Assembly: GCF_002944405.1 (NCBI RefSeq) | Contig: NZ_CP024307.1 | Coordinates: 206,501-270,500 of the forward strand | From: Sinorhizobium fredii | GTDB taxonomy: Bacteria; Pseudomonadota; Alphaproteobacteria; Rhizobiales; Rhizobiaceae | DNA: 64,000 nt | Direction: 5' to 3' | Shown: positions 1-64,000 of the stretch, one piece after another | How positions within the stretch are numbered: position 1 is the first letter of the stretch | How the letters are laid out: every line of letters starts with the position of its first letter | Position numbers and translations under genes: made by a program | The notes under the pieces: model-generated | What the model was told of the DNA's origin: nothing | The model's input: the letters and a program-made list of their open reading frames with translations, nothing else | The model's database searches: none

Positions 1-361
1 TGCGGTGGCCACGGCCGGCGCCGATCCCCGCTTCCGCGAGCGCGAAGCAGTCGGCGTCATTGGCGATCACCACAGGCAGATGCAGCGCTGCCTCGAGCTC
101 GGCCGCCAGTTCGCGGCCGTCGATGCAGGGTATGTTGGCGCATTTGATCCGCCGCGTTTCAGGGTCGATGACGCCGGTGATCGAGATCGCGACCCGATCG
201 GGAAGGCCGCCCGCCTCGTCGAGCACCGATTCCATCGTTTCGACGAAGCGGCGGAAATCGTTGAGCGGCGTCGTTCGGCGGGGCAGCGGGAAGATGCGCT
301 CCGACGAGTGGGTGATCGCGCCCTTGATCGCAGACCCGCCGATATCGAAAGAGACGATCAT
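1..361 (-). CDS. ROK-family sugar kinase / regulator, N-terminal part (cut by window edge)
   Basis: This is the first 120 codons of a gene that continues beyond base 1. The N-terminus has the ROK phosphate-binding motif DIGGSAIKGA at residues 6-15, and NDADCFALAEA appears around residues 101-111, as in ROK glucokinases and N-acetylglucosamine kinases. No DNA-binding domain precedes the kinase fold, so a sugar kinase is more likely than a NagC-type repressor. The substrate cannot be told. The ATG overlaps the stop codon of the upstream amidase (ATGA), which indicates translational coupling. Confidence 0.75.
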   Translation of the reverse strand, partial: MIVSFDIGGSAIKGAITHSSERIFPLPRRTTPLNDFRRFVETMESVLDEAGGLPDRVAISITGVIDPETRRIKCANIPCIDGRELAAELEAALHLPVVIANDADCFALAEAGIGAGRGHR

Positions 362-1719
362 GCCTCGCTCCGGATCAGCGCCTCGAGCGCCAGCGCGGCG
401 GCAAGCAGCCGGTCGTCCTGGTGGTGCGGTGCAGAGATGAGGAAGCCGACCGGCATGCCGGCGGCGCCGGTGCCGCAGGGAATGGAGATGCCACAGAAGT
501 CGAGGAAATTGCCGATCGACGTGTTGCGCAGCGTCTTCGCGTTCACCTTGAAGAACAGATCGTCGTCGGCAAGCAGCGGGTCGATCGGCGGTGCCACATG
601 CGGCAGCGTCGGATGGGCGATCAGTTCGCCGGGCTTAAGGCTCTCGAGGGTCGCGTGGATCAACCGGTCGCGGGCGTTGAGGAGGGCGATATAGTCGCTG
701 ACGGCGATTTTTTCACCGAGGCGCGTACGGACGACGACGCGCGGGTCCATGCGGGCGGCATCCGGCCCGGCAAGCCGCTCGCGGTGCAGCGCGTAGGCTT
801 CGGCGTTCACCAGGGCGCCGTGGCGGGCAGTCAGCTCGAAGATCGCGGCAAAGCTCGGGAAGGCCTGGCGCCGCACCCGGACGCCGGCTGCCTCGAGTCT
901 CTTGATCGCCGCCTCGAAGGCAGCGACCACCTCGGCCTCCGCCTCGTCGAAGACGATCGTCTCCGGGATGACGAGCGAAAGATCGGCAAGCTCGGCGCGG
1001 CGGATAACCGGCGCCGTCATGCCGTGCATGGCCGCATCCGCCCAGACGGCGTCCTGCACGCTGTGGCAGAGGGGTCCCAGCGAATCGAGACTCTGGGCGA
1101 GCGGAAAGACGCCCTTCATCACATAGCGTCCGCGCGTCGCCTTGTAGCCGACAATGCCGGTCATTGCCGCCGGAATACGCACCGAACCGCCGGTGTCGGT
1201 GCCGATCGCCAGCGGCACGAGCCCGGCGGCGACCGCCGCGGCCGCGCCGGACGACGAGCCCCCGGGAATGCGGCGCACGTCCGTCGAGGCTGGATTGCGG
1301 GGCGTGCCGTAATGCGGATTGATGCCGAGCCCTGAAAAGGCGAACTCGCTCATATTGGTGCGGCCGACGCTCACCATGCCGGCGCTGCCGACCGCGGCGA
1401 CGACCGCCGCGTCTGAAGAAGCCGGCGCATTGTCCTTGAGCACGACCGAGCCTGCGGCCGTGATGCTGCCGGCAACATCGAAGAGATCCTTCCAGGCGAC
1501 CGGCAAGCCGTCCAAGAGGCCGCGGGAACGGCCGGCCTTGATCCGCTCGGAGGCCGCGTTCGCCTCGCGCGCCGCGCGGTCTCGCGTCAGCCCGACGAAG
1601 ATCGACTGGTCCGCATGTCCTTCGATCCGCGTCAGCGTATCCTCTGTGAGCGCGAGGGAATCCAATTGTCCCGACTGTACGAGAACAGCGAGGCTGGCGA
1701 GCGTCTTGTGCTGGGTCAT
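358..1719 (-). CDS. Amidase-signature family amidase
   Basis: A 453-residue amidase-signature enzyme, expected to hydrolyse an amide with a Ser-cisSer-Lys triad. The lysine is K77 in WKDLFD. The serine-rich signature GGSSSG is at 153-158, and GTDTGGSVRIP at 173-183 carries S179. Length and motifs fit the amidase/GatA superfamily. There is no gatB or gatC nearby, so it is probably not the tRNA amidotransferase subunit. It overlaps the downstream ROK gene by four bases, so the two form an operon. The natural substrate is unknown. Confidence 0.85.
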   Translation of the reverse strand: MTQHKTLASLAVLVQSGQLDSLALTEDTLTRIEGHADQSIFVGLTRDRAAREANAASERIKAGRSRGLLDGLPVAWKDLFDVAGSITAAGSVVLKDNAPASSDAAVVAAVGSAGMVSVGRTNMSEFAFSGLGINPHYGTPRNPASTDVRRIPGGSSSGAAAAVAAGLVPLAIGTDTGGSVRIPAAMTGIVGYKATRGRYVMKGVFPLAQSLDSLGPLCHSVQDAVWADAAMHGMTAPVIRRAELADLSLVIPETIVFDEAEAEVVAAFEAAIKRLEAAGVRVRRQAFPSFAAIFELTARHGALVNAEAYALHRERLAGPDAARMDPRVVVRTRLGEKIAVSDYIALLNARDRLIHATLESLKPGELIAHPTLPHVAPPIDPLLADDDLFFKVNAKTLRNTSIGNFLDFCGISIPCGTGAAGMPVGFLISAPHHQDDRLLAAALALEALIRSEA

Positions 1720-1915
1720 GGCTTCCCCCTGGTCGATTCACAGTCCGCCGCAACGGACCTGACTTGCTTCCGCTTTAGAATATCGCCGTCCATGGTGTTT
1801 GCCAGCGCCGGCCTATTGAATCGTAGTGCACCGCGAAGGAGTGCGGCGCAAGTGCCTTGCCGCGGGCGACGCGGCTGCCTACATCGAACCCACTTGTCCT
1901 TTATGGAGATCGATC

Positions 1916-2659
1916 ATGATCGTCGACTCGGCGCGGCTCGCCTCCGCCAATCTCTTTGCCGCCGAGACGCGCGCGGTTTTCTGGAAGGTCATCGCGCTCA
2001 CGCTGCTGGCGCTCGTCGCCCTCTGGTTTGCTATGCGCGAGCTGTTCGTCTGGCTGGCGCTGCCCTGGATCGACGTGCTGATGCCCGGCACGCCCGAATG
2101 GGCGGGCTGGATCACGTTCGTCGTCGGCATTTTCGCCAGCCTCGGCCTCGCTCTCGCCTTGGCGCTGCTGCTTGCTCCGGTGACAGCGCTGATCGCCGGC
2201 TTCTTTCTCGACGATGTCGCCGAGGTGGTCGAGAAGCGCGATTATCCGGCCGAGCCGCCGGGCACCCCGCTGCCGCTTGCCGAGGCGATGATAAGCTCGG
2301 TGAAGTTCCTCGGAGTCGTCATTCTCGGCAACATCGTCGCGCTCTTCCTGCTGCTGGTGCCGGGCATCAATCTCATCGCCTTCTTCCTGGTTAACGGCTA
2401 TCTGCTCGGCCGCGAATTCTTCGAATTTGCCGCCATGCGCCACCGCTCGCCGGCCGAGGCGCGGCTCTTCCGCGCCAAGCACCGGGCGACGGTGTTCCTT
2501 GCCGGCCTCGTGATCGCGGCCTTCCTGGCCGTGCCGTTCATCAACCTGCTGACGCCGCTGTTTGCCGCGGGCATGATGGTGCACCTGCACAAGAGGCTGT
2601 CGGCACGCGATCCCGGCTTTTCCGCGGTGAACGCCGTCGCAGCCGGGGCACGGGGCTGA
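1916..2659 (+). CDS. EI24 (CysZ-like) domain membrane protein
   Basis: A 247-residue integral membrane protein. Hydrophobic segments fall near residues 24-45, 62-95, 120-150 and 185-215, matching the EI24 domain family that includes the sulfate permease CysZ. The ATG at 1916 is preceded by GGAG about eight bases upstream; an in-frame start at 1826 is possible but has no ribosome-binding site. No cysteine-synthesis gene is adjacent, so sulfate transport is not supported by context. The slyX gene follows on the same strand. Confidence 0.7.
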   Translation: MIVDSARLASANLFAAETRAVFWKVIALTLLALVALWFAMRELFVWLALPWIDVLMPGTPEWAGWITFVVGIFASLGLALALALLLAPVTALIAGFFLDDVAEVVEKRDYPAEPPGTPLPLAEAMISSVKFLGVVILGNIVALFLLLVPGINLIAFFLVNGYLLGREFFEFAAMRHRSPAEARLFRAKHRATVFLAGLVIAAFLAVPFINLLTPLFAAGMMVHLHKRLSARDPGFSAVNAVAAGARG

Positions 2660-2727
2660 CTGCCATGCTTGACCGCGCAGCCAGGTTGGTCAATTTGCCC
2701 GTCGATAATAAAGAGATGGAGAAGCGC

Positions 2728-2937
2728 ATGAGCGACATGGAGAGCCGGATCGTTCATTTGGAAGAAACGGTGGCGCATCAGGCAAAAACCATCGAGGAGC
2801 TTTCCGACCAGCTTGCCGAGCAATGGAAGGTGGCCGAGCAGATGCGTGCCAAGCTCGACCGGCTGACTGAGCGTTTCCTGACCCTCGAGGAACAGGCGCG
2901 CGAGGCGATCCCGGTGACACGGCCGCCGCACTATTGA
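2728..2937 (+). CDS. slyX: SlyX family protein
   Basis: A 69-residue hydrophilic protein that is mostly one heptad-patterned helix, with leucines and valines at regular spacing through residues 5-50, and ends in the PPHY tail typical of SlyX. Its molecular function is not established. The ATG at 2728 was preferred over 2665 because GGAG lies just upstream and the length then matches the family. It follows the EI24 gene and may be cotranscribed with it. Confidence 0.8.
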   Translation: MSDMESRIVHLEETVAHQAKTIEELSDQLAEQWKVAEQMRAKLDRLTERFLTLEEQAREAIPVTRPPHY

Positions 2938-2945
2938 GACGGGCA

Positions 2946-2978
2946 GCAAAAAGCCGCCGGCTCTTGCGAACCGGCGGC
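2946..2978 (-). terminator. Rho-independent terminator of the BMP gene
   Basis: An 8-bp GC stem (GCCGCCGG, 2953-2960, paired with 2971-2978) with a 10-base loop is followed on the minus strand by five T residues. It lies 20 bases beyond the stop of the minus-strand gene at 2998. On the plus strand it also sits just after slyX but has no T-run in that direction. Confidence 0.8.
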
Positions 2979-2997
2979 CTTGCGAATGTCTTGCCGA

Positions 2998-3990
2998 TCA
3001 GTACGGGCAGGTCTCGTCCGTCATGTAGTCGTGCACCTGTACCTTGCCGGAGATGATATCGGCCTTCACCTTTTCCACCGCATCGAGCATTTCCGGCGTG
3101 ATCAGCGGCTTGTTGTGCTCGTCGAGCGCGTAGCCGACGCCGTCCTCCTTGAGGCCGAGATTGGAGATGCCGAACTCGAACTTGTCGTCCTTAGCCGCCG
3201 TGAAGGCGTCATAGACGGCGACGTCGACTCGCTTCAGCATCGAGGTCAGCACCTTGCCCGGCTGCAGCATGTTCTGGTTGGAGTCGACGCCGATGCCGAG
3301 CTTGCCCGCATCCGCCGCCGCCTGAAGCACGCCGACGCCGGTGCCGCCGGCGGCGTGATAGACGACGTCCGCGCCCTGGTCGATCTGCGACTTGGCGATT
3401 TCACCGCCCTTGACCGGATCGTTCCAGGCGTCCGGCGTCGTGCCCGTATAGGCTTCGAGCACCTTGACGTCTCCGCCGACAGACTTGGCGCCGCCGACAT
3501 AGCCGCAGGCGAATTTGTGGATCAGCGGGATATCCATGCCGCCGACGAATCCGACAGTCTTCGACTTGGAGGCGAGCCCGGCGAGCACGCCGACGAGATA
3601 GGAGCCTTCCTGTTCCTTGAAGACGATCGATTTGACGTTCGGCTTCTCGACCACCATGTCGATGATGGCGAACTTCGTATCCGGATATTCCGCAGCGATC
3701 TTTTCGAGCGATGCGGCCCAGTTGAAGCCGGCCATGACGATCGGGCTATTGCCGTCGCTGGCGAAGCGGCGCAGCGCCTGTTCGCGCTGGGCATCATTGG
3801 CGATCTCGAATTCGCGGTATTCGATGCCCGATTCGGCCTTGAACTTTTCTGCGCCGTTGAAGGCCGCTTCGTTGAAGGATTTGTCGAACTTGCCGCCGAG
3901 ATCGTAGATGAGCGCCGGCTTGACGTCGGCGGCCAGTGCCGTCGCAGACATCATCGAGAAAGCAAAGAGACCGAGAATGGTTTTTTTCAT
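2998..3990 (-). CDS. BMP-family ABC transporter substrate-binding protein
   Basis: A 330-residue periplasmic binding protein of the BmpA/TmpC family, whose studied members bind nucleosides. The start at 3990 gives a clean Sec signal peptide (MKKTILGLFAFSMMSATALA, residues 1-20). The mature protein opens with the family pattern LIYDLGGKFDKSFNEAAFNG, and FVGGMDIPLIHKFACGY lies near the middle. No permease or ATPase gene is in the window, so its transporter partners must lie elsewhere. The ligand is inferred from the family only. Confidence 0.85.
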   Translation of the reverse strand: MKKTILGLFAFSMMSATALAADVKPALIYDLGGKFDKSFNEAAFNGAEKFKAESGIEYREFEIANDAQREQALRRFASDGNSPIVMAGFNWAASLEKIAAEYPDTKFAIIDMVVEKPNVKSIVFKEQEGSYLVGVLAGLASKSKTVGFVGGMDIPLIHKFACGYVGGAKSVGGDVKVLEAYTGTTPDAWNDPVKGGEIAKSQIDQGADVVYHAAGGTGVGVLQAAADAGKLGIGVDSNQNMLQPGKVLTSMLKRVDVAVYDAFTAAKDDKFEFGISNLGLKEDGVGYALDEHNKPLITPEMLDAVEKVKADIISGKVQVHDYMTDETCPY

Positions 3991-4142
3991 CTTGCAGCCC
4001 TGTTGTCGCAATTGGATCTTTTCGGGTTTTCCGCGGGCGGCGTGAGCCTTGCCTGCGGAGCCCGCCCCTCTTCTGTTTAAGGCTTGGGTGGCCGCATCCT
4101 TGCACGGCTTCTTCAAAAAAACATCCAAAATTTTTCAGATGG

Positions 4143-4179
4143 TAAAAAGCCGCCGGCCCGCTTTGGAGCGCTGGCGGCT
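4143..4179 (-). terminator. Rho-independent terminator of msrA
   Basis: The arms AGCCGCC (4148-4154) and GGCGGCT (4173-4179) pair, and on the minus strand the hairpin is followed by a run of five T residues. It lies 24 bases downstream of the msrA stop codon. Confidence 0.75.
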
Positions 4180-4202
4180 GGCGCAAGCGGACGGACTTCG
4201 CT

Positions 4203-4853
4203 TCAGCCGATCGGACAGCTGACGCCGGTGCCGCGCAGGCCGCAATAGCCGTCCGGATTCTTGGCGAGATATTGCTGGTGGTAGCCCTCGGCGAAATAGA
4301 ACGGGCCGGCAATTGCGATTTCCGTGGTGATCTCGCGGTCGTTATTGAAGGCCCTGAGCGCCCGCTTGAATGTATTGCGCGCTGCATTCGCTTCGGCAAG
4401 CTGCTCCTCGTCGAAGACATAGATGGCCGAGCGGTAGGTGGTGCCGATGTCGTTGCCCTGCCGCATCCCCTGTGTCGGGTCGTGCTCCTCGAAAAAGGTC
4501 TTGAGCAGGCGGCGGAGCGACAGTTTTTGCGGATCGTAGACGACCAGCACGACTTCGGCATGGCCGGTCAGCCCCGTCGTCGTCTCCTGATAGGTGGGGT
4601 TCGGCGTCAGTCCGCCGGAATAGCCGACGGCCGTCACGTGGACTCCGTGGATCTGCCAGAAGAGCCGCTCGGCGCCCCAGAAGCAACCCATGCCGAAAAG
4701 CACCTTCTTCATGCCCTCCGGGTAGGGGCCCTTCAGCGACCGGCCGGAGACGAAGTGCGTCGCAGCCGTCGGAATTTCCTCGGCGCGGCCGGCAAGCGCG
4801 GTCTCGGCGTCGGGCAGGATGTTCTTCTTGTTGAACATGTCGATCAGAAACAT
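4203..4853 (-). CDS. msrA: Peptide-methionine (S)-S-oxide reductase
   Basis: A 216-residue MsrA, which reduces the S-epimer of methionine sulfoxide in proteins. The active-site motif GCFWG places the catalytic cysteine at C57. Cysteines near the C-terminus (YCGLRG and SCPIG) are in the position of the resolving thiols. The ATG at 4853 is preceded by GGAAGGAG. It is followed on the minus strand by a terminator and has its own transcription unit or shares one with the small membrane protein upstream. Confidence 0.95.
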
Positions 4854-4896
4854 CTGCGGCTCCTTCCGATGACCGAAAGCGTTGAGCGGCGCGGAT

Positions 4897-5214
4897 TCAG
4901 GCCGCAAAGCGCCCGGCGGCCGGCTTCTTCTTGTATCCCGCCATCCACAGGACCAGCGCGACGACGACCATGACGGCGAAGGCCGGCTGCATGAAGATCC
5001 AGTGCAGGGCGGTCAGCCAGATGGCCGGCCCCGCATCGGTCCGCTGCAGCGATTGCACCCAGTTGAGCGCATCCGGCCCGAGCAGCCCGATCCCTTCCGC
5101 AAGCGGCGTCAGCACTGGCTCGGAGGCGGCCACCGACTGGATCGAATCGATGGTGCCCGCAAGCACCGCGGCCATCAGCGCGACGAAGCTTGCAAAGCGC
5201 AGCAAGAGCCGCAT
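4897..5214 (-). CDS. Small membrane protein of unknown function
   Basis: A 105-residue protein that I do not recognise. Residues 1-20 form a signal-like or membrane segment, a second hydrophobic stretch covers about 70-92, and the tail is basic ([10 protein letters not shown]). It lies 43 bases upstream of msrA on the same strand, so cotranscription is plausible. No catalytic motif is visible. Confidence 0.65.
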
Positions 5215-5381
5215 TCACCCTCCTTGGCCGGGTTCGCCCCTTAAAGCCTGTCGATCGTTTCCAGCCGCCCCATTCCCGCTCGGCGTGTCTTATGGAAAGA
5301 GATAGGCTCGCCGCCGGACGAGCGCAATGGCGGAGCGCGCCACAACATCTCACGCAATGTCAACAATCTGTCAGAAACCAG

Positions 5382-5409
5382 TTGATCCGCCGCCAATCAT
5401 CAGTATATA
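5382..5409 (+). promoter_or_regulatory. Candidate promoter for tRNA-Ser
   Basis: TTGATC at 5382-5387 and TATATA at 5404-5409 are 16 bases apart and lie about 85 bases upstream of the tRNA. This is a visual match to a housekeeping sigma promoter and could be chance. Confidence 0.35.
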
Positions 5410-5493
5410 TCGCGCCCGTCCGCCGGTTTTGCCGGCGGCACGGTGGAGTTCACTCCCCCATCCAGCCGGAGTGACCAACGGCTGCAGACGGAT

Positions 5494-5583
5494 GGACAGG
5501 TGGCCGAGTGGTTGAAGGCGCACGCCTGGAACGCGTGTATACGTGAAAGCGTATCGAGGGTTCGAATCCCTCTCTGTCCGCCA
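5494..5583 (+). tRNA. tRNA-Ser (anticodon GGA)
   Basis: A 90-base class II tRNA with encoded CCA. The acceptor arm GGACAGG pairs with the bases before discriminator G5580. The anticodon stem is CACGC/GCGTG around loop CTGGAAC, with anticodon GGA at 5528-5530, reading UCC and UCU. A long variable arm and GGTTCGAATCC T-loop are present. No integrase or attachment-site duplication is seen beside it. Confidence 0.97.
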
Positions 5584-5689
5584 TATTTTCCTTTGTGATC
5601 CTCAGCGCCCGCCCCGCCGGATGTTCGCGTGACAGCGGCACCGACCCGTGGCATAGGGGTGCCCGCAACCCCACCGAGCCGTCCCCCAC

Positions 5690-7312
<1,623 letters not shown>

Positions 7313-7349
7313 GGTTCTGCTGGCGTCGACGGGATCGCTGCAGGGCAGC

Positions 7350-8066
7350 TCACTCCTGTTGCGGCGGCTCGACCGGATCCAGAATATCCGCCGCGTCATA
7401 TTTCGGCGAACCGACCTTGCGGTCGATCGGCCACATGGTCATCAGCTCCGCCGGAAACGGCCTCATCAGCTCCGCCGGATCCGCTTCCGGCGAAAGCCAG
7501 CGTTCATAGTCTTGTCCGTGCAGGATCACCGGCATGCGGTCGTGGATCTCGGCGATCATCTCGTTTGCCGGACAGGTGATGACGCAGAAGGTGCGGATGT
7601 CCTCGTCGGTTTCCGGGTCGCGCCAGGTATCCCAGAGGCCGGCAAGCGCGAAGGGCTCGCCGGATTTCATGGCGATCGCGTAGGGCTGCTTGTTCTTGCC
7701 GGTGCCGTAAATGTCCTTCCACTCGAAGAAGCCGTCGACCGGGATCAGGCAGCGGCGCCGGCGATAGGCGTCTTTGAACAGGCCGACGGTCGAAATCCCT
7801 TCCGAGCGCGCATTGATCGGCGGCGGCCGGCCCGGCTGCGTTTTCGCAAAGCGCGGGATCAGCCCCCAGCGGGCGCTCGCGAAGCTCGGGCCGAACACGT
7901 CGGGGTCGCGTATCACCTCGGTGACGATGATCGGATAGTAAAGCGACGGCGCGCCGTTATAACGCGGGAACTGGTTGGCCATCCCCTCGACCGCTTCCCG
8001 CTCGGCAAAGGAGAATTCGCGCAACAGACCGTCGAGATTGCTCTTGATATAGACCCGCCCGCACAT
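7350..8066 (-). CDS. SOS response-associated peptidase (SRAP, YedK/HMCES type)
   Basis: A 238-residue SRAP protein, expected to crosslink covalently to abasic sites in single-stranded DNA and shield them. The start at 8066 gives MCGR, so the catalytic cysteine becomes Cys2 after methionine removal. Other family hallmarks are NARSE, the glutamate in GFFEW, and HDRMPVIL with the conserved histidine. It is convergent with the ABC-F gene. No LexA-type box was identified. Confidence 0.92.
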   Translation of the reverse strand: MCGRVYIKSNLDGLLREFSFAEREAVEGMANQFPRYNGAPSLYYPIIVTEVIRDPDVFGPSFASARWGLIPRFAKTQPGRPPPINARSEGISTVGLFKDAYRRRRCLIPVDGFFEWKDIYGTGKNKQPYAIAMKSGEPFALAGLWDTWRDPETDEDIRTFCVITCPANEMIAEIHDRMPVILHGQDYERWLSPEADPAELMRPFPAELMTMWPIDRKVGSPKYDAADILDPVEPPQQE

Positions 8067-8136
8067 CGCCTCGCCCTCTCTCAAAGCAAAGGTATCGCGC
8101 CGGTCTGCGAGGTCAATGACGATGGCCGCACGCCGT

Positions 8137-8580
8137 TCAGGGTTCGACGAAGGCCTTGATGTTCTGGGCCTGGATTTCCCATCCCTTCTCGTTGCTGCAG
8201 ATCACTTCCTCGCGCCGCTCCTGCGGCAGGGAGCCGAAGCCCGATTCGGTGATCGTCAGATGCGTACCCTTTGTCGTCGGTTTGAGGTGGAATTCGACGC
8301 GCGTCGAAGGTGCATTCGAAACGTCGGCATTCGGATCCTCTGAATGCGGCCAGCGAAAGGCGAAGAGCTGCGACGGCTCCATTCGCTCTGTCACCGAGGT
8401 CCATTTGATGCCCTCGTGGCCGGGATAGGTGATTTCGCCGGTGGTGACCTGACCGACCACGAAGGGCCCGTCGAGCTTGACGCGAAACCATTCGCCGAAG
8501 GCCTCGTGATCGGTGAGCGCACGCCACACCCTCTCGACCGGAGCCGCCAGTTCGATGCGCTTTTCGATGCTGTCCTTCAT
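8137..8580 (-). CDS. SRPBCC / AHSA1-type protein
   Basis: A 147-residue protein with the START-like fold of the Aha1 C-terminal family. It opens with KRIELAAPVERVWRALTDHE, has a WFRVKLDGPF stretch, and ends with an amphipathic helix. Members bind hydrophobic ligands or act as stress proteins; no ligand can be assigned. It lies between the SRAP and BON genes on the same strand, with gaps too large to prove one operon. Confidence 0.75.
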   Translation of the reverse strand: MKDSIEKRIELAAPVERVWRALTDHEAFGEWFRVKLDGPFVVGQVTTGEITYPGHEGIKWTSVTERMEPSQLFAFRWPHSEDPNADVSNAPSTRVEFHLKPTTKGTHLTITESGFGSLPQERREEVICSNEKGWEIQAQNIKAFVEP

Positions 8581-8608
8581 GCTCTGCCCTCCGCTCCCCT
8601 TGTGCTGC

Positions 8609-8884
8609 TCAGCCCGCCGCTTCGCCGGGTCGCGCCGTCAGCCGGTTCTCGACGCTCTGGACGCCGATCACCGAGGCCGCCGCCTCGCCGGCGCAGGCAA
8701 TGTCCGCTTCGCGCGCCACCGTTCCGGACAGGACAACCATATTGCCGAGGGCGATCACGTCCATGTCGCTCGTGTCTATGAAAGTCGCGTAGCGGAGGAA
8801 GCGCAAGACCTTCTGCGCCAGATCGTCATCGGTCAGATGCGGGTCGTCGTCCTTGTGCGAATAGATCGGATGCTCGCTCGACAT
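8609..8884 (-). CDS. BON domain protein
   Basis: A 91-residue protein that is essentially one BON domain: a helix at about 20-35, then VIALGNMVVLSGTV and a second helix ending in GVQSVENRLTA. BON domains bind membranes or polymers, often in OsmY-like stress proteins. No signal peptide is present, so it is probably cytoplasmic. It is first in a minus-strand row with the SRPBCC gene, 28 bases apart. Confidence 0.75.
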   Translation of the reverse strand: MSSEHPIYSHKDDDPHLTDDDLAQKVLRFLRYATFIDTSDMDVIALGNMVVLSGTVAREADIACAGEAAASVIGVQSVENRLTARPGEAAG

Positions 8885-9008
8885 TCTTTTGACCCCGTCC
8901 CCAAGCGCAACGCTTTGTGACGGCTGAATGTTCCGGGTGTAAATGGTCGCAGCCGGCGGCCTTTTCTTAACGGTGTCGCGCGCCCTAATCCGGTACGGTT
9001 GAAGGGAG

Positions 9009-9121
9009 CATGCACTACAGCGCCGCGCGTCTTATCAGACGCGCAAAGGTCGCTGTAGCACTTTGAATTGCTGCATGGCTTTGTCCTTAAATCGAGGTCG
9101 ATTTAAGGAGACATGCAGTAG
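9009..9121 (+). repeat. Two-hairpin intergenic repeat, copy 1 (RIME1-like)
   Basis: Hairpin one pairs CTACAGCG (9015-9022) with CGCTGTAG (9051-9058) and has an inner GCGCGTC/GACGCGC stem. Hairpin two pairs CTGCATG (9071-9077) with CATGCAG (9112-9118) and TCCTTAAATCGA with its complement inside. Near-identical copies lie at 22424-22530 and 39772-39877. The form matches the Rhizobium RIME1 elements as I recall them. It occupies the 394-base gap between the divergent BON and AEC genes; no gene is seen in the rest of that gap. Confidence 0.85.
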
Positions 9122-9278
9122 GCCGCTGCCTTGCCTCCACCGTCAAAACGGGTCTATGCGTCGGTCTGTCTGCATGAATCACAAATGCGCGGCTCCGGGC
9201 GCGCTCCCCTCCGACCCGCTCTCGGGAACCGATCGCAATCAATCGGTTCAAGCCGAACTGTCGTGATAAGGCTCGCGC

Positions 9279-10223
9279 ATGTCCGAAGTCTTTTTGAATG
9301 TGCTCCCGATCTTCGTGCTGATCCTCACCGGCTGGCTGATCGTGAAATTCGGCTATCTGAAGCCGGCCGTTGGCGAGGCGCTGGGCGACTTCGTCTTCCG
9401 GGTTGCCGTGCCGGTCCTTCTGTTCCGCACCATCGCCGAGGCGGATTTCAAGGAGGGGTCGCCCTGGCCGCTCTGGGTCGCCTATTTCTCCGGCGTCGCC
9501 GTCACCTGGACCATCGGCCATCTGGCCGCGACGCTCGGCTTCGGCCGCGACCAGCGCATGGGCGTGCTGGCCGGCGTCTCCTCGGCGTTTGCCAACACGG
9601 TCTTCATCGGCCTGCCCTTGGTGTCCCGGGTGGTGGGGGAGGAGGGGATCGTCGCACTTTCCATCCTGCTTTCGGTGCATCTGCCGGTGATGATGATCGC
9701 CGGGACCGTGATGATGGACCGCGCCGACCAGAAGGTGAGCGGCCGGCCGCGGCAGAGCCTATTCAAGCTTTTAGCCGGGGTGGGCCGCAATCTCGCCCGC
9801 AATCCTCTGGTGATCGGGCTTGCCTTAGGAGCGCTCTTCCATCTTCTCGGCCAGCCGCTCGGCGGTCCGGCCAAGATCGTGGTCGATCAGCTTGCAGGCG
9901 TCGCCGCCCCAGCAGCACTCGTCTCGATCGGCATGGCGCTCGACAAATACGGGCTCGCCGGCAATACCGGCCTCGCCGCCGTCACCAGCACGCTGAAGCT
10001 CGTCGTGCTGCCGGGCGCCGTCTTCGCCGCCTGCCATCTCCTGGGCCTGAGCGACAGTTGGACCGCCGCCCTGGTCCTGACGTCTTCCGTGCCGACCGGC
10101 GTCAATGCCTGGCTGATCGCCAACCACTTCAATGTCGGCCACGGCCTCGCCTCCTCGACCATCACGCTGACCACGGCGCTTGGCGTCGTGAGCGTTTCGG
10201 CCTGGGCCTATCTGTTGATGTAA
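9279..10223 (+). CDS. AEC-family (auxin efflux carrier type) transporter
   Basis: A 314-residue inner-membrane carrier with about ten hydrophobic segments split by a charged loop near residues 145-165, the layout of the AEC/membrane transport protein family. FANTVFIGLPL near residue 105 and SVPTGVNAWLIA near residue 275 are family-like crossover motifs. Bacterial relatives move malate, malonate or other small organic acids; the substrate here is unknown. It is monocistronic, flanked by repeats on both sides. Confidence 0.85.
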   Translation: MSEVFLNVLPIFVLILTGWLIVKFGYLKPAVGEALGDFVFRVAVPVLLFRTIAEADFKEGSPWPLWVAYFSGVAVTWTIGHLAATLGFGRDQRMGVLAGVSSAFANTVFIGLPLVSRVVGEEGIVALSILLSVHLPVMMIAGTVMMDRADQKVSGRPRQSLFKLLAGVGRNLARNPLVIGLALGALFHLLGQPLGGPAKIVVDQLAGVAAPAALVSIGMALDKYGLAGNTGLAAVTSTLKLVVLPGAVFAACHLLGLSDSWTAALVLTSSVPTGVNAWLIANHFNVGHGLASSTITLTTALGVVSVSAWAYLLM

Positions 10224-10251
10224 TGTAGGTTTTCGCGCTCGCGCTTGCCGC

Positions 10252-10406
10252 TCATCCCGCTGCCGCGACCTTCTCCCCGCAGGCTGGGAGAAGGGGTATG
10301 CCGCACCGGACGAGCCTACTCCTGCATGCGGCGAGAGGGTTCAAGCCGGCGCGGCATCGTCCCTTCTCCCCGTACAAACGAGAGAAGGTCGCGGCAGCGG
10401 GGTGAG
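10252..10406. repeat. Palindromic mosaic element
   Basis: The end arms at 10252-10276 and 10382-10406 are inverted copies with the core CCGCTGCCGCGACCTTCTC. Inside, two smaller hairpins occur (CCTTCTCCC/GGGAGAAGG near 10270-10296 and a similar pair near 10360-10388). It fills the space between the convergent AEC and ilvE genes and resembles the mosaic palindromes common in rhizobial intergenic DNA. No second copy of this arm was found in the window. Confidence 0.7.
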
Positions 10407-10426
10407 GGCTCGGAGCCACCGTTTCG

Positions 10427-11518
10427 CTAGAACAGCCGGTCGAGCCAGCCGTGGCGGTCCGGGGCGCGGCCGTTCTGGATGTCGAGCAGCGCGGCCTTCA
10501 GCTGGCCGGCCACCGGACCGGCGCCGCCGTCGCCGATCGTGAAGTTGCGGGTGCGGCCCTTCACCTTGCCGATCGGCGTCACCACAGCGGCGGTACCGCA
10601 GGCGAAGGCCTCGGCCAGCCGGCCGCTCTCGGCATCCGCCTGCCACTGATCGATCGAATAGGGCTCTTCGCGCACCGTGAGGCCGAGGTCGCGGGCGAGC
10701 GTGATCAGCGAATCGCGGGTGATGCCCGGCAGGATCGTGCCGGTGAGCGGCGGCGTCTGCAGCGAGCCGTCCTCGAAGACGAAGAAGACGTTCATGCCGC
10801 CGAGCTCCTCGATCCAGCGCTTTTCGACGGCGTCGAGGAAGACGACCTGGTCGCAGCCCTCGCGGGTCGCTTCTGCCTGCGCGGCGAGGCTTGCCGCATA
10901 GTTGCCGCCGCATTTCGCCTCACCGGTGCCGCCGGGGGCCGCCCGCGTGTAGTTTTCGGAGGCCCAGAGCGTCACCGCCGGAGCGCCTCCCTTGAAGTAG
11001 GAGCCCACCGGCGAGGCGATGACGCAATAGAGGTAGTCGGACGAGGGCTTCACGCCGAGGATCGCCTCCGTGGCGATCATGAACGGCCGGAGATAGAGCG
11101 AGGCGCCTTCAGCCGCCGGAATCCAGTCGCGATCCGCCCGCACCAGGGCGCGCACGGATTCGACGAACAGCTCTTCCGGCAAGGGCGCCATAGCCAGGCG
11201 ATTGGCGGAGTTGGTGAAACGGCGCGCATTGGCGCCCGGGCGGAACAATGTGGCGCCGCCGTCCGGCAGGCGGTAGGCCTTCATGCCTTCGAAGATCTCC
11301 TGGGCATAGTGCAGCACCACCGTCGACGGGCTGAGATCGAAAGCCTTCCGCGGCTCGATCCGGGCGTCATGCCAGCCGCGTCCCTCGGAATAGCGGATCG
11401 TCGCCATGTGATCGGACAGCACGCGGCCGAAGCCCGGGTTCTTGAGCAGGGCCTCACGCTCGCCCGCTGCCATGGGGTTCGGATGTGTCTCGATGAGGAA
11501 AGTTCCGCCGCTGGTCAT
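10427..11518 (-). CDS. ilvE: Branched-chain amino acid aminotransferase
   Basis: A 363-residue PLP fold type IV transaminase, interconverting leucine, isoleucine and valine with their 2-oxo acids. The PLP lysine is K202 in GEAKCGGNYA. The family signature includes EELGGMNVFFVFEDG, and LTGTILPGITRDS follows in the usual position. The length matches the class II (fungal-like and Mycobacterium-like) BCAT group rather than the roughly 310-residue E. coli type. Rhizobia carry several paralogues, so the exact role is not fixed. Confidence 0.9.
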   Translation of the reverse strand: MTSGGTFLIETHPNPMAAGEREALLKNPGFGRVLSDHMATIRYSEGRGWHDARIEPRKAFDLSPSTVVLHYAQEIFEGMKAYRLPDGGATLFRPGANARRFTNSANRLAMAPLPEELFVESVRALVRADRDWIPAAEGASLYLRPFMIATEAILGVKPSSDYLYCVIASPVGSYFKGGAPAVTLWASENYTRAAPGGTGEAKCGGNYAASLAAQAEATREGCDQVVFLDAVEKRWIEELGGMNVFFVFEDGSLQTPPLTGTILPGITRDSLITLARDLGLTVREEPYSIDQWQADAESGRLAEAFACGTAAVVTPIGKVKGRTRNFTIGDGGAGPVAGQLKAALLDIQNGRAPDRHGWLDRLF

Positions 11519-11704
11519 CTATCGTCCGCTCCTTCGCTCCGAATGCAACCGTCCCGCTCACACGCAGAGGGACCAGGCTCCGATCGGATTGCATTTGGTT
11601 ACATTGTCAGTTGCACAGATATTAGCATCGCCAAAGAAAAATCCGATAGGCGCGGCATCGGCGCGAAGCTTTCCGGCGCTCACCCGGCGGCGACTGATCG
11701 GATA

Positions 11705-11730
11705 GAAAAAGCCCGGTCGATGACCGGGCT
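11705..11730 (-). terminator. Rho-independent terminator of cycM
   Basis: AGCCCGGTC (11710-11718) pairs with GACCGGGCT (11722-11730) around a 3-base loop, followed on the minus strand by T residues. It lies 24 bases after the cytochrome stop codon. Confidence 0.85.
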
Positions 11731-11753
11731 CTTCGAAAAGAAATATCGATCGC

Positions 11754-12434
11754 TTAATGTGCCGGGGCCGGTGCCGGAGCCGCCGCCTGACCGGCTTCCG
11801 CCGGAGCCGGGGCAGGAGCCGCCGTCTGACCACCTTCGGCAGGGGCGGCAGCCGGTGCCGCGTCCGTCGCGCCGGTCGCATCCGCCGCCGGCAGCGGTGC
11901 CGGGCTGTCGGCCTTCTCGCGCAGCCAGGCGATCAGATTCGCCCGCTCGTCCGGCTTCTTCAGGCCGGCAAAGCCCATGGCCGTGCCCGGCACGTGTTTC
12001 TTCGGCGCCTCGAGGAAGTAGCTCAGGTGGTCGTAGTCCCAGACGACCTTGCCGCCTTCGGCAAAGGTCTTCATGCCGGCGGAGTAGGCGAAGCCCTCAT
12101 GCGAGGCGACCGGACGGTTGACGAGGCCCCAGAGATTCGGGCCGACCTTGTTCGGTCCGCCCTTCTCGATGGTGTGACAGCTTGCGCATTTCTTGAACAC
12201 GGCTTCACCGGCGGAAGCGTCGGCCTTGGCGAGCAACGGGCCGATCGGCTCCGACTTTGCTTCTTCGCCGCCGCCCGCACCGGCCTCGGCGGTCGGCTCC
12301 TCGGCGACGATCGCGAAACCTTCCTTCTCGGGAGCTTCGGAATGGAAAATGCCTTCAGAAGCAATGGACACGGTCATCAGCACGAAGACCGTACCCAGCA
12401 AGGCACCCACACCCATGTTCACATATGGATTCAT
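11754..12434 (-). CDS. cycM: Membrane-anchored cytochrome c (CycM type)
   Basis: A 226-residue class I cytochrome c. An uncleaved N-terminal anchor lies at residues 8-27, then an acidic linker, then heme motif CASCH (C83, C86, H87) with M153 in TAMGF as the likely sixth ligand. CycM in Bradyrhizobium carries electrons from the bc1 complex to aa3 oxidase. The last 48 residues are an Ala/Pro-rich tail, an unusual low-complexity extension past the cytochrome fold. The start at 12434 was chosen because [10 protein letters not shown] leads directly into the anchor. kdsB is divergent. Confidence 0.88.
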
Positions 12435-12590
12435 CTGCAAACGCTCCCTTTGCCACCGGCGCAAACAAAAACCCGGCCCATCTTGAAATCGCGCGGAACC
12501 TATGTCTTTTGGCTCTGCGTTGCAACAGAGATTATCGCCCCCGAAGTGAGACCTTTTGACACTTTCTCAGGGGTTTTTGAAGGCATGACG

Positions 12591-13337
12591 ATGAATCGTG
12601 AAAATTCGGGCAAAGCCCTCGTGCTCATCCCCGCGCGCATGGCCTCGACGCGCCTGCCGGGCAAGCCGCTCGCCGACATCTGCGGCCTGCCGATGATCGT
12701 CCAGGTCGCCAGGCGCGCGGCGGAAGCAGACGTCGGCCGGATCGTCGTCGCCGTCGATCATGACGAGGTCTACGAGGCGGTGCGCGACGCCGGCTTCGAA
12801 GCGGTCATGACGCGCATCGATCACCAGTCCGGCTCCGACCGGATCTACGAGGCGCTGCAGAAGGCCGACCCTAACGGAGAGGCGGAAATCGTCATCAATG
12901 TCCAGGGCGACCTGCCGACAATCGAGCCCGGCCCGATCCGCGCGGCCTTGAAGCCGCTCGAAAACGCTGCGACCGATATCGCCACGCTGACGGTGGAAAT
13001 CACCGACGAGCGCGAGAAAACCAATCCGAACGTCGTCAAGGTGGTCGGGTCGCCGCTGTCGGAGAGCCGGCTGCGCGCGCTCTATTTCACCCGCGCGACC
13101 GCACCCCATGGCGCCGGGCCGCTCTATCACCATATCGGCCTTTACGCCTACCGGCGGAGCGCACTTAAGACGTTCGTGTCGCTGAAGCCTTCGACGCTCG
13201 AGAAGCGCGAATCGCTCGAGCAGCTGCGGGCCCTCGAGGCGGGCATGCGCATCGACGTCGAGATCGTCAATTCCGTGCCGCTCGGCGTCGACACGCCGGC
13301 CGACCTCGAAAAAGCCCGCCGCATGCTCTCGGCTTGA
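12591..13337 (+). CDS. kdsB: 3-deoxy-manno-octulosonate cytidylyltransferase
   Basis: A 248-residue CMP-Kdo synthetase, which activates Kdo with CTP for lipopolysaccharide inner-core assembly. [15 protein letters not shown] at the N-terminus binds the nucleotide, [11 protein letters not shown] holds the metal-binding aspartate, and [11 protein letters not shown] is a family motif. ATG 12591 is preferred over 12585 because GAAGG lies seven bases upstream; the choice changes only two residues. pheA follows after 13 bases, so the two are probably cotranscribed. Confidence 0.95.
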
Positions 13338-13350
13338 AAGGACAGCCAAA

Positions 13351-14205
13351 GTGACCGTCAAGACCAACAGGATTGCCTTCCAGGGCGACTTCGGCGCCAA
13401 TTCCGACATGGCTTGCCGCGACATGTTCCCGTCGATGGACCCGTTGCCCTGCCAGACCTTCGAGGATGCCTTTCTGGCGGTCGAGAACGGCGAGGCGGAT
13501 CTCGGCATGATCCCGATCGAGAACACGATCGCCGGCCGCGTCGCTGACATCCATCACCTGCTGCCCGAATCGCGCCTGCATATCGTCGGCGAATATTTCA
13601 TGCCGATCCGCTTCCAGCTGATGGTGCTTCCGGGCGTCAAGCACGACGAAATCCGCACCGTGCACAGCCATATCCATGCGCTCGGCCAATGCCGCAAGAT
13701 CGTCCGCGCCAATCGCTGGAAACCGATCGTCGCCGGCGATACGGCCGGTGCCGCCAAGCTCGTCGCCGAGACCGGTGACCGCTCGATGGCAGCGCTCGCC
13801 CCGCGGCTTGCCGCCGACCTCTACGGGCTGGAGATCATCGCCGAAAACGTCGAAGACACCGACAGCAACGTCACCCGCTTCGTTGTGCTGTCGCGCGAGG
13901 AGCAGCGGACGACGCGCAAGTCGGACGACGAGTTGATCATCACCACCTTCGTCTTCAACGTGCGTAACATTCCGGCCGCTCTCTACAAGGCAATGGGGGG
14001 CTTTGCCACCAACGGCATCAACATGACGAAGCTCGAAAGCTACCAGCTCGGCGGCAAGTTCGTGGCGACGCAGTTCTATGCCGATATCGAGGGCCATCCG
14101 GACGACGAGGGCGTGCGCCACGCCATGGACGAGCTGCGCTTCTTCTCGGAAAACGTGCGGATACTCGGGACGTACAAGGCGCATCCGATGCGTGGGGTGC
14201 TCTGA
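13351..14205 (+). CDS. pheA: Prephenate dehydratase
   Basis: A 284-residue monofunctional prephenate dehydratase, making phenylpyruvate for phenylalanine synthesis. The catalytic domain (about 5-185) includes GMIPIENTIAGRV and SNVTRFVVLSR. The C-terminal ACT domain (about 195-280) has FNVRNIPAALYKAMGGF and LESYQ, the latter a variant of the ESRP regulatory motif, so feedback control by phenylalanine is likely. There is no chorismate mutase domain. Translation starts at GTG with AAGGACAG upstream. Confidence 0.95.
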   Translation: MTVKTNRIAFQGDFGANSDMACRDMFPSMDPLPCQTFEDAFLAVENGEADLGMIPIENTIAGRVADIHHLLPESRLHIVGEYFMPIRFQLMVLPGVKHDEIRTVHSHIHALGQCRKIVRANRWKPIVAGDTAGAAKLVAETGDRSMAALAPRLAADLYGLEIIAENVEDTDSNVTRFVVLSREEQRTTRKSDDELIITTFVFNVRNIPAALYKAMGGFATNGINMTKLESYQLGGKFVATQFYADIEGHPDDEGVRHAMDELRFFSENVRILGTYKAHPMRGVL

Positions 14206-14717
14206 GGGCCAGTCGGGAACGATGCGTGGGCGGACTTTCGACCGCTTGCCAGAGGCGTGCATTTGAGAAATATGCAGCGTCCCAGGCAGGTCGCCTGAGT
14301 TCGCCGAATGCGGTGTGCTTCAGGAGCGCTTTTGCCCGGGCCTCCATCCCCGTCGTCATCCTCGGGCTTGACCCGAGGATCCATGTTACGCTGGCCAAAT
14401 CACCGCCAGAACCGGTGCTTGCGATTGGATCCTCGGGTCAAGCCCGAGGATGACGCTTTGAGGGGATGTCACGACCCATTGCGGCGTCGACAGTCCGGTC
14501 AGGCGGTTGCCGCAGCACCTTGTACGGCGGTCTCCGATGCCCGCAATTCTGCTGGCAGCGTGTGCCGGATGGACGTCCCGGACCTTCGAAAAACGGCGAA
14601 TTATCGTTAACCGGCTACGCGTCCAGCGCATGCCTAATTTGCAATCATGGAACTACTGAAATCTTAGGCAAATGCCTATTTGACCTTCGTCAAGAAAAAG
14701 AAAATGGAGTGTCAAAA
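14206..14717. other. 512-base gene-free region between pheA and the DUF1127 gene
   Basis: Apart from the paired-arm repeat at 14354-14455, no credible gene is visible. Short frames here lack ribosome-binding sites and family resemblance. The last 80 bases, which are AT-richer, presumably hold the promoter of the downstream small gene. Confidence 0.6.
14354..14455. repeat. REP-like paired-arm palindrome, copy 1
   Basis: Two inverted arms face each other across a spacer of about 40 bases. Each arm is itself a hairpin, ATCCTCGGG paired with CCCGAGGAT around a 5-base loop, with outer CGTC and CATGG ends. The same arm recurs at 42913-43015, 50275-50303, 50443-50480, 50782-50819, 50949-50986 and 54068-54195. 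The architecture is like REPINs of other bacteria. Confidence 0.85.
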
Positions 14718-14855
14718 ATGAAGATCCGTCAGAAGATCATGGAATATGCAAAATTGCGCCGTGCGGTACGCGAGCTGAACGCTCTGGACGACCACGCACT
14801 GAGCGACATCGGTCTTTCCCGATCCCAGATCCAGGCTGCCGTCTACGGCCGCTAA
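14718..14855 (+). CDS. DUF1127 small protein
   Basis: A 45-residue basic protein. The hallmark is RRAVRELNALDDHALSDIGL followed by a short basic helix, which matches DUF1127 (YjiS-like). Family members in alphaproteobacteria have been linked to RNA turnover and to phosphate or stress adaptation; the role here is unknown. GGAG at 14706-14709 sets the ATG at 14718. It stands alone in a non-coding stretch. Confidence 0.85.
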   Translation: MKIRQKIMEYAKLRRAVRELNALDDHALSDIGLSRSQIQAAVYGR

Positions 14856-14902
14856 TATACGATTGCCCGCGCGTGCATTCTACCCGCGGCGCGAAAGTCT
14901 TC

Positions 14903-14932
14903 CACACCCCGCCGGCGTTCCCGCGGGGTGTG
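14903..14932. terminator. GC-rich hairpin after the DUF1127 gene
   Basis: CACACCCCGC (14903-14912) pairs perfectly with GCGGGGTGTG (14923-14932). No T-run follows on either strand, so it may be a weak or Rho-assisted terminator, or an mRNA 3'-end stabiliser, between two convergent genes. Confidence 0.45.
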
Positions 14933-14957
14933 AGCGAAGCCTGCACTTGCCTTTGCA

Positions 14958-15326
14958 TCATTCGTCGTAGAGGCAGACACGCAGGCGATGCCCGTCCGGA
15001 TCGAGGGCGACGAAGGTCGGTCCGAAATCCATCCTCGTCAGTTCCTGCGCAATCAACAGCCCCATCGCCTACCATTCCTCATAGTGAGCGCGGACGGCCT
15101 CTTCTCCCTCCACCATGAATGCGACTTCGGCCCGGCTGCCTTCGCCGACAGGCTGGGGCTGCACCTTCTCCAGTGCCCAGAGACCCAAGGTGAAGCCTTC
15201 CTTGAACTCGAAGGAGCAGAAGGTCGGAAAGGCGGCCGTCGGTTCCTTGCCGAGCAGCTTGCGATAGAATTCGACGCTTGCCAGCGGATCGGCAACATAG
15301 AGGACGATGAGATTGGGATTTGCCAT
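14958..15326 (-). pseudogene. Glyoxalase/VOC-family gene interrupted by an in-frame amber codon
   Basis: Translation from the ATG at 15326 reads a VOC domain (LIVLYVADPLASVEFYRKLL) for 85 codons, then meets TAG at 15071-15069. Beyond it the same frame continues for 36 codons to TGA at 14960-14958 and encodes the normal C-terminal end of the fold (MDFGPTFVALDPDGHRLRVC). A single base change (for example from AAG, CAG, TCG or TGG) explains it; there is no frameshift. The truncated product would lack the last beta strands and conserved metal-site region. A sequencing error or readthrough is also possible. Confidence 0.85.
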
Positions 15327-15423
15327 GATGGTCTCCTTCTTTCGGGACCTTCAAGCTAGCGGTGCCTGCTGTCAGTTTTTGTCAGCAGTCTGAGCGTGAC
15401 GGAAAGGCGAACTTCTCAGTCAT

Positions 15424-16116
15424 TCAGACCCCGACAGGGTCGACGCCATGCGTGGCGCGCCAGTCCTTGAGCAGCGCCTGGCGCCGGCGCGGGTAGCGGC
15501 TGTCGAGCAGTGCCGCCTCTGCGATCCGGTCAGTCCGGAAATGGCGGAAGCCCTGACGGAGCTCGCACCAGGCAGCGAGCACCCGTGTCTCCTCGAAAAA
15601 GCCAAGCGCAAAAGGCCAGACCGTGCGGCGGCTGTCGCGGCCGTCATTGTCGAGATAGCTGAGCTCGAGCTTGTGCTCGGAGCGGATCGCCTTGCGCAAC
15701 AGGCCGAGATCGACCCGGTCGGCGACCGGTTGACGTGGGCCCACGAGCAGTGTGGAACCGTCGAGCTTCTCCTTGAGCTCGGCCGGCAGCACCGAGCCGA
15801 TCTTCGCCAGAGCGTCGCCCGCCGCTGTCGCAAGCCTCTTGTCGCCGCGTTTCGCAACCCAGCGTGAACCGAGCACCAGCGCCTCGATCTCCTCCTCGGA
15901 GAACATCATCGGCGGCAGCAAAAAGCCCGGCCTGAGGACATAGCCGACGCCCGCCTCGCCTTCGATCCCGGCGCCCTGGGCCTGCAGGCTGGCAATATCG
16001 CGATAAAGGGTGCGGAGGCTGACGCCGGTCTCCTCGGCGAGTGTCCGGCCACTCACCGGCCGGCGGTGGCGTCTCAGCACCTGAATGAGATCGATGAGCC
16101 GTTCCGAGCGCGACAC
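15424..16116 (-). CDS. YafY-type HTH-WYL transcriptional regulator
   Basis: A 230-residue regulator with an N-terminal winged helix (residues 1-60; VSLRTLYRDIASLQAQG is the recognition region) and a WYL-type ligand-sensing domain from about 130 on, with the FALGFFEETRVLAAWCELR segment. Family members often sit next to VOC genes. Here the broken VOC gene lies 97 bases downstream on the same strand and may have been its partner. Target genes are unknown. Confidence 0.85.
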   Translation of the reverse strand: MSRSERLIDLIQVLRRHRRPVSGRTLAEETGVSLRTLYRDIASLQAQGAGIEGEAGVGYVLRPGFLLPPMMFSEEEIEALVLGSRWVAKRGDKRLATAAGDALAKIGSVLPAELKEKLDGSTLLVGPRQPVADRVDLGLLRKAIRSEHKLELSYLDNDGRDSRRTVWPFALGFFEETRVLAAWCELRQGFRHFRTDRIAEAALLDSRYPRRRQALLKDWRATHGVDPVGV

Positions 16117-16136
16117 CGATTCCTGTCCCTACCCGC

Positions 16137-17117
16137 TCAGCTGCGCTCCGGCCAGGACAGCCAGTCGCGCATCAACTGGTGGGCGATCGCCCCCTTCGGC
16201 GGCGGGATGTGCTCGTCCGGCGTCGTCGCGACCCCCGTCGAACGCTCCAGCATCGCTTCGGTCTCCGCACGGGTGAACCAGCGCACGTCCTCGAGTTCCT
16301 GCTCGTCGCGCTTGATGGCGGTCGATCGCGCCTCAGCATAGCAGCCGATCATCAGCGAGTGCGGCAGCGGCCAGGGCTGCGAGGCGTGATAGCGCACCCG
16401 GCCGATGCGGATGCCCGATTCTTCGTGCGTTTCCCGGCGCACGGCGTTTTCGATGGTCTCACCCGGCTCGACGAAACCGGCAAGGCAGGAATACATGCCC
16501 GGCGCGAAATGCGGGCTGCGGCCGAGCAGGCAGAGGTCGCGCTCGATGTCGACCGTCAGCATGATGACGACCGGGTCGGTGCGCGGAAAGACCATGTGGC
16601 CGCAGGCGGTGCAGATTCGCCGGTAGCCGCCGGCGGCACCGTCCATCGGCCCGCCGCATCGGCCGCAGAAGCGGTTGTTGGCGTTCCAGGTGATCAGGCT
16701 CGACCCTTGGGCGAACTGCCCGAGCAGCTCCTCCGGCAGCATCTGCTGCCGGTAAAGCATGCGCGCATCGGCGATCTTGAAAGGTCCTGGCACGGTCTCC
16801 TCGGTCAGGCCGGAAGGAACGGCGAGCCGCGGCTCGCCGTTCGGCAGGAAGCCGAGCAGGACCGCCTCGTCGATCGTCGGTTCGAGACCGGCGAGCTCAT
16901 AGGGAGCGAAAAGCGGATCGATGATCTTCTCGTCGTGCTTGACGATCAGCTTCGCCCCGGAAAAGGCGAGGAAATGCGCGCCCGGATGTTTGAGCGCCTT
17001 CTCGACGCAATCGTCGGCGCGATGCTCGGATTGCCGGTCGAGGTGATTTTCCGCGAAGGCGACGAAGGTGCTCGGCTCCGGATGGGGGCTGTGAAGATCG
17101 AAGATCGTTTTCGTCAT
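16137..17117 (-). CDS. nudC: NAD(H) pyrophosphatase / RNA de-NADding enzyme
   Basis: A 326-residue NudC. A four-cysteine zinc site is formed by C151, C154, C169 and C172. The Nudix box runs from G214 to I236 with catalytic glutamates in RRETHEES, and SQPWP at 246-250 is the array that marks NADH diphosphatases. It splits NADH to NMNH and AMP and, in E. coli, removes NAD caps from RNA. The ATG at 17117 is one base after the stop of the upstream HIT gene, so the two are coupled. Confidence 0.93.
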   Translation of the reverse strand: MTKTIFDLHSPHPEPSTFVAFAENHLDRQSEHRADDCVEKALKHPGAHFLAFSGAKLIVKHDEKIIDPLFAPYELAGLEPTIDEAVLLGFLPNGEPRLAVPSGLTEETVPGPFKIADARMLYRQQMLPEELLGQFAQGSSLITWNANNRFCGRCGGPMDGAAGGYRRICTACGHMVFPRTDPVVIMLTVDIERDLCLLGRSPHFAPGMYSCLAGFVEPGETIENAVRRETHEESGIRIGRVRYHASQPWPLPHSLMIGCYAEARSTAIKRDEQELEDVRWFTRAETEAMLERSTGVATTPDEHIPPPKGAIAHQLMRDWLSWPERS

Positions 17118-17118
17118 T

Positions 17119-17544
17119 TCAAAGATTTTCCAATATACGCGCTGCGAATACCTGATGCTCGCCTTCGGGCCACGGCTCGGCCTTGCCGAAGCCCCAGACC
17201 GGACCGGGCCAGTTCGGATCGCCCTTGCGGCGGGCGATGACATGCACATGAAGCTGCCGGACGATGTTGCCGAGCGCGCCGATGTTGATCTTCTCTGCTC
17301 CGGTGACTTTCTTGAGCGCCGTTGCCGCCATATTCGTCTCGAAGGTTAGCATCGCCTGGTCGAGCGGCGTGAGCTCGAAGACCTCCGAGACGTCGGCGCG
17401 CTGGGGGATGAGGATCAGCCACGGCCAGCGGCGGTCGTTCATCAGGCGAAGCTGGCAGAGGCCGAACGGGGCGATCGGTATGCCGTCGCGCTCGAGGCGC
17501 TCGTCGAGCGTGAATTCGGTCAAGAAAAACTCCCTCGGGATCAA
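17119..17544 (-). CDS. HIT-family protein
   Basis: A 141-residue histidine-triad protein, predicted nucleotidyl hydrolase or transferase. The triad segment is QLHVHVIAR, with H99 and H101; the first histidine of the usual HxHxH is Gln97, which occurs in some subfamilies. MNDRRWPWLILIPQRAD precedes it, as in the rhizobial group. It is the first gene of an operon with nudC, which also acts on nucleotides. Confidence 0.88.
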   Translation of the reverse strand: MIPREFFLTEFTLDERLERDGIPIAPFGLCQLRLMNDRRWPWLILIPQRADVSEVFELTPLDQAMLTFETNMAATALKKVTGAEKINIGALGNIVRQLHVHVIARRKGDPNWPGPVWGFGKAEPWPEGEHQVFAARILENL

Positions 17545-17594
17545 GCGGATTCGCCTTGTATTCTATATCGATAGCAGTTTTTTGGCGGCTTGGC

Positions 17595-17623
17595 TTGCAT
17601 TTGCTTCAGATATTGCCGATATG
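17595..17623 (+). promoter_or_regulatory. Candidate promoter of the SRP RNA
   Basis: TTGCAT (17595-17600) and GATATG (17618-17623) are separated by 17 bases. The expected start point, about seven bases downstream, coincides with the 5' end of the SRP RNA fold near 17629. Confidence 0.5.
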
Positions 17624-17628
17624 GAAGC

Positions 17629-17727
17629 CGGGAGGTTGGTGGTGGACGAGCCACTCGCCAACCGGGTCAGGTCCGGAAGGAAGCAGCCCTAACGAGCCCC
17701 GGCACGGGTCATCGTGCCAGCCTCCCA
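17629..17727 (+). ncRNA. ffs: Signal recognition particle RNA (4.5S type)
   Basis: The universally conserved SRP domain IV loop GTCAGGTCCGGAAGGAAGCA begins at 17666. The ends pair as GGGAGG (17630-17635) with CCTCCC (17721-17726), giving one long hairpin of about 98 bases, the small bacterial form that binds Ffh. It lies directly upstream of dnaX. No T-rich terminator separates them, so some read-through into dnaX is possible. The exact ends are set by pairing only. Confidence 0.93.
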
Positions 17728-17773
17728 CCTTCTCCGTCCTGTCGGGACAAGAGTTCGAACAGCGGCAGGGTCG

Positions 17774-19654
17774 ATGAGCGACGAAGCGCCCATTTCATCC
17801 CCAGTTTCATCCGTCGAAAAACCGGCCGCCTACCGCGTTCTGGCGCGCAAATACCGCCCCAAGGATTTCTCCGACCTGATGGTCGGCCAGGAGCCGATGG
17901 TGCGCACGCTCACCAACGCCTTCGAGACCGGCCGCATCGCCCAGGCCTATATGCTGACGGGCGTGCGCGGCGTCGGCAAGACGACGACGGCGCGCATTCT
18001 GGCGCGGGCGCTGAACTACAAGACCGCCGAGATCGACAAGCCGACGATCGACCTGCGCGTTCCGGGCGAGCACTGCCAGGCGATCATGGACGGCCGCCAT
18101 GTCGACGTCATCGAGATGGACGCCGCCTCCCATACAGGCATCGACGACATCCGCGAGATCATCGAGCAGGTGCGCTACAGGCCTGTCTCGGCGCGCTACA
18201 AGGTCTACATCATCGACGAAGTGCACATGCTCTCGACCCAGGCCTTCAACGGCCTGCTGAAGACGCTCGAGGAGCCGCCGGAGCATGTGAAGTTCATCTT
18301 CGCGACGACCGAGATCCGCAAGGTTCCGATCACCGTCCTGTCGCGCTGCCAGCGCTTCGACCTGAGGCGCATCAGCGCCTCGGACCTGGTCGGGCTCTTC
18401 TCCACCATCCTCGGCAAGGAGGCCGTGCCCTTCGAGCCGGAGGCGCTCGCCATGGTAGCGCGTGCGGCGGAAGGTTCGGCGCGCGACGGCCTGTCGCTGC
18501 TCGACCAGGCGATCGCCCATGGCGGCGGCTCGGTCGAGATGGAAACGGTGCGCTCGATGCTCGGTCTCGCCGACCGGGCACGGATCGTCGATCTCTTCGA
18601 GCACATCATCAAGGGCGACGCCGCGGCGGCACTCGCCGAATTCGCGGCGCAATACGAGGCCGGCGCCAATCCGACGATCGTGCTTACCGATCTTGCCGAC
18701 TTCACCCATCTCGTGACGCGCATGAAATATGTGCCCGAGGCGGCGAACGATCAGTCCTTGAGCGAGGTCGAGCGCCGTCGCGGTGCCGAATTCGCCGGCA
18801 GCGTCGCGGTCACCACCCTGTCGCGCATCTGGCAGATGCTCCTGAAGGGCATTCCCGAGGCGGAAAGCTCGGCGCGTCCCGCCGGCGCCGCCGAGATGGT
18901 GCTGATCCGGCTCGCCCATGCAGCTCACCTTCCCTCGCCGGAAGAGGCTGCGCGGCGTTTGCTCGAGCTTTCGGGCGGCGAGGCAGGCGAGGGGCGCCCT
19001 GCGCCGGCCCGCAATGGCAGCGGTACCCAAGCTCAGGCCGCCCAGCCCCCCGTTCAGGCCCGTTCCGTCGAGGCGGCGCCCGTGCAGCGGCCGTCCGGCA
19101 ACGGCGCGACCATGCTGCGCGCCGTGCCGGATGCCGCTCCCCAGCCGATCGCCGTCGGCCGCATCGAGGAGAAACCGGCGCCGGCAGCCGCCGCCAGGCC
19201 GGAGCCGAAGGTCCCGGTCAATTCGGTAAGCGACATCGCCGACCTCTGCGCGAAGAACCGCGACATCAAGCTGAAGACGCTGGTGCGCGGCTTCCTGCGG
19301 CTCGTCCATATCGAGCCCGGCCGGCTCGACGTCAACCTCCCCGACGATGCGCCGAAGACGCTGCTCAATGAGCTGGCCGTCAAGCTCAAGGAGTGGACCG
19401 GCATCCACTGGGTCGTCAGCTACAGCCGCGAGCCGGGCGAGCCGACGCTGGTCGAGGCCGAGCAGCGTGCCCAGGAACAGCGCGTCAACGACGCCCGCCA
19501 GGATCCGGACGTCGCCGCGATCTTGGCGCGCTTTCCGGGCGCGCGGATTACCGACGTACGCATCCGCGCCGCGGAGGAAGAGGCCGAAATGCTCGCCCCG
19601 GCGGCCGCCGAATCCGCGGACGGCGATATCGTACCCGGCGACGACATCGAGTAG
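17774..19654 (+). CDS. dnaX: DNA polymerase III subunits gamma/tau
   Basis: A 626-residue clamp-loader subunit. The AAA+ domain has Walker A GVRGVGKT at 63-70, DEVH at 148-151 and a sensor-type FATTE near 176-180. Domains III and tau-specific regions follow, with a Pro/Ala-rich linker at about 410-500. The zinc-binding module of classical DnaX is eroded: between residues 80 and 110 only C101 remains. The start at 17774 is after AGGG; a longer frame to 17714 would run into the SRP RNA. ybaB and recR follow. Confidence 0.95.
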   Translation: MSDEAPISSPVSSVEKPAAYRVLARKYRPKDFSDLMVGQEPMVRTLTNAFETGRIAQAYMLTGVRGVGKTTTARILARALNYKTAEIDKPTIDLRVPGEHCQAIMDGRHVDVIEMDAASHTGIDDIREIIEQVRYRPVSARYKVYIIDEVHMLSTQAFNGLLKTLEEPPEHVKFIFATTEIRKVPITVLSRCQRFDLRRISASDLVGLFSTILGKEAVPFEPEALAMVARAAEGSARDGLSLLDQAIAHGGGSVEMETVRSMLGLADRARIVDLFEHIIKGDAAAALAEFAAQYEAGANPTIVLTDLADFTHLVTRMKYVPEAANDQSLSEVERRRGAEFAGSVAVTTLSRIWQMLLKGIPEAESSARPAGAAEMVLIRLAHAAHLPSPEEAARRLLELSGGEAGEGRPAPARNGSGTQAQAAQPPVQARSVEAAPVQRPSGNGATMLRAVPDAAPQPIAVGRIEEKPAPAAAARPEPKVPVNSVSDIADLCAKNRDIKLKTLVRGFLRLVHIEPGRLDVNLPDDAPKTLLNELAVKLKEWTGIHWVVSYSREPGEPTLVEAEQRAQEQRVNDARQDPDVAAILARFPGARITDVRIRAAEEEAEMLAPAAAESADGDIVPGDDIE

Positions 19655-19714
19655 GCGCCGAGACACGGGGCGCCTTCGAATTCAGGCAGACATAGCAACC
19701 GACAGGAGACGACG

Positions 19715-20038
19715 ATGCGCGACATCATCGGCATGATGGGCAAGGTCAAGGAAATGCAGGCCAAGATGGAGAAGCTGCAGGCGGAGATCGCCGCGCTCGA
19801 AGTCGACGGCACCGCCGGCGGCGGCCTCGTCACTGTCCGGCTCGACGGCAAGGGCCATATGAAGAGCCTGAAGATCGACCCTTCGCTCTTCAAGGAGGAC
19901 GATGTCGAAATCCTCGAGGACCTGATCGTCGCCGCCCACAAGGACGCCAAGGAAAAGGCGGACGCGGTGCAGGCGGAAAAGACCCGCGAACTCACTGCCG
20001 GCCTGCCGATCCCGCCCGGCATGAAGCTGCCCTTCTGA
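19715..20038 (+). CDS. YbaB/EbfC nucleoid-associated protein
   Basis: A 107-residue DNA-binding protein of the YbaB/EbfC family, usually called ybaB. The N-terminal helix [20 protein letters not shown] is followed by a small beta sheet ([19 protein letters not shown]) and a C-terminal helix. Members form dimers that bind DNA like tweezers. The dnaX-ybaB-recR order is widely conserved and supports the call. Confidence 0.93.
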
Positions 20039-20098
20039 TTGGCGGAGATCGCCGTCAAAGCGATTCCGTTTATCGGGGAGATGCGCTAAAAGCCGGCC

Positions 20099-20704
20099 AT
20101 GGCAAAGCGAGTCACCGGTCCCGAAATCGAAAAGCTCATTCAGCTCCTGGCAAAGGTGCCGGGGCTCGGCCCCCGTTCTGCGCGCCGCGCCGCGCTGCAT
20201 CTCGTCAAGAAGAAGGAGCAATTGCTCGGTCCGCTGGCCGAGGCGATGGGCGAGGCGCATCGCAAGGTGAAGATCTGCTCCTGCTGCGGCAATGTCGATA
20301 CAATCGATCCCTGCACCGTCTGCACCGACGAGCGGCGCGACCAGGCGGTGATCATCATCGTCGAGGACGTTGCCGATCTCTGGGCGCTGGAGCGCGCCGG
20401 GGCGCTGAACGCCGCCTATCATGTGCTCGGCGGCACGCTGTCGCCGCTCGACGGCATCGGCCCGGATGATTTGAACATCAAGGGGCTCGTCGATCGCGTC
20501 GCCAAGGGCGGCGTGCGCGAGCTGGTCATCGCCGTCAATGCGACCGTCGAAGGCCAGACGACGGCTCACTACATCACCGACCAGCTCGAGGGCATGGAGG
20601 TGAAGATCACCCGCCTCGCCCATGGCGTCCCCGTCGGCGGCGAGCTCGACTATCTCGACGAAGGCACGCTGACCGCCGCGCTTCGGGCGCGCACGACGAT
20701 CTGA
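20099..20704 (+). CDS. recR: Recombination mediator RecR
   Basis: A 201-residue RecR, acting with RecF and RecO to load RecA at gaps. There is a helix-hairpin-helix ([14 protein letters not shown], 19-32), a zinc finger with C60, C63, C72 and C75, and a Toprim domain starting at [15 protein letters not shown]. It is third in the dnaX-ybaB-recR group. Confidence 0.96.
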
Positions 20705-20714
20705 AGGAATGCCG

Positions 20715-22184
20715 ATGCGTTTGAAGTCTCGTATTCGCTCGTGGTTTGCCGGTCCTGCAGGGTCCACCCCCCTCTGCCCTGCCGGGCATCTCCCCCACAA
20801 GGGGGGAGATCAGTTTGGAACGAGCGCACAAATTCACAATACCGCCGCCGCACACGCGTCTCTTTCCGCAGGGGGAAGCCCTTGCCGCCCGCCAATCTCC
20901 ACCCTTGTGGGGGAGATGCCCGGCAGGGCAGAGGGGGGTAAGCCTCGCGCACGCATAATCCTCGCGACCATCGCCGCACTCCTCGCCCTCAACCTTCCCG
21001 CCCACGCCGCCACCAAGGCCGATGTCGAAGCAAAGTTCCGTCAGTGGCTTGCGAAGGATCTCTGGCCGGAGGCGAGACAGGCCGGGATTTCCGCTTCTGC
21101 TTTCAAGGCCGCCTTCGCCGATGTGAAGCTCAATTGGGACCTGCCCGATCTGGCGCCGCCGGGCTTTCCGAAGGCGAAGGAGCGCAAGCAGAGCCAGGCG
21201 GAGTTCTCGTCGCCCGGTTCCTATTTTTCCGAGAAGAGGCTGCAGGGCCTCGCGGCGACCGGCCGCAGCCTCGCCTCAGCGCATGCCTCGACCTTGAAGC
21301 GGATCGAGCGGAGCTACGGCGTTCCGGGACAGGTCGTGCTGGCCATCTGGGGGCGCGAATCCGGCTTCGGCCGGGCGAAGATCCCGCATCCGATCATGGA
21401 CGTGCTGGCCACCAAAGCCTTCATGTCGACGCGGCCGGAGCTTTTTCGGCGCGAATTGATCGCGGCGCTCACCATCCTTGAGAGCGGCGACGTCAAGGAA
21501 AGTGAAATGCGCGGTTCCTGGGCTGGCGCCATGGGCCAACCGCAGTTCCTGCCGTCGAGCTTCCTGAAATATGCGGTGGACTTCGATGGTGACGGCCGCC
21601 GCGACATCTGGAATTCCGTGCCGGACAGCCTCGCCTCGATCGCCAATTATCTGTCTGAAATGGGTTGGCAGAGCGGCCGCGACTGGGGCTTCGAAGTATC
21701 GATCCCTAACGGCGTCTCCTGCGCCCAGGAAGGCCCCGACCTGGCGCGGCCGATTGCCGATTGGGCCGGCATGGGGATCGCCCGCGTTTCCGGCAAGGCC
21801 TTTCCGTCCGCTGAGCGGTCGGCTTCCGGCATGATGCTGGTGCCGGCCGGCACCCACGGGCCGGGCTTTGTCGTCACGCCGAATTTCTACGTCATCAAGG
21901 AATACAACAATTCCGACCTCTACGCCCTCTTCATCGGCAACCTTGCCGACCGCATCGCCTCGGGCGGCGGCGCCTTCCGAGGCGAATGGGGCGATGTCGG
22001 CAAGATGCTGCGCTCCGACGTGCTCGGCATGCAGAAGGCGCTGGTCGCAATCGGCTACGATGTCGGCAAGGTCGACGGCTTGCCGGGCTACAAGACCCGC
22101 CGCTCGCTCGGCGACTGGCAGGCGAAGAACGGCCTGGCGCCGACTTGCTTTCCCGATCCGTCGCTGAAGGCGAAGCTGCGCTGA
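20715..22184 (+). CDS. Lytic murein transglycosylase (MltB/SLT_2 type)
   Basis: A 489-residue periplasmic peptidoglycan-cleaving enzyme. The catalytic glutamate is in IWGRESGFGRAK. GAMGQPQFLPSSFLKYAVDF is the family core, and the C-terminal 60 residues are a peptidoglycan-binding repeat (LGMQKALVAIGYDVGKVDGL). The signal peptide core IILATIAALLALNLPAHA is at about residues 81-98 rather than the N-terminus, because a 174-base palindromic repeat lies in frame ahead of it. ATG 20715 has GAAGGA at good spacing; ATG 20709 and an ATG inside the repeat at 20916 are alternatives. Confidence 0.88.
   Translation: MRLKSRIRSWFAGPAGSTPLCPAGHLPHKGGDQFGTSAQIHNTAAAHASLSAGGSPCRPPISTLVGEMPGRAEGGKPRARIILATIAALLALNLPAHAATKADVEAKFRQWLAKDLWPEARQAGISASAFKAAFADVKLNWDLPDLAPPGFPKAKERKQSQAEFSSPGSYFSEKRLQGLAATGRSLASAHASTLKRIERSYGVPGQVVLAIWGRESGFGRAKIPHPIMDVLATKAFMSTRPELFRRELIAALTILESGDVKESEMRGSWAGAMGQPQFLPSSFLKYAVDFDGDGRRDIWNSVPDSLASIANYLSEMGWQSGRDWGFEVSIPNGVSCAQEGPDLARPIADWAGMGIARVSGKAFPSAERSASGMMLVPAGTHGPGFVVTPNFYVIKEYNNSDLYALFIGNLADRIASGGGAFRGEWGDVGKMLRSDVLGMQKALVAIGYDVGKVDGLPGYKTRRSLGDWQAKNGLAPTCFPDPSLKAKLR
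20766..20939. repeat. Palindromic element inserted in frame in the transglycosylase gene
   Basis: The arms 20766-20810 and 20895-20939 are nearly perfect inverted copies of about 45 bases (cores CTGCCCTGCCGGGCATCTCC and its complement). Each arm also contains a small hairpin around CCCACAAGGG. The element is 174 bases, exactly 58 codons, and its reading frame is open. The family is common between rhizobial genes from memory, but here it lies in a coding region. Confidence 0.85.
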
Positions 22185-22423
22185 CTTTGGGTCTGGCCGC
22201 AAAAGGCTGAATTCCTCGGGAAAGGCCAAAGAGCCGTTCCGCCAGGAAGCGCAGCTCATCGCGCACAGGGTCTGGTGTTTGATACGGTCCTTGAAACGTC
22301 CGCGAACCCCGACGTCGTGGCCGCCGGCCACGTCGCTAGCGATCATCGGTCTGGCCTCTATCCTGAATGGACTACAGTGGACGTGTCGCCGTTCCGTGCC
22401 GCTTTTTAGCCAGATCTGATACA
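22185..22423. other. Gene-free stretch after the transglycosylase gene
   Basis: No gene, tRNA or terminator is recognised. A minus-strand open frame runs through but only as a continuation of the antisense of the transglycosylase gene and shows no family features. Confidence 0.5.
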
Positions 22424-22530
22424 CTACAGCGCCGCGCGTCTTATCGGATGCGCAAAGGTCGCTGTAGCATTTTGAATTGCTGCATGTCTTGGGTCCTTAA
22501 ATCGAGGTCGATTTAAGGAGACATGCATTA
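22424..22530 (+). repeat. Two-hairpin intergenic repeat, copy 2 (RIME1-like)
   Basis: It is nearly identical to 9009-9121 in both hairpins: CTACAGCG...CGCTGTAG, then CTGCATG...CATGCA enclosing TCCTTAAATCGA and its complement. A few bases of the first hairpin have changed (TTATCGGATG in place of TTATCAGACG), which leaves one arm imperfectly paired. Confidence 0.85.
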
Positions 22531-22594
22531 GCAATTGCAGGAGCATGCCAACAATCAAAGGAGGAATGTCAGGTTACGCTATGATTGTATCGCC

Positions 22595-23011
22595 ATGCTT
22601 GTAGCATACTTCATCTCCATGGCGCCAATGGAAGCTCGGGCCGGTCCTATGGAAGATGTGAAGGCCGCATATACAGCTTGGGACGAGGCCTTTGGAAAGC
22701 GGGATGCCAAGGCGGTTGCCACCTTCTATGCGGAGGACGCGCTTCTTCTTCCTCCTAGCCATGATTTGATCGAGGGACCTGCTGGCGTTGAAAAGTTCTT
22801 CAGCGGCATATTCGGCATGGGCGCCACCGATCACAGACTTGAGGTGATCAGGGTGGATGGCGACGGAAAGTTGATTTACGGCGCAGCTAAATGGTCTGCC
22901 AAGGGCAAGGATGCCCAGGGCAAAGACCAGCCTTGGGGTGGGATTGCCACGCATGTCTTTGAGCGCCAAGCCGATGGCAGTTTGAAAATCAAGCTCCATA
23001 CGTTCAATTGA
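22595..23011 (+). CDS. NTF2-like (SnoaL/DUF4440) protein, exported
   Basis: A protein of about 138 residues with a cone-shaped NTF2-like fold: AYTAWDEAFGKRDAKAVATF is the first helix and FYAEDALLLPPSH the following strand. Family members include SnoaL-like isomerases and many uncharacterised stress proteins. A short hydrophobic leader ending MEARA may be a signal peptide. The start is unsure: 22535 (TTG) and 22652 are in frame, and a strong AAAGGAGG at 22558-22565 precedes no in-frame start at good spacing. Base use is less GC-rich than its neighbours. Confidence 0.65.
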   Translation: MLVAYFISMAPMEARAGPMEDVKAAYTAWDEAFGKRDAKAVATFYAEDALLLPPSHDLIEGPAGVEKFFSGIFGMGATDHRLEVIRVDGDGKLIYGAAKWSAKGKDAQGKDQPWGGIATHVFERQADGSLKIKLHTFN

Positions 23012-23214
23012 CTTCAGTTCTGCCGATGAGTGTTCGCAGAATTGAGCATGATCGCACCTGGGCCGTATTGACCACCTGCCTACTCTCGACGGCGATCGTG
23101 ATCGGCCCGGCGACCTTTCCAGTCGCCAAGCGTGCTCATCGCCAACGGACTCACGGAGCCAATTTTTGCCGTTTCGGCTCCGGTGCTCGGCGTCAGATTT
23201 TCGCATCTGCCCCC

Positions 23215-24843
23215 TCAATGCATCTCCGCCGGCTGCTTGTAGCGCTCGTAATGCCCGGGAACGATCGTCTGGCGCTCGATCAGCCGGTGGACGCGCGGCG
23301 GCTGGTCGCCGCGGTGGAGCGCCGTCAGCTTGTCGCCGACGGCCGCGTCCGCCTGCGTGCGCCGCTGGTTGTGGCGGACATATTCGACCCAGGTCGGCAC
23401 GTGATAGGTCTCGGTCCAGATGATCGGGTTTTCGAGGTCGCGCATCAGCGCCCAATGGCCAGCGCCGTCGCGGATGCGGATGCGCCGCCGCTCCGCCATG
23501 GTCGTCAGGAATTCGGGGATGTCCGGCTCGTCGATCTCATAGTCGATCATCACGACGATCGGTCCGCTGCGGGGTTTCAGGTCGAGAGCGAGCAGCGGTT
23601 CGTTGAAGCGGTTGAGCGGGTCGAGGTTCAGCGACGTGAACTCCGGCAGCGCGAAGCGCAGGCCGATGGCGATGCCGGTAAGCATCAGAAGACAGGAGCC
23701 GATCAGCGCATTCGCGGCGCCGTATTCTTCGGCGGCGACGCCCCAGAGCCAGCTGCCGGCGGCAATACCGCCGAAGGTCGTCGTCTGGTAGAGCGAGAGA
23801 GCCCGTCCTACCACCCAGCGCGGCGTCGAGAGCTGCACCGTGGTGTTGAACAGCGACAGCGCCAGCACCCAGCAGGCGCCTGAGACGGTGAGGGCGAGCG
23901 AGGTCAGCCATGCCTGCGGGCTGAGCGCAGTGACGATCGCGCTTGCGGCGAAGCCTGCGAAGGCCAGCCGCACGATCGCTTCGCTCGACAGGCGCTCCCG
24001 GAGGCGCGCGCTGAGCAACGCGCCGCCGATCGCCCCGAGGCCGAAGGCGCCAAGCATGATGCCGTAGGTGAGCGGTCCACCCTTGACGAGGTCGCGGGCG
24101 ACAAGCGGCAGCAGCGCCAGGATCGCGCTTGCCGAAAGGCCGAAGGCGAAGCCGCGCAGGAGCACCTTGCCGATATTGGGCGACATCGCCACATAGCGCA
24201 GCCCGGCCGAAACCGCTCGGCCCAGCCGCTCGCGCGGCAAGGCGCTTTGTGGGATGCTCGGCCGCCAGCGGGAAATCGCGAACAGGATGGCGAAATAGCT
24301 CAGCGCGTTGACGGCGAAGGCCGCGGCCGCTCCGGCGGCGGCGACGACGGCGCCGCCGATCGCCGGGCCGACGCTGCGGGTGATGTTGAAGCCCATGCTG
24401 TTCAGCGCGACGGCCGCCGGCAGGTCGTCGCGCGGCACCATGTCGCCGACCGAAGCCTGCCAGGACGGGTTGTTGAGCGCCGTGCCGCAGCCGATCAGAA
24501 AGGTGAAGAGCAAGAGCAGCCACGGGGTGATCAGCCCGTAATAGGCAAAGACGGTCAAGAGCGCCGAAACGGCAAGCATGAAGGCCTGGGCGACCAACAT
24601 GATCCGCCGCCGGTCGAAATTGTCGGCGAGCGCGCCGGAGACCAGCGAGAAGAGCATGATCGGCAGCGAGGTCGAGGCCTGCACCAGCGCCACCATGTTG
24701 ACCGATTGGGAGATGGACGTCATCAGCCAGGCGGCACCTACCGCCTGAATGAGGCCGCCGAAATTGGAAGCGAGGCTGGCGATCCAGATGATCCTGAACG
24801 TGTCGTGCCGGAAGGGCGCCAGCGGCGATATGCGGTTCGTCAC
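23215..24843 (-). CDS. MFS exporter with C-terminal monooxygenase-like extension
   Basis: A 542-residue transporter of the MFS_3/EntS-type group. About 11-12 hydrophobic segments occupy residues 15-405. The loop ADNFDRRRIMLVAQ is the MFS motif A position and GVAAEEYGAANALIGS lies late in the C-terminal half. Residues 430-542 form a soluble domain (VVMIDYEIDEP, RRRIRIRDGAGHWALMRDL) that resembles the dimeric ABM fold seen at the end of other MFS_3 proteins. The exported substrate is unknown. It is divergent from the rimP operon. Confidence 0.82.
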   Translation of the reverse strand: MTNRISPLAPFRHDTFRIIWIASLASNFGGLIQAVGAAWLMTSISQSVNMVALVQASTSLPIMLFSLVSGALADNFDRRRIMLVAQAFMLAVSALLTVFAYYGLITPWLLLLFTFLIGCGTALNNPSWQASVGDMVPRDDLPAAVALNSMGFNITRSVGPAIGGAVVAAAGAAAAFAVNALSYFAILFAISRWRPSIPQSALPRERLGRAVSAGLRYVAMSPNIGKVLLRGFAFGLSASAILALLPLVARDLVKGGPLTYGIMLGAFGLGAIGGALLSARLRERLSSEAIVRLAFAGFAASAIVTALSPQAWLTSLALTVSGACWVLALSLFNTTVQLSTPRWVVGRALSLYQTTTFGGIAAGSWLWGVAAEEYGAANALIGSCLLMLTGIAIGLRFALPEFTSLNLDPLNRFNEPLLALDLKPRSGPIVVMIDYEIDEPDIPEFLTTMAERRRIRIRDGAGHWALMRDLENPIIWTETYHVPTWVEYVRHNQRRTQADAAVGDKLTALHRGDQPPRVHRLIERQTIVPGHYERYKQPAEMH

Positions 24844-24975
24844 CTCGTGTCTCTCTCATTTGGCGATGATGCGGGGTGTGGTCTCGTTATAAACCTCGAA
24901 ATGCGGCACGCCAGCCGCTTAAACTTGCCATTAGACGGGATTTGCCTCCTCTGCCGGCCGGGTCTGCCGCAAGCC

Positions 24976-25004
24976 TTGCAATTTCCGGCGATGCAGCGTA
25001 TATG
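24976..25004 (+). promoter_or_regulatory. Candidate promoter of the rimP-nusA-infB operon
   Basis: TTGCAA (24976-24981) and TATATG (24999-25004) are 17 bases apart, like the candidate promoter of the SRP RNA. Transcription would start near 25010, giving a leader of about 80 bases before rimP that includes the hairpin at 25032-25062. Confidence 0.5.
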
Positions 25005-25031
25005 AGCGTCAAATTCTTGATCGGTAGATGA

Positions 25032-25062
25032 AGAGTGGGCCCGTCAGGACCCGCTCTTTTTT
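25032..25062 (+). terminator. Terminator-like hairpin in the rimP leader (possible attenuator)
   Basis: AGAGTGGG (25032-25039) pairs with CCCGCTCT (25050-25057, one G-T pair), followed immediately by six T residues. It lies between the candidate promoter and the rimP start, with no upstream plus-strand gene that needs terminating, because the neighbour is divergent. Premature termination controlling the NusA operon is therefore an inference worth testing. Confidence 0.7.
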
Positions 25063-25091
25063 ATTAGCCGGTCCGACGAGGAGATGATCGT

Positions 25092-25709
25092 TTGTCCGAA
25101 CCGACAACGGCTGGAACTGAAAATGAACCGCGGCTGATCACCGAGACCGGCCTCGACCGGCGCATTGCCGACATCATCGAGCCCGTGCTGGTGCAGATGG
25201 GTTTCCGCCTTGTGCGCGTGCGCATGTCCGGTCAGAACGGCCTGACGCTGCAGATCATGACCGAGCGCAACGATGGCACCATGACCGTCGAGGATTGCGA
25301 GGACGTCTCCAAGGCCATTTCGCCGGTCCTCGATGTGGAAGATCCGATCGACAAGGCGTATCATCTCGAAGTGTCGTCGCCGGGCATCGATCGCCCGATG
25401 GTTCGCAAGTCCGATTTCTTCCGCTGGCAGGCCCATCTGATGAAGTGCGAGACTTCGATCATGGTCGACGGGCGCAAGCGCTTCCGCGGCAAGATCGTGT
25501 CGGTGGACGACGACGGTTTCCGCCTCGAGCGCGACCAGCCCGCCTATGGCGAAGAGGCCGTCGTCGCCATCCCGTTCACCGCCCTTTCGGAAGCACGGCT
25601 GATCCTGACCGACGATCTGATCCGCGACGCGCTAGCGGCCGACAAGAAGGCGAAGGCGGCGCGTGCCGCCAATGAGAATTTCGAAGACGAAGACAGAGAT
25701 ATCGAATGA
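25092..25709 (+). CDS. rimP: Ribosome maturation factor RimP
   Basis: A 205-residue RimP, needed for 30S subunit assembly. The N-terminal domain has the [20 protein letters not shown] and [13 protein letters not shown] motifs of the family; a short Sm-like C-terminal domain and acidic tail follow. The only plausible start is TTG at 25092, with GAGGAG nine bases upstream; the next methionine is inside the domain. nusA follows after 46 bases. Confidence 0.95.
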
Positions 25710-25755
25710 GCCAGGGCGCGCTTGTGAGGCCCCTGTAACCAGACGGAGACAAGAC

Positions 25756-27366
25756 ATGGCAGTCAGTGCTAACCGGCTCGAGCTTCTGCAGATCGCGGAC
25801 GCTGTGGCACGCGAAAAGGTGATCGACCGCGAGATCGTTCTGGCCGCGATGGCAGACGCGATCCAGAAGGCGGCCCGCTCGCGCTATGGTTCGGAAACGA
25901 ACATCCGGGCGGACATCAATTCGAAGACCGGTGAAATCCGTCTCCAGCGTCTTCTCGAAGTCGTCGAGAAGGCCGAGGACTACTCGACGCAGATCCCGCT
26001 CGAGCTCGCCCGAGACCGCAACCCGGACGCCAAGCTCGGCGACTTCATCGCCGATCCGCTGCCGCCGATGGATTTCGGCCGCATCGCCGCGCAGTCCGCC
26101 AAGCAGGTGATCGTGCAGAAGGTTCGCGAGGCCGAGCGCGACCGCCAGTTCGAGGAGTTCAAGGACCGTGTCGGCGAGATCGTCAACGGCACCGTCAAGC
26201 GCGTCGAATACGGCAACGTCATCGTCGATCTCGGCCGCGGCGAGGGCATCATTCGCCGCGACGAGATGATCCCGCGCGAGAACATGCGCTACGGCGATCG
26301 CGTCCGTTCCTTCGTCTACGACGTGCGCCGCGAGCAGCGCGGTCCGCAGATCTTCCTGTCGCGCACCCATCCGCAGTTCATGGTCAAGCTCTTCACCATG
26401 GAAGTGCCGGAAATCTACGACGGCATCATCCAGATCAAGTCCGTCGCCCGCGACCCGGGCTCGCGCGCCAAGATCGCCGTCGTCTCCAACGATTCGTCGA
26501 TCGACCCGGTCGGCGCCTGTGTCGGTATGCGCGGCTCGCGCGTCCAGGCGGTCGTCGGCGAACTCCAGGGCGAGAAGATCGACATCATCCCGTGGTCGCC
26601 CGATCCCGCCTCCTTCATCGTCAACGCCCTGCAGCCGGCCGAAGTGACCAAGGTCGTGCTCGACGAGGACGCGGAGCGCATCGAGGTCGTCGTGCCGGAC
26701 GAGCAGCTGTCGCTGGCGATCGGCCGCCGCGGCCAGAACGTTCGCCTTGCCTCGCAGCTGACCGGCTGGGATATCGACATCCTCACCGAACAGGAGGAGA
26801 GCGAGCGCCGCCAGAAGGAATTCAACGAGCGCACCCAGCTGTTCATGGAAGCGCTGGACGTCGACGAGATGGTCGGCCAGGTGCTTGCCTCCGAGGGCTT
26901 CGCCCAGGTCGAGGAGCTTGCCTATGTCGAGCTCGACGAGATTTCCTCGATCGATGGTTTCGACGACGAAACCGCGACGGAAATCCAGACGCGCGCCCGC
27001 GAATATCTGGACAAGATCGAGGCCGAAATGGACGCCCGGCGCAAGGAGCTCGGCGTCTCGGACGACCTGCGTCAGATCGAGGGCCTGACCAGCCAGATGC
27101 TGGTCGCGCTCGGCGAGGAAGGCATCAAGACGATCGAGGACTTCGCCGGCTGCGCCGCCGACGACCTCGTCGGCTGGACGGAGCGCAAGGACGGCGAGAC
27201 CAAGCGCTTCGAGGGCACCTTCTCCAAGCTCGACGTCAGCCGCGAAGAGGCCGAGGCGATGATCGTCCAGGCGCGTCTGGCGGCTGGCTGGATCACCGAG
27301 GAAGACCTCGCGAGCGATCAGGACGAGCCGATCGAAGTTGCCGAGGGTTCGGAGCAGGACGCCTGA
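25756..27366 (+). CDS. nusA: Transcription termination/antitermination factor NusA
   Basis: A 536-residue NusA. It contains an RNA-polymerase-binding N-terminal domain (1-130), an S1 domain ([18 protein letters not shown]), two KH domains ([18 protein letters not shown] and [18 protein letters not shown]), and two helix-hairpin-helix acidic repeats at the C-terminus. The start at 25756 was taken because [11 protein letters not shown] is the usual N-terminus. It is second in the rimP-nusA-ylxR-infB operon. Confidence 0.97.
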
Positions 27367-27372
27367 TCCAGG

Positions 27373-28074
27373 ATGACAGCCGCCACCGAAATCCTGCTCT
27401 CGGAGATTCTGCCTTCAGACAAGGGCCCGAAGGACCGGAGCGGCAGCAGCCGGACCTGCATCGTCACGCGCGAGAGCGGATTGCCGGATGAACTGATCCG
27501 CTTCGTGGCCGGGCCGGACGGCCGCGTCGTGCCCGACCTGAAGCGGCAGCTTCCGGGGCGCGGTTGCTGGGTAAGGGCGGAGCGGCGCCTCGTCGAGAAG
27601 GCGGTGGCGAAGAAGCTCTTCGCCCGCGCTCTGCGTGCCGAGGTGAAGGCCGAGCCGGCATTGGCCGACGAGGTCGACAGGCTGCTCGCCGAGCAGCTTG
27701 CCGGAATGATGAACATGGCGCGCAAGGCCGGCCAGTTCGTCTCCGGCGCCACCAAGACCGAGCAGGCGGTGCGCGGACTCGCGGCGCTTGCAGTGTTCCA
27801 TGCGACCGAAGCGGCCGCCGACGGTGTCCGCAAGATCGATCAGGCCCGCAAGGCGATGAGCTTCGTCGCCGAGGATGAAACGGAAATACCTGCGTTCCGC
27901 CCCTTTGCGGCGGCGGAAATGGAGGAGCTTTTGGGAAGTAATGCTTTTATCCATGCCGCAGCGCTTGCAGGGCAGGCGGGTGAGGGTGTAGTGAAGCGCG
28001 CAATCATGCTCGAAAAGTACCGAGGATCCGTCCCGGTCCGGGCCGAAGGCGGCGCTGATAAGCCACAGCAATGA
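27373..28074 (+). CDS. YlxR (DUF448) fused to an L7Ae-like domain, RNA-binding
   Basis: A 233-residue protein six bases after nusA. Residues 25-95 are a YlxR domain (SRTCIVTRESG and LPGRGCWVRAER), a nucleic-acid-binding fold. From about 105 to 205 a ribosomal L7Ae/L30e-like domain follows (NMARKAGQFVSGATKTEQAV). The two-domain form is usual in alphaproteobacteria, while other bacteria encode the two proteins separately. Its role is probably in translation or RNA metabolism. Confidence 0.88.
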   Translation: MTAATEILLSEILPSDKGPKDRSGSSRTCIVTRESGLPDELIRFVAGPDGRVVPDLKRQLPGRGCWVRAERRLVEKAVAKKLFARALRAEVKAEPALADEVDRLLAEQLAGMMNMARKAGQFVSGATKTEQAVRGLAALAVFHATEAAADGVRKIDQARKAMSFVAEDETEIPAFRPFAAAEMEELLGSNAFIHAAALAGQAGEGVVKRAIMLEKYRGSVPVRAEGGADKPQQ

Positions 28075-28179
28075 CACGCGTCACCGGCAGAGGCCGGCAT
28101 CGCGAACGCTGCTTGAGACAAATTGGAAGACGGGGTCAGGTGTTACGCATCCGGCCCTGATCGCTAGGAACGGAACGGA

Positions 28180-30843
28180 ATGACCGACAACAAAGACGAC
28201 AAGACACTCAGCGTAGCGGGCAAGAAGACGCTGACCCTGAAGCCCGCCGGGGTGACGCAGGGGACTGTGCGCCAGGACATGGGCCGCGGTCGCTCGAAGG
28301 CGGTCGTGGTCGAAACCAAGAAGAAGTTCGGCCTGACGCGCCACAAGGACGAGCGTCCGATCACGCCGGTGAGCGCGACGCCCGTTGCGCGGCCGGCCGA
28401 GCCGCGCCCCGTTCAGCCGCACCCGGCTGGCCGCCCGGCCCCGCAGCCGCAGCCCCATCAGCCGCGCGCGGAGCAGAACCGTCCCCGGGTCGGCGTCGTG
28501 TTGAACGACCTCTCGGCCGGCGAGATGGAAGCCCGTCGTCGTGCGCTGGCTGAAGCCCAGGTGCGTGATGCCGAGGAAGCCAAGCGTCGCGCCGAAGAGG
28601 AAGTGCGTCGTCGCGCAGAAGAAGAAGCGCGCCTCGCCCGCGAAAAGGAAGAGGCCGCCCGACGCGCCGCCGAGGAAGCTGCTCGCCCGGCGGTCGTCGC
28701 CGAAAAGACCGATGAGGTCGCGGAGGAGCGCCCGGTCGCCGAGCGTCGCGCCGAGGCACCTCCTCAGCCCGTCCGCCCGGCGCCTGCCGCGCCTCAGGCG
28801 CCCGGTGCCCCCGGGGCAGCTCTTCGCGGTCGCCGGCCAAGCAGTGACGACGAGGATGAACGCCCGCGCAGCGGTGCCGGACCGGCCCGCGGCAAGGTCG
28901 TACGTCCCGAGCCGGCAAAGCCCGCTCCGCGCGCCAAGGGCGACGAGGGCCGTCGCCAGGGCAAGCTGACGCTGACCGCTGCCGTCGACGAGGACGGCGG
29001 CCAGCGCGGCCGTTCGCTTTCGGCGATGCGCCGCCGCCAGGAAAAGTTCCGGCGCAGCCAGATGCAGGAAACCCGCGAGAAGATTTCGCGCGAGGTCGTC
29101 CTGCCGGAGACCATCACGATTCAGGAGCTGTCGCAGCGCATGTCGGAGCGCGCCGTCGATGTCATCAAGTTCCTGATGAAGGAAGGCCAGATGATGAAGC
29201 CTGGCGACCTGATCGATGCGGATCTCGCCGAACTCATCGCCGGCGAATTCGGCCACACGGTGAAGCGGGTTTCCGAGTCGGACGTCGAGGAAGGCATCTT
29301 CAACGTTGCCGACCTGGATGAGACCATGATCTCCCGCCCGCCGATCGTGACGATCATGGGCCACGTCGACCACGGCAAGACGTCGCTGCTCGACGCGATC
29401 CGGCACGCCAATGTGGTCGCCGGTGAAGCGGGCGGCATCACCCAGCATATCGGCGCCTACCAGGTCGAACAGAACGGTCAGAAGATCACCTTCATCGACA
29501 CCCCCGGCCACGCTGCCTTCACGGCGATGCGTGCCCGCGGCGCCCAGGCGACGGACATTGCCGTCCTCGTCGTCGCGGCCGATGACAGCGTGATGCCGCA
29601 GACGATCGAATCGATCAACCACGCCAAGGCGGCGGGCGTGCCGATCATCGTTGCGATCAACAAGATCGACAAGCCGACGGCGAACCCGCAGAAGGTTCGC
29701 ACCGAGCTCCTGCAGCACGAGGTCTTCGTTGAATCGATGGGCGGTGAGGTGCTCGATGTCGAGGTCTCGGCGAAGAACCAGACCAATCTCGACAAGCTGC
29801 TCGAAGCGATCCTGCTGCAGGCGGAAATCCTCGACCTCAAGGCCAATCCGAACCGGACGGCTGAGGGTACGGTGGTGGAAGCCGAGCTCGACCGCGGCCG
29901 CGGTGCGGTTGCCACCGTCCTCGTACAGAAGGGCACGCTGACGCCTGGCCAGATCATCGTCGCCGGCGATCAGTGGGGCCGTGTACGTGCGCTCGTCAAC
30001 GACAAGGGCGAACACGTCAAGGAAGCAGGTCCTTCGATGCCGGTCGAGGTCCTCGGCCTTTCCGGCACGCCGGCGGCCGGGGATAAGTTTGCCGTCGTCG
30101 AGAACGAGAGCCGTGCGCGCGAGATCTCCGAATATCGCCAGCGGCTTGCCCGCGAGAAGATGGTTGCCCGCCAGTCCGGCTCGCGCGGCTCGCTCGAGCA
30201 GATGATGAGCCAGCTCCAGGCTTCCGGCCTAAAGGAGTTCCCGCTGGTCATCAAGGGCGACGTGCAGGGCTCGATCGAGGCGATCGCCGGTGCTCTCGAC
30301 AAGCTCGGAACCGACGAAGTACGGGCGCGCATCGTGCATTCCGGCGCCGGCGGCATCACCGAGTCGGATATCTCGCTCGCCGAGGCATCGAATGCCGCGA
30401 TCATCGGCTTCAACGTCCGCGCCAACAAGCAGGCGCGCGATGCGGCCGAGCGGTCCGGTATCGAGATCCGCTACTACAACATCATCTACGATCTGGTGGA
30501 TGACGTGAAGGCGGCGATGTCCGGCCTGCTCTCGCCCGAGCGGCGCGAGACCTTCCTCGGCAATGCGGAGATCCTGGAGGTGTTCAACATCACCAAGGTC
30601 GGCAAGGTCGCGGGCTGCCGCGTCACCGAGGGCAAGGTCGAGCGTGGCGTCGGTGTCCGTCTGGTGCGCGACAACGTCGTCATCCACGAAGGCAAGCTCA
30701 AGACGCTCAAGCGCTTCAAGGACGAGGTCTCCGAGGTCCAGTCCGGCCAGGAATGCGGCATGGCCTTCGAGAACTACGAAGACATCCGCGCCGGCGACAC
30801 GATCGAGTGCTTCCGCGTCGAGCACATCACGCGGACGCTCTAA
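28180..30843 (+). CDS. infB: Translation initiation factor IF-2
   Basis: An 887-residue IF-2, the GTPase that positions fMet-tRNA at initiation. The first 320 residues are a charged, repetitive N-terminal region rich in Arg, Glu and Ala. The G domain begins with GHVDHGKT at 394-401 and contains DTPGHAAF and NKID. Domain IV (C-terminal) ends [14 protein letters not shown]. The N-terminal extension is longer than needed for GTPase action, as usual in rhizobia. Confidence 0.98.
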
Positions 30844-30864
30844 GTCGATCCGGCAACAGATTGT

Positions 30865-30900
30865 AGGGGCGCCGGATCATCTCCGGCGCTCCTGTTTTTT
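30865..30900 (+). terminator. Rho-independent terminator after infB
   Basis: AGGGGCGCCGGA (30865-30876) pairs with TCCGGCGCTCCT (30882-30893) around a five-base loop, followed by six T residues after one G. It separates infB from rbfA, which are often cotranscribed. Confidence 0.85.
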
Positions 30901-31018
30901 GCGGAACGAGACGAGATGCTGGCGAGATGCCGATCATGGCCGTCTCGTCTCTATTGAACCGATCGCGGCTCGAGTCCGGTCGATGTGACCGCAATCGCCG
31001 TGATCCAGGATAAGCACA

Positions 31019-31426
31019 ATGACCAGATCCACATCCTCTGCTCCGTCCCAGCGCATGCTGCGCGTCGGCGAACAGGTGCGCGCCGCGATCACCCAGGTCC
31101 TGCAGCGCGGCGAAGTCCGCGACCCGCTGATCGAGAAGACGGTGATTTCGATTTCCGAAGTGCGTATGTCGCCCGATCTCAAGATAGCGACGGCCTATGT
31201 TACGCCGCTCGGTGTCGCCGATCATGCGGCGGTCATCGAGGCGCTCAACAAGCATGCGAAATTCATCCGAGGCCGGCTCGGGCCGCAGCTCAGGCAGATG
31301 AAATACATGCCGGACGTCCGCTTCAGGGACGACACCAGCTTCGACAACTACCAGAAGATCGACGCGCTGCTGCGCTCGCCGGAAGTCAGCCGCGACCTCG
31401 ATCCCGACACCGACGACGAAGAATAG
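31019..31426 (+). CDS. rbfA: 30S ribosome-binding factor RbfA
   Basis: A 135-residue RbfA, which binds immature 30S subunits near the 5' helix of 16S rRNA. It shows the KH-like fold with [19 protein letters not shown] and the conserved [18 protein letters not shown]. The C-terminus is acidic. truB begins seven bases downstream. Confidence 0.96.
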
Positions 31427-31433
31427 AAGATCC

Positions 31434-32369
31434 ATGTCCAAGCCGCGCAAACCCAAGGGCCGCCCGATTTCGGGCTGGCTGATCCTCGACAAGCCGCTCG
31501 ATTTCGGCTCCACCGAGGCTGTGTCCAAGATCAAGTGGCTGTTCAAGGCGCAGAAGGCCGGCCATGCCGGCACGCTCGATCCGCTGGCCTCCGGCATGCT
31601 GCCGATCGCGCTCGGCGATGCCACGAAGACCGTTCCCTATGTCATGGACGGCCGCAAGATCTACGAGTTCACCGTCGCCTGGGGCGAGGAACGCTCGACC
31701 GACGACCTCGAAGGGGATGTCGTCAGCTCGTCTTCCGAGCGTCCGAGCGAAGAGTCAATCCGTGCCCTGCTGCCGAAATATACCGGCGTGATCAGCCAGG
31801 TACCGCCGCAGTTTTCGGCGATCAAGATCGACGGCGAGCGCGCCTACGACCTTGCGCGGGACGGCGAAACCGTAGAAATCCCACCCCGCGAGGTGGAGGT
31901 TTTCCGCCTCTCGCTGATCGGCTCGACGCCGCATCTCGCCCATTTCGAGATCGAGTGCGGCAAGGGCACCTATGTCCGCTCGCTCGCCCGCGACATGGGC
32001 CGCGATCTCGGCTGCTTCGGCCACATCGCCTCCTTGCGCCGCACCTTCGTCGCGCCCTTCGGCGAGGAGGACATGGTCTCGCTCGCCGATCTCGTGGCGC
32101 TGGAAAAGATCGAGGACGATGCGGAACGACTTGCCGCGCTCGACGATTATCTGATCGACACCGGCGAGGCGCTTTCCGATCTGCCGCATGTGGCGGTAAG
32201 CGAGGATCAGGCGCACCGGTTGAGAATGGGCAACCCGATCATCCTGCGTGGTCGGGACGCGCCGTTGCCGGCTCCGGAGGCCTACGCAACAGCACGCGGC
32301 AAGCTCGTTGCGATCGGTGAAGTCGCCGAAGGTGAATTTCGACCGAAGCGTGTGTTCGCCAGCCATTGA
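31434..32369 (+). CDS. truB: tRNA pseudouridine-55 synthase
   Basis: A 311-residue TruB. The catalytic aspartate is D49 in [13 protein letters not shown]. Motifs for substrate binding ([13 protein letters not shown] and [15 protein letters not shown]) follow in order. A PUA-like C-terminal region ends the protein. It makes the universal pseudouridine in the T-loop. It is coupled with rbfA. Confidence 0.97.
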
Positions 32370-32463
32370 CCGGCAGCCGGTGCCCGGCCAACAATTGCGC
32401 CGCTTTGCGTGCGGCGTATAGGCGCGCAACGGGGTTGAGAAGCCCGGGCGAAAGGCGGTACGG

Positions 32464-34176
32464 ATGCTCAAGGCGCCAGAGAAAAGCGAGAGCGAGGTCT
32501 CATCCGGCGGACTGCAAGCGGTCGCGGCCTTTGTTCGCACCTATCTTCGCAGGCCCTTCAGCTTCTATCTGCTTTCGCTGCTGCTAATCGCCATCATCCC
32601 TTCCTTCATCTTCTCCTTCGTGATCGTGAAGCGCAGCGTCGATGCGCAGGAGCAGGTCGTCACCTCGCTGCTGAGGGCCTCGACCGGCTCCGTTACCCGG
32701 ATCGTCGAGCGCGAGGTCGAGGGCATGATGACCACGCTTCGGGTCCTGTCGACCTCTGGGGCGGTCGATCTTCGCGATCTGCGCGGTTTCTACCACCGCG
32801 CTTCGAGTGCTTTGGCGGGCACCCATTCCAATCTGATCGTCGTCGATAGCGATCACAATTTGCGGATGAGCACCGGCGTTCCCTTCGGGACGCTGTTGGG
32901 GCGGGGATCCGATCCGGACCTCGACCTGGCCCTGAAAAGCAGCGGACCGCTCGTTTCCGGCGCCTTCTTCGCGAACACCTCCAGGAGCTGGGTCTTCAAC
33001 GTCTATCTGCCGATAAACGGGCCGGACGGCGAACGGTATCTGTTGGGCCTGACCCAGGATGCGGCTCGGATGGCCAAGGCGGTCAATCGGGACACGCTTT
33101 CACCGGGGTGGAATGCCGCGCTCGTCGACGGCAAAGGCAAGGTGATCGCCTCCTCCGATCCCGCGGCCCGTCCCGGGGAAGCGTTCTTTCTGGACAAGCT
33201 CCCTCAGATCAGCATCGGCGTCAGCGACATCAACGAGCATGGGGTGGATTACCGCGTCGTCTCGGAATTCTCGGTCATCACCGGCTGGCGCATCGTCGCC
33301 TGGGCTCCGCGGGAGGTAGTCGATGCGCCGATCCTGTGGTCGTTTCTCTGGCTGTCGCTCGGCGGCATCATTTTCGCCAGCATCGCCGTTGCCGGATCCC
33401 TGACCATCGCGCGGCTGTTGACACAGGGGGTCAAGCTCTTGGCGCTCGACGCACGGCGTCTCGGCGCCGGCGAAGTGATCGAGCCGCGCCGCTACGTCAT
33501 TACCGAAGTCGAGGCCGTCTCGACAGCGCTTGCCCGCGCGGCGGCGGCCCGTACCAAGGCCGAGGTGGAAATCCGCCTCCTCATGCGCGAGGTCGCGCAT
33601 CGCTCGAAGAACCAGCTGACTGTCATCCAGTCGATGCTTGCCCAATCCGCGGCGTCGAGCGAGGATACCGCGGAGTTCGTCGACGCGTTCCGCAAGCGGC
33701 TTGCTGGGCTTGCCCGCTCGACCGACCTGATGATCGCCAATGCGGCAATGGGTGTCGATTTCCGCGAGCTTGCCGAGGACCAGCTTCAGCCCTTTGCGCC
33801 GGACGATCCGGACCGCATCGTGCTTGCCGGGCCAAGTTTGCGGCTGGACACCCAAATGGCGCAGACGCTCGGCATGGTCCTTCACGAACTGGCGACCAAT
33901 GCGATCAAGCATGGGGCGCTTGCCAATGCGACGGGCGCGGTCAAGCTCGAGTGGTCGGTGTCGCCCGGAACGATCACCATTCGCTGGCGCGAGAGCGGCG
34001 CGGATCTTGCCGAGCCGGGCCAGGCGCCCCGCCGGGGGTTCGGCTCGGTGGTGATCGAGCGCATGCTCGGCATCGCACTGCGCGCCGAACTCGACAGAAA
34101 GATGCATGCCGACGGCATCGAATGGCACATCCGCATCCCCCGCGGCGGCGAGCCCCGAGGCGGGGCGGACAGTTGA
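32464..34176 (+). CDS. Membrane sensor histidine kinase, HWE/HisKA_2 type
   Basis: A 570-residue kinase. Transmembrane segments at about 35-56 and 297-320 flank a periplasmic region of Cache type (about 60-290). A HAMP-like linker follows. The H-box is EVAHRSKNQLTVIQSML, with phospho-acceptor H379, and the N-box is LHELATNAIKHGAL near 474-487; this short ATPase is the HWE/HisKA_2 form often linked to the general stress response in alphaproteobacteria. No response regulator is adjacent. It sits alone between truB and rpsO. Confidence 0.85.
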   Translation: MLKAPEKSESEVSSGGLQAVAAFVRTYLRRPFSFYLLSLLLIAIIPSFIFSFVIVKRSVDAQEQVVTSLLRASTGSVTRIVEREVEGMMTTLRVLSTSGAVDLRDLRGFYHRASSALAGTHSNLIVVDSDHNLRMSTGVPFGTLLGRGSDPDLDLALKSSGPLVSGAFFANTSRSWVFNVYLPINGPDGERYLLGLTQDAARMAKAVNRDTLSPGWNAALVDGKGKVIASSDPAARPGEAFFLDKLPQISIGVSDINEHGVDYRVVSEFSVITGWRIVAWAPREVVDAPILWSFLWLSLGGIIFASIAVAGSLTIARLLTQGVKLLALDARRLGAGEVIEPRRYVITEVEAVSTALARAAAARTKAEVEIRLLMREVAHRSKNQLTVIQSMLAQSAASSEDTAEFVDAFRKRLAGLARSTDLMIANAAMGVDFRELAEDQLQPFAPDDPDRIVLAGPSLRLDTQMAQTLGMVLHELATNAIKHGALANATGAVKLEWSVSPGTITIRWRESGADLAEPGQAPRRGFGSVVIERMLGIALRAELDRKMHADGIEWHIRIPRGGEPRGGADS

Positions 34177-34397
34177 TGCCGGTGCCTGCCGGCGTCAATG
34201 CTCGCGGCGGCTTGATGCGGAAGAAAAATGTGGCGCAGCGGGGTACCCGCAGCCGGCTCGATCACCCTTTCCTTTTGTGTCCGTTTCGGTTATAGCCACG
34301 CCAGCGAAAAGGCGCCGCCTCTTCGTGTGAACGGCCGCGGCTGGACGACATCCCGGCTGCCGGCGACCTCAAATCCTCGAAACGAAAGGATCAGCCG

Positions 34398-34667
34398 ATG
34401 TCGATCACTGCAGAGCGCAAGGCTCAGCTCATCAAGGAATTCGCAACCGCCGAAGGCGATACCGGTTCTCCGGAAGTCCAGGTTGCGCTCCTGACGGAAC
34501 GGATCAACAACCTGACCGAACACTTCAAGGACCACAAGAAGGACAACCATTCCCGCCGTGGTCTTCTCGCGATGGTTTCCAGCCGTCGTTCGCTCCTCGA
34601 CTATCTGAAGAAGAAAGACGAAGCGCGCTACAGCAAGCTGATCGGTGCCCTGGGCATCCGTCGCTAA
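34398..34667 (+). CDS. rpsO: 30S ribosomal protein S15
   Basis: An 89-residue S15, binding 16S rRNA in the platform. The ribosomal S15 signature is complete ([31 protein letters not shown]). AGGA and a short spacer lie before the ATG. In E. coli S15 represses its own mRNA; no such structure can be read reliably here. pnp follows after a terminator. Confidence 0.98.
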
Positions 34668-34674
34668 TCGACTG

Positions 34675-34710
34675 TCCGGCGGGTCGCTCGGCGATCCGCC
34701 GGATTTTTTT
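34675..34710 (+). terminator. Terminator between rpsO and pnp
   Basis: TCCGGCGG (34675-34682) pairs with CCGCCGGA (34696-34703) with further pairing in the 12-base interior, and seven T residues follow. It resembles the partial terminator in rpsO-pnp of other bacteria. Confidence 0.85.
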
Positions 34711-35053
34711 GGGCGCTGAACCGCCCACTGCGGCCTTTGTGCGTCGAAAGGGATGCACGGCGCTGTAGAATTCTCTCTCCACGGGCGCCGTAGGCGCAGT
34801 CTGGAGATGTCCAGCGAGCCGGATGGGCCGGTATCGCGGATCAACCGATGGCCCGTCATGGGGCAGGATTGCAGGATGCTTCGGCGCCTGCTTGCCGAAG
34901 CGCTTCCATACGGGTGAGCGCGGCAAAGCGGTGAGCGGCCGGTACTGTTTGAAGCCTCCCGTTGTCTTGCCCGTGATGCGCCACACCAAGCGGCAACAAG
35001 ATCGTCTGCGCTGCAACAGCCGCGGACGGTCTCCCGCACACGAAGGACAGAAC
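34711..35053 (+). promoter_or_regulatory. Long pnp 5' leader with a perfect hairpin
   Basis: The 343 bases between the rpsO terminator and pnp hold no gene. A perfect 8-bp hairpin, GCTTCGGC (34878-34885) with GCCGAAGC (34894-34901), lies inside. In E. coli an RNase III-processed leader hairpin underlies autoregulation of PNPase; a similar role here is inference. Confidence 0.4.
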
Positions 35054-37216
35054 ATGTTCGAGACCCACAAGGTAGAAATCGAATGGGCTGGGCGTCCGCT
35101 CAAGCTCGAAACCGGCAAGATCGCCCGCCAGGCGGACGGCGCCGTTCTCGCCATCTACGGCGAAACCGTCGTCTTGGCCACGGTTGTTTCCGCCAAGGCG
35201 CCGAAGCCCGGTCAGGACTTCTTCCCGCTGACCGTCAACTACCAGGAAAAGACCTATGCCGCCGGCAAAATCCCCGGCGGTTACTTTAAGCGTGAAGGCC
35301 GTCCGAGCGAAAACGAGACGCTCGTCTCGCGCCTGATCGACCGTCCGATCCGCCCGCTCTTCCCGGAAGGCTACAAGAACGACACCCAGGTGATCGTCAC
35401 GGTCATGCAGCATGACCTTGAAAACAACCCGGACGTTGTCTCGATGGTGGCCGCCTCTGCGGCGCTGACACTCTCCGGCATTCCCTTCATGGGCCCGATC
35501 GGCGGCGCCCGCGTCGGCTACATCAACGGCCAGTACGTGCTCAATCCCCACCTCGACGAGATGGAGGAATCGACGCTCGATCTCGTCGTCGCCGGCACCC
35601 AGGAAGCCGTGCTGATGGTCGAGTCCGAAGCCAAGGAGCTGCCGGAAGACGTCATGCTCGGCGCCGTGGTTTTCGGCCAGAAGGGCTTCCAGCCGGTCAT
35701 CGACGCGATCATCAAGCTCGCCGAAGTGGCCGCCAAGGAGCCGCGCGAGTTCGAGCCGGAAGACCATTCCGCGCTTGAAAACGCCATGCTTTCAATCGCC
35801 GAGGACGAGCTGCGCAACGCCTACAAGATCACCGAGAAGGCCGCACGCTATGCCGCCGTCGACGCCGTCAAGGCCAAGGTGAAGGAGCACTTCCTGCCGG
35901 AAGGCATCGAGAACCCGGCCCACTCGGCCGAGGAAATCGCCTCTGTCTTCAAGCACCTGCAGGCCAAGATCGTCCGCTGGAACATCCTCGACACCCAGAG
36001 CCGCATCGATGGCCGCGACCTCGTCACGGTTCGCCCGATCGTCGCCGAAGTCGGCCTCCTGCCGCGTACCCACGGCTCGGCGATCTTCACCCGCGGTGAA
36101 ACGCAGGCGATCGTCGTCGCCACGCTCGGCACCGGCGAAGACGAGCAGTATGTCGATTCCTTGACCGGCATGTACAAGGAAAATTTCATGCTGCACTACA
36201 ACTTCCCGCCCTTCTCGGTCGGCGAGACGGGCCGCATGGGTTCTCCGGGCCGCCGCGAAATCGGCCACGGCAAGCTCGCCTGGCGCGCCATCCACCCGAT
36301 GCTGCCGACGGCGGAGCAGTTCCCCTATACGCTGCGCGTCGTTTCCGAAATCACCGAGTCGAACGGCTCCTCCTCGATGGCAACCGTCTGCGGCACCTCG
36401 CTGGCACTGATGGATGCGGGCGTGCCGCTCGCCAAGCCGGTCGCCGGCATCGCCATGGGCCTGATCAAGGAAGATGACCGCTTCGCCGTTCTCTCCGACA
36501 TTCTCGGTGACGAGGACCATCTCGGCGACATGGACTTCAAGGTGGCCGGTACCGAAGCCGGTATCACCTCGCTGCAGATGGACATCAAGATCGAGGGCAT
36601 CACCGAAGAGATCATGGGCGTTGCGCTCAACCAGGCCAAGGGTGGCCGCCTGCACATTCTCGGCGAAATGGCCAAGGCCATTTCCGAGAGCCGCGGCCAG
36701 CTCGGGGAATTCGCGCCGCGCATCGAGGTGATGAACATTCCGGTCGACAAGATCCGCGAAGTCATCGGCTCGGGCGGCAAGGTCATCCGCGAAATCGTCG
36801 AGAAAACCGGCGCCAAGATCAACATCGAGGACGACGGCACCGTCAAGATCGCTTCGTCGTCGGGCAAGGAGATCGAGGCGGCGCGCAAGTGGATCCACTC
36901 GATCGTCGCCGAGCCGGAGGTCGGCCAGATCTATGAGGGCACGGTCGTCAAGACCGCCGATTTCGGCGCCTTCGTCAACTTCTTCGGCGCCCGTGACGGC
37001 CTCGTCCACATTTCGCAGCTCGCCTCCGAGCGCGTCGCCAAGACGACCGATGTCGTCAAGGAAGGCGACAAGGTCTGGGTCAAGCTGATGGGCTTTGACG
37101 AGCGCGGCAAGGTCCGCCTCTCCATGAAGGTCGTCGACCAGGCGACCGGCAAGGAGATCGTCGCCGAAAAGGGCGACAAGTCCGACAAGAAGGACGGCGG
37201 CGAAGCGGCCGAATAA
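35054..37216 (+). CDS. pnp: Polyribonucleotide nucleotidyltransferase (PNPase)
   Basis: A 720-residue 3'-5' exoribonuclease that phosphorolyses RNA. Two RNase PH domains are present (the second with [17 protein letters not shown] and [18 protein letters not shown]), followed by a KH domain ([15 protein letters not shown] near 575) and an S1 domain ([17 protein letters not shown]). The tail after the S1 domain is rich in lysine and aspartate. ATG 35054 follows GAAGGACAG. It commonly partners RNase E. Confidence 0.98.
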
Positions 37217-37346
37217 GCCGGCTTCAGTTCAATCCAACTCGGGGCGCGGAGCAGATCGCTTCGCGCCCTTTCTCGTAAGCGCGGGACAAGACTCTCCCTG
37301 TGAGGCGGCCCGCACTCGACCGACAGATTTGCTAACGGAAACATCC

Positions 37347-38363
37347 ATGAGCCGCGACGCGCTGAAAACCCTGTTCTATCCCTTCGAGACCGGCGTCATC
37401 GATCCGCCGGGGGAGGGCGAGCGCGTCCTGTTTCTCGGTGCGGAAGCGGGCTACAGGCTGCCGGAAGGCTTTGCCGCATCGATGCTGGCCGTCCAGCCGC
37501 TCAAATCCCTGTATCGCGCTCTGGAAGCTGCACGGGCCGAAGCGGCGCCGGTCGCCTCGGGCGAGGACTACGACGCAGCACTGGTGCTCTGCGGCAAGCA
37601 CAAGGGCGAGAACGAGGACCGCATTGCCGAGGCGCTGAAACGCACCCGGGACGGCGCCCTCATCGTCGTCGCCGGCGGCAAGGAGGACGGTATCCAGCCG
37701 CTGCGCAAGAAGATCGACAAGTTCGGCTGGGAAGGCGATTCGATGCCGAAATATCACGGCGTCGCCTTCTGGTTCACGCGGCCGGAGGACGCCTCCGAGG
37801 CCGTGTCGAAGCTCGCCAAGGTCCCCGTGCGCGTCGACGGCCTGTTCGAGGCGGCGCCGGGCATGTTCTCGCACGACCGCGTCGATGCCGGCTCGGAACT
37901 GCTCGCCTCCCGCCTGCCGCGCGAGTTCAGCGGCCATGCTGCGGATTTCGGCGCCGGCTGGGGTTATCTCTCGGTAAAGCTTGCCGAGGCCTCGCCGGGC
38001 CTCAAGGGCATCGACCTGTTCGAGGCGGATCACAATTCCCTGGAGGCGGCGCGGGCCAACATGGCGGCGAACGCTTCGTCGACGCCGGCGCGCTTCTACT
38101 GGCACGATCTGACGAGCGAAGAAACACGCGACAAATACGACCTGATCGTCATGAACCCGCCCTTCCACGAGGGCCACGCGGCGGAGCCCGCTCTCGGCGC
38201 GGCGATGATCAAGGCAGCCGCCAAGGCCCTGAAGCAGGGTGGCCGGCTGATGCTGGTCGCCAATCGCGGCCTGCCTTATGAACAGGTCCTGGCGGAAGCC
38301 TTCAAGGAAAGCGGCGAAACCTGCCGGAATGCGCGCTTCAAGGTGCTTTGGGCGAAGCGCTGA
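37347..38363 (+). CDS. rsmC: RsmC-like 16S rRNA methyltransferase
   Basis: A 338-residue class I SAM methyltransferase with two related domains. The C-terminal catalytic half has DFGAGWGYLSVKLAE (SAM-binding) and NPPFHEG, the catalytic motif of N2-guanine methyltransferases acting on rRNA G1207. The N-terminal half is a degenerate copy of the fold, as in RsmC. ATG 37347 is preferred over the TTG at 37329. Precise rRNA target is inferred from the family. Confidence 0.85.
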   Translation: MSRDALKTLFYPFETGVIDPPGEGERVLFLGAEAGYRLPEGFAASMLAVQPLKSLYRALEAARAEAAPVASGEDYDAALVLCGKHKGENEDRIAEALKRTRDGALIVVAGGKEDGIQPLRKKIDKFGWEGDSMPKYHGVAFWFTRPEDASEAVSKLAKVPVRVDGLFEAAPGMFSHDRVDAGSELLASRLPREFSGHAADFGAGWGYLSVKLAEASPGLKGIDLFEADHNSLEAARANMAANASSTPARFYWHDLTSEETRDKYDLIVMNPPFHEGHAAEPALGAAMIKAAAKALKQGGRLMLVANRGLPYEQVLAEAFKESGETCRNARFKVLWAKR

Positions 38364-38402
38364 CGGCGCATTTGCCCGCGTCACCGCATCGGCAGGCGGG
38401 CT

Positions 38403-39644
38403 TCAAATCGACAGCTCGAGCGCCTTTTCCTTTTCGATATAGGCGCGCTGCTGGTCGGTGATGTAATCGCGCACGATCGGCGCCGCGTCGCGCGAGCGCG
38501 ACAGCTGCATGTGGAAGACGAGCTGGCTGCCGGTGCGGAACATCATCTCTGCGCTGATCAGGTAGAACTCCCACATCCTTGCGAAGCGCTCGTCATACAT
38601 GGCGATCACCTTGTCGCGATTTTCTTCGAAGCGCGCGCCCCAATGGGCAAGCGTCGTCGCGTAGTGAACGCGCAGGAATTCGAGGTCGCTCACCCACAGG
38701 CTGTTGCGCTCGACCACCTCGAAGACTTCCGACAAAGCGGGCGAATAGGCGCCCGGGAAGATGTACTTCCTGAGCCACGGGCTCGCCATGCCGGGCGGGC
38801 TCATATGGCCGATCGAATGCAGCACCGCGAGACCGTCGTCTCGCATCAGCGCGTTCAGCTTCTTGAAGAATTCGTCGTAGTGATGAACGCCGACATGCTC
38901 GAACATGCCGACCGAAACGATGCGGTCGAAGGGACCTTCGACATCGCGATAGTCCTTCAGCTCGAAACGCACCCGGTCGGCAAGGCCGGCGGCGCGAGCC
39001 CGCTCGGAGGCGAGCGCCTGCTGCTCCTTTGACAGTGTGACGCCGAGGACCTCGACATTCTCGAGCGCAGCGAGATAGAGCGCTAGGTCGCCCCAGCCGC
39101 AGCCGATGTCGAGCACTTTCATGCCGGGCTTCAGGCAGAGTTTCGCGGCGAGCAGCCTGAGCTTGTTGCGCTGTGCCGCCTCCAGCGTCTCGTCCGGCGC
39201 GCGGAAATAGGCGCAGGAATAGAGCATGTTCTCGTCGAGGAAGAGCTTGTAGAACGCGTTGCCGAGATCGTAGTGATGGGCGACGTTCTGCTGCGCCTTG
39301 CCCTTTGGGTTTGCCTGCTGGCGCTTGCGAAACCGCATCTTGATCGCCCGCAGCAGCTTCTGGATCGGGTAGGAGCCGAGCGACAGCCGGTTTATCGAGA
39401 AGAGGGTGAGGAAGTCTCGAAGCGTCGATCCCTCCTCGAAGCGCATCGTCCCGTCCATATAGGCCTCGCCGGCGGCGAGTTCGGCATTGAGGACGAGGCT
39501 GCGGTAGAGCCGCTTGTCGGTGAGTCGCATCGTGACGCTCGGCCCCGGCTCGCCCGAAAAGACGTGCCTTTTGCCGTCGGCATCGATCACGGTCAGCGTG
39601 CCCTTGCGGATGAAGGCTTTCATCATATGCGACAGTGGAAACAT
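38403..39644 (-). CDS. cfa: Cyclopropane-fatty-acyl-phospholipid synthase family protein
   Basis: A 413-residue SAM-dependent enzyme that adds a methylene bridge to unsaturated phospholipid acyl chains. Key motifs are AHHYDLGNAFYKLFLD, VLDIGCGWGDLALYLA (SAM-binding) and GMFEHVGVHHYDEFF with the bicarbonate-site residues. Rhizobia have more than one cfa-like gene and I cannot tell which this is. GAGGGA precedes the ATG at 39644. Tandem repeats lie upstream. Confidence 0.9.
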   Translation of the reverse strand: MFPLSHMMKAFIRKGTLTVIDADGKRHVFSGEPGPSVTMRLTDKRLYRSLVLNAELAAGEAYMDGTMRFEEGSTLRDFLTLFSINRLSLGSYPIQKLLRAIKMRFRKRQQANPKGKAQQNVAHHYDLGNAFYKLFLDENMLYSCAYFRAPDETLEAAQRNKLRLLAAKLCLKPGMKVLDIGCGWGDLALYLAALENVEVLGVTLSKEQQALASERARAAGLADRVRFELKDYRDVEGPFDRIVSVGMFEHVGVHHYDEFFKKLNALMRDDGLAVLHSIGHMSPPGMASPWLRKYIFPGAYSPALSEVFEVVERNSLWVSDLEFLRVHYATTLAHWGARFEENRDKVIAMYDERFARMWEFYLISAEMMFRTGSQLVFHMQLSRSRDAAPIVRDYITDQQRAYIEKEKALELSI

Positions 39645-39667
39645 GCAATCCCTCGATCTCGTCCCGC

Positions 39668-39771
39668 CTACAGCGCCGCGCGTCCTTTCAGACGCGCAAA
39701 AGGACGCTGTACCGCTTTGAACCTATGCATCGTGCTTTCCGAAAATCGATCCCGATTTTCGCGCCGATGCA
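39668..39771 (+). repeat. Two-hairpin intergenic repeat, variant copy (RIME1-like)
   Basis: The first hairpin matches the family (CTACAGCG...GCGCGTC...GACGCGC...CGCTGTA), but the second hairpin has a different sequence: TGCATCG...CGAAAATCG/CGATTTTCG...CGATGCA. Pairing is kept while the bases differ, so this is a distinct subfamily. It abuts the next copy directly. Confidence 0.8.
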
Positions 39772-39877
39772 CTACAGCGCCGCGCGTCTTATCAGACGCG
39801 CAAAGGTCGCTGTAGCACTTTGAATTGCTGCATGTCTTTGTCCTTAAATCGAGGTCGATTTAAGGAGACATGCAGTA
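39772..39877 (+). repeat. Two-hairpin intergenic repeat, copy 3 (RIME1-like)
   Basis: Nearly identical to 9009-9121 and 22424-22530, beginning CTACAGCG and ending ACATGCAGTAG. It is tandem with the variant copy at 39668-39771; together they fill most of the gap between the cfa gene (minus) and efp. Confidence 0.88.
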
Positions 39878-40028
39878 GGCGGGCGGCAGTTGACCCTAAA
39901 CAGCGCGCCTCCAAAATGCACGCTCAATTTTGCAGGTCTTGCTCACTCGCATCCTGAGTTGTGAGTCGCGACAAAAAAGGCGGCAGGTAACCCGCCGCCC
40001 CTGTTATACAGCGCTCTCAGGACGTGCC

Positions 40029-40598
40029 TCAGTCCTTGGCGCGCTCGACGTAGGAGCCGTCTTCCGTCGCGATGACGACGCGGGTGCCGGCCTGGATATG
40101 CGGCGGCACCGAGGTGCGGACGCCGTTAGAAAGCAGGGCCGGCTTATAGGAGGAAGACGCCGTCTGGCCCTTGACCACCGGTTCGGTCTCGGTGATCTCG
40201 AGGATGACGTGGCGCGGCAGGTCGATGGCGATCGCAATGCCCTCGTGGATCGACAGCATTACCGCCATGCCTTCCTGGAGGTAAGCCTTCAGGTCGCCGA
40301 TGTCCTCGGCCGACATGACGAGCTGGTCATAGCTCTCCGGATTCATGAAATGGAAGCCTTCGGCATCTTCATAGAGGAAGGTGTGCTCGCGGTCCTCAAC
40401 GAAAGCGCGCTCGACCTGTTCGGTGGTGCGGTAGCGCTCCGAGACCTTCACACCGTCGGAGATGCGGCGCATGTCGACCTGGGTGACCGGCGTGCCCTTG
40501 CCCGGATGGAAGTTCTGGGCGGTGAGCACGACATAGAGCTTGCCGTCGACGTCGAGAACGTTGCCCTTGCGGACCGAAGAAGCGATGACCTTGACCAT
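40029..40598 (-). CDS. efp: Elongation factor P
   Basis: A 189-residue EF-P, which rescues ribosomes stalled on polyproline. The loop [13 protein letters not shown] carries K34, the residue that receives beta-lysine in bacteria with EpmA and EpmB. The start at 40598 gives the normal KOW domain N-terminus ([15 protein letters not shown]); the longer frame to 40631 lacks support. epmA and epmB are divergent immediately upstream. Confidence 0.97.
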
Positions 40599-40756
40599 TA
40601 GTCTTCCTTGTAACAGAGGTATCAGCGACACGCGCGGGCCGAAATCGGCCCGGAAGGAGCGAAAATTTTAGATTTCGCGCCGCCACTACCCTAATTCCAC
40701 GCAAATAGCCAGCCTGAGCGGCATTCGCGCGGAAGAAAGCTTGGACCGAACCGATC

Positions 40757-41809
40757 ATGCCGCATGCTTCTCCCTGGTGGACACCGGATGTCCACGCCGA
40801 CCGGCGTCCCTTTCTGATCGGCCGCAACCGCATCCAGTCGGCACTCCGCCGCTTCTTTGGCGAGCGTGACTTCATGGACGTCGATACGGCAACGCTGCAG
40901 CTGTCGCCGGGCAACGAGGCGCATCTCCACGCCTTCGCAACTGAGGCGCTCGGGCCGGATGGATCGGTGCAGCCGCTCTATCTGCACACCTCGCCGGAGT
41001 TCGCCTGCAAGAAGCTGCTGGCCGCGGGCGAACGCCGCATCGCCTGCTTCGCCCATGTCTATCGCAACCGCGAGCGCGGCCCGTTGCACCATCCGGAATT
41101 CACCATGCTCGAATGGTACCGCGCCGAGGAGAGCTACGAGACGCTGATGCGCGATTGCGCCGAAGTCCTCGCGCTTGCCGCCGAGACGACGGGCACGCGG
41201 TCCTTCGCCTATCAGGGCCGCATTTGTGACCCGTTTCTCGAACCGGAGCGGCTTTCGGTCGCCGAGGCCTTCGCGCGTTTCGCCGGAATCGAGCTTCTCG
41301 CCTCGATCGCCGAGGACGGGACGACCGATCGCGAGGGGCTGGCGGCGGCCATGCGGAAGGCCGGCCTGCGGGTCGCCGATGACGACACCTGGGCCGACCT
41401 CTTCAGCCGTGTGCTCGTCGAAAAGATCGAGCCGAACCTCGGCTTCGGGCGGGCCACGATCCTGGACGAATACCCCGTCGCCGAGGCCGCGCTCGCCCGC
41501 CCGACGCCACGCGACCCTCGCGTTGCCGAGCGCTTCGAGCTCTATGCCTGCGGCGTCGAGCTGGCGAACGCTTTCGGCGAACTGACGGACGCCAAGGAAC
41601 AGCGCCGCCGCTTCCGGCTCGAAATGGCGGAAAAGGCGCGGGTCTATGGCGAAACCTATCCGCTCGACGAGGACTTCCTGGCGGCGCTTGCCATTATGCC
41701 CGAGGCGAGCGGCATCGCGCTCGGCTTCGACCGTCTGGTGATGCTGGCGACCGGCGCCGCGCGCATCGATCAGGTGCTCTGGGCGCCGGTGGCGGAGGCC
41801 GGGGCATGA
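40757..41809 (+). CDS. epmA: EF-P beta-lysine ligase
   Basis: A 350-residue class II aminoacyl-tRNA-synthetase-like enzyme (GenX/PoxA), with the lysyl-tRNA synthetase catalytic core but no anticodon domain. Motif 2 appears as CFAHVYRNRERGPLHHPEFT and motif 3 as GIALGFDRLVM. It attaches (R)-beta-lysine to EF-P Lys34. It overlaps epmB by four bases (ATGA) and is divergent from efp, its substrate. Confidence 0.96.
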   Translation: MPHASPWWTPDVHADRRPFLIGRNRIQSALRRFFGERDFMDVDTATLQLSPGNEAHLHAFATEALGPDGSVQPLYLHTSPEFACKKLLAAGERRIACFAHVYRNRERGPLHHPEFTMLEWYRAEESYETLMRDCAEVLALAAETTGTRSFAYQGRICDPFLEPERLSVAEAFARFAGIELLASIAEDGTTDREGLAAAMRKAGLRVADDDTWADLFSRVLVEKIEPNLGFGRATILDEYPVAEAALARPTPRDPRVAERFELYACGVELANAFGELTDAKEQRRRFRLEMAEKARVYGETYPLDEDFLAALAIMPEASGIALGFDRLVMLATGAARIDQVLWAPVAEAGA

Positions 41810-42858
41810 CAGTACATCGTTCCCTCAGGACGGCGGGCCATCTCGTCGAAGCCGGCCTTGTCGACGCCTCGGCCGAGGAGGCGATTTCCCGCGTCGCCTC
41901 CCGCTACGCGATCGCCATCAGCCCCGCCGTTGCAGACCTTATCGACCGCGCCGATCCGCATGACCCGATCGCCAGGCAGTTCGTACCCGACACGGCGGAG
42001 CTGACTTCGACGCGGGAGGAACGCACCGACCCGATAGGCGACGGCGCCCACAGCCCCGTCGCGGGCATCGTCCACCGCTATCCGGACCGGGTGCTGCTCA
42101 AGGCCGTCCACGTCTGCCCGGTCTATTGCCGCTTCTGCTTCCGCCGCGAAATGGTCGGCCCGCAGGGGCTCGGCACGCTGACGCCCGCCGAACTCGACGC
42201 GGCGATCGCCTATATCGCCGAGCATCCGGAGATCTGGGAGGTGATCCTGACCGGTGGCGACCCGCTGGTGCTGTCGCCGCGGCGGCTTCAGGAGATCCTC
42301 GAGCGTCTCGGCGCGATCGAGCACGTCAAGGTCGTCCGCTTCCACACGCGCGTACCGGTCGTCGAGCCGCACCGCGTCGATGCGGATCTCATCGCGGCCC
42401 TCAAGTGCAGCGGCAAGGCGACCTATGTGGCGCTTCATGCCAATCATCCGCGCGAACTGACGGGCGAAGCGCGCGGCGCCGCGGCCCGGCTGATCGATGC
42501 TGGGATCGTCATGCTCAGCCAATCGGTGCTGCTGAAGGGCGTCAACGACGATCCGGACGTGCTTGCCGAACTGATGCGCGCCTTCGTCGAGACGCGGATC
42601 AAGCCCTATTACCTGCACCATCCGGACCTCGCGCCCGGCACCGGCCATTTCCGACTGACGATCGAAGAGGGCCAGGCGCTCGTCGCCTCGCTGCGCGGCC
42701 GCGTCTCGGGCCTCTGCCAGCCGACCTATATCCTTGATATCCCCGGCGGTTACGGCAAGGCCGTCATCAGCGCCAGCGCGATAGAGGCGGAAGGCGGCGG
42801 CTGCTACACCGTCACCGATTTCCGCGGGAATGAGCACATCTATCCGCCGCAAGGCTGA
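41806..42858 (+). CDS. epmB: EF-P beta-lysylation protein, lysine 2,3-aminomutase family
   Basis: A 350-residue radical-SAM enzyme. The iron-sulfur motif is CPVYCRFCFRR and a glycine-rich GGDPLVL follows. The C-terminal PLP-binding region includes LSQSVLLKGVND. In E. coli EpmB isomerises lysine to beta-lysine for EpmA. Coupling with epmA by four bases overlap supports the pathway assignment over a catabolic KamA. Confidence 0.95.
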   Translation: MTVHRSLRTAGHLVEAGLVDASAEEAISRVASRYAIAISPAVADLIDRADPHDPIARQFVPDTAELTSTREERTDPIGDGAHSPVAGIVHRYPDRVLLKAVHVCPVYCRFCFRREMVGPQGLGTLTPAELDAAIAYIAEHPEIWEVILTGGDPLVLSPRRLQEILERLGAIEHVKVVRFHTRVPVVEPHRVDADLIAALKCSGKATYVALHANHPRELTGEARGAAARLIDAGIVMLSQSVLLKGVNDDPDVLAELMRAFVETRIKPYYLHHPDLAPGTGHFRLTIEEGQALVASLRGRVSGLCQPTYILDIPGGYGKAVISASAIEAEGGGCYTVTDFRGNEHIYPPQG

Positions 42859-42912
42859 GGAGCCGCGGGCGGCGCTGCACTTTCGATAACCGGGACCGCG
42901 CCTCCCTCAAGC

Positions 42913-43015
42913 CGTCATCCTCGGGCTTGACCCGAGGATCCACACGCAAGGCGTTCCGAAAATCTCAGCTTGAGTGATTGGCAAATGGATCCTCGGGTCA
43001 AGCCCGAGGATGACG
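42913..43015. repeat. REP-like paired-arm palindrome, copy 2
   Basis: Two inverted arms of the ATCCTCGGG/CCCGAGGAT hairpin, both with CGTC outer ends, around a spacer of about 40 bases. It has the same overall size as the copy at 14354-14455. It lies between the convergent epmB and OmpA-lipoprotein genes. Confidence 0.85.
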
Positions 43016-43078
43016 ACCGTAGGGGAGGTGTGCGTCGCCGGAGAACCCGCGCGGCCCTCGCGAAATATCGAAAAGCTC

Positions 43079-43744
43079 TCAGCCCTGCTTGATCGGCGCG
43101 ATCGAGATTTCGACGCGGCGGTTCTGGGCGCGGCCTGCCTCGCTGGCGTTCGACGCGATCGGCCGTTCCATGCCGTAGCCCATCGTCGAAATGCGACGCT
43201 GGTCGATGCCGCGGCTGCCGAGATAATTGGCGACCGAGGCGGCGCGGCGTTCGGAAAGGCCCTGGTTGTGGGAGGCGCTGCCGGTCGAATCGGTGTGGCC
43301 GTCGACGTCGATCAGCGTCTTGTTGAACTTGCGCAAGACGACCGCGACCGAATCGAGCGTCGGGTAGAAGGGCGGGATCACCTGGTCGCGGTCGGTCGCA
43401 AAGGTTATGTTCGACGGCATGTTGAGGATGATCCGGTCGCCCTGGCGCGTGACGGAGACGCCGGTGCCCTGCAACTGGGCGCGCAACTCCGATTCCTGCT
43501 GATCCATGTAGTTGCCGATCAGGCCGCCGCCGAGCGCACCGATGCCGGCGCCGACGAGTGCGGCGTCACGCCGTCCCGCCGCACTGCCGCCGACCAGGAG
43601 GCCGGTTGCGGCGCCGAGACCCGCACCGAGCAATGCGCCGCCGGCCGTGTTCGACATCTTCTGTTCTCCCGTATAGGGATCGGTGGTCGTGCATCCGGAA
43701 AGATAGATGGCCGCGACAGCCAGGATGGCGCATTTCTTGATCAT
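43079..43744 (-). CDS. OmpA-family lipoprotein (YiaD-like)
   Basis: A 221-residue outer-membrane lipoprotein. The signal peptide ends in lipobox LSGC. A glycine-zipper region with GAGLGAATGLLVGG and GAGIGALGGGLIG (about 40-80) precedes a C-terminal OmpA-like peptidoglycan-binding domain (DGHTDSTGS, LSERRAASVANYL, NRRVEI). It probably links the outer membrane to peptidoglycan. ATG 43744 was chosen because MIKKCAILAV starts the signal peptide. Confidence 0.92.
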   Translation of the reverse strand: MIKKCAILAVAAIYLSGCTTTDPYTGEQKMSNTAGGALLGAGLGAATGLLVGGSAAGRRDAALVGAGIGALGGGLIGNYMDQQESELRAQLQGTGVSVTRQGDRIILNMPSNITFATDRDQVIPPFYPTLDSVAVVLRKFNKTLIDVDGHTDSTGSASHNQGLSERRAASVANYLGSRGIDQRRISTMGYGMERPIASNASEAGRAQNRRVEISIAPIKQG

Positions 43745-43972
43745 CGAATCAATTGTCCCCATTGGTGCTAAAGCTGCTTCATACTATCGATTGCGGCAGG
43801 AAGATGAAGGGGCGCGGCGCTTTCCACACAGACCGGCAGCTGTAATGTTTCGGCACTGCAGCATTTCACCTTGCTTCGCCACATTGCCGTCCAGAGGGGA
43901 CGATAACCGAAGCTTCACAGGCCCGCGCTACGGTGCCAATGCCGGGCCGAGACGCAGACGAGAGGGATATGA

Positions 43973-44611
43973 ATGGCGATCGAGTTCGATGATACAGAGC
44001 GCAGCCTCAGCGATACGCTGACCGGGATGATCGCTTCGATCCGAGGCAATACGGTCACGCTGCGCGAACTGATGATCGAGATCGGCGAGCACGGTTTCCT
44101 GCTTCTCTGCGCACTGTTGACGCTGCCTTTCCTGATTCCGGTTTCTATCCCCGGGGTCAGCACCGTCTTCGGCGCGGCGATCATTCTCATTTCGCTGGCG
44201 ATCACCCTCAATCGTCTGCCCTGGCTGCCGCGGCGCATTCTCGACCGGCAGATCGAGACCGAAAAACTCGTACCGACCCTGCAGAAGGGCGCGGCGCTGG
44301 TTTCGAAACTCGACCGCTATGTGCGCCCGAGGCTGCACTTCCTCACCCATGGCGCCGTCATGAACCGCTTCAACGGCCTGATGATAATGGCGGGCGGCGT
44401 GTTGCTGATGTTCCCGCTCGGGCTGATCCCGCTGTCGAACACGCTGCCGGGCATTGCCATCCTGCTTCTGTCGCTCGGCATCATCCAGCGCGACGGGCTG
44501 ATGGTGGCCGGCGGCTACCTCTTCCTCGTCGCCACTACCATCTATTTCGCCGTGCTCGCCTATCTCGCCTTCGCCGCCGGCCAAGGGCTGTCGCAGTTCT
44601 TCGTGTCCTAG
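43973..44611 (+). CDS. exoD: ExoD-family membrane protein
   Basis: A 212-residue integral membrane protein of the ExoD family. An N-terminal cytoplasmic segment is followed by hydrophobic spans near 42-78, 132-158 and 165-205; PFLIPVSIPGVSTVFG is the family motif. In Sinorhizobium meliloti, ExoD affects exopolysaccharide synthesis and survival in alkaline conditions; that function is by homology only. It is flanked by minus-strand genes and has its own promoter. Confidence 0.85.
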   Translation: MAIEFDDTERSLSDTLTGMIASIRGNTVTLRELMIEIGEHGFLLLCALLTLPFLIPVSIPGVSTVFGAAIILISLAITLNRLPWLPRRILDRQIETEKLVPTLQKGAALVSKLDRYVRPRLHFLTHGAVMNRFNGLMIMAGGVLLMFPLGLIPLSNTLPGIAILLLSLGIIQRDGLMVAGGYLFLVATTIYFAVLAYLAFAAGQGLSQFFVS

Positions 44612-44625
44612 ACGGCTGAGGCCGA

Positions 44626-45651
44626 TCAGCCGGCGATGCCCTTCAGGACATTGGCGACGTTGAGGCCGATCTCCGGCACGCCGTAGCCGCCCTCCATGCA
44701 GACGACGACCGGCAGGCCGGCCTTCCGCAAGCGCGCGCCCATGCTAAGAAAATCTTCCGATTTCAGCTTGAAGAAGCTGATCGGGTCGCGCTCGAACGAA
44801 TCGACGCCGAGCGAGAGCACGAGCGCCTCGGTCCCGAAACCGGCAATGCGCGCGAGCGCGTCATCCATCGCCGCTACCCAGGTCTCGAAGGTGGTGCCGC
44901 GCAGCATGGGATAGTTCCTTGTCGTGCCGAGTCCCGCTCCGGCCCCTTCCTCGTCGGCGAAGCCGAGGAAATGCGGGAAGGCATCGACCGGATCGCCGTG
45001 CAGCGAGGCGAAGAAGACGTCGCCGCGCTCGTAGAAGATATCCTGGGTACCGTTGCCGTGGTGGAAATCGACATCCAGGACGGCAACTTTTGCCGCGCCG
45101 CGGTCGCGCAGCCGCTGGGCGGCGCAGGCGGCATTGTTGATGAAGGAGTAGCCGCCGAAGAGATCGATCGCCGCATGATGGCCGGGCGGACGGCAGAGCG
45201 CGAAAGCGGCAGGGTTGCTGGCAGCGACGTGGTCCGCCGCCGAAATCGCGCAATCCATCGCGGCGCGCGCGGCGGCGAAAGTGCCTTCGGTGATCGCCGT
45301 CTCGGCGGCAAAGGAATAGTAGCCGAGGGCGCCGTCGATATCCTTCGGCGGATGCTGGCGCATGCGCCGCGCCGGAAAGCAGGCGGGGATAGCCTCGCCG
45401 CGGTAGCCGTCGGCGACCCAGCGCGGCCAGGCGGTTTCGAGGAACTCGAGGTAATCCGCCGAATGCAGCTTCAGCGCAGTCTCCATGCCATGCTGTTCGG
45501 GTGCGACCACGTCGGAGAAACCCGCTTCCTTGACGGCGGCGAGAATCCATTCGGCCCGAAATGGCGCCTCGAAGGGCGGTACGAGCTCGCCGCCATGCAG
45601 CTCTGTCTTCGCGTCTCGGAGCTTGTGATCTTCGGAGAAGTAAACGCGCAT
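44626..45651 (-). CDS. Histone-deacetylase family; likely acetylpolyamine amidohydrolase
   Basis: A 341-residue zinc hydrolase of the arginase-deacetylase fold. RPPGHHA and LDVDFHHGNGTQDIFY hold the catalytic and zinc-binding histidines and aspartate, and GGYGVPE holds the transition-state tyrosine. The length is close to the bacterial acetylpolyamine amidohydrolases, which remove acetyl groups from acetylputrescine and related compounds. A GNAT and an XRE-cupin regulator lie upstream on the same strand, which is compatible with polyamine metabolism. The substrate is inferred. Confidence 0.8.
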   Translation of the reverse strand: MRVYFSEDHKLRDAKTELHGGELVPPFEAPFRAEWILAAVKEAGFSDVVAPEQHGMETALKLHSADYLEFLETAWPRWVADGYRGEAIPACFPARRMRQHPPKDIDGALGYYSFAAETAITEGTFAAARAAMDCAISAADHVAASNPAAFALCRPPGHHAAIDLFGGYSFINNAACAAQRLRDRGAAKVAVLDVDFHHGNGTQDIFYERGDVFFASLHGDPVDAFPHFLGFADEEGAGAGLGTTRNYPMLRGTTFETWVAAMDDALARIAGFGTEALVLSLGVDSFERDPISFFKLKSEDFLSMGARLRKAGLPVVVCMEGGYGVPEIGLNVANVLKGIAG

Positions 45652-45735
45652 TCTGGGTGTCCTGATTTTAGGCAATGCTATTGGAATTTACCTTGATAGG
45701 TTCGGTCGGGGATGCGGGGCAATTCCGAGTTCCAC

Positions 45736-46263
45736 TTAAGCCGCCAGATGCTTGTAGAAAAACGTCGTCGCGCAGTAGCGCCCGTCCGGCATCAGCGCAT
45801 AGTCGGGAACGACGCCGGCCCGCAGCCAGCCGAAGCGCTCGTAGATCGCCTCCGCCGGCTCGCCGGTCGCGGTATCGAGCACCAGCACGCGCCGGCCACG
45901 CTTTTGCGCCTCGGCCTCGGCTTTGTCCATCAGCCGCCGAGCAAGACCCAGGCCGCGCGCGTCCTGATGCACCAGCAGTTTCTTGATGTCGGCGCGGTGC
46001 GGCTGGTTCGGCATCGTCGCGACCCCAAGCTGCACGGTGCCGACAGCGCGTCCGTCGAGCTCGGCAACAAGGAGCACCGTCTCTTGCCGGCCGACGGCGG
46101 CGGCGACCCCCTGCCAATAGGGCACCGCGTCTTCCGGTCCAAAGGGCTGCATGAAGCCCACCGAGGCGCCGCCCTCGACGCAGTCGGAGAGGATTTCGGC
46201 GAGCGTCGGCAGCGCGGCGCGGGTTTCTGCTTCGGTAAGCACGCGGATCGTTACGTCGGGCAT
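45736..46263 (-). CDS. GNAT-family N-acetyltransferase
   Basis: A 175-residue acetyltransferase. The acetyl-CoA-binding motif A is LLVHQDARGLGLARRLMDKA, with GFMQPFGPEDAVPYW and YERFGWLRAGVVPDY as other conserved pieces of the subfamily. The start at 46263 is two bases after the stop of the XRE-cupin gene, so they are cotranscribed. The acyl acceptor is unknown; the neighbouring deacetylase suggests an amine. Confidence 0.83.
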   Translation of the reverse strand: MPDVTIRVLTEAETRAALPTLAEILSDCVEGGASVGFMQPFGPEDAVPYWQGVAAAVGRQETVLLVAELDGRAVGTVQLGVATMPNQPHRADIKKLLVHQDARGLGLARRLMDKAEAEAQKRGRRVLVLDTATGEPAEAIYERFGWLRAGVVPDYALMPDGRYCATTFFYKHLAA

Positions 46264-46265
46264 GA

Positions 46266-46859
46266 TTACACCTTGGTGCGGCAGAGGATCACGGCGTAGT
46301 GCGCCGGCTCGTCGTAGGGATTGTGGAAGATGTGCGCCTCTTCGAGGCCCATGAACAGGCAGTCGCCGGCCTCCAGCACCTGCGGTCCGCTCTCCATCGT
46401 CAGTTCCAGTCGCCCGGAGAAAAGCCAGAGGTGCTGGGTGATGCCGCGGTCGGCCGGCTGGCGTTCGAAGACGACGCGGGCTCCGGGCGGGAACTCGACC
46501 TCGACGATATCGACCGGCGAGCCGAGGCCCTCCGGCGACACCGAGCGGCGCAGATAGCCGCTTTCCGGATCGCGCCAGAGCCGCTGCTCCGCCCGCCGCG
46601 CGATCGGCGAGGGGTTGTCCGCGGCAGAGGCGAAAAGCGCCGAGAGCGTCGTGCCGAGGGCGCTGCACAGTTTTGCCAGTAGCTGTGCCGTCGGGCTCGC
46701 CTCGCCGCGTTCGACCCGGGAGATCATCGCCCGGCTGACGCCGGAGCGGATCGCCAATTCGTCGAGCGTCAGGGTCTGGAGCGTCCGCATCTCACGCACG
46801 CGCTCGCCGATCGTCCGTTCGAGGGAGTTGATTGCCTGTTCCATTATTTGAGATTGCAT
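46266..46859 (-). CDS. XRE-family regulator with cupin sensor domain
   Basis: A 197-residue regulator with an N-terminal HTH (TLDELAIRSGVSRAMISRVE, 30-49) and a C-terminal double-stranded beta-helix cupin (HLWLFSGRLELTMESG; VLEAGDCLFMG). This layout is that of PuuR-like repressors. A start at M6 (46844) is also possible. It is first in a minus-strand unit with GNAT and likely the deacetylase, and is divergent from an MFS gene. Confidence 0.85.
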   Translation of the reverse strand: MQSQIMEQAINSLERTIGERVREMRTLQTLTLDELAIRSGVSRAMISRVERGEASPTAQLLAKLCSALGTTLSALFASAADNPSPIARRAEQRLWRDPESGYLRRSVSPEGLGSPVDIVEVEFPPGARVVFERQPADRGITQHLWLFSGRLELTMESGPQVLEAGDCLFMGLEEAHIFHNPYDEPAHYAVILCRTKV

Positions 46860-46989
46860 TTCTCATATAGTGGAGTCAAGCGGTCCGCGTTGGCCCAAAA
46901 TAAATTTCTTCCATGCCGCTCCGGCGACAATGCGACAGGCCGCGCCGCGTTAGTTTGCGTCGGAGAAGCGGCTGCGAGAGGACAAGCAC

Positions 46990-48231
46990 ATGGGCAGCGA
47001 TCGTTCGTCTCTCCTGTCGATTGCCAGCATCGTCACCTCGATGACCGCCGTCGCCATCGGCAATGGCATGATGCTTGCCTATGTTCCCTTCGTGCTGACG
47101 CGCTCCGCAGCACCGGAGTGGGTACCGGGCGCGGCGGTCACCGCAATCGCCTTCGGCGGCCTGATCGGCTGCGTGATGGCTGGTCCGCTGATCCGCCGCG
47201 TCGGCCATGCGCGGGCCTTTTCCTGTTCGATGGCGCTCGTCATCCTAGCAGCCGTGCTGATCAGCCTCGGCGTCCATCCCCTTCTCTGGATCTTCGCTCG
47301 CGCGCTCTACGGCGCAGCCGCCAACACCAACTTCATCATCACCCAGAGCTGGCTGAACCACGCGAGCGACAACCACTGGCGCGGCAAGGCCATGGCGCTT
47401 TTCTACATGGCCTATGTGATCGGGCTTGGGGCCGGCGCCTGGCTTTTCGGCCGCATCCCGGTCGACGGCAACATCGCACCGATCGTCACGATCTTCTTCA
47501 CGGCGCTCGCCATATTGCCGATCGGCCTCACACGCCTGCCGACGCCGCCCGCGCCCGCCAAGGTCAGCATCGACATCGCCATGGCTTGGCGCAGCTCCCC
47601 CGTCGCCCTCATCGGCGTGCTCGCCTCCGGCGGCCTCTCGATGCTGGTGCAGGGCTTCACGCCGATCTATGCCGCCGCCAATGCGATGAGCCAAGAGGAC
47701 GTGGCGACGCTGATGTTCGTCATGCAGTTCGGCCTGCTCCTCATCCAGTATCCGATGGGCTCGCTTTCCGACCGAATCGACCGCCGCATCGTTCTCATCG
47801 CCACCTGCGGCCTGATCGTGGCGGCGGGGCTCGCAGCGCTCGTCGTCTCCTTTGAAAGCCTTCCGCTGCTGATGCTCGTCTTCGCGCTCTTCGCCGGCGC
47901 CGTCGAGACGGTCTATTCGATCGCCAATGCCCATGCCAACGACCGCACCGATCCCGCCGATTACGTGCCGCTCGCCAGCACCATGCTGGTCGCCTGGTCG
48001 GCGGCGGCGACGCTGGTGCCGATGCTCGTGACGCTGCTAACGCCGGTCTTCGGCGCACAGCTGTTCATCCATGCGACGATCGCCGTCGCCGTCCTCTATG
48101 CGGCCTTCGTGCTCATCCGCCTGCGGCTGCGCGAGCGCGTGCCGCCGCAGCTCTGCGAGAGCTTCGAACTGAAGAGCGCGCAGGTGCCGAATGCGGGCGC
48201 GCTTGCCGAGGCGGAGGCGAGGGCGAAATAG
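46990..48231 (+). CDS. MFS transporter (YcaD-like)
   Basis: A 413-residue 12-span major facilitator. GPLIRRVGHARAF fits the loop between spans 2 and 3, and GSLSDRIDRRIVLIAT gives the second-half copy. The general pattern matches the YcaD subgroup, with unknown substrates. It is divergent from the XRE-cupin regulator; the 130-base intergenic region may be shared and controlled by it. Confidence 0.8.
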   Translation: MGSDRSSLLSIASIVTSMTAVAIGNGMMLAYVPFVLTRSAAPEWVPGAAVTAIAFGGLIGCVMAGPLIRRVGHARAFSCSMALVILAAVLISLGVHPLLWIFARALYGAAANTNFIITQSWLNHASDNHWRGKAMALFYMAYVIGLGAGAWLFGRIPVDGNIAPIVTIFFTALAILPIGLTRLPTPPAPAKVSIDIAMAWRSSPVALIGVLASGGLSMLVQGFTPIYAAANAMSQEDVATLMFVMQFGLLLIQYPMGSLSDRIDRRIVLIATCGLIVAAGLAALVVSFESLPLLMLVFALFAGAVETVYSIANAHANDRTDPADYVPLASTMLVAWSAAATLVPMLVTLLTPVFGAQLFIHATIAVAVLYAAFVLIRLRLRERVPPQLCESFELKSAQVPNAGALAEAEARAK

Positions 48232-48312
48232 CCGCGCCACGCCCGGATTTATAGTGAACGAAGCCTTCATTTCCCGCTTTGCGCCGCCTGATCGCGCTGC
48301 TATATGCGCCCC

Positions 48313-50139
48313 ATGAGCACACCATCTTCCAAGACGCCCCTGTCGCATATCCGCAACTTCTCGATCGTGGCCCATATCGACCACGGCAAATCGACGCTGG
48401 CCGACCGGCTGATCCAGCTGACCGGCGGGCTTGCCGAGCGCGAGATGTCCGAGCAGGTGCTGGACAGCATGGATATCGAGCGCGAGCGCGGCATCACCAT
48501 CAAGGCCCAGACGGTGCGCCTGCACTACAAGGCGAATGACGGCGACACCTATGTGCTGAACCTGATCGACACGCCCGGCCATGTCGACTTTGCCTACGAA
48601 GTCTCACGCTCGCTTTCGGCCTGCGAGGGCTCGCTGCTCGTCGTCGACGCCAGCCAGGGCGTTGAGGCCCAGACGCTCGCCAATGTCTACCAGGCGATCG
48701 ACAACAATCACGAGCTCGTCACCGTGCTCAACAAGATCGACCTGCCGGCCGCCGAGCCCGACCGCATCAAGGAGCAGATCGAGGAGGTGATCGGCATCGA
48801 CGCTTCCGACGCGGTGCTGATCTCGGCCAAGACCGGTCTCGGCATTCCGGATGTGCTCGAAGCGATCGTCCACAAGCTGCCGGCGCCGAAGAGCACGGGC
48901 GGGGAGAAGGCGCCGCTCAAGGCCTTGCTCGTCGACAGCTGGTACGACACCTATCTCGGCGTCATGGTTCTGGTGCGCATCATCGACGGCGTGCTGGTGA
49001 AGGGCCAGACGATCCGGATGATGGGGACCGGCGCCAAATACACGATCGAGCGCGTCGGCGTGCTGACGCCGAAGATGGTGGCGATGGATTCGCTCGGCCC
49101 CGGCGAGATCGGCTTCATCACCGCCTCGATCAAGGAAGTGGCTGACACCCGCGTCGGCGATACGATCACCGACGACAGGCGCCCGACGGAGACGGCGCTG
49201 CCCGGCTTCAAGCCGGCGCAGCCGGTGGTCTTCTGCGGCCTCTTCCCAGTCGACGCGGCCGACTTCGAGGAATTGCGCAGCGCCATGGGCAAGCTCCGCC
49301 TCAACGACGCGTCGTTCTCCTTCGAGATGGAATCCTCCGCGGCTCTGGGATTCGGCTTCCGCTGCGGCTTCCTCGGGCTGCTGCATCTAGAAATCATCCA
49401 GGAGCGCCTGTCGCGCGAGTTCGACCTCGACCTGATCGCCACTGCCCCGTCGGTCGTCTATCAGCTCACCATGACCGACGGCACCGAGAAGGAACTGCAC
49501 AACCCGGCCGACATGCCGGACGTCGTCAAGATCACCGAATTCCGCGAGCCGTGGATCCGCGCGACGATCATGACGCCCGACGAATATCTCGGCGGCATCC
49601 TAAAACTCTGCCAGGATCGGCGCGGCATCCAGATCGAACTCACCTATGTCGGCAGCCGGGCGATGCTGACCTACGACCTGCCGCTCAACGAAGTCGTCTT
49701 CGACTTCTACGACCGGCTGAAATCGATCTCCAAGGGCTATGCCTCCTTCGACTATCACCTCTCGGACTACCGCGAGAGCGACCTCGTCAAGATGTCGATC
49801 CTCGTCAACGCCGAGCCGGTCGACGCGCTGTCGATGCTGGTCCACCGCTCGGCGGCGGAAAAGCGCGGCCGCGTCATGTGCGAGAAGTTAAAGGACCTGA
49901 TCCCGCAGCACATGTTCCAGATCCCGATCCAGGCGGCGATCGGCGGCCGCATCATCGCCCGCGAGACGGTCAGGGCGCTGCGCAAGGACGTGACCGCCAA
50001 GTGCTACGGCGGCGACGCCACCCGCAAGCGCAAGCTTCTGGAAAAGCAGAAGGAAGGCAAGAAGCGCATGCGCCAGTTCGGCAAGGTGGAGATCCCGCAG
50101 GAGGCGTTCATCGCGGCGTTGAAGATGGGCGATGAGTGA
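48313..50139 (+). CDS. lepA: Elongation factor 4 (LepA)
   Basis: A 608-residue translational GTPase. The G domain has [22 protein letters not shown] and NKIDLP; domains III-V follow, ending in the LepA-specific C-terminal domain ([21 protein letters not shown] segment). It acts on the ribosome during stress by an incompletely defined mechanism. A start three codons earlier, at 48304, is equally open. Confidence 0.96.
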
Positions 50140-50442
50140 TTGTTCCATGAGTTTGCTGCGATTTTCGTTCACCGAACTCGGCGACTTGGCGAGCGATCCT
50201 TCAAACCACCGCGGGAAGATTATTGCCGCCACGGATTTCGCGTTTCGGGGGTTCGAAAGTCGAGGGCTCGCGCATGGATACTCGGGTCAAGCCCGAGTAT
50301 GACCGAGAGGAAAAGGAGCGACTTCCGACTCTCAGCACGGCGGGGTGAATTTCGCCCATAGTCGATCGAGTGAATTTGCGACGAGAGCATTGACGGCTAC
50401 CGCGTCCAGACGTAGCGGAATTGTCGGCCACACCCACTCCCG
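50140..50442. other. Gene-free region between lepA and the GIY-YIG element
   Basis: It holds the single palindromic arm at 50275-50303 and no recognisable gene or RNA. Sequence between arms shows no conserved feature. Confidence 0.55.
50275..50303. repeat. Single REP-like arm with a compensated stem change
   Basis: The arm reads GGATACTCGGGTCAAGCCCG and then AGTATGACC. Compared with the other arms, one C-G pair of the stem has become A-T in both halves, so the hairpin is preserved. No partner arm close by in the expected inverted orientation was found, other than those around the GIY-YIG gene. Confidence 0.75.
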
Positions 50443-50480
50443 CGTCATCCTCGGGCTTGACCCGAGGATCCATGCACAAG
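50443..50480. repeat. Left inverted arm of the GIY-YIG element
   Basis: A 38-base copy of the REP-like arm including the CATGCACAAG extension. It is identical to the inverted complement of 50782-50819 except at one position. Confidence 0.9.
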
Positions 50481-50493
50481 CACCATCGTCGGC

Positions 50494-50778
50494 ATGGCCG
50501 GATACGTCTACATCGTTACGAATCAAATGCGCGGAACGCTCTGTATCGGCGTCACGTCAGATCTTGAGCGCCGCATCTTCGAGCATCGAGAAGGGCTAAC
50601 ACCGGGCTTCGCATCGAAATACGGCTGCAACCGACTCGTCTGGTACGAAGAACATCTGCAGATCGGCACCGCTATCCAGCGCGAGAAATCTCTCAAGCGC
50701 TGGTACCGACAATGGAAGGTCGAATTGATCGAGAAGATGAATCCGGGCTGGCGCGACCTCTATTTTGAGCTTTGGTGA
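50494..50778 (+). CDS. Small GIY-YIG-fold nuclease-like protein
   Basis: A 94-residue stand-alone GIY-YIG domain. GYVYIVTN is the GIY half. The YIG half reads LCIGV, with cysteine in place of the usual tyrosine. R in LERRIFEH, glutamate in QREKSLKRW and asparagine in NPGWRDLY are in the positions of the remaining active-site residues. The ATG is 13 bases after the left repeat arm and the stop only 3 bases before the right arm. No Shine-Dalgarno sequence is visible. The cysteine may lower nuclease activity. Confidence 0.85.
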   Translation: MAGYVYIVTNQMRGTLCIGVTSDLERRIFEHREGLTPGFASKYGCNRLVWYEEHLQIGTAIQREKSLKRWYRQWKVELIEKMNPGWRDLYFELW

Positions 50779-50781
50779 GAG

Positions 50782-50819
50782 CTTGTGCGTGGATCCTCGG
50801 GTCAAGCCCGAGGATGACG
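50782..50819. repeat. Right inverted arm of the GIY-YIG element
   Basis: The mirror of 50443-50480 over 38 bases with one mismatch, ending GAGGATGACG. Confidence 0.9.
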
Positions 50820-50948
50820 GGTGGGGAGGTCGGCGCACTGAAGCTGCGTAGCGACTGCCCAAGCCGCCGACCGCCTGAGTTGGTGCCAACCAAAAAGCAG
50901 CCCCCGCATGACTAAGCGTGGCGGGGTCAATTGCGGTCCCTCGTCCTT

Positions 50949-50986
50949 CGCCATCCGCGGGCTTGATCCGAGGATCCATGCACACG
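50949..50986. repeat. Degenerate REP-like arm
   Basis: It is in the same orientation as the arm at 50443 and includes the CATGCAC extension, with several changes (CCGCGGG and GATCCGAGG), so its stem is imperfect. It ends two bases before the stop codon of the minus-strand GNAT gene. Confidence 0.7.
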
Positions 50987-50988
50987 CC

Positions 50989-51486
50989 TCAAAACAAATA
51001 TCGCTTCGAAATCCGATCGACCGCCCGTCCGTCCTTCAGCGGCACCGCCTTGTCGATCTTGTAGTCGACGAAGCCCATCTTGCTGTAGTAGGCGAGGCCG
51101 CCGACATTGTCGGCGCGGATCGTGGCATTGATTGCGGTAAGCCCGGAATCGCGGGCATGCGCTTTCGTCGCGGCGAATAGCGCCGTGCCGGCGCCGGGAA
51201 GCTTCGCGTGCGGCCGGGCGAAGGTGCCGATGTCTGCCCAGCCTTCGGGGAGGCTGTCAAAGCGCTCTAGGGCCTGAAAGGCGCAGGGCTGGCCTGAACC
51301 ATCCTCGGCGACGAAGCAACTGACGAAGCCCGGGCCTGCCAGAAAATGGTCGACGAAGCTCTCATGCGTGAATGGCGCTTTATGCGCCGTGGTGCCGCCG
51401 ATCCTGATGATCTCGTTCAGGAAGGCGCAAAGCGCCGGCACATCCGCGAAGCGCGCCGGGCGAACTTTGATCGCTATTTCGGCCAT
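50989..51486 (-). CDS. GNAT-family N-acetyltransferase
   Basis: A 165-residue acetyltransferase related to phosphinothricin-type acetyltransferases. Motif A is PHAKLPGAGTALFAATKAHA and the C-terminal YYSKMGFVDYKID is typical. The start at 51486 is 20 bases after the acetyltransferase above it, so it ends a three-gene minus-strand operon. The substrate is unknown. Confidence 0.82.
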   Translation of the reverse strand: MAEIAIKVRPARFADVPALCAFLNEIIRIGGTTAHKAPFTHESFVDHFLAGPGFVSCFVAEDGSGQPCAFQALERFDSLPEGWADIGTFARPHAKLPGAGTALFAATKAHARDSGLTAINATIRADNVGGLAYYSKMGFVDYKIDKAVPLKDGRAVDRISKRYLF

Positions 51487-51506
51487 TGTGACTCGTCCTT
51501 CCTTTG

Positions 51507-52058
51507 TCAGCGCAAAACCCGCGCCGGATTCCCCACAACCCTCGCGCCCGCCGCCACGTCCCGCGTCACCACCGCCCCCGCCCCGACGATCGCGCCGTCG
51601 CCGATCGTCACGCCGGCCAGGACAATCGCACCGCCGCCGATCCAGACGTCCTTGCCGATCGTCACCGGCTGGGCGATTTCCAGGCCGGCGCGGCGCAGCG
51701 CCACGTCCTTGTGATGCTCGGCGCAGTAGATATGGACGCCGGGACCCAGCATCGAGCCATCGCCGATCGCGACCGGGGCGCTGTCGAGAATGGTGCAGCC
51801 GGCATTGAGGTAGGCGCCGGCGCCAAGCGTGATGTTGATGCCGTAGGAGCAATGGAACGGCGCCTCGATGAAGACGTCCGCCGCGACGGCTGCGAAGATC
51901 GCCTCGAGCGCCGACGCCATGCGGCCGCGCTCGTCCGGTGCCATCGTGTTGTGCTCGTGAACCGCTCGGCGGGCGGAGGCGCGCAGTGCGTCGAGTTCCG
52001 GGTCGAGGCAGGTGTACCACTCGCCCGCCGCCATCTTCTTGCGCTCGCTTTTCGTCAT
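51507..52058 (-). CDS. Sugar O-acetyltransferase (maltose/nodulation LacA-NodL family)
   Basis: A 183-residue left-handed beta-helix enzyme. The N-terminal Mac domain ([18 protein letters not shown]) and hexapeptide repeats ([40 protein letters not shown]) define the family. The catalytic histidine is in AEHHKD. It acetylates a sugar hydroxyl. It overlaps the GFA gene by four bases. There are no nod genes nearby, so a Nod-factor role has no support. Confidence 0.85.
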
Positions 52059-52546
52059 GGCCTCGCCTGCCCTTTTGCCTTGGTGCGTGCCTCATTGAGG
52101 CGATCGAGGCTCTCTTGCGGCCATTCCGCCTGCGTATCGTAATAGGCTTCGAAGACCCTGGCGCCCGCCGGCAGCGGCACCCAATCGAGTTTCGAGCGCG
52201 TGTAGATGTGCACGTCCGGCGGAAATTCGGACGGCCGGTCGAGCGTCGCGAGACGCAGGAAGGAGAGCCACTTGCGCCGGCCGTAGTCGCTCCAGAGCGC
52301 CGACTGGCAATCGGTGCAGCGATAGACGTCATGCGGCCGGCCGCTGTCGGTCGATAGCGAAACCATGACCGGCTCGCCTTGAAGAAGCTCGAGGTTTTCC
52401 GCCTCGACGAGGCCGTTGATGACGAAGGCGCTGCCGAGCTGGCGCTGGCAATCGCGGCAATGGCAGCAATGGACGAACATCGGCCGACGTTTCAGACGGT
52501 AGCGGATGCGGCCGCAAAAGCAGCCGCCTTCGATCGCTTCACTCAT
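52055..52546 (-). CDS. GFA-family (Gfa/CENP-V type) zinc protein
   Basis: A 163-residue protein of the glutathione-dependent formaldehyde-activating enzyme family. The zinc sites are [19 protein letters not shown] and CTDCQSALW. The family's broad activity is uncertain and not all members act on formaldehyde. It is first in a three-gene operon with two acetyltransferases. Confidence 0.85.
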
Positions 52547-52644
52547 GCTTCGCTCCTCCCGCCGTCAGATGACCACGGGCGAAGCTGCCGTTCAAGTAGG
52601 CTGAGATGCGGCCGGAACACTTCGGCCGCGTCTCGGTACAAGGT

Positions 52645-53094
52645 TCAGAATTGCTTGCCGAGCTTGGCGTCGACCGACTGGCCGTTGGCGCCGCGGATGG
52701 CGAAGAAGAAGGTGATCGCGGCCCAAAGGATCGACTTCTCGGCGCCGCCGAGGCCCTCACCCTGGACGATGCCGTGGAAATAGACGGTGACGAGCAGCAC
52801 GATGGTGGCCGCAAAGGCGGCGGGCCGGGTTAGGAAGCCGATGGCGAGGAAGATGCCGCCGAAGAATTCGGTGGCCGAAAGCAGCGGCGACCAGAAGACG
52901 CCCGGATAGAAGCCGAGCCCTTCGACCATGCCGGCGGCGCCGAACGGATCGAGGATCTTGCTGTAGCCATGGGTGACGAGCAGCGCGCCGGCGAGAACGC
53001 GCAGCAGCGTCTCGGCGAAAGTATCGAGCGGCAGGTAGATCTTTTCGAGCGCCGGCAGGATCGTCCGCGGGCGGCTTTTGGTTGCAGTGGTCAT
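52645..53094 (-). CDS. DoxX-family membrane protein
   Basis: A 149-residue protein with four hydrophobic helices. RVLAGALLVTHGYSKILDP and the SPLLSATEFFGGIFLAIGF region are DoxX-like. Relatives serve as quinone-linked oxidoreductase subunits or have unknown roles. The ATG at 53094 is preferred to the longer frame from 53241. Confidence 0.82.
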   Translation of the reverse strand: MTTATKSRPRTILPALEKIYLPLDTFAETLLRVLAGALLVTHGYSKILDPFGAAGMVEGLGFYPGVFWSPLLSATEFFGGIFLAIGFLTRPAAFAATIVLLVTVYFHGIVQGEGLGGAEKSILWAAITFFFAIRGANGQSVDAKLGKQF

Positions 53095-53272
53095 GCTATC
53101 CCTCTCGCAAAGTGTTGCAATGCGAAGTCTCTTGCCGCACATGTCTTCAAAAACAAGGACCGCGCGATAAAAACATGATTGCTCGAGTTGACAATTGTGT
53201 GAAGAGCCAGTGAGGCGCCGGTTGTTCCGCGCCAGCCACAAAGCTATGGTGGCCGAAACAGGATATTGTCAG

Positions 53273-53554
53273 ATGAGTGAGAAGCCGCGCGTCACGATCC
53301 TTTATTGCACCCAGTGCAACTGGCTACTGCGCGCCGGCTGGATGGCGCAGGAGCTGCTGTCGACCTTTGCCGACACGCTCGGCGAGGTGGCGCTGATCCC
53401 CGGCACCGGCGGCAATTTCGAGATCCGCGTCGATGGCGAGCTCGTCTGGGAGCGCAAGCGCGACGGCGGCTTTCCGGGGCCAAAGGAATTGAAGCAGCGA
53501 ATCCGCGACGTCATCGAGCCGGAGCGCGATCTCGGCCACGTCGACAGGAGCTGA
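53273..53554 (+). CDS. SelW/SelT/SelH (Rdx) family protein
   Basis: A 93-residue thioredoxin-like protein. The redox motif CTQC places C12 and C15 after strand VTILY, and GTGGNFEIRVDGELVWERK is the conserved second half. Bacterial members use cysteine in place of selenocysteine. It probably acts in thiol redox. The downstream YqaA-like gene follows within five bases. Confidence 0.85.
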   Translation: MSEKPRVTILYCTQCNWLLRAGWMAQELLSTFADTLGEVALIPGTGGNFEIRVDGELVWERKRDGGFPGPKELKQRIRDVIEPERDLGHVDRS

Positions 53555-53558
53555 ACTC

Positions 53559-53984
53559 CTGGATCTCGCCACGCTTGCCGGCGTCTTCGGCGCAGCCTTT
53601 CTCTCCGCGACCTTGCTGTTCGGCCTGTCGGAAGCGGCGGTGGTTGCTGCGGCTCTTTCAGCCGAGGCGACCCGGGCCGCGCTGTTTCTCGCAGCGACGG
53701 CGGGCAATGTGCTCGGCGCGCTGGTGAATTACGCCCTCGGCCGCTTCGCGATCCGCTTCGAGGGCCGGCGCTGGTTTCCGGTCTCGCCGCGGGCGCGGCA
53801 AAAGGCCGAAACGCTCTTCGCGCGATACGGCCAGCCGGTGCTGCTTTTCTCCTGGCTACCGATCGTCGGCGATCCGCTGACGCTCGCGGCGGGCTTGCTC
53901 CGCACGCCGCTCGCCGCCTTCCTCGCTTATGTGACGATCGGCAAGGCGGCCCGCTATGCCGCGCTGCTGTGGATGATGCCTTGA
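53559..53984 (+). CDS. YqaA-type (SNARE-associated/DedA-like) membrane protein
   Basis: A protein of about 141 residues with four hydrophobic segments and the family-like SWLPIVGDPLTLAAGLLR. The N-terminal helix LDLATLAGVFGAAFLSATLL is encoded from 53559, but no ATG, GTG or TTG lies at that point; CTG at 53559 has AGGAG eight bases upstream and is the proposed start. The first standard codon, TTG at 53613, would delete the first helix. Confidence 0.7.
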   Translation: MDLATLAGVFGAAFLSATLLFGLSEAAVVAAALSAEATRAALFLAATAGNVLGALVNYALGRFAIRFEGRRWFPVSPRARQKAETLFARYGQPVLLFSWLPIVGDPLTLAAGLLRTPLAAFLAYVTIGKAARYAALLWMMP

Positions 53985-54067
53985 AGAGGTGACTGGGATC
54001 GGCCCCCACGTCGCCGCCCCGAATTGTGCGCGGGCTGTATGCCTCGTCTCACTGGCGCACCCCACCA

Positions 54068-54195
54068 AGATCCTCGGGCTTGACCCGAGGATCTAAACAC
54101 AAACACCGGTGCACGCGCTTTTCAGAACTGGCGTAACCAAGTTTCGACTGTTTGAGGCATGGGCATGGATCCTCCGGTCAAGCCCGAGGATGACG
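54068..54195. repeat. REP-like paired-arm palindrome, copy 3
   Basis: The left arm is a perfect palindrome (AGATCCTCGGG...CCCGAGGATCT, 54068-54094). The right arm (54165-54195) carries one uncompensated change in the stem (CTCCGG instead of CTCGGG). The spacer is slightly longer than in the other paired copies. It lies between the convergent YqaA and RNase D genes. Confidence 0.82.
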
Positions 54196-54271
54196 CTGGA
54201 GTGGAGAAAATCGGGATTTGGCAAAGGACCGCAGTGCCCGAGACTCACCCCGAGAACCGACAAGCCTGCCC

Positions 54272-54898
54272 TTAGCTATGGGCGAAAATATCCGTCTCTT
54301 CCCAGCCGAGCAGGTCGAGCTTGGCGCGGGTCGGCAGGAAGGCGAAGCAGGCTTCGGCGTGGTCGATGCGGCCGTCGCGCATGAGGCGCGCCGTCAGCTT
54401 GTCCTTGAGCGCATGCAGGTGGAGCACATCCGAGGCGGCGTATTCGAGCTGCGCCGGCGAGAGGATTTCGGCGGCCCAGTCGGAGGACTGCTGCTGCTTG
54501 GAGATATCGATGTCGAGCAGTTCCTTGAGATTGTCCTTGAGGCCGTGCCGGTCCGTATAGGTGCGGGTCAGACGCGAGGCGATCTTGGTGCAGAAGACCG
54601 GAGTGGCGGTAACGCCGAAAGTGTGGAACAGCACGGCGATGTCGAAGCGGCCGAAGTGGAAAATCTTCTGGCGGGCCGGATCGGCAAGCATGGCAACGAG
54701 GTTCGGCGCCTCTTTCTGTCCGGCGGCGATGCGGATCACGTCGGCGGTACCGTCGCCCGGCGAAAGCTGCACGACGCAGAGACGGTCGCGGCGGGGAACG
54801 AGGCCGAGCGTTTCCGTGTCGATGGCGATCGCGCCGGTGTAGCGGGCCGCGTCGGTTGCGGAAATATCACCTTCGTGGAACCGTATTGTATTCGCCAT
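54272..54898 (-). CDS. RNase D-type 3'-5' exonuclease, short form
   Basis: A 208-residue DEDDy exonuclease: D27 and E29 in AIDTETLGL, D86 in HFGRFD, and Y153 and D157 in YAASD. The HRDC domains of E. coli RNase D are absent, as in the short rhizobial group, so the substrate (tRNA, small RNA or DNA) is uncertain. The start at 54898 is MANTIRFHEGD; a longer frame runs into the repeat upstream. Confidence 0.87.
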   Translation of the reverse strand: MANTIRFHEGDISATDAARYTGAIAIDTETLGLVPRRDRLCVVQLSPGDGTADVIRIAAGQKEAPNLVAMLADPARQKIFHFGRFDIAVLFHTFGVTATPVFCTKIASRLTRTYTDRHGLKDNLKELLDIDISKQQQSSDWAAEILSPAQLEYAASDVLHLHALKDKLTARLMRDGRIDHAEACFAFLPTRAKLDLLGWEETDIFAHS

Positions 54899-54919
54899 CG
54901 AGAATCCCCAGATCGTGAG

Positions 54920-55012
54920 CTGCATGGTTCCTTAAAGCGGATTCGATTTAAGGAACCATGCAGTGATTCAAAGTAGCAGCACTTCGCCGCGTCTGATGCG
55001 GCGGCGCTGTAG
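54920..55012 (-). repeat. Two-hairpin intergenic repeat, inverted divergent copy (RIME1-like)
   Basis: Order and orientation are reversed relative to the other copies. The second hairpin is a perfect 17-base stem: CTGCATGGTTCCTTAAA (54920-54936) with its complement at 54947-54963. The first hairpin has changed to CGCCGC/GCGGCG with the CTGTAG end kept at 55007-55012. It lies 22 bases upstream of the RNase D start. Confidence 0.78.
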
Positions 55013-55102
55013 AGTGTAGCTGGCCTATAGCGCAAGTTTGTCGGCCGCGATACCGTGTCCCTGCGTCGGCGTTCCGCCGCCGTGCTCCGAGAGTCCGCCG
55101 GC

Positions 55103-55432
55103 ATGAGTTCCTTCCGTTCCGCACTATCGCTTTTCCTGGCCGCCCTGGTGCTGAGCCTCTTCACCAGTGCCGCCCTGGCGGACGGGACGCGTCTCAATTT
55201 CGCCCAGAGCTTTCATGACCTTCCCGGCGTGCGGCCAGTGAACCCGTTGCAGGACGGCGAGAGCACCGTCTGCGAGCAGGTCTTCATCGACCGCTACGGG
55301 CCGTTCGAACCCTCTCATGGCCGCCCTCGTTTCGATACGATCTACCGATGCCGCAAGGGCGACGGGCCGGTCTTTCAAAGCGGCCGACTGCCGCCGTCGC
55401 TCGAACGGCAGAAGCGCGGCCTGAACTATTGA
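55103..55432 (+). CDS. Secreted small protein of unknown function
   Basis: A 109-residue protein with a signal peptide (hydrophobic core ALSLFLAALVLSLF, cleavage likely after SAALA). Two cysteines (STVCEQV and YRCRKG) could form a disulfide. No family is recognised. The dehydrogenase gene begins 38 bases downstream. Confidence 0.65.
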   Translation: MSSFRSALSLFLAALVLSLFTSAALADGTRLNFAQSFHDLPGVRPVNPLQDGESTVCEQVFIDRYGPFEPSHGRPRFDTIYRCRKGDGPVFQSGRLPPSLERQKRGLNY

Positions 55433-55470
55433 ATGCGGCGGCTTTCTCGGCTGGAGAGGGAGGAAAGACA

Positions 55471-56502
55471 ATGCCCGAGACGAAGCGACCGCTTGTCATC
55501 AGCGCGCCGGCGCCGCGCACGCTTGAGCTGATCTTCAGCCGGCAAACGCGAGGTGAACTCGATCGACGCTATCGCATCGTCGAGGCCGATCCGGAAAACA
55601 TTGCCGGGCTCGATCACGCAACGCTTGGCGAGGTTCGCTACATCATCGGCCAGCCGCCGCTGGACGAGCGGACGCTCGAACGCATGCCGCAGCTGCGCGC
55701 CATCCTCAATGTCGAAAGCAACCTCCTCAACAACATGCCCTATGAGGTGCTTTTCCAGCGCGGCATTCACGTGGTGACGAGCGGGCAGGTGTTCGCCGAG
55801 CCGGTGGCGGAACTGGGGCTCGCCATGGCGCTCAATCTCGCCCGGGGCATCGTCGATGCCGATCTCGCCTTCCGCGAGGGACGCGAGCTCTGGGGCGGCG
55901 AAGGCAACGCTTCGGCGCGGCTCCTCTCCGGCTCCGAGATCGGCATCGTCGGCTTCGGCGATCTCGGAAGGGCGTTGAACCGGGTGCTTTCCGGTTTTCG
56001 CGCCAGGATCCGCGTCCATGATCCCTGGCTGCCCGCCTCCATTCTCACCGACGCCGGGGTTGAGCCGGCCTCGCTCGAGACGGTGCTCTCGATCAGCGAT
56101 TTCGTCTTCGTCGTCGCCGCCGTCACCAGCGAGAATGAAGGTTTTCTCGCTGCCGAAGCCTTCGCCAAGATGCGGCCCGGAGCGGCCTTCATTCTGCTCA
56201 GCCGCGCCGGCGTCGTCGACTTCGATGCGCTGATCGCCGCGGTCGAAAGCGGCCGGATCGTCGCGGCGAGCGACGTCTTCCCGGAAGAACCGCTTCCGCT
56301 CGACCATCCGGTCCGCCGGCTTCCCGGCTTCCTGCGCTCGGCGCATCGCGCCGGCGCGCTCGACCAGGCGTTCAAGAAGATGGGCGAGATGGTGCTCGAG
56401 GACATGGACTTGATGGACCGCAACCTGCCGCCGATGCGCTGCAAGCGGGCGGAACGGGAGACGGTGGTGCGGATGCGGTCCCGGCCGGTCAGCGTCAATT
56501 GA
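55471..56502 (+). CDS. D-2-hydroxyacid dehydrogenase family protein
   Basis: A 343-residue NAD-dependent dehydrogenase. The nucleotide-binding motif is GIVGFGDLGR near 162-171. The catalytic arginine is in SRAGVVD, the glutamate in FPEEPLP and the histidine in SAHRAG. The substrate could be a glycerate, a phosphoglycerate or another 2-hydroxy acid; it cannot be fixed. GGAGG lies upstream of ATG 55471. Confidence 0.87.
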   Translation: MPETKRPLVISAPAPRTLELIFSRQTRGELDRRYRIVEADPENIAGLDHATLGEVRYIIGQPPLDERTLERMPQLRAILNVESNLLNNMPYEVLFQRGIHVVTSGQVFAEPVAELGLAMALNLARGIVDADLAFREGRELWGGEGNASARLLSGSEIGIVGFGDLGRALNRVLSGFRARIRVHDPWLPASILTDAGVEPASLETVLSISDFVFVVAAVTSENEGFLAAEAFAKMRPGAAFILLSRAGVVDFDALIAAVESGRIVAASDVFPEEPLPLDHPVRRLPGFLRSAHRAGALDQAFKKMGEMVLEDMDLMDRNLPPMRCKRAERETVVRMRSRPVSVN

Positions 56503-56609
56503 CGCCGCCCTGCTGACAACGGCAACAAACGGCCCTATGCAAGCCCGCGCGATAGCGCCAAGATCAATTTTAGGTTCAGGACCTAGCCAATCCGCATAGG
56601 GGCACGGAC

Positions 56610-58568
56610 ATGCGCGGCTCTAAGGAGAACAAGCGTCTCGATACCTGGACGCTCCGGTCGCTGCTGAGCCTCGTCATGGTCGCCGTGCTCGTCGTCGTGT
56701 CCGCCACCCTCGTAGGGCTCGACTACCGCCGCGCCCGCAACGCCGCAATCGAGGATGCCGAGGCCAACATGGGCGCCTTCGTCGATCGCCTCGTGGATCG
56801 GCTCGGTATGCTTTCCGGGGACACGTCGGCGCTGGTCAGCCTCGTGGCATCTGTCGCCAACGCCTTTCTGGTACCGCCGCCGCAGCGCATGAACGACAAG
56901 GTGGCGCTGCTGCGCGAAGGCATCATCCGCTCGCCGCATATCGACGGCGTCTATGTCGGCTATCCGAGCGGCGCCTTCTTCCACGTAGTCGATCTTCGCT
57001 CGTCTGCCTGGCGGATGGCACTCGACGCGCCGCGCGGCGCGACGCTCGCGGTGCGTTCGATGGAGCGCGACGACCAGGGAAGGGGGCTTTATCGGATCCT
57101 CTTCCTCGACGAAAGCGGCCTGCAGTTTGCCGAACGCCGCGTGCCCTCGACCGCCTACGATCCGCGGACGCGCCCCTGGTACCGCGCGGCCGTCAATGGC
57201 AAGGCGCCGATGTCGGTCGGCCCCTACGAGATGGCAACGACGGGCAAGCTCGGCATGACCATTTCGCAGGCTCATCGCGGCAATCCGCAGATCGTCATCG
57301 GCGCCGACGTCGTCGTGGACACGATCACCGATTTCCTGTCTCGCGAACGGCTGACGGTCGACTCCGTGTCGCTGGTTCTCGATGCTGTCGGAAGGCCGAT
57401 CATCCATTCGGATCCGATGGCGATGAAGCGCATTCTGGCTACGAAGGACAGCACCACTCCGGTCGCGGTGCCTGAGGCCGATCCGCTCGTCGAAAGCATC
57501 CGGCGCAATCCGCCGGCCCCGGGCAAGGCGGTCCTGGTCGATGTCGGCGATCGCACCTATCTCGTCGCGGTGACGCCGATCCAATCGGCGCAGCTTCTAG
57601 CGGGCCACCGGATCGTGGTCGCGGCGCCGCTCGACGAGTTGATGGCCGCCGCCAACGAGACTCTCGTCCAGGGCCTCGCCATCTCCGGTTCGGTGGTGGT
57701 GCTTGCCGTCCTCTTCTCGCTAGTCCTCGCGCATCTGATCACCAAGTCGCTCAACCAGCTGACCGCCAGTGCCAATCGGCTGCAGGATCTCGATTTCGCA
57801 ACGCCGATCAAGGTCTCCTCGCACGTGGCGGAAATCTCGACCCTCAACAGCGCGATGAACAGGGCCCGCGATGCGATCTCCACCTTTGCGCTTTACGTGC
57901 CGCGCGAACTGGTGCGCAAGGGCATCGAATCCGGGCGGTTCGCCGGTCGCGCCGGCTGGCGCCAGGAGGTGACGGCGCTGTTCACCGACATCTACGATTT
58001 CACGACGATCAGCGAACACCACTCGCCGGAGGCGGTGGTGGCGATGCTGTCGGAATATTTCGACATCTTCAGCGAGGTGGTCGCCGCCCATGAAGGCACA
58101 ATCATCCAGTTTCTCGGCGATTCGGTCTTTGCCATGTGGAACGCGCCAGTCGCCGATCCGCACCATGCCGAACACGCCTGCCGCTGCGCGTTGGCGGTCG
58201 AAGAGCGGCTCGCCGCCTTCAACGCCAGCCAGCGGGAGAGGGGGCTGCCGGAGTTCCGTACCCGCTTCGGCCTCCATACCGGTCCGGCCGTCGTCGGCAG
58301 CGTCGGCGCCAAGGAGCGCCTGCAATATACCGCCATGGGCGACACGGTGAACGTCGCCTCGCGGCTCGAGGGCATGAACAAGGACTACGGCACCACGATT
58401 CTCGCGAGCGGCGCCGTGGTGGCGCAGTGCAGCGAGGTGATCGCCTTCCGCCCGCTCGGCCTTGCCCAGGCGAAGGGGCGAGCCACTGCTCTGGAAATCT
58501 ACGAGGTGCTGCCGACCGCCGCGAACGCCGGACAGCCACCCGGCGAAGAGGCGGGCACGGCGGCGTAG
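56610..58568 (+). CDS. Cache-HAMP class III nucleotide cyclase
   Basis: A 652-residue receptor-type cyclase. A membrane helix at about 25-45 is followed by a dCache sensor, a second helix near 350-370, HAMP, and a class III cyclase domain from about 445. The metal aspartates are D460 (FTDIYDF) and D504 (LGDSVFAMW). The residue normally Lys that recognises adenine is Gln in IIQFLGD, while GDTVN keeps the usual aspartate. The product, probably cAMP, is inferred. A bidirectional terminator follows. Confidence 0.88.
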   Translation: MRGSKENKRLDTWTLRSLLSLVMVAVLVVVSATLVGLDYRRARNAAIEDAEANMGAFVDRLVDRLGMLSGDTSALVSLVASVANAFLVPPPQRMNDKVALLREGIIRSPHIDGVYVGYPSGAFFHVVDLRSSAWRMALDAPRGATLAVRSMERDDQGRGLYRILFLDESGLQFAERRVPSTAYDPRTRPWYRAAVNGKAPMSVGPYEMATTGKLGMTISQAHRGNPQIVIGADVVVDTITDFLSRERLTVDSVSLVLDAVGRPIIHSDPMAMKRILATKDSTTPVAVPEADPLVESIRRNPPAPGKAVLVDVGDRTYLVAVTPIQSAQLLAGHRIVVAAPLDELMAAANETLVQGLAISGSVVVLAVLFSLVLAHLITKSLNQLTASANRLQDLDFATPIKVSSHVAEISTLNSAMNRARDAISTFALYVPRELVRKGIESGRFAGRAGWRQEVTALFTDIYDFTTISEHHSPEAVVAMLSEYFDIFSEVVAAHEGTIIQFLGDSVFAMWNAPVADPHHAEHACRCALAVEERLAAFNASQRERGLPEFRTRFGLHTGPAVVGSVGAKERLQYTAMGDTVNVASRLEGMNKDYGTTILASGAVVAQCSEVIAFRPLGLAQAKGRATALEIYEVLPTAANAGQPPGEEAGTAA

Positions 58569-58602
58569 GGCGTCAGCATGCCCGCTTTTGCCTTGATCGC
58601 AA

Positions 58603-58643
58603 AAATGCAAAAAGCCCGGGAATCCGGGCTTTTTCTGCATTTC
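58603..58643. terminator. Bidirectional terminator between the cyclase and tRNA-Leu genes
   Basis: An almost perfect palindrome: AAAAAGCCCGG (58609-58619) and CCGGGCTTTTT (58624-58634) around GAAT, extended by AAATGCA/TGCATTT on the outside with one unpaired base. T-runs are present in both directions, so it can end both the cyclase mRNA and the tRNA transcript. Confidence 0.9.
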
Positions 58644-58653
58644 TAAAGGGAAA

Positions 58654-58738
58654 TGGTGCCCAGAAGAGGACTCGAACCTCCACGCCTCGCGGCACAGGTA
58701 CCTGAAACCTGCGCGTCTACCAATTCCGCCATCTGGGC
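58654..58738 (-). tRNA. tRNA-Leu (anticodon CAG)
   Basis: An 85-base class II tRNA on the minus strand with encoded CCA. The acceptor arm is GCCCAGA with its complement TCTGGGC, and the anticodon stem CAGGT/ACCTG surrounds loop TTCAGGT, with anticodon CAG (plus strand 58702-58704), reading CUG. A variable arm is present. No integration remnants flank it. Confidence 0.97.
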
Positions 58739-59072
58739 GACGGACCGGCATGTAAAAGGCCGGGGGCGAAGTGTCAACAGGCATTTTGAAGTTTTCGCGT
58801 CAGGATGCGAAAAAGCGCCGGCAAGCGGCCGCTTCGGCGTAATCCGCTTTCCGCCGATCCCGACGAGCGTTCCAACGCGCCACGACAGGCAAGAATTCCA
58901 GTGACATGAGCGCCGGAGAGGCGCATGCTTCTGCGGACGACTGGACCGCGCGGAGATCCGGGCCTGAGTACGCGTGTGCGCGCCGAGAGTCATGAAATAG
59001 AACCAACCAAACAAATGTCTTCGGAGAAGGGGCAGGAACCAGAAAGCACGTCTTTCGGAAAGTGAGGAGAAA
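58739..59072. other. Gene-free stretch between tRNA-Leu and the Tyr-rich gene
   Basis: No gene, repeat or RNA family is recognised. It must contain the promoters of the tRNA (minus strand) and of the secreted protein (plus strand). AGGAG before 59073 is the ribosome-binding site of the latter. Confidence 0.5.
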
Positions 59073-59501
59073 ATGACGGGATTTCGGAATTTCGTTATGA
59101 GCTGCGCTTTGGCGGCCGCCTCCATGATCCCCCCCGCAGCGCCCGTCCAGGCCATGCCGCGTCCGGCGCTCGACATAGAGATCAAGGCGCCCGCAGGCGT
59201 CCAAACTGTCACCCACCGCGGATACTATGGTCGGGGCTATTACCCGCGCTGGCGCGGCGGCTATTACGGCGGCTGGCCGGGCTACCATCACGGCTATCGG
59301 CGAGCCGGAATCACCTTCTATTTCGGGACGGGTGGATACTATCCGCGTCACCATTACTATGGGAACCGCTATTATTACGGCACCCGCTATTACGGCCCAG
59401 GCTACTACCCCGGCTATTATCCATACCGGTATTACGGCGCTCCGTACCGCTATTATCGTCCCGGTTACTACGGCCATCGGTACTACAGATACGGCTGGTA
59501 A
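59073..59501 (+). CDS. Secreted tyrosine- and glycine-rich protein
   Basis: A 142-residue protein with a signal peptide (residues 1-27, ending PVQA). From about 49 to the end it is low-complexity: 33 tyrosines in 94 residues, mostly as YY or YYY separated by Gly, Arg, Pro and His, and only a few aliphatic residues. It is reminiscent of other rhizobial and bacterial Tyr-rich exported proteins and of matrix-forming sequences. No enzymatic motif is present; function is unknown. GAGGAG stands before the ATG. Confidence 0.75.
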   Translation: MTGFRNFVMSCALAAASMIPPAAPVQAMPRPALDIEIKAPAGVQTVTHRGYYGRGYYPRWRGGYYGGWPGYHHGYRRAGITFYFGTGGYYPRHHYYGNRYYYGTRYYGPGYYPGYYPYRYYGAPYRYYRPGYYGHRYYRYGW

Positions 59502-59606
59502 CGGCTCGCTCAAATGAGGCTCGGCGGCGGCTTTTCGCCGGGCCTGCCTGATGCCTGAAGCTGCGACGCGAGCAGACTGCCGCGTCCCGCCCCTGGGACC
59601 TGCGGC

Positions 59607-59936
59607 CTATCTTCTCCTGACGATCCCGAGCCGCGCCATGACTTCCCCCGGAATGCCGTAGCGGCGCACCGCGTCGCGGCTGTCGCGCAATCCGCAGATT
59701 TCCCGCTGGATCAGGAAGGCCCAGACGGCGTCAGCCGCCTCGTCGAGCAGCCGCTGGCGTTCCTCCGGCCGGCCCCGATCCCGGTCGAAGCCGGTAAGGG
59801 CGGCGAGCGCTTTCTCGACCTTGAGGCCATGGCGCCCCAGGGCGTCGGCGCGCTCGGCCATCAATTCGTATTCGAGGACGTTCACGCCGCTTCCGGCATC
59901 GAAACGGCTGAGCGCTTGCGGCGGACGGAATGTCAT
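59607..59936 (-). CDS. Conserved-looking protein of unknown function
   Basis: A 109-residue, mostly helical cytoplasmic protein not recognised. Features are NVLEYELMAERADALGRHG and AVWAFLIQREICGLRD, with a basic C-terminus. ATG 59936 is preferred to 59948 because GGAG lies seven bases upstream. It is convergent with the Tyr-rich gene. Confidence 0.65.
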   Translation of the reverse strand: MTFRPPQALSRFDAGSGVNVLEYELMAERADALGRHGLKVEKALAALTGFDRDRGRPEERQRLLDEAADAVWAFLIQREICGLRDSRDAVRRYGIPGEVMARLGIVRRR

Positions 59937-60245
59937 CGGCAGCTCCATCGGGACTGGCCCTCATAGGATGGACCGGCGGGAGCCCTCCGGCAAGAGCGAA
60001 GCCTTGGACGCATGATCCGGTTGGCGAGGCCATCGGAAAAAGCGCCCCCTGCCGCAGCCATGGTTAACACTTCCTAAACTTCTTCGCTCTATATTCGGTC
60101 ATCATGCCAAGTCCCATGCCAGCGGCTAGCCGCCGCGGGGCCGGCCCATCGGCCGATATGCGCATGAGGCGCCCTCTAGCAGCAAGGACGTTCGATGGCG
60201 AGCGCGGCTCCGCGATGGCGCCGCCGCACGCAATTGGAGATGAGG
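59937..60245. other. Gene-free stretch between divergent unknown genes
   Basis: No credible gene is seen. An AT-rich segment near 60060-60100 (TTAACACTTCC, TCTATATTC) is a likely promoter area for the plus-strand gene at 60246. Confidence 0.45.
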
Positions 60246-61805
60246 ATGCCGATACCTATTGGCACGATCAGGAACGCAACCACGCTCGGCGACGATCTCG
60301 TCCAGGCCGTCCGGCGGGTCCTGCCGCCTGCCGGCCAGCGCGCCGAGGCGATCCAGAAGCTGCTCGACATCCTCGGACGTCATCTCTCGGGCAAGGAGGT
60401 CCTTCCTCGCGAGGCGCTGATGCGGCTCATAGAGGATCTTGCCCGCGTCCTCAAGTTTCCGCCGCTGCCGCAGGAAGGCGGCCGCGCCTTTGTCCGGCGT
60501 CTCGTCGAACTCATGGAATCCCTGCCGCTGCCGGAGCGTCAGGCGATAGAGAGGCAGCTTGGCGGCGGCCTCGCGCGACGCCTGGCTGTCCTGACGCGAA
60601 GCGGGCCATCGGCAGGATTCGCGAACCCCACGACGCCGTTGCCGGCCGGCCACACGGGAATACGGAATTTGCCGCTGCCGCTGCCGGCCGCCCCGCACCT
60701 TGCCGTCGCCTCGATGCCCTCGCCCAACGACCTGGCGCTGCTGCAGGCGATGCTGCGGAAAACCTATGGTGCCGATGACGGTGCATCCGCCGAGCCGGTT
60801 CTGGAAGAAATGCCGCGAGAGCCCGGTGCACCGGCCCGGGCAGAGGAACCGCCGGTCCCGGCCCCAACGCCGCGATCGACGAGCAATGGCGATAGTGCTG
60901 CGCCTGCGCCTTCTGCCGTGGCCACGGAGGACGGCCTCGAGCCGGCCGAGGCGATAGAGCCGGCTTTGGCTGAGGCTTCGGAAGATGCCGCGGCTTCGAC
61001 GGACGACGTATTGCCGGCTCGTTCTGAAGGCGATGACGTGGCCGCCCAGCATCGGGCCGCCGAGTTGCCGGACGGCGGGGCGGAGCAGATTTTTGGCGAA
61101 GCGGAACCGGCCGGCGCGCAAGCGCCGACCAGGGGGTCGGAAGGATTCGAGGCGGACGGAACCTATGGGCCGACGCGCGCCAAAGGAAGCGACGCACGGG
61201 CACCGGTCCAGGCCGCGGCGCCTCCGGAAATCGTGCCGGAGTCCGCACTCGCCGATGCCGTCGATGCGCTCCTGCAAGTGAGTCTCGATCTGCCGGAAGG
61301 CGTGGCGGAGGACCGGCGAGCGCCGGCATCGGGGGAAGGCGAACGAGAAGCTGTGCGGACGCGGCCGGCGCCTGATTTGCCCGAGCGGCTGCCGGAGGCT
61401 CCGCCCCCCGGCAGTGCCGCCGAGGACGGGCAGCCCATCTCCGAACCGGTCGCTGCGGAAAAGCCGGACGCCGCCCTGCGAGGTTCGGCTGCCGTTCAAG
61501 GGCAAGCGCCGGCGGGCGAAGACGTCGCCATGCAACAGGCCGTCGCTCTCCTCGTCGAGAGCGGTCTGCCGGAGATCATCCCCTTCGCAATGGTGCCCTA
61601 TCTGCCGGCAAAGGAGGAGGCGGAAGACGAAGCCGACCGGACCGACCGCCATCCAGCCGATAAGGGCGAGGACGACAGCACCGGCAAAGACGACCGGGAA
61701 GAGGCGAGGCGAGGGCAAGATCCCGAAGGCGACGGCGACGATGCGGTCGATGCCAAGGCAAGCGACGCCTATGACCTCTACAGGAAACTCGGCGATCTCG
61801 GTTGA
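60246..61805 (+). CDS. Large acidic protein of unknown function with an ordered N-terminal domain
   Basis: A 519-residue protein that I cannot place in a family. Residues 1-115 look folded and helical (DLVQAVRRVLPPAGQRAEAI, LLDILGRHLSGKEVLPREAL). From about 120 to 440 it is Ala-, Pro-, Glu- and Asp-rich low complexity. A more ordered helix-strand patch lies near 425-450 (DVAMQQAVALLVESGLPEII), and the tail is strongly acidic with KASDAYDLYRKLGDLG at the end. There is no signal peptide or membrane span. GGAG six bases upstream selects ATG 60246 over 60195. Confidence 0.7.
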   Translation: MPIPIGTIRNATTLGDDLVQAVRRVLPPAGQRAEAIQKLLDILGRHLSGKEVLPREALMRLIEDLARVLKFPPLPQEGGRAFVRRLVELMESLPLPERQAIERQLGGGLARRLAVLTRSGPSAGFANPTTPLPAGHTGIRNLPLPLPAAPHLAVASMPSPNDLALLQAMLRKTYGADDGASAEPVLEEMPREPGAPARAEEPPVPAPTPRSTSNGDSAAPAPSAVATEDGLEPAEAIEPALAEASEDAAASTDDVLPARSEGDDVAAQHRAAELPDGGAEQIFGEAEPAGAQAPTRGSEGFEADGTYGPTRAKGSDARAPVQAAAPPEIVPESALADAVDALLQVSLDLPEGVAEDRRAPASGEGEREAVRTRPAPDLPERLPEAPPPGSAAEDGQPISEPVAAEKPDAALRGSAAVQGQAPAGEDVAMQQAVALLVESGLPEIIPFAMVPYLPAKEEAEDEADRTDRHPADKGEDDSTGKDDREEARRGQDPEGDGDDAVDAKASDAYDLYRKLGDLG

Positions 61806-61832
61806 ACGCCGAACCAAGAGCAATCGCAGCCC

Positions 61833-61867
61833 AAAAAAAGCCCGCGGAGATCGCTCTCCGCGGGCTT
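61833..61867 (-). terminator. Rho-independent terminator of rpsA
   Basis: AAGCCCGCGGAGA (61838-61850) pairs perfectly with 61855-61867 around a four-base loop; seven T residues follow on the minus strand. It lies 23 bases past the rpsA stop. On the plus strand it also follows the unknown gene ending at 61805, with a weaker T tract. Confidence 0.92.
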
Positions 61868-61889
61868 ATCATTTCCAGCCTGACAACGA

Positions 61890-63596
61890 TTACTCGTTGC
61901 TCTGACGGTTCTTCAGAGCAGCACCCAGGATGTCGCCGAGCGAGGCGCCCGAGTCGGATGAACCGAACTGAGCGACGGCTTCCTTCTCTTCCGCGATTTC
62001 CAGAGCCTTGATCGACAGCTGGATCTTGCGGTCCTTCTTGGAGAAGTTGGTGACGCGGGCGTCGACAACCTGACCGACCGAGAAGCGCTCCGGACGCTGT
62101 TCGTCGCGGTCACGCGACAGATCGGCGCGGCGGATGAACGAGGTGATGTCTTCGTGGTTGACGAGCTTCACTTCAATGCCGCCATCGTTGACGCCGATGA
62201 CTTCGGCCGAAACGACGGCGTTCTTGCGCAGTTCGCCGGAAGCAGCCGCTTCACCGACGGCGTCCTTGCCGAGCTGCTTGATGCCGAGCGAGATCCGCTC
62301 CTTCTCGACGTCGACATCGAGAACGACAGCACGGACGACATCGCCCTTGTTGTATTCCTCGATGACCTGCTCGCCCGGACGGTTCCAGTCGAGGTCTGAA
62401 AGGTGGACCATGCCGTCGACGTCGCCGTCGAGGCCGATGAACAGGCCGAATTCGGTCTTGTTCTTGACTTCGCCTTCGACTTCGGTACCAGCCGGATGGC
62501 TATGCGCGAAGGCCTGCCACGGGTTCTCGAGCGTCTGCTTGAGGCCGAGCGAGATACGGCGCTTGGTCGGATCGACTTCGAGAACGACCACGTCGACTTC
62601 CTGGCTGGTGGACAGGATCTTGCCGGGGTGAACGTTCTTCTTGGTCCAGGACATTTCGGAGATGTGGATCAGGCCTTCGATGCCCGGCTCCAGCTCGACG
62701 AACGCACCGTAGTCGGTGATGTTCGTGACCGTACCGGTGATCTTCTTGCCGACCGGGTACTTCGCACCGATACCATCCCACGGATCGGACTCGAGCTGTT
62801 TCATGCCGAGCGAGATGCGGTGGGTTTCCTGGTTGATGCGGATGATCTGAACCTTGACCTGCTGGCCGATGCTCAGGATCTCCGACGGATGGTTGACGCG
62901 GCGCCATGCCATGTCGGTGACGTGCAGCAGGCCGTCGATGCCGCCGAGGTCGACGAACGCACCGTAATCGGTGATGTTCTTGACGACGCCCTCGACAACC
63001 TGGCCTTCCTCGAGGTTCTGAACGATTTCAGAACGCTGCTCGGCGCGCGACTCTTCGAGAACCGTGCGGCGCGAAACGACGATGTTGCCGCGGCGCTTGT
63101 CCATCTTGAGGATTTCGAAGGGCTGCGGATTGTGCATCAGCGGCGTGACGTCGCGGATCGGACGGATGTCGACCTGCGAACGCGGCAGGAAGGCTACGGC
63201 GCCGTCGAGATCGACGGTGAAGCCGCCCTTGACCTGGTTGAAGATGATGCCTTCGACGCGTTCGCCGGCTTCGAACTTCACTTCCAGGCGCTGCCAGCTC
63301 TCTTCGCGGCGAGCCTTCTCGCGCGACAGAACGGCTTCGCCGAGCGCGTTTTCGATACGCTCGACATAGACCTCGACTTCGTCACCGACCTTGAGCGAGC
63401 CGTCCTTGGCCTTGGCGCCGAATTCCTTCAACGGAACGCGGCCTTCGACCTTCAGACCGACATCGACGATGGCGACGTCCTTTTCGATGGCCGTGATGAC
63501 GCCCTTGGCGACATAGCCTTCGGCGAGGTCCGTCTTGGCGAAGGACTCTTCGAGAAGTGCGGCGAAATCATCACGGGTGGGGGTGGTTGCAGACAT
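61890..63596 (-). CDS. rpsA: 30S ribosomal protein S1
   Basis: A 568-residue S1 with six S1 RNA-binding repeats. Typical repeat cores are GVVKNITDYGAFVDLGGIDG and GTVTNITDYGAFVELEPGIE. It holds mRNA on the 30S subunit. The C-terminal SLGDILGAALK is the usual alpha-proteobacterial ending. It lies downstream of cmk, the order conserved in many bacteria. Confidence 0.98.
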   Translation of the reverse strand: MSATTPTRDDFAALLEESFAKTDLAEGYVAKGVITAIEKDVAIVDVGLKVEGRVPLKEFGAKAKDGSLKVGDEVEVYVERIENALGEAVLSREKARREESWQRLEVKFEAGERVEGIIFNQVKGGFTVDLDGAVAFLPRSQVDIRPIRDVTPLMHNPQPFEILKMDKRRGNIVVSRRTVLEESRAEQRSEIVQNLEEGQVVEGVVKNITDYGAFVDLGGIDGLLHVTDMAWRRVNHPSEILSIGQQVKVQIIRINQETHRISLGMKQLESDPWDGIGAKYPVGKKITGTVTNITDYGAFVELEPGIEGLIHISEMSWTKKNVHPGKILSTSQEVDVVVLEVDPTKRRISLGLKQTLENPWQAFAHSHPAGTEVEGEVKNKTEFGLFIGLDGDVDGMVHLSDLDWNRPGEQVIEEYNKGDVVRAVVLDVDVEKERISLGIKQLGKDAVGEAAASGELRKNAVVSAEVIGVNDGGIEVKLVNHEDITSFIRRADLSRDRDEQRPERFSVGQVVDARVTNFSKKDRKIQLSIKALEIAEEKEAVAQFGSSDSGASLGDILGAALKNRQSNE

Positions 63597-63762
63597 GTAA
63601 TCTCCTGCTGCATCTCCTGGCGGAGACGCATGTGCGCCGGGGGCTAGCGTTAAAAGGGCCTGAACCCAGTCCGCCCTTCTTAAAGGGCAATCCGGCGCAT
63701 GGACGGAATTTCAGGCTTTTCGAGAAAGACGGTTTCGGCCGGAACCGGAAACAGGGCTTTCT

Positions 63763-64000
63763 TCAAATCTTCTCTTTCAGGGCAGCGTCGATCAGCGTCT
63801 TCGCCGCCTGGAATGCGGCCTCTATACCCATTTCGGACGTGTCGAGCAAGTGCGCATCCTCGGCGGGCTTCAGCGGGCTGTCGGCCCGGCCCATGTCGCG
63901 CTCGTCGCGCTTTTTGACGTCCTCGAAGATCGCCCCGTAATCGGCCGTGCCGCCGCCGGCAATGATCTCGTCATAGCGCCGCTTGGCCCGCACTTCCGGC
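63763..64000 (-). CDS. cmk: Cytidylate kinase, C-terminal part (cut by window edge)
   Basis: The last 79 codons of a gene that starts beyond base 64000. [28 protein letters not shown] and [12 protein letters not shown] are the CMP-kinase C-terminal motifs that bind the base and close the lid. It phosphorylates CMP and dCMP. Order cmk-rpsA on the same strand supports the call; 166 bases separate them. Confidence 0.95.

What the first reader, a model, noticed from the sequence alone, without database searches (positions are those of the whole stretch)
50443..50819. A GIY-YIG gene enclosed by inverted copies of the window's REP-like palindrome
Two 38-base arms, 37 of 38 bases matching in inverted orientation, bracket the 94-codon GIY-YIG gene with 13 and 3 bases to spare. 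The same arms occur in pairs without a gene at 14354, 42913 and 54068. This looks like an autonomous element (gene plus ends) and its non-autonomous derivatives, parallel to REPINs and their RAYT transposases, but with a GIY-YIG protein. I know of no described system of this kind in rhizobia; novelty is not verified.
Basis: partly seen in the sequence, partly recalled or inferred. Interest (0 to 1): 0.8.

Follow-up and report, generated by a model that had tools for sequence, protein, structure and literature searches.

The report
Nuclease gene framed by matching palindromes
A tiny gene for a likely DNA-cutting enzyme in a rhizobium sits between two mirrored copies of a repeated palindrome, and the same pairing of enzyme family and palindrome family recurs in several bacterial groups, which makes this enzyme a leading candidate for the missing agent that spreads a widespread class of bacterial DNA repeats.

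Summary
Arms of 39 bp (38 match) enclose a 94-codon GIY-YIG gene with 12 and 2 bases to spare. The arms are CGTC-tagged REPs, a superfamily reported in 2013 to lack a dedicated transposase (PMC3733652).

Genes of this subfamily have matching inverted flanks in 58 of 80 named loci, against 6 of 723 neighbouring ORFs, 2 of 1406 random intervals and 0 of 30 YhbQ-like GIY-YIG controls. GTC-tagged hairpins lie on both sides in 49 of 80; eight other tags give 0-2. Divergent paralogues in one genome carry different arms; this genome has two such nuclease/REP pairs. In the genus the 377-bp unit recurs at about six sites with homology ending near the arms. Three Azospirillum lack such a unit where a fourth has one. 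No RAYT-type transposase was found in this genome.

Best reading: a REPtron-like element whose enzyme is a GIY-YIG nuclease. The pairing is well supported; enzyme-driven mobility is inferred. The window's three gene-less pairs share the arms but show no detectable gene remnant.

The parts
50443..50481 (+). left arm: CGTC-tagged REP (tag CGTC, 9-bp stem, 5-nt loop, CCA tail) plus 9 further bases of inverted repeat (8 of 9 shared)
50494..50778 (+). 94-codon GIY-YIG gene; this copy has Cys at position 17 where 11 of 11 compared relatives have Tyr
50781..50819 (-). right arm: same REP in inverted orientation, 38 of 39 identical to the left arm
50275..50300 (-). outer REP copy (variant stem), upstream of the unit
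50953..50978 (+). outer REP copy (imperfect stem), downstream of the unit
14354..14455 (.). gene-less inverted pair of the same REP (REPIN-like)
42913..43015 (.). gene-less inverted pair of the same REP; about 103-bp unit with copies at many other places in the genus
54070..54195 (.). gene-less inverted pair, left copy without the GTC tag

Best explanation
The 377-bp unit is a small autonomous element: a minimal GIY-YIG nuclease gene between two inverted copies of its cognate CGTC-tagged REP. SHOWN by comparison: nuclease clade and REP family go together, the unit recurs at different sites within a genus, some relatives lack such a unit at a given place, and the protein is under strong purifying selection. 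INFERRED mechanism: the nuclease recognises the GTC tag plus hairpin of its own REP when the DNA is single-stranded or extruded (for example during lagging-strand synthesis), nicks beside it, and host replication and repair copy or rejoin the arm-bounded segment elsewhere. Arm pairs without a gene would then be used in trans, as REPINs are thought to be used by RAYTs. It works like a REPtron but uses a nuclease unrelated to the HUH tyrosine transposase, so the strand-transfer step must differ and rely on host functions.
For: Flank enrichment: 58/80 vs 6/723 neighbour ORFs vs 2/1406 random intervals (Fisher 1.1e-62), 21/29 other best-scoring loci of an order draw, 19/29 best-scoring loci of a phylum draw. 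Same-fold control, YhbQ-like genes: 0/30. Tag specificity: GTC both sides 49/80, eight other tags 0-2/80; in 33 of those 49 the nearest hairpin on each side has its tag on the side away from the gene. 84 distinct sequences among 113 gene-adjacent hairpins, yet 100 start with AT and 90 end in CCA. Matched inheritance: of 30 within-genome paralogue pairs, the 11 with approximate protein identity up to 0.73 have flank cross scores 18-48, the 19 at 0.76 or more have 48-363. This genome holds two nucleases 55% identical, each with its own arms and its own repeat family. Unit recurrence with homology ending near the arms. Empty sites in Azospirillum. No PF01797 match in this genome nor in 27 of 32 relatives. 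dN/dS median 0.04 over 58 estimable pairs of 66. Each repeat family lies nearer its own nuclease than uniform placement predicts, median 285 and 270 kb, p 0.005 and 0.004, as reported for two RAYT REPtrons (PMC8266576 passage). Repeat presence and nuclease presence are associated over 397 genomes, OR 3.9; stratified by family OR 2.4, p 0.005.
Against: No mobility or cleavage was observed. This very copy has Cys17 in place of the second motif tyrosine (11 of 11 compared relatives have Tyr), so it may be impaired. 18 of 91 repeat-rich genomes in the order had no homologue at E 1e-3, and the family-stratified association at 10 or more repeats is not significant (p 0.09). 22 of 80 loci score below 40; the closest relative in the order draw (79% identity, L006) has no matched flanks; in the handle set 15 of 26 strong homologues score below 40; 4 of 12 plasmid-collection loci do. 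No base-resolved insertion site or target duplication was obtained: genus sites are too diverged and the Azospirillum flanks carry tens of unaligned bases. The window's gene-less pairs show no gene remnant. GIY-YIG enzymes are not known to form the covalent intermediate that HUH transposases use (recalled).
Confidence: 0.68

Rival explanations
1. A homing-type endonuclease gene that parasitises REP pairs: the repeats are spread by something else, and the nuclease cuts REP pairs and its gene is copied into the spacer.
For: GIY-YIG is a superfamily with many homing endonucleases (PMC1564403 passages); the gene sits in the spacer position of a REP pair; gene-less pairs share the arms.
Against: The gene fills the spacer almost exactly (12 and 2 bases left), so no halves of a gene-less spacer flank it. 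In one genome the arms go with the nuclease clade, and the unit is found at unlike sites. It leaves the spread of the REPs unexplained in a genome without a PF01797 match.
Confidence: 0.15
2. A resident, non-mobile nuclease that trims or resolves REP hairpins for the host; arms collect around the gene because it is regulated by, or linked to, its substrate.
For: Strong purifying selection; nearest solved folds are UPF0213 and, more weakly, the branched-DNA nuclease Slx1; not every REP-rich genome has it.
Against: Up to 8 matches per genome in the order and 16 in a Flavivirga genome, nine of them strong and three in tandem; the unit occurs at about six sites in one genus; empty sites.
Confidence: 0.12
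3. RAYT (Y1, HUH) transposases move the CGTC repeats in trans and the GIY-YIG gene is a passenger.
For: RAYTs are thought to move GTAG REPs (PMC8266576 passages), and PF01797 matches occur in 5 of 33 genus genomes.
Against: PF01797 has no match in this genome, nor in G397, G400, G405, G406, G411, G416, G419 and G420, which all list REP-arm hits. PMC3733652 reports no RAYT gene flanked by CGTC repeats (passage).
Confidence: 0.03
4. Chance: REP-rich intergenic DNA happens to surround small genes.
For: REPs of one loop type were found in 196 of 397 genomes of the order.
Against: Neighbour ORFs 6/723, random intervals 2/1406, YhbQ-like genes 0/30.
Confidence: 0.02

Closest known systems
REPtron: RAYT/TnpA-REP transposase with GTAG-tagged REPs and REPINs
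   Same: Single small gene between inverted tagged hairpin repeats; gene-less inverted pairs in the genome; each enzyme with its own repeat family; repeats concentrated near the gene, as reported for two REPtrons; purifying selection.
   Different: Enzyme is a GIY-YIG protein, not HUH/Y1; tag is (C)GTC with a CCA tail instead of GTAG; cleavage and strand transfer untested.
CGTC-tagged REP superfamily (Di Nocera et al. 2013; includes dRS3 of Neisseria, RPE-4/RPE-6 of Rickettsia)
   Same: Tag, 9-bp stem beginning AT, 5-nt loop, CCA tail, inverted pairs: fits CGTC-3.
   Different: The 2013 paper found no dedicated enzyme; here a GIY-YIG gene family is a frequent partner.
Free-standing GIY-YIG homing endonucleases
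   Same: Same catalytic superfamily; selfish mobility possible.
   Different: No intron, intein or unique target gene seen; gene is bounded by repeats that also exist without it; one 94-aa domain and no further module.
UPF0213/YhbQ single-domain GIY-YIG proteins
   Same: Similar size and fold (best solved match 1zg2).
   Different: YhbQ-like genes have no matched arms (0/30); the YhbQ label is recalled.

Membership tests
CGTC-3 REP | CGTC tag, 9-bp stem starting AT, 5-nt loop, CCA tail, mostly inverted pairs (PMC3733652 passages) | tested here: met
   definition
GIY-YIG superfamily (PF01541) | score over the curated cut-off; conserved Tyr, Arg, His, Glu, Asn | tested here: met
   52.4 bits vs 22.6; Y6, R27, H31, E64, N83 invariant in 21 sequences, and in 38 sequences R27, H31, E64, N83 invariant, Y6 at least 90%. 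Exception: the second motif tyrosine, Y17 in 11 of 11 compared relatives, is Cys in this copy
GIY-YIG superfamily (PF01541) | nuclease activity | not testable with these tools
   none
RAYT/REPtron | HUH/Y1 tyrosine transposase | tested here: not met
   the protein is PF01541; no PF01797 match in the genome
RAYT/REPtron | GTAG tag | tested here: not met
   tag is CGTC; the trinucleotide GTA as tag gave 0/80
RAYT/REPtron | gene flanked by inverted cognate REPs, gene-less pairs in the genome | tested here: met
Classical insertion sequence or MITE | terminal inverted repeats with target-site duplication | tested here: inconclusive
   inverted ends yes; no base-resolved empty site, no duplication established
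Homing endonuclease gene | insertion into a defined allelic target with homologous flanks | tested here: inconclusive
   unit lies at unlike sites; gene fills the spacer

The most novel reading that the evidence does not exclude
GIY-YIG nucleases of this small single-domain family are the dedicated mobilising enzymes of the whole CGTC-REP superfamily, from alphaproteobacterial CGTC-3 repeats to Neisseria dRS3 and related repeats in Bacteroidota and Parcubacteria. They would form a class of autonomous element that spreads by structure-specific nicking of hairpins and host repair, evolved independently of the RAYT/REPIN system and converging on the same architecture.
Probability: 0.5. Interest if true: 0.95.

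Novelty: new variant of a known kind. Interest (0 to 1): 0.86.

Why it matters
How CGTC-tagged REPs spread was left open in 2013, when they were reported to lack a dedicated transposase; they include the dRS3 repeats of Neisseria and RPE repeats of Rickettsia (PMC3733652). A specific 94-aa protein family with cognate hairpins makes the question directly testable at the bench. If right, hairpin repeats plus a private enzyme arose at least twice from unrelated enzymes, and many genes annotated only as 'GIY-YIG nuclease family protein' gain a role.

Tried and rejected
Chance association: rejected. RAYT in trans: rejected for this genome. Origin of the window's gene-less pairs by internal deletion of the gene unit: tested on 10 spacers against 60 shuffles each; one beat all shuffles (L056, 3' end of the gene), the window's three did not (35, 56 and 56 of 60 shuffles as good; the pair at 42913 appears there as L197). 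Best matches of 6 of 10 fall in the gene's 3' end, suggestive but not tested as such. Base-resolved insertion boundary: not obtained. At the lepA site many relatives have other DNA, reading by eye as a ccdAB-like pair. The unit in L060 and L064 lies one gene further on, with the neighbouring gene truncated or rearranged. The G407 site holds what reads as a fused half-REP palindrome. For the pair at 42913, G398 shows a deletion, G403 has a pair, and seven other aligned relatives lack it but differ around it too; G415 was left out of that alignment. Sphingobium TomTYG64 and TomTYG74 carry a two-headed hybrid palindrome, best read as a scar of loss because each arm is itself a palindrome, so inverted arms also contain short direct repeats. 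Searches for empty sites of the Shinella and Rhizobium CIAT894 units gave occupied or diverged relatives; one Shinella region was fetched but not aligned. A Pfam-wide search found four GIY-YIG hits in the genome; two belong to this subfamily.

The loci are the best-scoring ones and overlap each other and the 80. The flank threshold (score 40) was chosen. A few of the 49 two-sided hairpin cases are odd hairpins, for example at L099 and L140. One search covers 40 loci chosen from the list; its protein identities are approximate. In one search, among the 18 pairs with both flank scores at least 40 the two groups do not overlap (18-48 and 57-363). The clustering test uses exact-core sites for family A and sites with up to 3 mismatches for family B, merged within 500 bp, arms excluded and one family-B site on another replicon dropped; the contrast between the two families is only marginal (Fisher 0.05). 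With one mismatch allowed the 13-base core has 47 hits against 25 for the reversed control, so only exact cores were used. Eight of 66 dN/dS pairs were not estimable.

Novelty was searched in an open-access library only. The one listed paper holding both GIY-YIG and repetitive extragenic palindromes (PMC9465073) names them apart, without a link (passages). No other listed paper was seen to link them, by title or abstract start; subscription journals and bioRxiv are not covered. Papers seen: PMC3733652 outline, abstract and passages; PMC8266576, PMC12306157, PMC1564403 and PMC9465073 passages; all others search listings only.

Full report
WHAT IS THERE. A 94-codon GIY-YIG gene (50494-50778, +) lies between two inverted 39-bp arms (50443-50481 and 50781-50819, 38 of 39 identical), with 12 and 2 bases between arm and gene. 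Each arm is itself a palindrome: tag CGTC, stem ATCCTCGGG, loop CTTGA, stem CCCGAGGAT, tail CCA, then nine more bases of which the arms share eight. The core (up to 3 mismatches) occurs ten times in the window and in none of 100 shuffles. Three gene-less inverted pairs and two outer copies complete the set. In the 6.56-Mb genome the exact 13-base core occurs 16 times, 8 of them, the two arms included, within 40 kb around this gene.

THE PALINDROME IS KNOWN. Di Nocera et al. 2013 (PMC3733652; outline, abstract and passages read) define CGTC-tagged REPs with these parts, mostly in alphaproteobacteria and mostly as inverted pairs, and equate Neisseria dRS3 and Rickettsia RPE-4 and RPE-6 with members. 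[quoted passage not shown] In a 2025 REP survey (PMC12306157) a word-start search finds no nuclease, transposase or GIY.

THE PAIRING IS GENERAL. In a 397-genome draw of the order, 234 have a homologue. Of the 29 other loci fetched, the best-scoring ones, 21 have inverted flanks scoring at least 40, against shuffle maxima of 21-29. In 80 named loci from public genomes the figure is 58 of 80, against 6 of 723 neighbouring ORFs and 2 of 1406 random intervals. A tag-aware hairpin search finds GTC-tagged hairpins on both sides of 49 of 80 genes and of 7 of 673 control ORFs; eight other tags give 0-2 of 80. In a phylum draw 19 of 29 best-scoring loci reach 40; in a handle set of five genomes (three Bacteroidota, a Parcubacteria and a deltaproteobacterium by their record titles) and four plasmid-collection records, 11 of 26 strong and 0 of 4 weak homologues do; these sets overlap the 80. 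Of 12 loci that I chose from 39 matching plasmid-collection records, 8 reach 40 (Sinorhizobium meliloti, Neisseria gonorrhoeae, Aeromonas, Azospirillum, Shinella, Rhizobium CIAT894, Novosphingobium, Sphingobium); Planktothrix and Spirosoma score 35 and 34, Photobacterium and Rhizobium tumorigenes show none. As a same-fold control, 30 YhbQ-like GIY-YIG genes have no such flanks (best score 23).

THE PAIRING IS SPECIFIC. The hairpins differ from lineage to lineage (84 distinct among 113) but keep the tag-adjacent AT (100 of 113) and the CCA tail (90 of 113). Within single genomes, 11 paralogue pairs up to 0.73 identical have flank cross scores of 18-48 and 19 pairs at 0.76 or more have 48-363. 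The host genome shows this directly: a second nuclease, 55% identical, at C1:2637521 has arms of another REP family with 15 copies, arms included (up to 3 mismatches), and no hit to the reversed control pattern. If arms were random REP insertions, mixed arms would be expected.

IT BEHAVES LIKE A UNIT. Among 33 genomes of the genus (probably Sinorhizobium: S. meliloti and Ensifer adhaerens proteins are 90% identical), eleven further copies from nine genomes were compared, taken from a capped list. Homology begins at query 91-102 in 8 of 11 and ends at 475-478 in 9 of 11, the arms lying at 101-477. Judged by matching flanks they occupy about six sites, and at the lepA site the unit stands in either orientation. 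Truncated remnants of gene plus one arm also occur. In Azospirillum lipoferum 4B a gene of the family with REP pairs splits sufB from sufC, which lie 87-129 bp apart without it in three relatives at 94.7-96.1% identity. Among 12 aligned genes, two of them from other genera, dN/dS has median 0.04 over the 58 of 66 pairs that could be estimated. At least three copies in the genus read as interrupted. A caution about the window's own copy: position 17, the tyrosine of the second motif in 11 of 11 compared relatives, is cysteine here.

WHO ELSE COULD MOVE THE REPEATS. PF01797, the RAYT domain, has no match in this genome and a match in 5 of the 33 genus genomes; at least eight relatives without a match list REP-arm hits. 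Across the order, repeat presence and nuclease presence go together (147 of 196 repeat-positive versus 87 of 201 repeat-negative genomes have the gene; OR 3.9; stratified by family OR 2.4, p 0.005), but the stratified test at 10 or more repeats gives p 0.09 and 18 of 91 repeat-rich genomes lack a detected homologue. Later loss, a more distant relative or another agent could explain these; none was tested. Each of the two repeat families in this genome lies closer to its own nuclease than uniform placement predicts, the pattern described for two RAYT REPtrons in PMC8266576 (passage).

THE PROTEIN. The model has mean pLDDT 97.2 and is one compact domain. The only solved fold at E below 0.001 is a UPF0213 protein (1zg2); Slx1, a branched-DNA nuclease, follows with E 0.03 and probability 1.00 (sequence match). 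Y6, R27, H31, E64 and N83 are invariant in 21 diverse members; that these are the catalytic positions is recalled from the superfamily. A structure-specific nuclease acting on hairpins is therefore plausible, not shown.

MECHANISM. Shown: nuclease and repeat go together, the unit recurs and is absent at comparable places, the protein is selected. Inferred: recognition of the tagged hairpin, nicking, and host-mediated copying of the arm-bounded segment; use of gene-less pairs in trans. Loss can be simple: because each arm is a palindrome, inverted arms also hold short direct repeats, and two Sphingobium plasmids carry the expected two-headed hybrid.

VERDICT. Observation confirmed, interpretation partly supported and widened. 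The association is close to certain in the samples examined; autonomous mobility driven by the nuclease is the best explanation, not a demonstrated one.

Noticed in passing
G000:C1:2637440-2637894 (outside the window; L065): Second GIY-YIG gene of the subfamily with arms of a different REP family; 11 of that family's 15 copies (arms included) lie within 0.5 Mb of the gene.
   Followed up: partly
L317, L321, L325 (G783:C12:62661-63947) and L311, L315, L320 (G785:C39:12594-17463): Arrays of three GIY-YIG genes about 0.5 and 2 kb apart; 5 of the 6 have GTC-tagged hairpins on both sides. Two of the Flavivirga copies carry an in-frame stop; in the Parcubacteria genome the nearest hairpins differ from gene to gene.
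   Followed up: partly
L231, L232 (Sphingobium TomTYG74, TomTYG64), between fnrL and the response regulator: Two-headed hybrid REP where other strains have the gene unit; looks like a deletion scar between palindromic arms.
   Followed up: partly
L046 and similar, downstream of lepA: Many genus members have what reads by eye as a ccdAB-like toxin-antitoxin pair in the intergene where this genome has the REP/GIY-YIG unit.
   Followed up: no
L078 (Planktothrix agardhii plasmid p1, NZ_LR882964.1): GIY-YIG gene of this family lies between an MmeI-type restriction enzyme and the DISARM gene drmA, with GTCATTCTGAG-type repeats nearby.
   Followed up: no
G223:C23, G180:C12, G260:C23, G229:C6: In at least these four genomes paralogous GIY-YIG genes lie within 100 kb of each other on one contig, hinting at local spread; no statistic was made.
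   Followed up: no
window 50494-50778, codon 17: Cysteine in place of the otherwise conserved second motif tyrosine; the window's copy may be impaired.
   Followed up: partly
CP090106.1, NZ_CP119140.1, NZ_AP026896.1: Records of 2.2 to 4.9 Mb filed as plasmids that look like chromosomes by size (CP090106.1 also by genes such as lpxA and lpxB).
   Followed up: no
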